Source: a bacterium
GTDB lineage: Bacteria; Patescibacteriota; Minisyncoccia; UBA6257; JAGOQP01
Assembly: GCA_021780155.1 (NCBI GenBank)
Contig: JAJXZH010000035.1
Location: 1-34,761, forward strand
Length of the DNA: 34,761 bases
Direction of reading: 5' to 3'
A program made the position numbers and the translations under genes. This document shows positions 1-34,761 of the stretch, in pieces (within the stretch, counting starts at the first letter, position 1; every line of letters starts with the position of its first letter). Under the pieces are notes generated by a model. The model made no database searches and was not told where the DNA came from. It worked only from the letters and a program-made list of their open reading frames with translations.

Positions 1-107
1 CCGCGTTCAGGATTATCCAATTGTGGCGAAGAAACCCCTAAGTCACATAAAATGCCTTGAAACTTTTTGGCGTATCCAAGTGAATGACTTTGATATTTTG
101 TGAGGTA
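1..107 (-). CDS. RsmH-like (16S rRNA m4C1402 methyltransferase) fragment, open at window edge, no start found
   Basis: Minus-strand frame reads [49 protein letters not shown]..ERG is the RsmH/MraW signature. In-frame TAA at 108-110 and no ATG before the motif. Confidence 0.55.
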
Positions 108-277
108 TTAATGTCTGCCAGCGCCAGTGCTTGAACGTTGTTATTCGGATGATTGACGGCGGGAATTGGTGTTGGTACTAAATTTTTTTGGTAAACAAAA
201 TTATTTTTTGTTTGAAAAATTTCTTTTGTCGCGAGCAAAACTAAAGCTAAAAATATTATAGTATAGATAGTTTTCAT
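38..277 (-). CDS. small membrane/exported hypothetical protein (start MKTIYTIIFLALVLL)
   Basis: ORF with hydrophobic N-terminus; internal ATG at 277 more likely than the one at 304. C-terminus overlaps the RsmH-like frame. Confidence 0.4.
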   Translation of the reverse strand: MKTIYTIIFLALVLLATKEIFQTKNNFVYQKNLVPTPIPAVNHPNNNVQALALADINTSQNIKVIHLDTPKSFKAFYVT

Positions 278-334
278 AATTTTACGAATATATAATACTA
301 TCACGAGAAATGGAGTTTACAAATTTTTTTATGG

Positions 335-340
335 TATAAT
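335..340 (+). promoter_or_regulatory. extended -10 promoter (TGGTATAAT), 6 nt from ATG
   Basis: TGnTATAAT followed by tgtctt and ATG at 347. Confidence 0.5.
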
Positions 341-346
341 TGTCTT

Positions 347-520
347 ATGCTTGAAAAAAGAACTTGTCAAAAATGTGGAGGACCGACAGAGGGCTTTGTT
401 TGTGATCGTTGTGGTCAAGAAATGGCGGAATGCGATTTATCTCATTCTTGCGGGATAGAACACTGCAAGGCAAAGTGCTTGAATTGCGGAAAATCAGAGG
501 ACAAATGCGATTGTCGGTAA
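347..520 (+). CDS. 57-aa Cys-rich zinc-ribbon-like protein (not in the ORF track)
   Basis: Hand translation: MLEKRTCQKCGGPTEGFVCDRCGQEMAECDLSHSCGIEHCKAKCLNCGKSEDKCDCR*; repeated CxxC pairs; extended -10 just upstream. Confidence 0.7.
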   Translation: MLEKRTCQKCGGPTEGFVCDRCGQEMAECDLSHSCGIEHCKAKCLNCGKSEDKCDCR

Positions 521-565
521 TTTTCCATTTTTTAATTTTTAAAAACTACTTTATTTTCATTCATT

Positions 566-1723
566 ATGTATTTATTAAATTGGTTTCGCAGGCATAAAAA
601 TATTTTTGATGATCCGTCAAAACGACTTTTGAAAATAGAAATAAATTCAAAAGCTTTATCGCATAATGTTTCCAGATTCAGAACTCTTTTCCCGCGTCAT
701 TATTTGGGGGTGGTTTTAAAAAGCAACGCTTACGGACACGGCCTTAAAGAGGTGGGAAAATTTTTGGACAAAAATAGGGGAGTTGATTGTTTTATTGTTG
801 ATAGTTTGATTGAGGCAAAAATCTTGCGAGATGATGGAATAAAAAAACCGATTATTATTTTGGGATATATTCCCCAAAACGCCTTGAAGCAATTAAAAAA
901 AATAAAAAACGTTATTTTGGTGGTTAATTCAAAAGAGCAGGCGTTTTTGTTAAAAAATAAAATAAACTTCAAGCTTAAAGTTCATATAAAAGTGGATACC
1001 GGAATGAATCGTCACGGAATTGCTATTTCCGATTTGGTTGCGACTATCGAAATTTTGCGTTCCAATAGGAAAATAAATATTGAAGGAATGATGTCTCATT
1101 TGGCGGATGCCGATGGATTAAGCGGCGTCTCCACTCAAATGCAAATTCAACAATGGCGCGCGGCGCTTGCTATTTATAGAAAAATAATTGGCCATAAAAA
1201 AGGAATTTTTCACTTTGCCGCAACTGCCGGCTCGAGATATTCAGGAATGGCGGAAAATAATTTAATCAGAGCAGGAATAGGTATTTATGGTTTTGACAAC
1301 ACGCAGGACAATAGGTTGGGAGTAATGCCGGTTCTTTCTTTTTGGTCTAAAATAGCCAATATTAAAAAAATAAAAAAAGGAGAAAAAATCGGATACAATT
1401 TTACTTACATCGCTCCCAAAGATATGACTATTGCCGTTATTCCTTGCGGATATTATGAAGGAGTCCCAAGGTCTTTGAGTAATGTTGGATGTTTTTATTA
1501 TAAAGAAGTTATGTTGCCAATAGTCGGAATGGTGAGTATGAATTTGACGGTTGTCGATATATCCGATGTCAAAGAGCCTATTTATTTGGAAGATGAAATT
1601 GAGGTTTATTCAGCGGATTTGAATAAATCAAATTCGGTTGTCAAAGTCGCCAAATTATGTAACACGATTCCTTATGAAATTTTGGTTCGCTTGGCGCCAA
1701 CAATAAAAAGAATTGTAAAATAA
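566..1723 (+). CDS. alr: alanine racemase
   Basis: 385 aa; PLP-lysine motif VLKSNAYGHG, GMMSHLADAD, GMVSMNLTVVDISDV. Confidence 0.93.
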   Translation: MYLLNWFRRHKNIFDDPSKRLLKIEINSKALSHNVSRFRTLFPRHYLGVVLKSNAYGHGLKEVGKFLDKNRGVDCFIVDSLIEAKILRDDGIKKPIIILGYIPQNALKQLKKIKNVILVVNSKEQAFLLKNKINFKLKVHIKVDTGMNRHGIAISDLVATIEILRSNRKINIEGMMSHLADADGLSGVSTQMQIQQWRAALAIYRKIIGHKKGIFHFAATAGSRYSGMAENNLIRAGIGIYGFDNTQDNRLGVMPVLSFWSKIANIKKIKKGEKIGYNFTYIAPKDMTIAVIPCGYYEGVPRSLSNVGCFYYKEVMLPIVGMVSMNLTVVDISDVKEPIYLEDEIEVYSADLNKSNSVVKVAKLCNTIPYEILVRLAPTIKRIVK

Positions 1724-1758
1724 TTTTATTTTTGTGTTTATTAATATAATGATAAAAT

Positions 1759-2388
1759 ATGGAAATAGAAAACTCACCGCATAATCTAAAAGAAGAAAAT
1801 AAAGACGATACGGAAAACAAAAAAATGGAATCAGAAATAACGGAATATATAAAAAATCTCGGTCTTTCTTGGGATGCACTAAGTGGTAAAAAAATTCTTG
1901 AAATAGGTTCCGGTATGGGTGATTTTGGTTTGGTGGCAAAGAAAAAGAATATTGATGTTGTTTCGGTTGACCGATTTCCGGAATTGTATAAAGACAGAGG
2001 AGGCATCAATAAGGGCATTAAATTTGTTAAAGCGGAAGCCGAAAAACTGCCGTTTGCCGATAATTCCTTTGATTATGTTGTTTCCAGCGGGGCTCCTCCG
2101 ACGCTTTCCGAGTCCAAAGAAGAATATCTGGCTCAGTCAAAAGAATTGCTAAGAGTTTTAAAGGTGGGAGGAGAATTAAGAATTTTTCCGGCTCTCGTTA
2201 GAATTGGCAAATGGGACAGCAATGACGATGGAGACGAAAGATATTTAAGTGATGAAAAAATTTCCGAAATGAGCAAAAATGTCGTCAAAGAAATTTTGCC
2301 CGATGCTCAAGTCCAAAAAAACGGAAATCAATTTGAATCTCGGCCTTGGTTTGAGGAATATTTTTTAATAAAAAAACCGCTTGATTGA
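1759..2388 (+). CDS. class I SAM-dependent methyltransferase
   Basis: ILEIGSGMGDFGLVAKKKNIDVVSVDR (motif I) and LPFADNSFDYVVSSGAPP, typical of Methyltransf_11-like folds. Confidence 0.8.
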   Translation: MEIENSPHNLKEENKDDTENKKMESEITEYIKNLGLSWDALSGKKILEIGSGMGDFGLVAKKKNIDVVSVDRFPELYKDRGGINKGIKFVKAEAEKLPFADNSFDYVVSSGAPPTLSESKEEYLAQSKELLRVLKVGGELRIFPALVRIGKWDSNDDGDERYLSDEKISEMSKNVVKEILPDAQVQKNGNQFESRPWFEEYFLIKKPLD

Positions 2389-2398
2389 AGGCGGTTTT
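2373..2398. terminator. intrinsic, potentially bidirectional terminator
   Basis: AAAACCGC-ttgattgaag-GCGGTTTT; stop codon of the methyltransferase lies in the loop. Confidence 0.7.
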
Positions 2399-2621
2399 TA
2401 TTTGTAAAGCCAATCGTGAATGTCGGCAAGCAAGCTCCAAAAAATAAAAATCAAAATTCCCAAAAGAGAAATATGTTTTGAGTCGCTGTCGCCGGACAAG
2501 TTTTTTCCAATTTTCTGAGTTAATTTTAAAACTCATTATCGAATAATTCAATATTTTTTGTTTTTGATTTTTGTTTTAAAAAAAGCTACAATCTTTCTTG
2601 TAATTTTAAATTATTTTTATT

Positions 2622-4463
2622 ATGTTTTTGGAACTTAGAAAAAAATTTCTTGACTTTTGGAAGGACAAAGGAAGCGTTGTCGTTAAGTCCTCATCTTTAA
2701 TTCCCGATGATTCTTCGGTTCTCTTAACTACGGCCGGAATGCAACAATTCAAAAAATACTATACTGGAGAGCTTAATGCCGATTCCGATTTTGGTTCCAG
2801 AAGGACGACTTCTATCCAAAAATGTTTTCGCACATCCGATATTGAAGAAGTCGGAGATGATACTCACCTCACTTTTTTTGAAATGCTTGGAAATTTTTCT
2901 TTCGGTCCGACCGGGAGTGATGACCCTAAAGACGCGGATAAAAAAGACGGATATTTTAAAAGAGCGTCAATTGTTTGGGCTTATGATTTTTTAACAAACG
3001 TCTTGGAAATTTCGCCGGAAAGAATAAGCGCAACGATATTCCGGGGAGATAAAGAAATTCCAAAAGACAAAGAATCTTACGTTATTTGGCATAAAGAAAT
3101 AGGATTGCCGGAAGACAAAATAAAAGAAGGGGACAAGAAAGACAATTTTTGGGGACCGACCGGTTCTCAAGGGCCTTGCGGACCGACAACTGAAATTTAT
3201 ATTGATGGCGTTGAAGTTTGGAATATAGTTTTTAACGAGTATTACAAAACACAGATAAACTCGGATAGTACTCAGATAGACTTAAAAGGAGATCAAGATA
3301 AATCCGATAATGATTCGCATAAATCCGTGTTTCGTAAGTTAGAAAATCCAGGCATAGACACCGGAATGGGATTTGAAAGATTGCTGACAATGATTGAGGG
3401 GGTCAAAAATGTTTTTCAATCAAGCGCATTTCTGCCGATTATTTTAAAAATTGAAAAACTGGCTCCAAACTTAAATAACCGAGACGTCAGGCTCTTAGCC
3501 GATCATATTAGGGCTTCTATATTTTTGATTGCCGACGGAGTTTTGCCGTCAAATAAAGAATCCGGATACATTTTAAGAAGATTATTAAGGAGAATAATCG
3601 CTACCGAAATAAAAGACGATATTCATGTTGATATTTTTACAGAAATTTATGCGGAAGTGAAAAAACTTTTTGGAGAAATTTATCCGGAAATTAAAAATGA
3701 AAAAGATATTATTGCAACTTGGCTTCAAGAAAAAGGAAAATTCCAAACGACCATAGCCAAAGGTTTAAGAGAAATTCAAAAATACGAAAAAATAACCGGC
3801 ACCGATGCTTTTTATATTTATGAATCATTTGGTCTGCCTTTTGAATTAATAAAAGAATTGGCTCACAAAGATGCGGTTAAAGAATTAAACTACCGAGATT
3901 TTGAAACGGAATTTAAAAAACATCAGGAAATATCCAGAGCCGGAGTCCAAAACAAGTTTGGTGGTCACGGATTGGTTTTGGATACGGGCGAACTTAAAGC
4001 CGGCAACGACGAAGAGATGCAAAGAGTCATCGGAATGCACACTGCTACTCATTTATTACACTGGGCGCTTCGCTCGGTTTTGGGAGAAGCGGTTCATCAG
4101 ATGGGCTCAGACATCAATTCCGAAAGATTAAGATTTGATTTTAATTTTGATAGGAAACTTACCGCCGAAGAGTTGTCTAAAATAGAATCGATGGTCAATG
4201 AAGAAGTAAAAAAGAATTTGCCGGTTTATTTTAAAGAAATGTCCAAAGAAGAAGCGACTAAAATTGGAGCATTGGCTTTTTTCAAAGAAAAATATCCGGA
4301 TAAGGTAAAAGTATATTTTATTGGAGACGAAAATCATCCACTAAGCAAAGAATTTTGCGCCGGACCTCATGTCAACTGGACTTCGGAAATAGGTCAAATA
4401 AAAATCCTCAAAGAAGAATCGGTCGGTAAAGGAGTCAGAAGGATAAAAGCTACAATTATTTGA
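2622..4463 (+). CDS. alaS: alanyl-tRNA synthetase, short form (catalytic + editing domains)
   Basis: LRKKFLDFWKDKGSVVVKSSSLIP, GPCGPTTEI, HTATHLLHWAL (HxxxH), CAGPHV; ends at 613 aa soon after GVRRIKA. Confidence 0.93.
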   Translation: MFLELRKKFLDFWKDKGSVVVKSSSLIPDDSSVLLTTAGMQQFKKYYTGELNADSDFGSRRTTSIQKCFRTSDIEEVGDDTHLTFFEMLGNFSFGPTGSDDPKDADKKDGYFKRASIVWAYDFLTNVLEISPERISATIFRGDKEIPKDKESYVIWHKEIGLPEDKIKEGDKKDNFWGPTGSQGPCGPTTEIYIDGVEVWNIVFNEYYKTQINSDSTQIDLKGDQDKSDNDSHKSVFRKLENPGIDTGMGFERLLTMIEGVKNVFQSSAFLPIILKIEKLAPNLNNRDVRLLADHIRASIFLIADGVLPSNKESGYILRRLLRRIIATEIKDDIHVDIFTEIYAEVKKLFGEIYPEIKNEKDIIATWLQEKGKFQTTIAKGLREIQKYEKITGTDAFYIYESFGLPFELIKELAHKDAVKELNYRDFETEFKKHQEISRAGVQNKFGGHGLVLDTGELKAGNDEEMQRVIGMHTATHLLHWALRSVLGEAVHQMGSDINSERLRFDFNFDRKLTAEELSKIESMVNEEVKKNLPVYFKEMSKEEATKIGALAFFKEKYPDKVKVYFIGDENHPLSKEFCAGPHVNWTSEIGQIKILKEESVGKGVRRIKATII

Positions 4464-4469
4464 CAAAAA

Positions 4470-5684
4470 ATGAGCAATTTTGGATTTGGAGAAAAAATAA
4501 AAAATCAATTTCAAAAACAAAGATGGGTGATCTTGATTTTTGATTATGATGGGCTGGAAATAAGGAGAATTATTTACAACCCCAAACTTTCCAAAACTTC
4601 CGAAAAAAATCCGATTTTTTTTAAAAATGTTTCCGAAAAAAATTTTCGTTCCAAAAAAAATTTAAAACTTGTTTTGAATTTATTATTTTTTCCGTTCAAA
4701 TATAAAATAGGGGTTATTGCTCCTCAAAATGTTTGCCACTCCATATATTTTTCGGTTAATCTTGAAAGAAAGAATCGTTCAGTCCCCATCCAAAAAGAAG
4801 AAATTTCTCATTTTTTCTCGCAAAATTTATGGAAATTTATAGAAACCAACAAAAAAGAGTTTTCTCAAAAAAACGGGTATGACGATCTTGGAGTATTACT
4901 CGCAAGCAATTGGGTTGCCGTATCAATTTTGGATAAAAAGACAATGGAAAATTGCGACGATGTTTTTGGGAAGACCGGCAAAAAAATAACATTTGGAATA
5001 TTACAAACCTTTATTGGCAGAAATTTTTTGGATTCTCTTTCAAAAATCATTCCCGCCAAAAGAGCGGTTATGAAAAATTTTCACGAATACGGATTTCAAC
5101 TTCCATTTTCCGTTTTGATGGCGCATCTTAAAAGTTCAAAAACTAAAAATAAAAAATTTATTTTCGCCGATATTAAAGAAACCGAAACAAGAGCCACCTT
5201 ATTTGATGGAGAAAGTATGTTTTTTTTGGATGTTTTTAATTTTGGCAGCCGGTCAATTTATGAAGCGGTTAATCATTTTTTTGGAATTGATTATGGAACT
5301 TATTTGGGATTATTAAATCGTTTGGTAAAAGACGAAATTTCCAAAACCGCCAAAAATAAATTTTTATCAATTTTTGAAAAAGAACTTTCTATTTTTAACA
5401 AGGGGATTTTTTCTTTCAAAAAAGAAACAAAAGCCGGGACAATTTATATTAATGGCGAATATTTATCCGATTATCTAAACGCCAGAAAAAATCCACCCAA
5501 TACGATTATTTTTAAGAACGGATTCGATTCCATATTTTCCGTTAATTTATCGGATATAAATTTATCCAATTCTTTCAAAGCTGATTTGGGATGTATGTTG
5601 GGCATTTCACGCAATGAACAGATAAATACAATGATTGCCAAACAAATCCGCTGGCTTATTCCTCAAGGCATTGAGGTTAATTAG
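4470..5684 (+). CDS. divergent FtsA/PilM-like actin-fold ATPase
   Basis: FIFADIKETETRATLFDGESMFFLDVFNFGSRSIYEAVNHFFGIDYG resembles the FtsA/PilM phosphate-2 and following region; overall divergent. Confidence 0.45.
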   Translation: MSNFGFGEKIKNQFQKQRWVILIFDYDGLEIRRIIYNPKLSKTSEKNPIFFKNVSEKNFRSKKNLKLVLNLLFFPFKYKIGVIAPQNVCHSIYFSVNLERKNRSVPIQKEEISHFFSQNLWKFIETNKKEFSQKNGYDDLGVLLASNWVAVSILDKKTMENCDDVFGKTGKKITFGILQTFIGRNFLDSLSKIIPAKRAVMKNFHEYGFQLPFSVLMAHLKSSKTKNKKFIFADIKETETRATLFDGESMFFLDVFNFGSRSIYEAVNHFFGIDYGTYLGLLNRLVKDEISKTAKNKFLSIFEKELSIFNKGIFSFKKETKAGTIYINGEYLSDYLNARKNPPNTIIFKNGFDSIFSVNLSDINLSNSFKADLGCMLGISRNEQINTMIAKQIRWLIPQGIEVN

Positions 5685-5734
5685 TTGCGGCTTTTTTTAA
5701 AATCGTTTATAATTGATTTCATAAATATAAAAAA

Positions 5735-7099
5735 ATGACCGAAAGAAAAAACAACAAAAAGAGAATAGTAAAAGTCGTTGATATTATTAGAATTTCTGAT
5801 GACAAAAGACCCAAAAAATCCGAGCCTAAATTGGAAGATGATTTTTTTGCCGACGACAATAATTCTAAAGCAATCAGTGAACTTGAAGAGCTTGTCAGAT
5901 CAAAAAACGAGCCAAAAGATTTTCAAGAAGAAAAACCCAAAAAGAAAAAGAAGAAATCGGCGAGGATTTTGACTTGGACAGTTGTTTTATTTTTGGCGGC
6001 ATTTTTTATTTATTGGGCTTTTTATATTGCGCCATCGGCAACTATAAATATTTTTACAAAAAAAATAGATTGGAATACTCAAATAACATTGACGGTAAAT
6101 AAGGGAGTTAATCAACCCGATGTTTCTTCATTGCAAATTCCCGGAGAGATACTGAATGTTCCGGTTAATGCCGTTCTCCAATTCACGCCTACCGGTAAAA
6201 AATATTTAGAAAGAAAGGCGTCCGGCACGGCTACTATATATAATGCTTTCAGTTCGACGCCTCAAGTTTTGGTGGCGACTACTCGACTCCAAGCTCCTAA
6301 CGGAAAGATTTACAGATTGGTCAATAAAATAACCGTTCCCGGAGCCATAGTTTCCGGAGGGAAAATTACCCCATCTTCTTTACCCAATGTTCCGATTATT
6401 GCCGACAAGGCCGGACCTGATTACAATTCCGGAGCGATAGAAAAATTATCCATACCCGGATTTTTGGGCACTCCCAGATATAATGGATTTTACGCCAGTA
6501 TTCCAAGCGGAGTTTCCGGAGGATTTATTGGCGATGGATTGTATCCGACCGATAGTGATGTCGCTAAAGCCAAGAGTCAAGTTCAGTCGGCGATTGCCGA
6601 TGCTTTAAGCACAAAACTTTTGACCCAAATTCCGGAGGGAGATACTTATATTCCAAGCACGGTTTCCACTTCAACAATAAAAATAACAGTTAACACAAAT
6701 GTTAATTCCGATAATCAATTTTCGGCCACCGGTGACGGACAGGAACAGGTTGTTGTTTTTAAAGAATCGGACATTGTTGGAGTTTTAAGAAATCTGGCTC
6801 AGAAAAATGCTTCATTGCCCCAGGATTATGTGGAGCAATCTAAAACGATACAATATCAAAATCCGACAGTTGATTGGAAACTCGGGAAGATGACACTGCC
6901 TATAAATTACTCTGCTGTTTATTGGCATCCGATAGATCCCGATCAAATAAAATCGGCTATTGTCGGAAAATCTTCAAGCGATCTGAAAAATTACGTTTTG
7001 AATTTACCCGGAGTGGATAAAGTTTCGGCTTCGTTTAACCCGTTTTGGGTAGGTGGTGTAACGAGTGATTTAAATAAAATAAATGTCGTTGTTCAATAA
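5735..7099 (+). CDS. single-pass membrane protein, baseplate-J-like (CPR type)
   Basis: Charged N-terminus, one TM (ILTWTVVLFLAAFFIYWAFYI), then GTATIYNAFSSTPQVLVATTRLQAPNGKIYRLV, as in CPR proteins annotated baseplate J-like. Confidence 0.6.
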   Translation: MTERKNNKKRIVKVVDIIRISDDKRPKKSEPKLEDDFFADDNNSKAISELEELVRSKNEPKDFQEEKPKKKKKKSARILTWTVVLFLAAFFIYWAFYIAPSATINIFTKKIDWNTQITLTVNKGVNQPDVSSLQIPGEILNVPVNAVLQFTPTGKKYLERKASGTATIYNAFSSTPQVLVATTRLQAPNGKIYRLVNKITVPGAIVSGGKITPSSLPNVPIIADKAGPDYNSGAIEKLSIPGFLGTPRYNGFYASIPSGVSGGFIGDGLYPTDSDVAKAKSQVQSAIADALSTKLLTQIPEGDTYIPSTVSTSTIKITVNTNVNSDNQFSATGDGQEQVVVFKESDIVGVLRNLAQKNASLPQDYVEQSKTIQYQNPTVDWKLGKMTLPINYSAVYWHPIDPDQIKSAIVGKSSSDLKNYVLNLPGVDKVSASFNPFWVGGVTSDLNKINVVVQ

Positions 7100-7122
7100 A
7101 TTGTCAAAAGATGTTTTTAAAC

Positions 7123-7151
7123 TTGACTTTTTAGAGTAAATTTTTTATCAT
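7123..7151 (+). promoter_or_regulatory. sigma70-type promoter for infA operon
   Basis: TTGACT-17 nt-TATCAT; ATG at 7162, 10 nt after the -10. Confidence 0.65.
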
Positions 7152-7161
7152 ACTTTTACTA

Positions 7162-7371
7162 ATGCCAAAGGATTTTGAAAAGCTGGTTAATGGGATTGTG
7201 CAAGAATCGTTGCCCGGAACCACTTTTCGAGTGGAGATTGATGGCAAAATTATTCTCTGTCATATTTCGGGAAAGATGAGAATTCACCATATTAAAGTTA
7301 TGCCCGGAGACAGGGTAGCTGTCCGTTTAAGTCCCGATGGAACGCGGGGCATTATTATGAAACGAATGTAA
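7162..7371 (+). CDS. infA: translation initiation factor IF-1
   Basis: 69 aa; [40 protein letters not shown]. Confidence 0.95.
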
Positions 7372-7375
7372 AAAT

Positions 7376-7489
7376 ATGAAAGTAAAAGCTTCCGTAAAAA
7401 AAATATGCAATCATTGTAAAACTGTCAGGAGAAAGGGGAGAGTTTTTGTTATTTGCAAAAATCCAAAACACAAACAAAGGCAAGGATAA
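7376..7489 (+). CDS. rpmJ: 50S ribosomal protein L36 (not in the ORF track)
   Basis: Hand translation [37 protein letters not shown]. Confidence 0.95.
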
Positions 7490-7516
7490 TTTATATTTAT
7501 ATTTTTTTAAACAACC

Positions 7517-7900
7517 ATGAGATTACTCGGAATAAACATACCGGACAATAAAAGAATTGATGTCGCTTTGCGATATTTTTATGGCATCGGTCCCGGATTG
7601 TCTTTGGTTATTTTGGAAAACACCAAAATTAATCCATCAAAGAGAGCTAAGGATTTAACTCCCGACGATTTGAATAAAATAAAAGATTTTATTGAAAAAA
7701 ATTACAAAATTGAAGGAGAATTAAGACAAGTTGTCAGGTCAAATATTTCTCTTTTGAAAGACACGGGTTCTTACAGAGGAGCGAGACATTCAAGAAAGCT
7801 TCCGGTTAGAGGACAAAGGACAAAAACCAATTCACGAACCGTGAGAGGTAATGCTCGCAAAACAGTCGGAAGTGGAAAGAGAAAAGTTGAATTAAAATAA
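7517..7900 (+). CDS. rpsM: 30S ribosomal protein S13
   Basis: RLLGINIPDNKRIDVALRYFYGIG...GSYRGARHSRKLPVRGQRTKTNSRTVRG. Confidence 0.97.
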   Translation: MRLLGINIPDNKRIDVALRYFYGIGPGLSLVILENTKINPSKRAKDLTPDDLNKIKDFIEKNYKIEGELRQVVRSNISLLKDTGSYRGARHSRKLPVRGQRTKTNSRTVRGNARKTVGSGKRKVELK

Positions 7901-7919
7901 TTTTTGAAATTTAAATATT

Positions 7920-8357
7920 ATGGGAAAGAAAAAAGTTGTTCAAGTTGAGGGCGTTGGAGCCGCTACCGAAGATAAAGCCAAGAGTCAGGCTTCTTCCGGT
8001 TCTTCTAAAAAAATAGAAAACGGAAAAGTTTTTATTAGCGCCTCTTATAATAATACCGTTATTACTGTTACCGACTCTTCCGGAAATGTTTTAGCATGGT
8101 CGTCTTCGGGAACGCTCGGATTTTCCGGTCCAAAGAAAGCCACGCCTTTTGCCGCTTCAAAAATAGTATCCGTTTTGTCCGAAAAGATGAAAAAATCAGG
8201 TCCGTTTAATTTGGATATTGTCATTAAAGGAGTTGGTAGTGGAAGGGATTCGGCAGTAAGAACATTTGCCGCTCAGGGATTTAACATTCTTTCGGTTAAA
8301 GATGCCACACCGGTTCCTCACAATGGACCGCGCCCCAAGAAAGTTCGTCGGGTTTAA
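7920..8357 (+). CDS. rpsK: 30S ribosomal protein S11
   Basis: VFISASYNNTVITVTDSSGNVLAWSSSGTLGF...PVPHNGPRPKKVRRV. Confidence 0.97.
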   Translation: MGKKKVVQVEGVGAATEDKAKSQASSGSSKKIENGKVFISASYNNTVITVTDSSGNVLAWSSSGTLGFSGPKKATPFAASKIVSVLSEKMKKSGPFNLDIVIKGVGSGRDSAVRTFAAQGFNILSVKDATPVPHNGPRPKKVRRV

Positions 8358-8388
8358 TATTTTATTAACCATTTAATTATTTTTTAAA

Positions 8389-9012
8389 ATGCATTTGCTT
8401 AAATCAAAAGAAAAAAAAGAAAGATCCTTAGGGACCAAATTGGGATTAAAAGCCCATCGTTGTAATTCTCCTAAATGCGCCATGATAAGGAGACCGACTA
8501 GACCAGGGGAACATTCCAGACCGGGAAGAGGATTTTCCGAGTTTAAACAACAATTGATGGAAAAACAAAAAATAAGATTCAGTTATGGACTTTCTGAAAA
8601 ACAAATGAATGCTGTTGTTGCTAAAGCATTATTAAAGAAAAAAACAGCTTCTGTTACGGACCAGATTATTGGTCGCTTGGAATCCAGAATGGATAATGTT
8701 GTTTATCGCTTGGGACTTGCTCCTTCCAGAATAGTCGCCAGACAACTTATTTCTCATGGACATTTTGTGGTTAATGGAAGAAAGGTTAATATTCCTTCAC
8801 GTATTTTGAAAGTTGGAGAGGTGGTTTCTATCAGAGAGCAGAGCAGAAACATTCCTATGTTTAAGGATTTGGGAAATGTTTTGAAGGGAGAAAATCCGGA
8901 AAATTGGCTCACTCGCAATGTTCAAAAATTGGAAGGTTCCATTAAATCAAAACCGGAAGGAATCGAAATTCCTTTTGATATCAACTTGGTGATTGACTAT
9001 TATTCAAGGTAA
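8389..9012 (+). CDS. rpsD: 30S ribosomal protein S4
   Basis: KCAMIRRPTRPGEHSRPGRGFSEFKQQLMEKQKIRFSYGLSEKQ; RLESRMDNVVYRLGLAPSRIVARQLISHGHFVVNGRKVNIPS. Confidence 0.96.
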   Translation: MHLLKSKEKKERSLGTKLGLKAHRCNSPKCAMIRRPTRPGEHSRPGRGFSEFKQQLMEKQKIRFSYGLSEKQMNAVVAKALLKKKTASVTDQIIGRLESRMDNVVYRLGLAPSRIVARQLISHGHFVVNGRKVNIPSRILKVGEVVSIREQSRNIPMFKDLGNVLKGENPENWLTRNVQKLEGSIKSKPEGIEIPFDINLVIDYYSR

Positions 9013-9052
9013 AATAATTAAATAAATTATTTAATTTTAAAAAATAAAAAAT

Positions 9053-9820
9053 ATGGAATATACATTTTTGAGCAAAAACGTTTCCGTTAAAAAGATTTCC
9101 GAAAAAGACGGAGTCGGAGTTTTTGAAATCAATGGTCTTTATACCGGTTATGGAATAACTTTGGGAAACGCCATAAGGAGAGTTTTACTTTCTTCCTTGC
9201 CCGGAGCGGCCATTACTCAGTTTAAAATAAAAGGAATCAAGCATGAATTTTCGACAATAGACGGAGTTTTGGAAGATGTCGTTGAAATCATTTTAAATCT
9301 TAAAAGGATAAGATTTATTTTTAATGCCGATGAGCCGCAAATTTTAACTCTAAAAAAGAAAGGAGAAGGCGAAGTTACCGCTGTCGATATAAAAGGAAAT
9401 TCTTCGGTTGAAGTTGCCAATCCGGAACAATTAATTGCGACTATAACATCAAAAAGTGGAGAATTAGATATGGAATTAACCGTTGAAAAAGGACTGGGAT
9501 ATTCGCCGGTAGAAAGCAGAAAATCTGATAAACTTTCGGTTGGAACCATTGCTATTGATTCTATTTTTACTCCGGTTGTTAATGTTAATTTTGAAGTTGA
9601 AAATATGCGCGTTGGAGACAGAACTGATTTTAATAAACTATTGCTGACGATTGAAACTGATTTAACTATTAATCCGTCAAGAGCGCTTCATAAAGCGGCA
9701 AATATTTTAAAAGACCACCTGGAAGTTATTTCAAATGTTGAAGTTGACGACGAAGAGGTGGTTATTAAAAAAGTAAAAGAAAAGGAAACTAATAAAAAAT
9801 CCTCAAAAAAATCAAAATAA
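9053..9820 (+). CDS. rpoA: DNA-directed RNA polymerase alpha subunit, N-terminal domains only
   Basis: GYGITLGNAIRRVLLSSLPGAAIT...RVGDRTDFNKLLLTIETDLTINPSRALHKAANIL; 255 aa ending in a Lys-rich tail. Confidence 0.95.
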   Translation: MEYTFLSKNVSVKKISEKDGVGVFEINGLYTGYGITLGNAIRRVLLSSLPGAAITQFKIKGIKHEFSTIDGVLEDVVEIILNLKRIRFIFNADEPQILTLKKKGEGEVTAVDIKGNSSVEVANPEQLIATITSKSGELDMELTVEKGLGYSPVESRKSDKLSVGTIAIDSIFTPVVNVNFEVENMRVGDRTDFNKLLLTIETDLTINPSRALHKAANILKDHLEVISNVEVDDEEVVIKKVKEKETNKKSSKKSK

Positions 9821-9858
9821 AATAAAATAAAATTTAATTTTTTTAGTTTTTCAAAAAT

Positions 9859-10209
9859 ATGAGACATCAACAAAAGAATAGAAAATTCGGAAGAAAAAAG
9901 GGACAAAGAAATGCTTTTTTGAAAAGCTTAATTTCAAATTTGATTTTGAAAGGGAAAATAGAAACCACCGAAGCTCGCGCTAAAACATTAAAATCAAAAA
10001 CGGAAAAATTAGTGACTCTGGCAAAAAAGCAGAATCTCGCTTCTTTGAGGGAATTGATTTCAAGAATTTCCAAAAAGCCGGCAATAAAACTTTATTATGA
10101 TATTGCTCCTAAGTATGCCTCAAGAAATGGTGGATATTTAAGAATTATTAAATCCGGTAAAAAAAGAGTAGGGGACGCTTCGGTAAAAAATATTATTGAA
10201 TTTGTTTAA
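9859..10209 (+). CDS. rplQ: 50S ribosomal protein L17
   Basis: MRHQQKNRKFGRKKGQRNAFLKSLISNLILKGKIETTEARAK. Confidence 0.96.
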   Translation: MRHQQKNRKFGRKKGQRNAFLKSLISNLILKGKIETTEARAKTLKSKTEKLVTLAKKQNLASLRELISRISKKPAIKLYYDIAPKYASRNGGYLRIIKSGKKRVGDASVKNIIEFV

Positions 10210-10255
10210 TTAATTTTGCTAAATATAAAAAGATTTGGCAGTTTTTAGAAAAAAT

Positions 10256-10468
10256 ATGGCTTTATTTTCAAAAATAAAAAAAATATTGGAAAATCAAGAT
10301 GCTTGTGTTTTATCAAAAAACGGAAATCCTGAATACGTTGTATTAAAATGGGTAGCTTTTAATAAAATTCAAAACAAGCAAGATGAACTTTCAAAAATAA
10401 AATCAGAAATAGAACGCGAAACCGAAGATGAAAATTACGATATTGACATTAATAAAATTCCCGTCTAA
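10256..10468 (+). CDS. small Phd/YefM antitoxin-like hypothetical protein
   Basis: ATG at 10256 (track starts at TTG 10235); DACVLSKNGNPEYVVLKWVAFNKIQNKQDELSKI resembles the Phd/YefM 'sknGkP..vl.s...y' pattern. Confidence 0.45.
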   Translation: MALFSKIKKILENQDACVLSKNGNPEYVVLKWVAFNKIQNKQDELSKIKSEIERETEDENYDIDINKIPV

Positions 10469-10471
10469 TAT
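10443..10471 (+). promoter_or_regulatory. promoter for tuf
   Basis: TTGACA-17 nt-TAATAT, overlapping the 3' end of the preceding ORF. Confidence 0.6.
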
Positions 10472-10513
10472 AAATATTGCTTGATGCGTTTGTTGGATAA
10501 AAAGATTTGAGTG

Positions 10514-10543
10514 GATATATGTTGAAGGTCAACGATATATATC
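10514..10543 (+). promoter_or_regulatory. tuf leader hairpin
   Basis: GATATAT-GTTGA-agg-TCAAC-gat-ATATATC inverted repeat between the promoter and tuf. Confidence 0.5.
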
Positions 10544-10614
10544 TGTTTGAATCACAATCGCGTCTAAAAATAAATAAAATAATTAAAAAAAATAATTAAT
10601 AAATTTAATAAAAT

Positions 10615-11814
10615 ATGGCAGAGAAAGCAAAATTTGAACGCACGAAGCCGCACGTCAATGTTGGAACCATTGGACACGTTGACCATGGAAAGACCACTTT
10701 GACGGCCGCTATCATGCACGTTCTCAAACTGAAGGGTCTTATTGATAAAGAAGAGGGAGTCGACCAAATAGATAATGCTCCCGAAGAAAAAGCTCGCGGA
10801 ATAACTATTGCCTTGCATCATTCCGAATATCAGACCGAAAAAAGACATTATGCTCACATTGATGCTCCCGGACACGCCGATTACATCAAAAACATGATTA
10901 CCGGAGCCGCTCAGATGGATGGCGCGATTTTAGTCGTTGCCGCCACTGATGGACCAATGCCTCAAACCAGAGAGCACGTTCTTTTGGCTCACCAGGTTAA
11001 TGTTCCTAAATTGGTTGTTTTTCTAAACAAAACAGATCAAGTTAGCGACCCTGAGTTGATTGATTTGGTTGAATCCGAAGTTAGAGAACTTTTGAAAAAA
11101 TATCAATTCCCGGGAGACGAGACTCCGGTTATTAGAGGTTCTGCTCTTAAGGCCTTAGAAGCCAAAACATTGGATGATCCGGCAGTTAAACCGATTGAAG
11201 ATTTGTTAAAGGCTTTGGATGAATATATTCCTGAACCAGTTAGACAAACCGACAAACCATTTCTTATGCCTATCGAAGATATTTTCTCGATTGAAGGACG
11301 CGGAACGGTTGTCACCGGAAAAATCGACAGAGGCATTGTTAAAGTCAACGAAGAAGTTGAAATTGTTGGACTCAAACCGACTCAAAAAACAATTGTTACC
11401 GGAGTAGAAATGTTTCAAAAAACATTGGACGAAGGAAGAGCTGGAGATAACGTGGGAATTCTTTTGAGAGGACTCAAAAAAGAAGATGTTGAACGCGGTC
11501 AGGTTATTGCCAAGCCGGGATCAATCACTCCTCACACCGAATTCACTTCCGAAGTTTATATTTTAACCAAAGAAGAAGGAGGAAGACACACGCCTTTCTT
11601 CAAAGGATATAAACCGCAATTTTATTTGAGAACGACCGATGTTACCGGTGAGGTTGAACTTCCGGAAGGAACCGAAATGGTTATGCCCGGAGATACAATC
11701 ACTTTTACCGTTAAACTTATCGCTCCGGTTGCTTTGGAAGAAAATCAGAAATTTGCTATTCGTGAAGGAGGAAAAACCGTTGGTGCTGGAGTCATTACTA
11801 AAATTATTAAATAA
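10615..11814 (+). CDS. tuf: elongation factor Tu
   Basis: [49 protein letters not shown]. Confidence 0.98.
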
Positions 11815-11844
11815 CTTCAGTTAAAAGAAATTAGCACTCTAAAA

Positions 11845-12174
11845 ATGCCTACAAAAAAAATAGAAGTTAAAAATAAAATACGTCTTAAAATAAGATCATA
11901 TGATCATCGTTTGATTGACACCTCAACCAAACAGATTATAGATACCATTTTAAGAAACGGAGCTGAAATTGTCGGACCAATTCCTTTGCCGACCGAGTTT
12001 CGTAAATATACCGTCAATCGTTCAACTTTTGTTCATAAGAACGCCAGAGAGCAATTTGAAATGAGAGTTCACAAACGATTGATAGAAATAGTGAATCCTG
12101 GACAAAAAATTGTAGAATCGCTTTCAAATCTCAACTTGCCATCAGGAGTTGATGTAGAAATAAGATTAGAGTAA
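11845..12174 (+). CDS. rpsJ: 30S ribosomal protein S10
   Basis: KIRLKIRSYDHRLIDTSTKQIIDT...GPIPLPTEFRKYTVNRSTFVHKNAREQFEMRVHKRLI. Confidence 0.97.
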   Translation: MPTKKIEVKNKIRLKIRSYDHRLIDTSTKQIIDTILRNGAEIVGPIPLPTEFRKYTVNRSTFVHKNAREQFEMRVHKRLIEIVNPGQKIVESLSNLNLPSGVDVEIRLE

Positions 12175-12177
12175 TTT

Positions 12178-12204
12178 AAACCCCCGTCTTTATGGCGGGG
12201 GTTT
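12178..12204 (+). terminator. strong hairpin after rpsJ
   Basis: AAACCCCCG-tctttatgg-CGGGGGTTT, perfect 9-bp stem. Confidence 0.6.
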
Positions 12205-12259
12205 GAGTTATGAATATAATATTCGGTCCGGAGGTGAGAGAGAAATAAAAACAAAAAGG

Positions 12260-12282
12260 CCTTCGTTTCACGAGGTTTTTTT
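12260..12282 (+). terminator. intrinsic terminator preceding the cassette region
   Basis: CCT-t-CGT-ttc-ACG-AGG followed by a 7-T run. Confidence 0.55.
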
Positions 12283-12283
12283 A

Positions 12284-12312
12284 TTGACTTTGTTTTTTTA
12301 GTAATTTATAAC
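12284..12312 (+). promoter_or_regulatory. promoter of cassette 1
   Basis: TTGACT-17 nt-TATAAC, immediately after the T run. Confidence 0.65.
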
Positions 12313-12339
12313 TATACCAGTAAACAAGGGGGGTGGGTG

Positions 12340-12555
12340 ATGGCCGTAATAATTATTGATTATGAATTAGACAAACGAGACAAGGCAATTTTGGAATGTT
12401 TCAAGGAGATTTTTGACGTAGTTGATAGCAGAGACGAAAATCTTCCGGACCTGGTTATTATTGCTAAAATTTGTTTTGAAGCCGGGCGTAAGTTTCAGCG
12501 CGATAACCCCAATTTTGAAGTGAGCGACAGTTGCACAATTTACCTCAATGATTAG
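12340..12555 (+). CDS. small orphan protein, GRKFQRDNPN family member A
   Basis: MAVIIIDYELDKRDKAILECFKE...KICFEAGRKFQRDNPNFEVSDSCTIYLND; promoter, G-rich SD region and terminator. Confidence 0.7.
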   Translation: MAVIIIDYELDKRDKAILECFKEIFDVVDSRDENLPDLVIIAKICFEAGRKFQRDNPNFEVSDSCTIYLND

Positions 12556-12579
12556 TTTGTGTGCATAAGATATTTCATA

Positions 12580-12606
12580 CCGCATGGCACGCCCAGCGGT
12601 TTTTTT
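12580..12606 (+). terminator. intrinsic terminator of cassette 1
   Basis: CCGC-atggcacgccca-GCGG followed by T7. Confidence 0.65.
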
Positions 12607-12773
12607 GTCATAATTAAACTATAATCCACTGTTAATAAATGTAATCTCAAACATAATAAACACTTTTTTGTCTCTAATGCAATGTTCTTTGCTAAACAGT
12701 GAAGGTTTTTGTTTAATAGACTTTAATTTCATCAAAAAAAGTGTATAATTATTTCAGAACCCGAGGTGATTAA

Positions 12774-13019
12774 ATGGCTAGAATTCTGAACAATCGCGAT
12801 AGAGCTATTTTGAATTGGATTAAGAAGAATAATCCTAGACTGACCGAAATGTTAGAACAAGTGATTGATTCTGAGGGCATTTTCTTGCCAGCTCTAAGGC
12901 CGTTTAGAACTCTTCATCTTATGCTACGTATAGGTTTTGATGCTGGTCGTAAATTTCAGCGTGATAATCCTAATGCTTCGGATGATCTGGACGAAGAAGA
13001 TAATTTTACTTGTGTTTAA
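12774..13019 (+). CDS. small orphan protein, GRKFQRDNPN family member B
   Basis: MARILNNRDRAILNWIKKNN...RIGFDAGRKFQRDNPNASDDLDEEDNFTCV; SD-like CGAGGTG; -10 TATAAT at 12744. Confidence 0.7.
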   Translation: MARILNNRDRAILNWIKKNNPRLTEMLEQVIDSEGIFLPALRPFRTLHLMLRIGFDAGRKFQRDNPNASDDLDEEDNFTCV

Positions 13020-13022
13020 TTT

Positions 13023-13042
13023 CCGCCCAAGGGCGGTTTTTT
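13023..13042 (+). terminator. intrinsic terminator of cassette 2
   Basis: CCGCCC-aa-GGGCGG followed by T6. Confidence 0.75.
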
Positions 13043-13047
13043 CTTGT

Positions 13048-13074
13048 CTAAAATCTCGGCTTCATGCATGAAAC
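13048..13074. repeat. cassette-junction palindromic motif, copy 1
   Basis: TCTAAAATCTCGGCTTCATGCATGAAA directly after the terminator. Confidence 0.75.
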
Positions 13075-13087
13075 AAACATCGCTATA

Positions 13088-13115
13088 TTGATTTTTTGTT
13101 TAATTGTGTTATAAA
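13088..13115 (+). promoter_or_regulatory. promoter of cassette 3
   Basis: TTGATT-16 nt-TATAAA. Confidence 0.6.
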
Positions 13116-13139
13116 TTAATCAGCAACTGAGGAGGAAAA

Positions 13140-13361
13140 ATGAGGTTTACTGTGTTTCACTGGTGGATAATTCCTGCTTTTTTGGTAATTTATGGAGTTG
13201 TGACGCTGTTTTTTTCTAAGATTAAGCATAGGAATGACCCAAAGTGGATTGGCAACGGTACATTCATGTTTCCTAACCTAAGTGGTTCTTTTTCGGATCT
13301 CACTAGCATCTTGTTTATTATCTTGGCGATTGTTTTTGTCGCTGGGCATTATATGAAGTAG
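13140..13361 (+). CDS. small two-TM orphan protein
   Basis: SD GAGGAGGAAAAATG; two hydrophobic segments (FHWWIIPAFLVIYGVVTLFF and TSILFIILAIVFVAGHYM). Confidence 0.7.
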   Translation: MRFTVFHWWIIPAFLVIYGVVTLFFSKIKHRNDPKWIGNGTFMFPNLSGSFSDLTSILFIILAIVFVAGHYMK

Positions 13362-13388
13362 TAGAGCCGTTCCAATGATTTTTTTGAT

Positions 13389-13416
13389 GCCGCATGGGTT
13401 TGCCCAGCGGCTTTTT
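13389..13416 (+). terminator. intrinsic terminator of cassette 3
   Basis: GCCGC-a-TGGG-tttg-CCCA-GCGGC followed by T5. Confidence 0.75.
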
Positions 13417-13420
13417 CTTA

Positions 13421-13449
13421 CCTAAAATCTCGGCTTCATGTATGAAACC
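13421..13449. repeat. cassette-junction palindromic motif, copy 2
   Basis: CCTAAAATCTCGGCTTCATGTATGAAACC. Confidence 0.75.
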
Positions 13450-13484
13450 AAATCAAAATAGTTTATTGGGGGAATTTTAGTATA

Positions 13485-13513
13485 TTGACATAGATATATA
13501 AATATGCTATCAT
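13485..13513 (+). promoter_or_regulatory. promoter of cassette 4
   Basis: TTGACA-17 nt-TATCAT. Confidence 0.65.
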
Positions 13514-13595
13514 TATAAAAAATGAGAGCTGTTTTTCTGCAGTTAACTAACTACAGAAAGGGCGGCCAGAAACCGTTCTTTACAAGGAGGAAAAG

Positions 13596-13976
13596 GTGGA
13601 TACCAAGAGAGGTTTCACGTTAGTTGAGTTGGCCATCGCTGTCGTGTTTGTTGCGATCACGTTCGTTTTCTTCATGGCTCCCACCTGGAACTGCTTCTAC
13701 ACCGAAGAAGGTGTGCTCAAGCAGCTCAAGGCGGAAGGTATGGTGGAAAACAACGCCACCATCGTCCGGACCGAACGTTGTCTCTTCGCGTACTCCAAGA
13801 TTTACGTGCGCGAAGAGTTGCAACCAACCCAGACCGACAAGAACATCTTCCCTGGCTGCAGCAAGGTTGTGGTCACCAAGATGTTTAAGTTGGACACCAA
13901 CATCTTGTACAACTATAAGTTGATGGGTCGTCGGTTCCCGAGGCCGTCGCACATTACCGCCCCTAGGATTCCCTAG
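13596..13976 (+). CDS. GC-rich prepilin-like small protein (GTG start)
   Basis: SD ACAAGGAGGAAAAG-GTG; MDTKRGFTLVELAIAVVFVAITFVFF is a class III (type IV prepilin) signal; remainder unrecognised. Confidence 0.75.
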   Translation: MDTKRGFTLVELAIAVVFVAITFVFFMAPTWNCFYTEEGVLKQLKAEGMVENNATIVRTERCLFAYSKIYVREELQPTQTDKNIFPGCSKVVVTKMFKLDTNILYNYKLMGRRFPRPSHITAPRIP

Positions 13977-13984
13977 GGGTTTTT
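13960..13984 (+). terminator. intrinsic terminator of cassette 4
   Basis: CCCCTAGG-attc-CCTAGGGG followed by T5; overlaps the ORF end. Confidence 0.75.
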
Positions 13985-13988
13985 CTTG

Positions 13989-14017
13989 TCTAAAATCCCG
14001 GTTTCATGTATGAAACC
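13989..14017. repeat. cassette-junction palindromic motif, copy 3
   Basis: TCTAAAATCCCGGTTTCATGTATGAAACC; GGTTTCAT-gt-ATGAAACC is a perfect inverted repeat. Confidence 0.75.
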
Positions 14018-14029
14018 AGTGTCGCTATG

Positions 14030-14057
14030 TTGATTTTTTGTTTAATCGTGTTATAAC
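14030..14057 (+). promoter_or_regulatory. promoter of cassette 5
   Basis: TTGATT-16 nt-TATAAC, nearly identical to that of cassette 3. Confidence 0.6.
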
Positions 14058-14082
14058 TTAATTAGCAACTGAGGAGGAAAAA

Positions 14083-14448
14083 ATGCGAAAACTGAATGTC
14101 CTAATACTGACGTTTTGTTTTGCTTTTATGTTTCCAATGATTGCCAGAGCTTCCGAGCGGACGGATATTTTTAAGAATGTATCTAAAGTTATGGTTGAGG
14201 TTATGACTGATAACCAGAATGCCGTTACAATGGTTTTGCTCAAGAATAATGGAGATTATCGGATTAAAAGTATTTATTTGGATGAACTTTTTGTGGGTAA
14301 AAAGATTACTATCAAAACTGATGTTCCTTCCGGAAAACTTCCTTGGGTAAAAGCTGTTGGATGGGAAGATTTTTCTGATGGAATGAATATTAAATATGAA
14401 AGCATTGTGATTCATGTCAGGTCATTGGATGATTTGGTTTTGCATTAA
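14083..14448 (+). CDS. secreted orphan protein with Sec signal peptide
   Basis: SD GAGGAGGAAAAAATG; MRKLNVLILTFCFAFMFPMIARA-SE, AxA-type cleavage site. Confidence 0.7.
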   Translation: MRKLNVLILTFCFAFMFPMIARASERTDIFKNVSKVMVEVMTDNQNAVTMVLLKNNGDYRIKSIYLDELFVGKKITIKTDVPSGKLPWVKAVGWEDFSDGMNIKYESIVIHVRSLDDLVLH

Positions 14449-14465
14449 GCAAATAAGAATTATAT

Positions 14466-14489
14466 GGCGGCTGTACCAGCCGCCTTTTT
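14466..14489 (+). terminator. intrinsic terminator of cassette 5
   Basis: GGCGGCT-gtacc-AGCCGCC followed by T5. Confidence 0.8.
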
Positions 14490-14516
14490 GTTATTAAAAC
14501 GCAACAAAAAGTGAAA

Positions 14517-14540
14517 TAAAAAAACCGGCAAACTTGCCGG
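14517..14540 (-). terminator. intrinsic terminator of minus-strand cassette 6
   Basis: CCGGCAA-ac-TTGCCGG with a T run on the minus strand. Confidence 0.75.
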
Positions 14541-14547
14541 ATATTTA

Positions 14548-14838
14548 TTATGCGATTTTGACTGGTACACTGTCGATCACTATCAAATTATTATATTCGC
14601 TAGAGGTTATCATGACTACGCTGTCATCTTGTTGCCTGCCGGATACAAATCCTTTCTTAATTTTCACTTGGTGATCAACTTCCCATCCGCTTGGATTGAT
14701 AAAGTGGGGCTCACATGATGGCTTCCAGTACTGAAATAACTCCCATTTGTCAATTTCTTTCCCGTCCTTATTCAGAAGAAATACGACAATTTTTCTTTCA
14801 TAAATATATCCATGCGCAATAGCTCTCTCTCTTGTCAC
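14548..14838 (-). CDS. orphan 96-aa protein (GTG start)
   Basis: Minus-strand GGAGAAGAAAAA-GTG start; own terminator; upstream TTGACA and TATAGT with a short (~15 nt) spacer. Confidence 0.65.
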   Translation of the reverse strand: MTRERAIAHGYIYERKIVVFLLNKDGKEIDKWELFQYWKPSCEPHFINPSGWEVDHQVKIKKGFVSGRQQDDSVVMITSSEYNNLIVIDSVPVKIA

Positions 14839-15040
14839 TTTTTCTTCTCCAGTGCTGATAAAACACTATAACTCGCACTGTTTGGTGTCAATATATTGTT
14901 TATTAAGTTTCGAATAAAAATAAAATGTTGAGTACCTAGCAAGCATTTTTTGTTTTATTGTTTTGCACAGGATAATTTTTGAGCGGAATTTATAAAGTGA
15001 AATAATGGGGCTCCGACTGCCGGTTTTGCCTATATTTGTG

Positions 15041-15069
15041 TTGACATTAGAATATATTTTTGCTAAATT
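15041..15069 (+). promoter_or_regulatory. promoter for the rplC operon
   Basis: TTGACA-17 nt-TAAATT. Confidence 0.6.
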
Positions 15070-15105
15070 TATTTCACATAAAAAATTGGTTGCTTTTATA
15101 AACAA

Positions 15106-15140
15106 GAAGCAGCCGGGACTTATAGTCCGTTGGCTGTTTT
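15106..15140 (+). promoter_or_regulatory. structured leader hairpin upstream of rplC
   Basis: GAAGCAGCC-gg-GACT-tat-AGTC-cgtt-GGCTGTTTT two-tier stem. Confidence 0.5.
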
Positions 15141-15157
15141 AAATTGAATTACAATAT

Positions 15158-15793
15158 ATGCCGTTTATAATAGGAAAAAAAGTTAAAATGGATCAAGTTT
15201 GGGATGAAAAAGGAAACGTCATTCCGGTGACCGTCATTAATGCCGGCCCCGTTGTTGTTACTCAAATTAAAAACAAAGAGAAAGATGGATACCAATCTTT
15301 TCAGGTTGGATATGATGGTAGTGCTAAAAAAATATCAAAACAATTGGAAGGACATCTATCTATTACGGACGAAAATGGAACAAAAAAACTACTTGGCAAA
15401 TTCAGACACATCAAAGAATTCAAAAAAACAAATGATAATGAAAATTATCAAGTTGGAGATTCGATTGACGTTTCGGCATTTGCCAAAGGAGACAGAATAA
15501 AAATAACCGGTTGGGAAAAGGGACGTGGTTTTCAAGGTGTTGTCAAAAGACATGGATTTCATGGAGGACCAAAAACTCATGGACAAAAAAATAGATTAAG
15601 AGCTCCGGGATCTTTGGGGCCGACTGCTCCTCAGCGCGTCGTTAAAGGGAAAAAAATGGCCGGAAGAATGGGCAATGAACGGGTAACGTTGAGAAATGTC
15701 TTAATAGTTGATATCAATAAAGAACAAAACATTCTTTTAATTAAAGGGCCGGTTCCCGGAAATTTAAAAAATATTCTTTTGATACAAAAATAA
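15158..15793 (+). CDS. rplC: 50S ribosomal protein L3
   Basis: GWEKGRGFQGVVKRHGFHGGPKTHGQKNRLRAPGSLG. Confidence 0.97.
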   Translation: MPFIIGKKVKMDQVWDEKGNVIPVTVINAGPVVVTQIKNKEKDGYQSFQVGYDGSAKKISKQLEGHLSITDENGTKKLLGKFRHIKEFKKTNDNENYQVGDSIDVSAFAKGDRIKITGWEKGRGFQGVVKRHGFHGGPKTHGQKNRLRAPGSLGPTAPQRVVKGKKMAGRMGNERVTLRNVLIVDINKEQNILLIKGPVPGNLKNILLIQK

Positions 15794-15794
15794 A

Positions 15795-16439
15795 ATGATG
15801 CAGGTTTCAATTTACAATTTAAATAAGGAAAAAATCGGAGAGTTTGAAGTTCCTGAAAGAATTTTTGGGAAAAAATGGTCTCCTGATTTGGTGCATCAAG
15901 CTTTAGTTACTCAGCAAGCCAATAATAGAAATACCGTTGCTCATACCAAGGATAGAGGAGAAGTCAGAGGGGGAGGAAAAAAACCATGGAAACAAAAAGG
16001 AACCGGTCGTTCCAGACACGGCTCAATAAGATCTCCGTTGTGGTCAGGAGGAGGAGTAACTTTTGGTCCAAGGAAAGAAAGAATTTTTGAAAGGAAAATA
16101 AACAAAAAGATGAATCAATCGGCAATTTTTTCAGTTTTATCCAAAAAAATGGCGGATAATGAAATCTTTGTGATTGATTCTTTCCCAATGGCAAAAAAGA
16201 CCGCAGAGTTTTCAAAATTAATAAAAAATATTTTTGAGCCCAAAAATACTGCAGCTTTTATTTTTTCGGAAAAAAATAAAAATAATTTTAAATTTTTGAA
16301 AAATATTCCGAGAACTTCTTATTTATCTCCCAAATCGTTAAATGTTTACGATTTGCTTAATCCCAAAAATATCTTTATAGAAAAAGATTCAATTAAAGAA
16401 ATATCGGATCATTATAAAAAAGTATTAAACAATAATTAA
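15795..16439 (+). CDS. rplD: 50S ribosomal protein L4
   Basis: THTKDRGEVRGGGKKPWKQKGTGRSRHGSIRSPLWSGGGVTFGPR region. Confidence 0.96.
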   Translation: MMQVSIYNLNKEKIGEFEVPERIFGKKWSPDLVHQALVTQQANNRNTVAHTKDRGEVRGGGKKPWKQKGTGRSRHGSIRSPLWSGGGVTFGPRKERIFERKINKKMNQSAIFSVLSKKMADNEIFVIDSFPMAKKTAEFSKLIKNIFEPKNTAAFIFSEKNKNNFKFLKNIPRTSYLSPKSLNVYDLLNPKNIFIEKDSIKEISDHYKKVLNNN

Positions 16440-16446
16440 AACTATC

Positions 16447-16845
16447 ATGTCTCTTTTTTCTAAAAAAACAGAAGATTCCAAAAAAACAACGCCTATTGAA
16501 CCAATTGAAAAAAAGGCTGAATTTGTTGCGACTTCTAAAGTTAAAGACGATTTCAAAAGCAATATAAAACCCGGGTCTTTGATAATTAAGCCTTTGATTT
16601 CTGAAAAAGCAATGATTCTTTCGGAAAAAAATGCTTATGTTTTTGTTATTAATCCTAAAGCCAATAAATCCGAAGCAAAAAAAGAAATAGAAAAAATATA
16701 CAATGTTGATATTGTTAAAATAAATATAAATAAATACAGACGAAAATCAAAAAGTTTCAGAGGATTAGAATCTTCCAAGAAGATATTAAAAAAAGCCATT
16801 GTTACGGTCAAAAATGGTCAGAAGATAGAGATATTCAATAAATAA
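16447..16845 (+). CDS. rplW: 50S ribosomal protein L23 with N-terminal extension
   Basis: IIKPLISEKAMILSEKNAYVFVINPKANKSEAKKEIEKIYNVDIVKINI. Confidence 0.94.
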   Translation: MSLFSKKTEDSKKTTPIEPIEKKAEFVATSKVKDDFKSNIKPGSLIIKPLISEKAMILSEKNAYVFVINPKANKSEAKKEIEKIYNVDIVKININKYRRKSKSFRGLESSKKILKKAIVTVKNGQKIEIFNK

Positions 16846-16861
16846 AAATTTTTAAAATATT

Positions 16862-17683
16862 ATGAAAAGTTATTCACCGACAACTCCATCAAGAAGACAT
16901 ATGACAACCGTTGACTACGGCGTTCTTTCTCAAGAAAAACCGATGAAATCGTTGGTTGCTAAAGTTGGCAAAAAAGCCGGACGAAATAACCAAGGAAGAA
17001 TTACAACTCGTCATCAGGGAGGAGAAAACAAAAAAAGATATAGAATTATAGATTTTAAACAGCAAGTTTTTGATATTCCGGCAAAAATTGAGACGATAGA
17101 ATATGATCCGTTTCGCACCGCTTTTATTGCCAGAATTGTTTTTGTTAACGGCAAAAGAAATTATATTTTAGCAACTAACGCGATGAAGACGGGGGATTCT
17201 CTTTTATTCTCCGCCAAAGCTCCATTAAAAGACGGGAACAGAATGGAATTGCAAAATATACCCGTAGGATATATGGTTCATAATGTTGAGTTAAGTCCCA
17301 AAAAAGGAGGACAAATAATTCGTTCAGCTGGAAGTTATGCCGAAGTTTTGGCTCATGATAACGGCTATACATCGTTAAAAATGCCTTCTGGAGAAATAAG
17401 AAAATTTTTATGGAATAATCATGCTTCAATCGGTCAAATTTCAAACCCGGACCATTCGTTGGTAAATATCGGAAAAGCCGGAAGATCAAGGTGGATGGGA
17501 ATAAGACCGACAGTAAGAGGCTCGGCGATGAACCCGGTAGACCATCCTTATGGAGGAGGAGAAGGAAAGGCTCAAAGAGGAACCAGAAGACCAAAAACTT
17601 TGTGGGGAAAAATAACCGGAGGAAGAAAAACCAGAAACAAGAAAAAATATTCAACCCATCTTATTATTAAAAGAAGAAAATAA
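16862..17683 (+). CDS. rplB: 50S ribosomal protein L2
   Basis: GRITTRHQGGENKKRYR, RGSAMNPVDHPYGGGEGKAQRG. Confidence 0.98.
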   Translation: MKSYSPTTPSRRHMTTVDYGVLSQEKPMKSLVAKVGKKAGRNNQGRITTRHQGGENKKRYRIIDFKQQVFDIPAKIETIEYDPFRTAFIARIVFVNGKRNYILATNAMKTGDSLLFSAKAPLKDGNRMELQNIPVGYMVHNVELSPKKGGQIIRSAGSYAEVLAHDNGYTSLKMPSGEIRKFLWNNHASIGQISNPDHSLVNIGKAGRSRWMGIRPTVRGSAMNPVDHPYGGGEGKAQRGTRRPKTLWGKITGGRKTRNKKKYSTHLIIKRRK

Positions 17684-17686
17684 ACC

Positions 17687-17998
17687 ATGTCAAGAAGTTC
17701 AAAAAAGGGTCCTTATTTAGACCCAAAATTAATGAAAAAGATATCAAAACAAAAACCGGAAGATGGTCCGATTAAGACATGGGCGAGGGATTGTGATATC
17801 TCTCCCGAGATGGTTGGTTATGCTTTCTCGGTTCATAATGGAAAATCTTTTATTGAAGTCAGAGTATCGGAAGAAATGGTTGGACATAAATTGGGAGAGT
17901 TTTCTTTGACGAGAAAATTTGTTAAACATGGAGGAAAAATGCAAAGAGAACTTGAAAAAGGAGTCGCTCCAGCGCCGTCTGCAGAAGTTAAAAAATAA
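17687..17998 (+). CDS. rpsS: 30S ribosomal protein S19
   Basis: MSRSSKKGPYLDPKLMKKI...MVGHKLGEFSLTRKFVKHGGK. Confidence 0.96.
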   Translation: MSRSSKKGPYLDPKLMKKISKQKPEDGPIKTWARDCDISPEMVGYAFSVHNGKSFIEVRVSEEMVGHKLGEFSLTRKFVKHGGKMQRELEKGVAPAPSAEVKK

Positions 17999-18006
17999 AA
18001 AATAAA

Positions 18007-18633
18007 ATGGCAAAGAAAGCAAGCGAAAAATTAAATACACAGACAGCATCGGCAATTTTGAGATATCTCAGAATTTCATCAAGAAAGGTGAGATTGGTTG
18101 CCAATATTGTCAAAAAACTTCCGGTAAAAGAAGCGGAGGCTCAATTAATGCTTAATTCAAGAAGACCATCGGAAACAATTTTGAAATTATTAAGATCGGC
18201 CATTGCCAACGCCAAAGCAAAAAAAATGGACGAATCAAAACTTTTTATAAGCGACATTAGAGTCAACCAGGGACCGATTTTAAAAAGATGGATTCCGAGA
18301 GCTCAAGGAAGAGCCACTCCGATACATAAAAATACCAGTCATTTGGAAATTGTCCTGCAAGAAGGAGAAAAATTGGCGCAGCCGAGATTTATTACAGAAA
18401 TTAAAAAAGTTAAAAAATCAAAGAAACAATCGGAACATACTCACGAACACAAATCAGAAAAAGATCACCAACATGAACACGAGCATCTCGTCGCCGAACA
18501 ACATAAACAGGAAGGTTTAAAAAATGAAGAAAAAATCAAACAAATCAAAACAGAAAAACAAGAAATAAAGAAAGATAAAAATGTTTCCGACAAAGGTTTT
18601 GTCCAAAAAATATTCAGAAGAAAATCAATATAA
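18007..18633 (+). CDS. rplV: 50S ribosomal protein L22 with long His/Lys/Glu-rich C-terminal extension
   Basis: YLRISSRKVRLVANIVKKLPVKEAEAQL...ISDIRVNQGPILKRWIPRAQGRATPIHKNTSHLEIVL, then EHTHEHKSEKDHQHEHEHLVAEQHKQ. Confidence 0.95.
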   Translation: MAKKASEKLNTQTASAILRYLRISSRKVRLVANIVKKLPVKEAEAQLMLNSRRPSETILKLLRSAIANAKAKKMDESKLFISDIRVNQGPILKRWIPRAQGRATPIHKNTSHLEIVLQEGEKLAQPRFITEIKKVKKSKKQSEHTHEHKSEKDHQHEHEHLVAEQHKQEGLKNEEKIKQIKTEKQEIKKDKNVSDKGFVQKIFRRKSI

Positions 18634-18650
18634 AAATATAAATCAATAAA

Positions 18651-19331
18651 ATGGCTCAAAAAATTAAACCGGTATCAATACGCACTGGAGTTATCAAGGA
18701 TTGGGAATCAAGATGGCTTCCAAAACATTTTAAATTCGGGAGAATGCTCCAGGAAGATTTTGTTATGCGTTCAATAATCAAAGATAAAATAGGACAAGCG
18801 GGAATCGATTCCGTTTCAATAGAAAAAACCACAAATGCTTATAAAATAAACATTAGAGTGGCAAAACCAGGTTTTGTTATAGGAAAAGGAGGTAAGGGGA
18901 TAGAAGAACTTACCAAAGCTATAGAATTGGCACTCAGTAAAATAAGAAAAGAAAGAAAAGTTAAAGAAAAAGTTGTTTTGTCTCTTAATGTTGAAGAAAT
19001 CAAAAGATATGATATTTCGGCCGCCGTTACTGCTCAAAATATTGCTTGGGATTTAGAAAAAAGATTTCCTTTTAGAAAGACAATAAAAAAATATCTTGAA
19101 AGAGTTATGCAAAATAGAGAGGTTAAAGGGGCCAAAATAAGAGTTTCCGGAAGATTGGATGGAGCTGAAATCGCCAGAGCCGAAAAGCTTTCTTCCGGCA
19201 CACTCCCTCTTCAAACATTGAGGTCAAATATAGATTATGCCGAAGCCACTGCATTTACTACTTATGGGACGATTGGAATAAAAGTTTGGATAAATAAAGG
19301 AGAAACTTTTTCAAAACAATTGATAAAATAA
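18651..19331 (+). CDS. rpsC: 30S ribosomal protein S3
   Basis: KH motif PGFVIGKGGKGIEEL; GAKIRVSGRLDGAEIARAEKLSSGTLPLQTLRSNIDY. Confidence 0.97.
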   Translation: MAQKIKPVSIRTGVIKDWESRWLPKHFKFGRMLQEDFVMRSIIKDKIGQAGIDSVSIEKTTNAYKINIRVAKPGFVIGKGGKGIEELTKAIELALSKIRKERKVKEKVVLSLNVEEIKRYDISAAVTAQNIAWDLEKRFPFRKTIKKYLERVMQNREVKGAKIRVSGRLDGAEIARAEKLSSGTLPLQTLRSNIDYAEATAFTTYGTIGIKVWINKGETFSKQLIK

Positions 19332-19340
19332 AAAAATATT

Positions 19341-19751
19341 ATGTTGCAACCCAAAAAAATAAAACATAGAAAATGGCAAAAGGGACGTTCTCGCAAACGC
19401 GTCACCGAAACAAGAGGAATTAATATAAATTTTGGCAGTTTTGGATTGCAATCATTATCTTCGGCTTATATAGATTCAAAACAAATAGAAGCCGCGAGAA
19501 AAGCGATATCTCATTTTACAAAAAGAGGTGGTAAGGTATGGATAAGAATTTTTCCCGACAAACCAATAACGCAAAGACCGCCGGAACTTACAATGGGAGG
19601 AGGAAAGGGAGCTGTTGACCACTATGTTTTTCCGGTAAAACCGGGAAGAATATTGTTTGAAATTGATGGGCTTTCGGAAGAAATTTCCAAAGAAGCATTA
19701 ATGAAGGCCGGTCACAAATTATCGGTAAAAACCAGAGTTGTTAAAAAATAA
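19341..19751 (+). CDS. rplP: 50S ribosomal protein L16
   Basis: MLQPKKIKHRKWQKGRSRK...RIFPDKPITQRPPELTMGGGKGAVDHYV. Confidence 0.97.
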   Translation: MLQPKKIKHRKWQKGRSRKRVTETRGININFGSFGLQSLSSAYIDSKQIEAARKAISHFTKRGGKVWIRIFPDKPITQRPPELTMGGGKGAVDHYVFPVKPGRILFEIDGLSEEISKEALMKAGHKLSVKTRVVKK

Positions 19752-19763
19752 CTTTCCAAAAAT

Positions 19764-19973
19764 ATGAAAAAAGATAAATTAAAAGAATTAAAATCAAGAG
19801 ATTTGGAAGAGTTGCGCAATATTGCGATTTCCACCAAAGAAAAATTGGCTAAACTTAAATTTGATTTGAAATCCGGGAAAACAGATGCCATTAAAGACAT
19901 AAGAAATATTAAAAAAGAAATTGCCGTAACATTAACTTTGATAAAAGAACATGAATCAAAATCAAACAATTAA
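19764..19973 (+). CDS. rpmC: 50S ribosomal protein L29
   Basis: MKKDKLKELKSRDLEELRNIAISTKEKLAKLKFDLKSG...DIRNIKKEIA. Confidence 0.9.
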   Translation: MKKDKLKELKSRDLEELRNIAISTKEKLAKLKFDLKSGKTDAIKDIRNIKKEIAVTLTLIKEHESKSNN

Positions 19974-20268
19974 AAATCAAAAAAGACAATTTGAAGGCGT
20001 GGTCGTTTCGGACAAAATGTCCAAAACAAGAGTGATTGAAATATCGCGCTTGAAGAAAAATTCCAGGTATGAAAAATATATCGGAGTTTCAAGAAGATTT
20101 AAGGCGCATGATGAAAATAACGAATATCAAAATGGAGATGTGGTTTTAATAGAAGAGACCAGACCAATTTCAAGAGACAAACGTTGGAAAATTGTTAAAC
20201 TTCTAAAAAAATTCATTAAAAAAGAAAATAAGGAGCCGATTTTAGAACAGGAAGAGATTAAAGATTAA
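19951..20268 (+). CDS. rpsQ: 30S ribosomal protein S17
   Basis: FEGVVVSDKMSKTRVIEISRLKKNSRYEKYIGVSRRFKAHDENNEYQNGDVVLIEETRPISRDKRW. Confidence 0.95.
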   Translation: MNQNQTIKNQKRQFEGVVVSDKMSKTRVIEISRLKKNSRYEKYIGVSRRFKAHDENNEYQNGDVVLIEETRPISRDKRWKIVKLLKKFIKKENKEPILEQEEIKD

Positions 20269-20277
20269 TAAAAATAT

Positions 20278-20646
20278 ATGATACAAGAAAGAAGTATATT
20301 AAAAGTAGCCGACAATTCAGGAGCAAAAACCATCAGGGTTTTTAGAATTCTTGGAGGCACGAAGCATCACTACGCTCAATTGGGAGATATTGTTGTTGCT
20401 TCTGTTCAGGTTGCCGAACCGAGAAAGGCTATCCAAAAAAAGGATAAAATAAGAGCTGTCATTGTTAGGCAAAAAAATGTTTTCAAAAGGAAAGATGGAT
20501 CTTATGTGAGATTTGACGATAACGCGGCGGTTTTGATAGATGCCAAAAATGAACCAAGATCAACTCGTATATTTGGTCCCATCCCAAGAGAAATAAAAGA
20601 AAAAGGTTTCGAAAAAATAGGAACAATGGCTCAAGAAATAGTTTAA
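20278..20646 (+). CDS. rplN: 50S ribosomal protein L14
   Basis: MIQERSILKVADNSGAKTIRVFRILGGTKHHYAQLGDIVVASV. Confidence 0.97.
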   Translation: MIQERSILKVADNSGAKTIRVFRILGGTKHHYAQLGDIVVASVQVAEPRKAIQKKDKIRAVIVRQKNVFKRKDGSYVRFDDNAAVLIDAKNEPRSTRIFGPIPREIKEKGFEKIGTMAQEIV

Positions 20647-20650
20647 AAAT

Positions 20651-20965
20651 ATGAAAAAAATATCAATTAAAAAAAACGATACCGTTAAAATTATTTCCGG
20701 AAAAGATAAAGGTAAAACCGGAAAGATTATTAAAATTTTTCCACTCAAAGAAAGAGCGGTGGTTGAAGGTATCAATTTATATAAAAAGCACGTTAAACCA
20801 AAAAAAGAAGGAGAAAAGGGTCAAGTTATAACCGTTCCAAGATCTATCCATATTTCCAATGTTCAATTAATTTGTTCGGCTTGCGGAAAACCGACAAGGA
20901 TTGGTTATATTATTGAAGATGGTAATAAATCAAGAGTTTGTAAAAAATGTAAATCAAGAATATAA
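20651..20965 (+). CDS. rplX: 50S ribosomal protein L24 with C-terminal CxxC...CxxC
   Basis: KKNDTVKIISGKDKGKTGKIIKIFP; CSACGKPTRIGY...CKKC. Confidence 0.95.
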   Translation: MKKISIKKNDTVKIISGKDKGKTGKIIKIFPLKERAVVEGINLYKKHVKPKKEGEKGQVITVPRSIHISNVQLICSACGKPTRIGYIIEDGNKSRVCKKCKSRI

Positions 20966-20990
20966 AATCAATTGGAATAAAAATAAAATT

Positions 20991-21581
20991 ATGAAACAAG
21001 GATTAAAAGAAAAATACAAAAAAATCATAGTCCCGGAATTGGAAAAAGAACTTGGCGTAAAAAACAGGCATATTTTACCTAAAATAGAAAAAATTTCTAT
21101 TAATATTGGACTTGGAAGAGCTAGTCAGTTGCCAAATTTTCAAGATAAAATGTTTCCTGAGATATTAAAAGAACTTACTCAAATAATTGGACAGAAACCG
21201 GCTCCAACTTCTTCCAAAAAATCAATTGCCGGATTTAAACTTCGTCAGGGTCAAACAATCGGATTGAGAGCAACTTTAAGAGGCGAAAGAATGTATGACT
21301 TTGCGGATAAATTGGTAAAAATAGTTTATCCTCGCGTAAGGGATTTTAGGGGAATAGACTTGAAAAATGTCGATAAAAAGGGTAATTTAAATCTTGGATT
21401 TAGAGACCATTTTGTTTTTCCAGAAATAAGCCAGGAATTGTCATCGGTTGATTTTGGAATGCAAATCACATTATCCGTTAAATCACAAAGCAGAGATGAA
21501 GCAATTCTTCTTTTCAAAAAAATAGGATTTCTTTTTAAAAAGAATCAGGAAGGTTCTTCAAAATCCAAAAGTAAAAAATAA
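20991..21581 (+). CDS. rplE: 50S ribosomal protein L5
   Basis: Start [22 protein letters not shown] at 20991 (track start 20901 is too far upstream); [36 protein letters not shown]. Confidence 0.95.
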
Positions 21582-21586
21582 ATAAT

Positions 21587-21772
21587 ATGGCAAAACAATC
21601 GGTAATAGCAAGGTCAAAAAAGAAACCAAAATACTCGACTCGTTCCGTGAGGCGATGTTTTAGATGCGGAAGAAAGCACGGATTTATGAGAGACTTTGAA
21701 CTATGCCGCATTTGTTTTAGAGAAATGGCTTCGAAAGGTCAGATTCCTGGAGTTAAAAAATCATCTTGGTAA
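21587..21772 (+). CDS. rpsZ: 30S ribosomal protein S14, zinc-binding type
   Basis: [40 protein letters not shown]. Confidence 0.96.
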
Positions 21773-21776
21773 AAAT

Positions 21777-22157
21777 ATGTATACAAATTTATTAACACAC
21801 ATAAAAAATGCTCAAGGAGTAAAAAAAGAAACGGTTAAAACGCCGTATTCGGTTATGGATGAAAAAATTCTTGATGTTTTAACGCAGAGCAAATTTATAT
21901 CCGGCTTTGAAAAAAAGGGAAGAAATCCAAAAAGATATCTTGAAATAAATCTTCTTTATAAAAATGAATCACCGGCAATTACCGGAATTAAATTTGTCAG
22001 CTTGCCGTCTCGTCATATATATAAAAAATATTCTCAACTAAGATCAATCAAGCAAGGATATGGAATTTCGGTAATTTCTACCCCAAAAGGAATAATGTCT
22101 GATACACAAGCAAAAAAAGAAAAAGTCGGAGGAGAAGTATTATTTAATATTTGGTAA
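21777..22157 (+). CDS. rpsH: 30S ribosomal protein S8
   Basis: Start MYTNLLTHIKNAQGV at 21777; PSRHIYKKYSQLRSIKQGYGISVISTPKGIMSDTQAKKEKVGGEVLFNIW. Confidence 0.95.
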   Translation: MYTNLLTHIKNAQGVKKETVKTPYSVMDEKILDVLTQSKFISGFEKKGRNPKRYLEINLLYKNESPAITGIKFVSLPSRHIYKKYSQLRSIKQGYGISVISTPKGIMSDTQAKKEKVGGEVLFNIW

Positions 22158-22714
22158 TAACTATGTCTAGATTAGGAAAAAAACCGATAAATATTCCAAA
22201 CGGCGTAAAAGTTGAAATTTCCGGAGAAAACATTAATTTCACCGGACCAAAAGGCGTCGTGAGTGTCAAATCTCTTCCGGGGATTAATTTTGATATCAAA
22301 GACGGGAATATAATCATCTCTCCAAAAAATGAAACAAAACAAAATTTGATGAATTGGGGAACTTTATGGTCTCATTCAAAAAACGCGATTGAGGGAGTAA
22401 CTGTTGGCTTTTCTAAGGGGCTTGAAATAGAGGGAGTTGGTTTCAAGGTCTCAATTGAGGGCAAAAATTTGATTTTGAAAGTTGGCTTCTCTCATTTGGT
22501 TAATTTTCCGATTCCGGAAGGAATTTCCGTAGAGGTGGAAAAAAACAAAATAAAAATTTCAGGAATAAATAAACAACAAGTCGGTCATATTGCCGCCAGC
22601 ATAAGAAAAATTAAAAAACCGGAGCCGTATCTTGGGAAAGGAATTCGTTATGAAGGTGAAGTAATAAGGCGTAAAGCAGGAAAGAAAGCCGGAGCGGCAA
22701 CATCAACTAAATAA
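22151..22714 (+). CDS. rplF: 50S ribosomal protein L6
   Basis: SRLGKKPINIPNGVKVEISGENINFTGPKGVVS...EPYLGKGIRYEGEVIRRKAGKKAG. Confidence 0.96.
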   Translation: MVITMSRLGKKPINIPNGVKVEISGENINFTGPKGVVSVKSLPGINFDIKDGNIIISPKNETKQNLMNWGTLWSHSKNAIEGVTVGFSKGLEIEGVGFKVSIEGKNLILKVGFSHLVNFPIPEGISVEVEKNKIKISGINKQQVGHIAASIRKIKKPEPYLGKGIRYEGEVIRRKAGKKAGAATSTK

Positions 22715-22725
22715 TATAAAAATTC

Positions 22726-23079
22726 ATGAATTTCAGAAAAAAAACAAACAATTTAAAATCAAAAAGAGCTATTCGCGTTAGAGCAAAAATTTTTGGAACT
22801 TCTCAAAAACCGAGAGTGTCAGTTTTTAAGAGCAATAATTATATTTATATTCAGGCGATTGACGATGATTCTCAAAAAACAATTTTTAGCGTTTCTAGCC
22901 GACAATTGGAAAATAAATTGAAAAAAAATGAAGCGGCTAAAATTATTGGAGAAAAAATCGCAAAAATGGCTAAAGATAAAAAAATAAACCAAGCCGTTTT
23001 TGATCGTGGCAGATATAAATATCATGGTATAGTAAAACAAATTGTCGAAACTTCCAGAAAAAACGGATTAAAAATATAA
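22726..23079 (+). CDS. rplR: 50S ribosomal protein L18
   Basis: KIFGTSQKPRVSVFKSNNYIYIQAIDD...VFDRGRYKYHGIVKQIVETSRKNGLKI. Confidence 0.95.
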   Translation: MNFRKKTNNLKSKRAIRVRAKIFGTSQKPRVSVFKSNNYIYIQAIDDDSQKTIFSVSSRQLENKLKKNEAAKIIGEKIAKMAKDKKINQAVFDRGRYKYHGIVKQIVETSRKNGLKI

Positions 23080-23098
23080 TTAGTTTTTATAAAAATAA

Positions 23099-23578
23099 AT
23101 GTCATTTCAAAAAGGACAAAAAAGCGGAGGGAAATTTACTCCCAAAAAAAGCGAATACAAAGAAAAAACTCTTGATTTAAGAAGGGTGACGCGTGTTGTT
23201 GCCGGTGGTAAAAGATTTTCATTCAGATGCACATTGGTTATTGGCGATGAGAAAGGAAAAGTCGCTGTTGGTATTGCCAAAGGCCAAGATGTCGCGCAAG
23301 CTATTGATAAAGCAAGAAATGACGCCAAAAAAAATATGATAAAGATTCCTTTGAAAGGAACCACTTTATCTCACGAAGTTGACGCAAAATTTTCTGCCGC
23401 TAAAGTTTTGATAAAGCCGTCCCCCAAAGGTTCTGGACTTAAAGCCGGAGGAGCGGTGCGTGTTGTTTTGCTTATGTCCGGCATAAAAGATGCTTCAGCA
23501 AAATGTCTTGGAAGAACAAAAAATAAACTAACTAACGCTCTTGCGACCATTGAAGCGTTAAAAAAATTAAAATCTTAA
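23099..23578 (+). CDS. rpsE: 30S ribosomal protein S5
   Basis: LRRVTRVVAGGKRFSFRCTLVIGDEKGKVAVGIAKGQDV. Confidence 0.96.
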   Translation: MSFQKGQKSGGKFTPKKSEYKEKTLDLRRVTRVVAGGKRFSFRCTLVIGDEKGKVAVGIAKGQDVAQAIDKARNDAKKNMIKIPLKGTTLSHEVDAKFSAAKVLIKPSPKGSGLKAGGAVRVVLLMSGIKDASAKCLGRTKNKLTNALATIEALKKLKS

Positions 23579-23582
23579 TAAT

Positions 23583-23987
23583 ATGCGACTTAATGAATTA
23601 AAGCCAAAATTAAAAAGAGAAAAGATAAAAAGAATTGGGAGAGGAGGGAAAAGAGGCACTTATTCCGGAAGAGGTCAAAAAGGACAGAAAGCCAGAGCGG
23701 GAAGAAATATTCGTCCAGGATTGAGAGATGTCATTATTAGAACTCCCAAGCTGAGAGGATTTAAAAATAAACCGAAACAAACACAATCGGTTGCTGTTAG
23801 TTTGGAAAAAATATCCAAAATGGAAGAAAAAGAAATTAATCGTAAAGTTTTGGCAAAATATGGAATAAAATGGCCGGCAAAAATTGTCGGAAAGGGAGAA
23901 CTAAAATCCGCTAAAAATATAGTTGGCATAAAAGTTTCTTCTTCTGTTAAAAAAATAATTGAATCTGCCGGAGGAAGCGTTAAATAA
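23583..23987 (+). CDS. rplO: 50S ribosomal protein L15
   Basis: MRLNELKPKLKREKIKRIGRGGKRGTYSGRGQKGQKARAG. Confidence 0.95.
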   Translation: MRLNELKPKLKREKIKRIGRGGKRGTYSGRGQKGQKARAGRNIRPGLRDVIIRTPKLRGFKNKPKQTQSVAVSLEKISKMEEKEINRKVLAKYGIKWPAKIVGKGELKSAKNIVGIKVSSSVKKIIESAGGSVK

Positions 23988-23991
23988 AAAA

Positions 23992-25263
23992 ATGTCAAAA
24001 ATAGCTCAACTTTTTAAAATAAAAGACCTAAGATTCCGCATTCTGATAGTTTCAATGTGGCTGGTGATTTTTAGGGTTTTAGCTGCCATTCCTATTCCTG
24101 ATGTTGATATAACCAGGTTAAAAAATTTTTTTGAAAATAACCAATTGTTCGGTTTTTTGAATGTTTTTTCAGGAGGCGGATTATCCAATCTTTCAGTGGT
24201 GATGTTGGCCGTTGGTCCTTACATAACCGCTACAATTATTATGCAGCTTTTGACTATGATTTTTCCGAGATTGAAAGAGATCTATTATGAAGAAGGAGCA
24301 TTAGGAAGGGCTAAATTCAATAGAATCTCCAAGTATTTGACTGTTCCGTTGGCTTTTTTACAAGGATATGGATTTTTAAATTTGTTGGCCTCTCAGGGGG
24401 TTATTGGTCATCTCAGTGCTTTGCAGCTTTTCCAGGAATCTTTAATTATCACTGCCGGTTCAATGATTTTGACTTGGATAGGTGATTTAATTACCGAACA
24501 GAATTTGGGCAATGGAATTTCTCTTATAATTTTTGCCGGTATCGTGAGTCGACTGCCAACTACCATTCAGCAAGCAGTTGCCACTTTTGATATGTCCGTT
24601 TTAACTAGTTATTTAATGTTTGCCGTTTTGGCGGTTGTAGTTATTGCCGGGGTTGTGTTTGTTAACGAGGGAGAAAGAAAAGTATCAATAACTTACGCCA
24701 AGAGGGTTAGAGGAAATAAAATTTATGGCGGAGCTACCAGTTATTTACCGTTAAGAGTCAATCAAGCGGGAGTTATTCCAATTATTTTCGCCATTTCCGT
24801 TTTGCTTTTTCCTCAATTTTTTGCCCAAGCATCGGCTATATTTTCTAAAAGCTTTTCATTGGAAGCGACTAATTTTGTGAATAATATATTTAACAACCAA
24901 TATATTTATGCCGCTATCTATTTTGTTTTGGTTGTTTTGTTTACTTATTTTTATACCGCGGTTACTTTTGATCCTAAAGAAATATCAAAAAATCTTCAAA
25001 ATTCTGGAGGATTTATATTAGGCATTAGACCGGGAGAATCAACTTCTGCCTATCTTTCTAAAATTATAAACAGAATTACTCTCTGGGGAGCTATTTTCCT
25101 TGGGGTAATTGCCGTTTTACCAAACATCACAAGAATAGTTACTGGTATCACCATCTTTTCTCTTGGTGGAACAGCTCTTTTGATTGTTGTTTCTGTGGCT
25201 ATTGAAGTCTTAAGACAAGTTAATTCTCAATTGGTTATGAGAGAGTATGAGGGATTTGAGTAA
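23992..25263 (+). CDS. secY: preprotein translocase subunit SecY
   Basis: Start MSKIAQLFKIKDLRFRILI at 23992; multiple TMs; NGISLIIFAGIVSRLP, LPLRVNQAGVIPIIFA. Confidence 0.97.
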   Translation: MSKIAQLFKIKDLRFRILIVSMWLVIFRVLAAIPIPDVDITRLKNFFENNQLFGFLNVFSGGGLSNLSVVMLAVGPYITATIIMQLLTMIFPRLKEIYYEEGALGRAKFNRISKYLTVPLAFLQGYGFLNLLASQGVIGHLSALQLFQESLIITAGSMILTWIGDLITEQNLGNGISLIIFAGIVSRLPTTIQQAVATFDMSVLTSYLMFAVLAVVVIAGVVFVNEGERKVSITYAKRVRGNKIYGGATSYLPLRVNQAGVIPIIFAISVLLFPQFFAQASAIFSKSFSLEATNFVNNIFNNQYIYAAIYFVLVVLFTYFYTAVTFDPKEISKNLQNSGGFILGIRPGESTSAYLSKIINRITLWGAIFLGVIAVLPNITRIVTGITIFSLGGTALLIVVSVAIEVLRQVNSQLVMREYEGFE

Positions 25264-25294
25264 AAAGCGAATATTATTATCGTTCGGAACCTTA

Positions 25295-25421
25295 TTCTCG
25301 TCCCGATAAATCGGGACTGCGAGGGTTCCTCACAATGATAATATTCTTGTGAGGCGGTGTGTAAAATATTTACTCACTTAATGTGGTAGAACATGAAAAT
25401 TGGCTAATCGCCAATTTTTTA
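25295..25421 (+). repeat. 127-bp tandem structured repeat, copy 1
   Basis: Identical to 25435-25561 (offset 140); hairpins GTCCCGATaaATCGGGAC, CCTCACAA...TTGTGAGG, AAAATTGGC-taatc-GCCAATTTT. Confidence 0.95.
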
Positions 25422-25434
25422 ACACTCAACTCTG

Positions 25435-25561
25435 TTCTCGTCCCGATAAATCGGGACTGCGAGGGTTCCTCACAATGATAATATTCTTGTGAGGCGGTGT
25501 GTAAAATATTTACTCACTTAATGTGGTAGAACATGAAAATTGGCTAATCGCCAATTTTTTA
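25435..25561 (+). repeat. 127-bp tandem structured repeat, copy 2
   Basis: Identical to copy 1; ends with the same terminator-like hairpin plus T run. Confidence 0.95.
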
Positions 25562-25572
25562 TTAATATTTTG

Positions 25573-25601
25573 TTGAATATTTTTACTGCTTGGAGTAAAA
25601 T
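25573..25601 (+). promoter_or_regulatory. promoter for adk, -10 ends 6 nt before ATG
   Basis: TTGAAT-17 nt-TAAAAT-tgtttt-ATG. Confidence 0.6.
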
Positions 25602-25607
25602 GTTTTT

Positions 25608-26321
25608 ATGTCTAATTTACCGATAAATAAAAAAGTAATTATTGTTATGGGACCTCCGGGATCCGGCAAGGGAACTCAAGCTAATTTAATTGCCGATAAA
25701 TTAAATTTATACCATTTGGATACGGGAAGATTTCTTGAAGAATTGGTTCACGATGAAAATCTAAAGGATAATCCTGAGGTGCAAGTTGAAAAAAAACATT
25801 TTGATGATGGAATTTTAATTAGTCCTTTGTTCTTTTTAAAATGGGTAACGGAAAAAATTCAGGATCTGTTTAAAAATGGAATGGGAATTATTTTTAGCGG
25901 ATCTCCTCGAACTATGTTGGAGGGATTTGGCGACGCCGAAAATAAAGGTTTAATGAATGTATTATCCGATATTTATGGCAAGGAAAATATTTTAATTTTT
26001 CTTCTGGAAGTTCCGGAAGAAGAATCATTGAGAAGAAATAGTTCCAGATTAATATGTTCAACTTGTGGAAATGCCATGATAAGCGCTCTTAATTTAAATT
26101 TATCTCAATGTCCGGTTTGTGGAGGAGCTTTTAGAGTAAGAACTTTGGATAAACCGGACATTATAAAAGTTCGTTTGCAGGAGTATAAGAATAGAACTTA
26201 TCCAATCATCTCCGAACTTGAAAAAAGGGGTTTTAAAGTTAATCACATAGATGGCTCTCCAATGCCATATAAAGTTTTTGAAAGCATTATTTTAATCGTC
26301 AATGATATTTTTAAAAAGTAA
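25608..26321 (+). CDS. adk: adenylate kinase, zinc-binding lid type
   Basis: P-loop GPPGSGKGTQA, HLDTGRFLEE, CSTCGN...CPVCGG lid. Confidence 0.93.
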   Translation: MSNLPINKKVIIVMGPPGSGKGTQANLIADKLNLYHLDTGRFLEELVHDENLKDNPEVQVEKKHFDDGILISPLFFLKWVTEKIQDLFKNGMGIIFSGSPRTMLEGFGDAENKGLMNVLSDIYGKENILIFLLEVPEEESLRRNSSRLICSTCGNAMISALNLNLSQCPVCGGAFRVRTLDKPDIIKVRLQEYKNRTYPIISELEKRGFKVNHIDGSPMPYKVFESIILIVNDIFKK

Positions 26322-27060
26322 GGAAGAAATAGAAATCTTGAAAGAATCCGGAAAAATTCTTTCGTCAATATTAAAAGCTTTAAAAAGTAAAGCGCTTATC
26401 GGCGTCAACCTTTTGGAGCTTGAAGATTTAGCTCAAAAAATGTCCAAAGAATTTGATGCCAAACCTTCGTTTTTTGGATATCAACCTGACGGAGCCGAAA
26501 AGCCATACCCGGCCGCTTTATGTTTGTCTTTAAACGAAGTTGTTGTTCATGGAGTTCCTAAAAATTATAGATTGAAGTCGGGGGATGTATTAAAAATAGA
26601 TATGGGAGTGATTTATGAGGGAATGTATACGGATTCGGCGGTTACCGTTGGTATTGGAGAACTATCGTCTGTCGCCAAAAAACTTATGAATTCAACAAAA
26701 AAAGCTCTTGATGATGCGATAAAAATAATAAAAATAGGAAGACACATAGGAGATATTGGATATGTAGTTGAAAAAAGAGCGAAAAAAGACGGATTTAAAG
26801 TTATAAAAAATCTTACCGGACATGGAGTCGGCTATGCCGTTCACGAAGAGCCTACTATTTTGAATTTTGGGAGAAAAAACACCGGACCGGAAATAAGAGA
26901 TGGAATGGTTATTGCCGTAGAGCCAATGTTTAGCGTTTCAAGCGAACAAATTGTCCAAAACAGGGATGAGAGCTATTCGTCAGCCGATGGAAGTCTGACC
27001 GCTCAATTTGAGCACACTATTGCGGTTACAAAAAATAAAATCATTGTTTTAACCGAATAG
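26302..27060 (+). CDS. map: methionine aminopeptidase type I
   Basis: SLNEVVVHGVP, DMGVIYEGMYTDSAVTV, LTGHGVGYAVHEEP, EPMF, QFEHTIAVT. Confidence 0.95.
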   Translation: MIFLKSKEEIEILKESGKILSSILKALKSKALIGVNLLELEDLAQKMSKEFDAKPSFFGYQPDGAEKPYPAALCLSLNEVVVHGVPKNYRLKSGDVLKIDMGVIYEGMYTDSAVTVGIGELSSVAKKLMNSTKKALDDAIKIIKIGRHIGDIGYVVEKRAKKDGFKVIKNLTGHGVGYAVHEEPTILNFGRKNTGPEIRDGMVIAVEPMFSVSSEQIVQNRDESYSSADGSLTAQFEHTIAVTKNKIIVLTE

Positions 27061-27114
27061 TTTTAAAATATGCCATTTTATTTTTTTTGATATTTTTTGT
27101 GATACAATTATTTT

Positions 27115-28386
27115 ATGAATTATTTTTATGCCACTATAATTTCAGCCGCAGGAACAAACCTCTTTAATTTTTTAAGTTCCATTTTTGAATCGATGTCGTT
27201 AAAAGATGTGGTTGATATTATTTTAACCGCTTTTATTATTGGCGGTTTTTTGTGGCTTTTTAAAAAAACAAAAAGCGTTTCTGTGGCACTTACCGCCATT
27301 ATCGGTTTTATAATATTTTACTCGGTTGCCTATTGGCTCAATCTTTATACGGTTTTAAGCATTGCCAATGCTTTTTTGGGTAGTATCGTGGTCATTTTGG
27401 TAATTATTTTTCAAAAAGAGCTAAGACGCTTTGTTGAGTGGATAGATATTTCCGCTATTAGAAAAAGATTCTCCAAAAATTCCAAAGGAAAAAGAAATTC
27501 CGGAGCCAAAGATGCTATTGATATTTTGACTTCAACCGTTTTTACGATGGCAAAAAGGAAAATTGGAGGACTCGTGGTTTTCCCCGGAATAGAGCCAATT
27601 GGTTCTTTTGTGAGTGGGGGATTTGATCTTGATGGAAAAATTTCCGATCCGTTGCTTTTGAGCATTTTTGATACTTCATCTCCCGGACATGATGGAGCAA
27701 TAATTATAGAACAAGATGTTATAAAAAAGTTTGGAGTTGTTTTGCCTCTTTCGGAAAGAGATGATTATGAAAAATTAAAACATCTTGGAACGCGTCACCG
27801 TTCCGCTTTGGGTCTTTCGGAAAGAACCGATGCTTTGTGCGTAATCGTTTCGGAAGAAAAGGGAAGAGTCTCCTTGGCTTTTGATGGAGCCATAGAAGTT
27901 GTTGAATCACCGGAAGATTTAAAAAATAAACTAAAAACATTTTTGAATGTTTCCGATACAAATGCCTCAAAGTCAAAATTACTAAGCGCTCAGTTATTTT
28001 CAAAAATAAGAAAAAATATACTTAATGCATTGCTGGCATTGTTTTTAGCATTGGTTTTCTGGCTTTTTATAAGTTATCCTCAGTTGGGAATAATTCAAAA
28101 AGATATTTTAGCTCCGGTAGTATTCACTAATGTTCCCGATAACGCCACAATAGATAGATTGACTTATTCTCAGGTTGATTTGATTTTTTTGGGATCGGAG
28201 AAAGATTTTCAATTGCTTGGTTCAAATAGTATAAAAGCGGTCGTGGATATATCAAACAAAGTTAACAATACAACAACTCAATATTTGTCCGTTTATCTCA
28301 AGCCGGACAATATACAATATCCTCCATCATTGAAACTGATTAAAATAGATCCAAGTCAAATAGAATTCAGAATTAATTTTAAATAA
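27115..28386 (+). CDS. diadenylate cyclase (DAC) fused to a C-terminal YbbR-like domain
   Basis: N-terminal TMs; DAC motifs PGHDGAIII and GTRHRSALGLSERTDAL; then TM (LNALLALFLALVFWLFIS) and a YbbR-like beta domain. Confidence 0.9.
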   Translation: MNYFYATIISAAGTNLFNFLSSIFESMSLKDVVDIILTAFIIGGFLWLFKKTKSVSVALTAIIGFIIFYSVAYWLNLYTVLSIANAFLGSIVVILVIIFQKELRRFVEWIDISAIRKRFSKNSKGKRNSGAKDAIDILTSTVFTMAKRKIGGLVVFPGIEPIGSFVSGGFDLDGKISDPLLLSIFDTSSPGHDGAIIIEQDVIKKFGVVLPLSERDDYEKLKHLGTRHRSALGLSERTDALCVIVSEEKGRVSLAFDGAIEVVESPEDLKNKLKTFLNVSDTNASKSKLLSAQLFSKIRKNILNALLALFLALVFWLFISYPQLGIIQKDILAPVVFTNVPDNATIDRLTYSQVDLIFLGSEKDFQLLGSNSIKAVVDISNKVNNTTTQYLSVYLKPDNIQYPPSLKLIKIDPSQIEFRINFK

Positions 28387-28392
28387 TTTTAT

Positions 28393-29142
28393 ATGGACTT
28401 GAAGCCTTATTTTTCAATTATTATTCCCGCCTATAATGAATCAAAAAGATTGCCTTTGACATTGATTGATGTGGACAGACATATGCAAAATGCTCCATTT
28501 GATTATGAAATTATTGTCGTTGATAATAATTCCAAAGACGCTACCAAGGAAATAGCGTTAAGATTTTCTTCAATTATTAAGAATTTAAAAGTTTTAGAGT
28601 GTAGGACTCAAGGCAAAGGAGCGGCGGTAAAGGTTGGCATGGAACAATCTAAGGGGAAAATAAGATTGTTTTTGGATGCCGATAATTCTGTCTCGGTTGA
28701 TCAATTTTTTAAAATGAAACATTTTTTTGAGGAGGGTTATGATGTGGTTATTGCTTCAAGAAATGTTCAAGGTTCAAAAACCGAACCACCTCAGCCATGG
28801 TATAGATTTTTAATGGGAATTTTAGGAAATATTTTTATTAGAACCATTATTTTGGGCGGGATAAAAGATACTCAATGTGGATTTAAAGCTTTTAGCGAAA
28901 GAGCGGCATCAAAAATTTTTCCGTTGTCGGATATTAATGGTTGGGGCTTTGATGTAGAAATTTTATCTTTAGCCAAAGATATGGGATTTAAAATAAAAGA
29001 AGCTCCTGTTTTGTGGGTTAATTCATTAGGGTCAAAGATTGGTCCCGGAGCTTATTTTCAGGTGTTTTTTGATACAATAAAAATAAAACTAAGAATGATT
29101 GCAAAATATTATCTAAAAAAATCATCAAAGATGAGAGTTTAA
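28393..29142 (+). CDS. family 2 glycosyltransferase, dolichyl-phosphate-sugar synthase type
   Basis: YFSIIIPAYNESKRLPLTL, DYEIIVVDNNSKDATKE, LFLDADNSVSVDQF, DTQCGFKAFSERAA. Confidence 0.9.
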   Translation: MDLKPYFSIIIPAYNESKRLPLTLIDVDRHMQNAPFDYEIIVVDNNSKDATKEIALRFSSIIKNLKVLECRTQGKGAAVKVGMEQSKGKIRLFLDADNSVSVDQFFKMKHFFEEGYDVVIASRNVQGSKTEPPQPWYRFLMGILGNIFIRTIILGGIKDTQCGFKAFSERAASKIFPLSDINGWGFDVEILSLAKDMGFKIKEAPVLWVNSLGSKIGPGAYFQVFFDTIKIKLRMIAKYYLKKSSKMRV

Positions 29143-29206
29143 CTTTACTTTTTTGAAATAGCGAGTATAGTATCTGATTGTAAAATTATTAAGCATTAAA
29201 TAAATT

Positions 29207-29668
29207 ATGGCTGAACAATTTTTAAGCAAAGAGAAGGTTGAAGAATTGAAAAAACATCTTAAAGAACTTCAAACAACCGAAAGATTTAAAATTGCCGAAC
29301 GACTAAAAAGAGCCAAAGAGCACGGTGATTTATCGGAAAATTTTGAATATTCTCAAGCCAAAGAAGATCAGGATAAGCTGGAGCGGGAGATATTTGATTT
29401 GGAAGCGCTTCTAAAGGATGCCAAAATTATCACCAAACCAAAAAATAAAAATATGGTTAATGTCGGATTAGCCGTTACGGTGAAGAATAAAGGTAAGGAG
29501 ATTATTTTTACAATTGTTGGTTCACAGGATGCTGACCCGATGCAAAATAAAATTTCAAATGTTTCACCTTTAGGAAAAGCTCTTTTAGGTAAGAGAATTG
29601 GAGATAGAGTAAAATTTAAAACACCAAAAGGAGTGGAAATAGATTACGAGATAGCAAATATTGATTAA
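29207..29668 (+). CDS. greA: transcription elongation factor GreA
   Basis: RLKRAKEHGDLSENFEYSQAKEDQ...ISNVSPLGKALLGKRIGDRVKFKTPKG. Confidence 0.95.
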   Translation: MAEQFLSKEKVEELKKHLKELQTTERFKIAERLKRAKEHGDLSENFEYSQAKEDQDKLEREIFDLEALLKDAKIITKPKNKNMVNVGLAVTVKNKGKEIIFTIVGSQDADPMQNKISNVSPLGKALLGKRIGDRVKFKTPKGVEIDYEIANID

Positions 29669-29680
29669 TCTACTGACGAG

Positions 29681-29708
29681 AGCGGGGTTTAAAAAATCCC
29701 CGCTTTTT
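29681..29708 (+). terminator. intrinsic terminator after greA
   Basis: AGCGGGG-tttaaaaaat-CCCCGCT followed by T run. Confidence 0.8.
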
Positions 29709-29709
29709 G

Positions 29710-29715
29710 TTATAA
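29710..29715 (+). promoter_or_regulatory. extended -10 for lysS (TGTTATAAT), 7 nt from ATG
   Basis: TG-t-TATAAT at the end of the greA terminator T run. Confidence 0.5.
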
Positions 29716-29722
29716 TAATAAA

Positions 29723-31174
29723 ATGATTGAAAAAATAATATCCGACAGGTTAAAAAAACTTGATAATCTAAAAAAAGAGGGGATAAATCCCTATCCTACA
29801 AAATCCCAAAGGACGATCTCTATTGGAGATTTTTTGTTTAAATTTAATTCTTTCAAAAAATCCGATAAAAAGGTTTATTTAGTCGGAAGAATAAAAAGTT
29901 TTCGCGATCAGGGGAAAATAATTTTCGTTGATATTGAAGATTTTTCCGGAAAAATTCAGGCGATCTTTAAAAGCGAACAACTTAAAAACAATTTTAAACT
30001 CTTAAAAGACAATATCGATTCCGGAGATTTTGTTCAAATTTTTGGAAAAGCAATGACAACAAAATCCGGCCAAAAAAGTATCTTTGTTTATAATTCCGTT
30101 TTCTTGACCAAATCGTTAAGACCAATACCCAAAGATTTTTATGGAATTGAAAATATTGAATTGCGTTTAAGAAAAAGATATTTAGATTCAATAACCGACT
30201 CTAAGGTTAGGGAAATTTTTACCAGAAAATCTATTTTTTGGAATTCAGTAAGGTCATTTTTAAATGAGAGTGGTTTTTTGGAGGTTGATACTCCGGTTTT
30301 GGAACAAACTCCAGGAGGTGCTGAGGCTCAACCATTTAAAACTCATCACAATGCTTTGGATGAGGATTTTTATCTTAGAATCTCTTTGGAAATTTCATTA
30401 AAAAAAATGTTGGTTGGTGGTTTCGAAAAAATATTTGAAATTGGGAGAATTTTTAGAAATGAAGGAATAGATGCCGAACATTTACAGGATTATACGCAAT
30501 GTGAATTTTATTGGGCTTATTCCGAATATAACGAATTGATGAAATTTGTTGAAAAACTTTATAAATTTGTAATCAAAAAAACCATTGGCTCTTTGGTTGT
30601 TTCCTATAAAGGAGAAAAAATAAATTGGGGAAAAAAATGGCAAACGGTTGATTATTGTGATGCTTTTTATAAAGCCACCAATCTTGATCCAACAATAGCA
30701 TCCAGAGATGCCTTACTTAAAAAAGCCCACGAATTGAACATATTTGTTGAAGCTTCTTCCGGAAAGGGAAGAATTATTGACCAAATATTCAAAAAAACAG
30801 TCAGATCCAAATTAATCCAACCAACTTTTTTGATAAATCCTCCGATTTTTATAGAACCACTAGCTAAGAAATCTTCAAAAAATCCTCTAAAAGTTGAAAG
30901 ATTTCAAGTGATGGCCGGAGGGACGGAGTTGGGTAAGGGATTTTCCGAGTTGAATGACCCGATAGATCAAAGAGAAAGATTTCAAGAACAAATGAAGCTG
31001 AGAGATCAAGGGGATTTGGAAGCTCAACGTTTGGACGAAGATTTTCTGGAGGCTTTAGAATATGGCATGCCTCCGGCGGCAGGATTTGGATTTTCCGAAA
31101 GATTATTTGCCGTGCTTATGGATAAACCCGTAAGAGAAACAATATACTTCCCGCCGATGAAAAAAGATAAATAA
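29723..31174 (+). CDS. lysS: lysyl-tRNA synthetase class II
   Basis: RKRYLDSI, FLEVDTPVLEQTPGGAEAQPF, FEIGRIFRNEGIDAEHLQDYTQCEFYWAY, GFGFSERLFAVLMDK. Confidence 0.94.
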   Translation: MIEKIISDRLKKLDNLKKEGINPYPTKSQRTISIGDFLFKFNSFKKSDKKVYLVGRIKSFRDQGKIIFVDIEDFSGKIQAIFKSEQLKNNFKLLKDNIDSGDFVQIFGKAMTTKSGQKSIFVYNSVFLTKSLRPIPKDFYGIENIELRLRKRYLDSITDSKVREIFTRKSIFWNSVRSFLNESGFLEVDTPVLEQTPGGAEAQPFKTHHNALDEDFYLRISLEISLKKMLVGGFEKIFEIGRIFRNEGIDAEHLQDYTQCEFYWAYSEYNELMKFVEKLYKFVIKKTIGSLVVSYKGEKINWGKKWQTVDYCDAFYKATNLDPTIASRDALLKKAHELNIFVEASSGKGRIIDQIFKKTVRSKLIQPTFLINPPIFIEPLAKKSSKNPLKVERFQVMAGGTELGKGFSELNDPIDQRERFQEQMKLRDQGDLEAQRLDEDFLEALEYGMPPAAGFGFSERLFAVLMDKPVRETIYFPPMKKDK

Positions 31175-31200
31175 TTTTTTTGTCAGATCCTAATTTTTAG

Positions 31201-32136
31201 ATGATCGATTATTATCAGAATCAGAAATTTAAAAAAAATAGAAGAAAAAAAACGAAATTCTTCATTGCGTTGTTTTTATTTTTTTTATTGGTAATAATTG
31301 GGGGCATAGTTTATTTTTTTAATAGTCCTTATTCAAAGATAAAAACGATTAATGTTAATATTGAAAATCAAGATAAAGTTCTTAGTGATAATTTTATAAA
31401 TTCATACAATTCTGAAGTTAATGGCAAAAAATATTTTTTTGAAAAAATATTTGGAGAAAACAGCATTTTTACTCCATTGTTTTATTCATCGGATATCGTA
31501 AGTTCTATAGAAAAAAATATATCGGAAGTCAAAGACGTTAAAATCAAAACTAATATTTTTTCCCGGTCGGTTGATATTGAAGGAACAATTAGACAGAAAT
31601 TTGGTCTTTGGTGTTTAAATAATCAACACTCAACCTCAACAATGGGCGTCAATTCGGCAACCTCATCTTTACAATCAAATCTTGGACAAATAACCGCCTC
31701 TACCTCGACTTCTTCGGATTCAAACAATATCACTGCTCCCAACTTTTATGATTCAACAAAATGTTTTTGGTTTGATAATGATGGAGTTGCTTTTATGGAA
31801 GGACCGGACACCGAAGGTCAGTTAATTTATAAAGTTATGGATTCGTATGATAGCAATATAAATATTGGGCAAACTATTTTGAGTGGAGAATTGATAAAAA
31901 ATATAATTTCCGATTTTGATTTTCTGGACAAATCCGGATTGGGATATAAAATTTTATATCTTTCCGATCCGTCCCTTGAGGAAGTTCATACCGATGTTTC
32001 AGTCAAACCGGTCATTTATTTTAGTTTAAGAAATGACCCCGCTTATGCTCTCGATGCCTTTTTAAAATATAAGTCAGATTTTATTAAATCGGGATATGTT
32101 GATTTGAGAATTCCAAACAGAATTTATTACAAATAA
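31201..32136 (+). CDS. FtsQ/DivIB-like POTRA membrane protein with Ser/Thr-rich insertion
   Basis: N-terminal TM, SYNSEV-type POTRA region, LWCLNN...KCFWFDNDGVAF as in FtsQ; insertion HSTSTMGVNSATSSLQSNLGQITASTSTSSDS. Confidence 0.6.
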   Translation: MIDYYQNQKFKKNRRKKTKFFIALFLFFLLVIIGGIVYFFNSPYSKIKTINVNIENQDKVLSDNFINSYNSEVNGKKYFFEKIFGENSIFTPLFYSSDIVSSIEKNISEVKDVKIKTNIFSRSVDIEGTIRQKFGLWCLNNQHSTSTMGVNSATSSLQSNLGQITASTSTSSDSNNITAPNFYDSTKCFWFDNDGVAFMEGPDTEGQLIYKVMDSYDSNINIGQTILSGELIKNIISDFDFLDKSGLGYKILYLSDPSLEEVHTDVSVKPVIYFSLRNDPAYALDAFLKYKSDFIKSGYVDLRIPNRIYYK

Positions 32137-32157
32137 TTTTTCTATTTTAATTTGTAA
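32127..32157. terminator. possible bidirectional hairpin between convergent genes
   Basis: TTACAAAT...ATTTGTAA spanning both stop-codon regions. Confidence 0.35.
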
Positions 32158-34052
32158 ATAAAAATTGATGTTCCGGCTCGAGCATAAGGATTTTGATAAT
32201 TATTTATCCATTGATAAGAATTTTCTTGGTTTATTTGATAATTATTTATTGGATTGGCCTTTGCCGATTCTATTGAATTTATGGATACCGCATACCAATC
32301 AATTCCTTGGCTTGTAGGATCGCCCTTGGCCGAATTCCATTCAACAGCTTTATCTCCTAAATAGTATTGGACATTCCCTCCGCCAAAATAATCCACCCCT
32401 ATTTTTTGAATATTGTTTTTATCTACAAAATCTTTGAGTCGCTTTAAGTCTTGCCCCCAATCATAATTTGAGTCGGTGGCAATCTTGTATCCGTTCCAAA
32501 TCCCGCCTCCAAAATAATTATAATAAGAAAGAAAATACGGATAAGCGGATATTGTATCCGCAATTAACCATATTGATATCAATAAAATCAAGAAAAATTT
32601 TAATGATTTTTTAAGAAAAGTTTTAAAAGCGGATGAAATTCTATTTATTGTTGAGACATATTCAAAATCTAATTTTGAATTAAACCATTTTTTTATCGAA
32701 CCGGTGGCAAGGATATATAAAAGCGGAAGAGTTGGCAATATATGTCTAATTCCTATATCCAGATTACTTCTGATGCTGTAAAGCCAATATAATAGAACCG
32801 TCAAAATCATTGAAAATTCATAAAAATTAAATTCAAGATAATTAAAAAATCTATTTCTTTTTTTGTCTTTAGTGTTTTTGAAAAATCTTTTTATTGCCAG
32901 ATATAATCCTAAGGCGATAATTATCAAAATCGGTATCGGTTCTTTGGTAAAAAACAATATAGGAAAATAATACCACCATCCTGAAGAGCTGATATTTCCG
33001 ATAAAATAAGAAGTATTCCCTCCGGTTGATCTTTGAATAACCATAAGAATTCCCAGAATGTATTGCCCAAATCCTCTTAATATCGGCTTGGACGACATCC
33101 AAATATCGATGTCGGCTATGCACCTTAAATCGATTTTGTTTGGCAGACATTTTGACCAGCTTAAGTCGGGACCTCCAGAGAAAGAATTTAATAAATAAAC
33201 GGTGTCCGTGTTTTGTTTGAGTATCGGATAATTAAAGGTAAATAGAATATAGACACCCCAAACCAGAATATAACCTATGGCTAATATTTTAACGAAAGAA
33301 ATAAAATATTCCCATAAATTTTTCAATGATTTTTTTGAAAATATATTGTATCCCAATTCATTTGATTTAAGCCACCACCTGGTTAAAGACAAAATCAAAA
33401 ACAATGGCGTTAAAATAACGGTTGAAAATTTTAGAAGCTGAGAAATCCCAAAAACTATTCCCGCTATCCAAAGTGTTTTTTTGTTAGGATTTGTCAAATA
33501 TTTATCGTAAGCCCAAATTCCTATAAGAAAACCTAAAGATGCGGCAACATCGGTGGTAACATAATGACCATTGGCTAAAAAATTTGGAGAAAGACCGACA
33601 AAGAATGATGGCAGAAGAGCCCAAATTGGTCCTACAATTTCCCTTGATAAAAAATAAACCAAAATTATAAAAATTAAAGTTAGGATTATCGGAAATAATC
33701 TTGACCAAAATATTATTAAGTCGGCTTTTTGTCCGTTGTCTTTGTAGATAAAATCTGTTCCCGCGCTCCATTGGTTATTAACATCGGAAGTCCATAGTTT
33801 TTGATCGGTTGGAAAATTTAGTCCCAAAAAAAGTAATGGAGTTGCCGCAAGCGCTTTTAAAAGCGGAGGGTGTTCGGGATTCAGTCGATAATCAAGATAT
33901 TTTACATAACTATAACCGGCAGGAATATGAGCAAGTTCGTCCATAACGGCTGAATCTTGATTGGAAACTTTAAGCATCAAAAAACCCGAAGAAACAACGA
34001 TTAAGCACAATAGAAAAGTACTCAAAGAATTAATGGAAATTAACTTTTTCAT
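32142..34052 (-). CDS. GT39/PMT-like membrane glycosyltransferase
   Basis: Multi-TM; MDELAHIPAGYSYVKYLDYRLNPEHPPLLKALAATPLL, IRHILPTLPLLYIL. Confidence 0.8.
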   Translation of the reverse strand: MKKLISINSLSTFLLCLIVVSSGFLMLKVSNQDSAVMDELAHIPAGYSYVKYLDYRLNPEHPPLLKALAATPLLFLGLNFPTDQKLWTSDVNNQWSAGTDFIYKDNGQKADLIIFWSRLFPIILTLIFIILVYFLSREIVGPIWALLPSFFVGLSPNFLANGHYVTTDVAASLGFLIGIWAYDKYLTNPNKKTLWIAGIVFGISQLLKFSTVILTPLFLILSLTRWWLKSNELGYNIFSKKSLKNLWEYFISFVKILAIGYILVWGVYILFTFNYPILKQNTDTVYLLNSFSGGPDLSWSKCLPNKIDLRCIADIDIWMSSKPILRGFGQYILGILMVIQRSTGGNTSYFIGNISSSGWWYYFPILFFTKEPIPILIIIALGLYLAIKRFFKNTKDKKRNRFFNYLEFNFYEFSMILTVLLYWLYSIRSNLDIGIRHILPTLPLLYILATGSIKKWFNSKLDFEYVSTINRISSAFKTFLKKSLKFFLILLISIWLIADTISAYPYFLSYYNYFGGGIWNGYKIATDSNYDWGQDLKRLKDFVDKNNIQKIGVDYFGGGNVQYYLGDKAVEWNSAKGDPTSQGIDWYAVSINSIESAKANPINNYQINQENSYQWINNYQNPYARAGTSIFIYKLK

Positions 34053-34102
34053 GTTTCTGAATTATACAATAAATTATTGGTTTGTGTTAATATTTATTAA
34101 AA

Positions 34103-34498
34103 ATGTTTAAATTTTCTGTTTCTGAAAAATATATTTGGACCAAGCATGCTCAAGCCAAGATGGCCTATTATAATATATCTCCTTCTAGAGTCAAAAGAAT
34201 CATGAAAACTCCGCAAAGAATTGAGGAGGGGATTGCTACCGGGACTAAGGCGTTTATGCAGCCCGTTTCTTACAAATTTAAGAATGGAACAAAAACTTGG
34301 AATCAGGAATATTGGGTTATGGCGGTTACTCAAAATAAAAAACCAGATGTTGAAAATAAAAAATATGGTTCAAAATTTGAAAATAAATTTAATATTAAAA
34401 TCATATCGGCTTGGAGATATCCGGGAGTAACCAAACCCGGAGCGTCATTGCCTCAGGAAATATTAAGCGAGATTAGTGAGGCTTTGATGAATTTATAA
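34103..34498 (+). CDS. hypothetical protein, possibly DUF4258-like
   Basis: IWTKHAQAKMAYYNISPSRVKRIMKTPQRIEEG...IKIISAWRYPG pattern. Confidence 0.5.
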   Translation: MFKFSVSEKYIWTKHAQAKMAYYNISPSRVKRIMKTPQRIEEGIATGTKAFMQPVSYKFKNGTKTWNQEYWVMAVTQNKKPDVENKKYGSKFENKFNIKIISAWRYPGVTKPGASLPQEILSEISEALMNL

Positions 34499-34552
34499 AT
34501 TAAAAAATATGATACTTGTTTATTTTGATATTTTGTAAGATTATATAGATAT

Positions 34553-34761
34553 ATGCCACAAAAAGAATTGGTTATGGACAAATTGGCGGAAATTTTATTT
34601 AATCGTTTTTTTGCCGACTCCAAAAAACTTTCGGCGGAACAATTTCTGGATTTTTTGAAACCCAAAATTGATCAGACGATAACATTTGAAGAATTAGAAA
34701 AGCGAATAAAATCGGGAAAGAAATTAAAAATAAAATTTGGAATAGATCCAACCGGTCCGGA
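34553..34761 (+). CDS. tyrS: tyrosyl-tRNA synthetase, N-terminal part (truncated by window)
   Basis: MPQKELVMDKLAEILFNRFFADSKKLSAEQFLDFLKPKIDQTITFEELEKRIKSGKKLKIKFGIDPTGP. Confidence 0.8.
   Translation, partial: MPQKELVMDKLAEILFNRFFADSKKLSAEQFLDFLKPKIDQTITFEELEKRIKSGKKLKIKFGIDPTGP

Follow-up and report, generated by a model that had tools for sequence, protein, structure and literature searches.

We analysed a 34,761-nucleotide stretch of DNA (the window) from a Parcubacteria draft genome of about 0.71 Mb (35 contigs, completeness 99.67%), in which two ribosomal protein genes, rpsJ (S10, positions 11845-12174, Pfam Ribosomal_S10) and rplC (L3, 15158-15793, Pfam Ribosomal_L3), both on the plus strand, are separated by 2983 bp. 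Few parts of bacterial chromosomes are regarded as being as stable as the S10 gene cluster. On the left flank rpsJ is the last gene of the tuf-rpsJ unit, tuf being matched by Pfam GTP_EFTU. The genome carrying the window is denoted G000 and its two congeners G001 and G002, of which G002 is the closest; these three genomes represent the genus.

Six small open reading frames located between rpsJ and rplC were confirmed as described in the original prediction, each with a plausible promoter, ribosome-binding site and strong intrinsic terminator. In a targeted scan a hairpin with a T-run accompanied all six (-9.8 to -17.2 kcal/mol), compared with about 20% of conserved genes in G000 having a terminator hairpin at or below -8. 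Similarly, a -35/-10 pair with a score of 9/12 or more was present in 6/6 versus 32% of conserved genes, and in five of them the end of the -10 box lies 24-27 nt from the start codon, while ORF4 has a leader of 82 nt. The untargeted scan is weaker when taken alone: terminator-like sites numbered 9 where 3.8 +/- 2.4 were expected, and promoter-like sites 21 where the expectation was 14.3 +/- 3.6. Codon usage supports the annotated frame in every case, weakly for ORF3 and ORF4. At the sequence level, the proposed description of these units as monocistronic cassettes is thereby supported. The genome-wide count revealed further terminator-dense places in G000, so terminator density alone is not unique to the island. 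A strict genome list of autonomous orphan units, obtained with a filter that missed cassettes 1-4, contains 25 genes, mostly single and scattered, which are neighbours only at rpsJ-rplC. PADLOC detected no defence genes. Transmembrane-like segments were present in 15/25 island proteins versus 116/459 in the background set, some members of which are spurious ORFs, the island proteins coming from few independent loci.

The cassettes lie on the plus strand, except for the last one. Cassette 1 (12340-12555, 71 aa; start codon GTG at 12337 or ATG at 12340) is preceded by the promoter TTGACT-17-TATAAC (12284-12312) and followed by a terminator (CCGCATGG..GCCCAGCGG with a T-run, 12580-12607, -10.0 kcal/mol), the motif of which is seen again downstream of cassette 3 and within the G001 island. 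It is a paralogue of cassette 2 (41% identity over 63 aa), which encodes 81 aa (12774-13019) between the promoter TTTAAT-16-TATAAT (12722-12749) and a terminator at 13023-13042 (-9.8 kcal/mol). A homologue of cassette 2 occupies this locus in G001 too, but none is present in G002 or 241 other genomes of the order; dN of 0.16 and dS of 0.51 between the two copies indicate purifying selection. Their synonymous codon identity is 0.70, compared with a genome mean of 0.50 +/- 0.06, a value reached by 2/352 core genes and by random 66-codon segments with P of about 0.01-0.02; over 81 codons this excess of similarity is moderate. Neither cassette 1 nor 2 had a match among viral contigs. Cassette 3 (13140-13361, 73 aa) encodes a hydrophobic membrane protein (maximum hydropathy 2.29), for which Pfam/TIGR-type profile search gave no family, and its terminator is found at 13389-13416 (-16.2 kcal/mol).

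Cassette 4 (13596-13976, 126 aa) is preceded by the promoter TTGACA-17-TATCAT (13485-13513, 11/12 match) with the long leader mentioned above, and its terminator (13959-13985, -17.2 kcal/mol) overlaps the gene end. Its product has a prepilin-like N-terminus (GFTLVELAIAV), with TIGR02532 scoring 16.4 bits against a cut-off of 16.3 and Pfam N_methyl just under its cut-off, so that the earlier statement that no product belongs to a known family holds for five ORFs and fails for this one. The GC content of cassette 4 is 0.52 within a region of about 0.34, and its sole homologue in the order (41% identity) is encoded by G232, a genome of another family, in another small-gene array at another locus. 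Cassette 5 (14083-14448, 121 aa; terminator 14466-14490, -15.8 kcal/mol) has an N-terminal signal-peptide-like segment and is an orphan among 243 other genomes of the order. The orphan cassette 6 (14548-14838, 96 aa) is located on the minus strand together with its promoter TTGACA-15-TATAGT (14865-14891) and terminator (14525-14540, -10.1 kcal/mol). Searching of cassettes 4-6 by tblastn gave no phage matches, and the PHROG matches of cassettes 4 and 5 were weak (E 0.004-0.03). Structure models were poor (pLDDT 51 for cassette 6 and 56 for cassette 2), which made a PDB search on them meaningless.

The cassettes are separated by spacers that are partly repeated. A block GGTCCGGAGGTGAGAGAGAAATAAAAACAAAAAGGCC..TTTTTTT with a terminator hairpin at its end (12221-12285, plus strand) has two copies in the G001 island, matching at 89% identity across 54 nt and 90% across 30 nt, the spacer blocks of the two genomes being 89-92% identical. 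A 106-nt repeat comprising a palindrome, promoter and SD occurs twice on the plus strand, at 13035-13140, from the T-tract of a terminator to the start codon of cassette 3, and at 13977-14082, ending at the start of cassette 5; the copies are 89% identical ahead of two unrelated genes, and the opening 45 nt recur after the cassette 3 terminator (13407-13451). In the second copy the hairpin GGTTTCATGTATGAAACC has a DNA fold of -5.4 kcal/mol (z -3.6). Elsewhere in the G000 genome no copies of the spacer repeats were found. Near-perfect hairpins (GTCCACCTTA..TAAGGTGGAC) lie between the cassettes of G001 and also next to a solitary small gene elsewhere in the G002 genome; this type was not found in G000. 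A RAYT/Y1 transposase was considered as their source and rejected, as there is one in G000 and none in the hairpin-bearing G001 or G002.

Both edges of the interval carry transcription signals. Directly 3' of rpsJ there is a terminator-like inverted repeat (CCCCCG..CGGGGG, 12181-12210, plus strand) with a weak T-run. Hairpins differing in sequence occupy the same position in G001, G002, G003 and G005, and a terminator-type hairpin follows rpsJ wherever an empty or same-genus junction was read; Rfam gave only sub-threshold chance matches around the rpsJ terminator. The right edge is formed by a promoter of rplC (TTGACA, TTTTTGCTAAATT; 15041-15069, plus strand) and a structured 5' leader with an attenuator-like hairpin (GCAGCC..GGCTGTTTT; 15070-15157, plus strand, -20.9 kcal/mol), which is probably regulatory. 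Promoter and leader are conserved in 10/10 family genomes with a visible junction, the leaders of family members being similar to that of G000, and a stricter form of the promoter motif had no match in about 70 other Patescibacteria junctions. Judged from these signals, the point between tuf-rpsJ and rplC is a predicted transcription boundary across the family, with or without an insert. The insert therefore appears to occupy a pre-existing insulated gap, and the initial wording that it splits the S10 operon is misleading.

Among 26 adjacent-gene gaps of the ribosomal cluster in ten family genomes only rpsJ-rplC is expanded, ranging from 0.23 to 5.9 kb, the remaining gaps being at most 426 bp. 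Its length is above 800 bp in 7/10 family members compared with 5/71 of the junctions from other Patescibacteria (Fisher p 2e-5). G009, with rpsJ at a contig end and adjoining DNA of GC 0.53, was left out. The nearest relative, G002, whose rpsJ protein is 99% identical to that of G000, has an empty interval of 229 bp, and G001 has one of 5921 bp with another gene set and one cassette in common with G000. The relatives clearly do not share the set of six genes and its order. In other genera the interval holds prepilin-LamG proteins or prepilin-FGE together with a diversity-generating retroelement (DGR), related prepilins being present in G004, G008 and G012. The G010 DGR comprises RVT_1 and bAvd with 21/21 TR/VR mismatches at TR adenines; in G012 16/18 mismatches are at TR adenines, and no RT was seen up to the end of the contig. 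The G000 island itself has no RT, TR or VR. With an empty closest genome, other genes in other genera and uniformly short neighbouring gaps, the anticipated integration hotspot is well supported as real at the family level. No account of a small-gene locus at rpsJ-rplC was found in the open-access literature.

The suggestion of an undescribed cassette-carrying element was not supported. The island ORFs of G000 include no integrase or transposase, and the junction sequences read gave no clean or shared boundaries and no target-site duplication. Each genome tested has one XerCD-like tyrosine recombinase; in G000 the sole PF00589 protein is XerCD-like in length and lies on another contig, and no IntI-type integrase was found in its contigs (a location in a contig gap is possible at 99.67% completeness). 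ComEC is present. Between G000 and G002 the flanking genes have dS of 0.62 (rpsJ) and 0.78 (rplC), within the range of neighbouring genes and with no obvious recombination scar; the three genomes of the genus are too few to polarise exchange events.

We consider it probable that rpsJ-rplC is a hotspot resembling a minimal mobile element (MME), supplied through DNA uptake and homologous recombination. The ribosomal operon of the family would be cut here, the tuf-rpsJ unit ending and rplC restarting from its own strong promoter, so DNA placed between them would leave ribosomal expression undisturbed, and foreign or duplicated genes with their own promoter and terminator would be tolerated. Whole gene blocks could be exchanged among related cells by uptake (ComEC, type IV pilus) followed by homologous recombination, with homology provided by near-invariant ribosomal genes outside and repeated terminator-promoter spacers inside; the spacers may also allow local duplication, loss or swapping of units. 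The cargo tends to consist of envelope, pilin-like and DGR-diversified proteins, so its likely use is surface variation of an episymbiont.

An old, vertically inherited surface-gene locus is unlikely. Here an ancestral prepilin, possibly DGR-diversified, would have been lost, replaced or degraded, with the small ORFs as its fast-evolving descendants or newborn genes and little transfer. The related prepilins in three family members, the prepilin-like cassette 4 and the tandem paralogy of cassettes 1 and 2 are consistent with it; it fits poorly with spacers 89% identical in front of unrelated genes, with a cassette 2 younger than core genes by synonymous divergence, and with a GC-rich cassette 4 whose sole relative is in another family. 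Rather improbable is a site-specific, integron-like system using the palindromic spacer repeats or the G001/G002 hairpins as sites for an unrecognised or trans-acting recombinase, its integrase out of sight. Autonomous units, palindrome-bearing repeats between unrelated genes and near-perfect hairpins point towards it. Against it stand the confinement of the spacer repeats to the island, a single tyrosine recombinase per genome, spacers in which no integron-type R'/R'' sites were seen by eye, the lack of the G001 hairpin in G000, the distribution of the Y1 transposase, and the absence of such spacers, in the sequence read, from the DGR and LamG loci at this position. We see little likelihood in a dedicated Parcubacteria small-gene system, in which terminator-promoter spacers, with their palindromes or hairpins, would be recombination sites and autonomous one-gene units would be inserted and swapped in insulated gaps (rpsJ-rplC, the G002 rRNA end and the G232 sodA neighbourhood).

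A single insertion of a phage, plasmid or transposable element, now a decaying remnant, is very improbable: small orphan genes with local repeats are typical of such remnants and weak PHROG matches exist, but the ORFs are intact, phage, viral-contig, integrase, transposase and structural-gene matches are absent from the searches described, and several genera have varied content at this position. We give almost no credence to an assembly chimera, since, despite the 35-contig draft, both flanks agree in order with G001 and G002, this locus in G001 also holds a homologue of cassette 2 and spacers in common with G000, and composition matches the genome except for cassette 4.

In one family, then, rplC appears insulated by a promoter and leader of its own, and variable surface genes, DGRs and small autonomous orphan genes recur in the gap before it. 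If exchange by recombination is true, CPR bacteria (genomes below 1 Mb, few mobile elements) would diversify by taking up DNA and using insulated gaps between core genes. As a fixed, PCR-able address, the locus allows such diversification to be tested in any sample.

Compared with known systems, the island resembles an integron array in its small, mostly orphan single-gene units and partly repeated, partly palindromic spacers, but differs in having no integrase, no attC seen by eye, a promoter and terminator per unit and one inverted unit, and in that the same locus in sister genera holds non-cassette cargo. With integrase-less chromosomal hotspots (Oliveira et al. 2017, PMC5635113) it shares an interval of fast gene turnover, the lack of a mobile element and essential core flanks; those were defined within species by flank recombination tests, whereas here flank dS only is at hand, and it is neutral. 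As in DGRs of CPR bacteria, G010 and G012 carry RT and/or bAvd-type proteins and A-specific TR/VR differences in rpsJ-rplC. From MME (Saunders and Snyder 2002; Snyder et al. 2007), following the definition quoted in PMC3082526, the island differs in being compared across species and genera rather than strains, in its small units with promoter, terminator and repeated spacers, and in that homologous incorporation is here a presumed step. What it has in common with MME, as so quoted, is no recombinase or ends, a competence gene, and an unchanged pair of conserved genes with differing whole-gene cassettes in between, as observed in the three congeners.

The genome carrying the window (G000; 707,709 bp in 35 contigs, 99.67% completeness) belongs to a Parcubacteria family, and the window is its contig C4 of 34,761 bp. 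The six small ORFs (cassettes 1–6) lie between tuf-rpsJ and rplC, where the original prediction had placed them. A blind scan of 4.6 kb returned 9 terminator-like and 21 promoter-like sites, against 3.8 ± 2.4 and 14.3 ± 3.6 in shuffles. A targeted scan gives a clearer signal: all six genes are directly followed by a hairpin and T's (−9.8 to −17.2 kcal/mol), compared with about 1 in 5 conserved G000 genes having a hairpin at or below −8, and all six are preceded by a −35/−10 pair of at least 9/12, compared with 32% of conserved genes. In 5/6, 24–27 nt separate the −10 end from the start codon. The annotated reading frame is supported by codon usage in 6/6, weakly for cassettes 3 and 4, and dN/dS between cassette 2 and its homologue is ~0.3. 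These signals credibly make the six units self-contained small genes.

The interval was then measured in the 58 of 61 genomes in which rpsJ was located. Comparison of 26 adjacent-gene gaps of the ribosomal cluster within the family revealed wide variation at rpsJ-rplC only: 2983 bp in G000, 5921 and 229 bp in its congeners G001 and G002, and 463, 1940, 306, 814, 826, 1680 and 3374 bp in the family members G003, G004, G005, G006, G007, G008 and G010, respectively, all remaining cluster gaps being ≤ 426 bp. The interval exceeds 800 bp in 7/10 family genomes and in 5 of ~71 other Patescibacteria junctions (Fisher p = 2 × 10−5), where the outside-family gaps are upper bounds, as the L3 alignment frequently begins no earlier than about residue 100, and some of these loci possibly represent one genome counted twice. 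Since contents differ as well as size, the comparison across relatives proposed earlier bears out a locus of changing content, and we regard the interval as very probably a hotspot in this family.

The original prediction spoke of cassettes splitting the S10 operon, which has to be corrected. A TTGACA box with a TTTGCTA-type (extended) −10, TTTGATA in G002, stands upstream of rplC in 10/10 family genomes with a visible junction, and most of the ten carry a leader with a hairpin and T-run; promoter and structured attenuator-like leader occupy window 15041-15157 and the same position in L054-L061 and L063. None of the other Patescibacteria loci read showed a stricter form of the motif before rplC; these may rely on different promoters. 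As the empty interval of G002 also has the rplC promoter and a terminator after rpsJ, the operon appears already divided into tuf-rpsJ and rplC units in the family, and inserts would occupy an insulated gap, which offers a reason for their tolerance. The leader is possibly an autoregulatory ribosomal-protein leader relocated from rpsJ to rplC. The rpsJ end with its hairpin (window 12145-12282) gave sub-threshold Rfam matches to the rimP leader, JA04 and ohsC, probably by chance.

Cargo at the same locus varies. G001 holds about nine genes. Besides a homologue of cassette 2, they include genes for a membrane protein and an EamA transporter and two GC-rich genes (L054:8468-9407; 0.60–0.62 in a ~0.35 GC genome), one of these two lipoprotein-like; this GC-rich pair follows a promoter and long structured leader resembling those of cassette 4. 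Prepilin-LamG proteins are found in G004 and G008. G010 and G012, from two sister genera, each carry a diversity-generating retroelement (DGR) within the interval: reverse transcriptase, bAvd and template/variable repeats in G010 (L063:8005-9406, 9457-9587, 10826-10956), and a prepilin target with FGE-sulfatase domain, an Avd-like protein and repeats in G012 (L064:276-398, 487-822, 854-976, 858-2411). Mismatches of the repeat pairs fall at template adenines in 21/21 and 16/18 cases, respectively, and are true DGR signatures. Transmembrane-like segments occur in 15/25 island proteins versus 116/459 in the genome (p = 7 × 10−4, against a rough background).

Cassettes 1 and 2 are paralogues. Among 244 genomes of the order, cassette 2 occurs in G000 and G001 only, being missing from the closer relative G002; its synonymous-site identity is 0.70 versus 0.50 ± 0.06 for core genes, with 2/352 genes higher (segment-level P ~0.01–0.02). 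A metal-transport-like segment of G000 (C10:23353-27555) has unusually high synonymous similarity to G001, likely reflecting recent transfer. Within the order, cassette 3 gave marginal matches only, cassettes 5 and 6 had no detectable relatives, and cassette 4 (GC 0.52) has a sole relative, at 41%, in a small-gene array beside sodA in G232, from another family. A 106-nt spacer repeat (89%), reaching exactly from the terminator T-tract to the next start codon, precedes the mutually unrelated cassettes 3 and 5, and 45 nt of it recur after cassette 3. Spacer pieces are common to G001 at 89–92%; none was found elsewhere in the G000 genome. Three near-perfect hairpins TGTCCACCTTA..TAAGGTGGACA separate G001 units (L054:5986-6023, 6499-6547, 7242-7279), and the same hairpin occurs in G002 next to a solitary 73-aa gene that follows the rRNA operon (L296 about 1475-1550); it was not found in G000.

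With regard to the route of exchange, no integrase or transposase was found in the island, no target duplication or common edge was seen there, each genome tested has one XerCD-like recombinase, and ComEC is present. Integrase-less hotspots diversified by recombination at flanking core genes, as outlined in PMC5635113, are a comparison class; the island flanks gave no positive recombination signal, rpsJ and rplC dS versus G002 being ordinary. We somewhat favour a route like that of minimal mobile elements, in which whole-gene content is swapped between the same two conserved genes, and consider a specific, so far unrecognised recombinase moving the units improbable.

The G232 array (L258, reverse strand, about 8735-10433 after reversal; L247:1447-3145) consists of small monocistronic genes, among them two tandem paralogues and the prepilin-like relative of cassette 4, and has near-identical terminators. 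About 25 orphan small genes with a strong SD and their own terminator are scattered in G000 (C7:2470, C10:25747, C16:3007 and 4555, C17:12611, others), one immediately preceding the rplJ unit and a second flanked by a tRNA and the mraZ region. Together, these suggest that autonomous small units may be common in Parcubacteria. This kind of locus is known; we found no description of the rpsJ-rplC locus in the open-access literature, and apparently new are the S10-cluster site, which owes its permissiveness to rplC having a promoter of its own, the repeated spacer modules, and the cargo of autonomous small genes, prepilins and DGRs.
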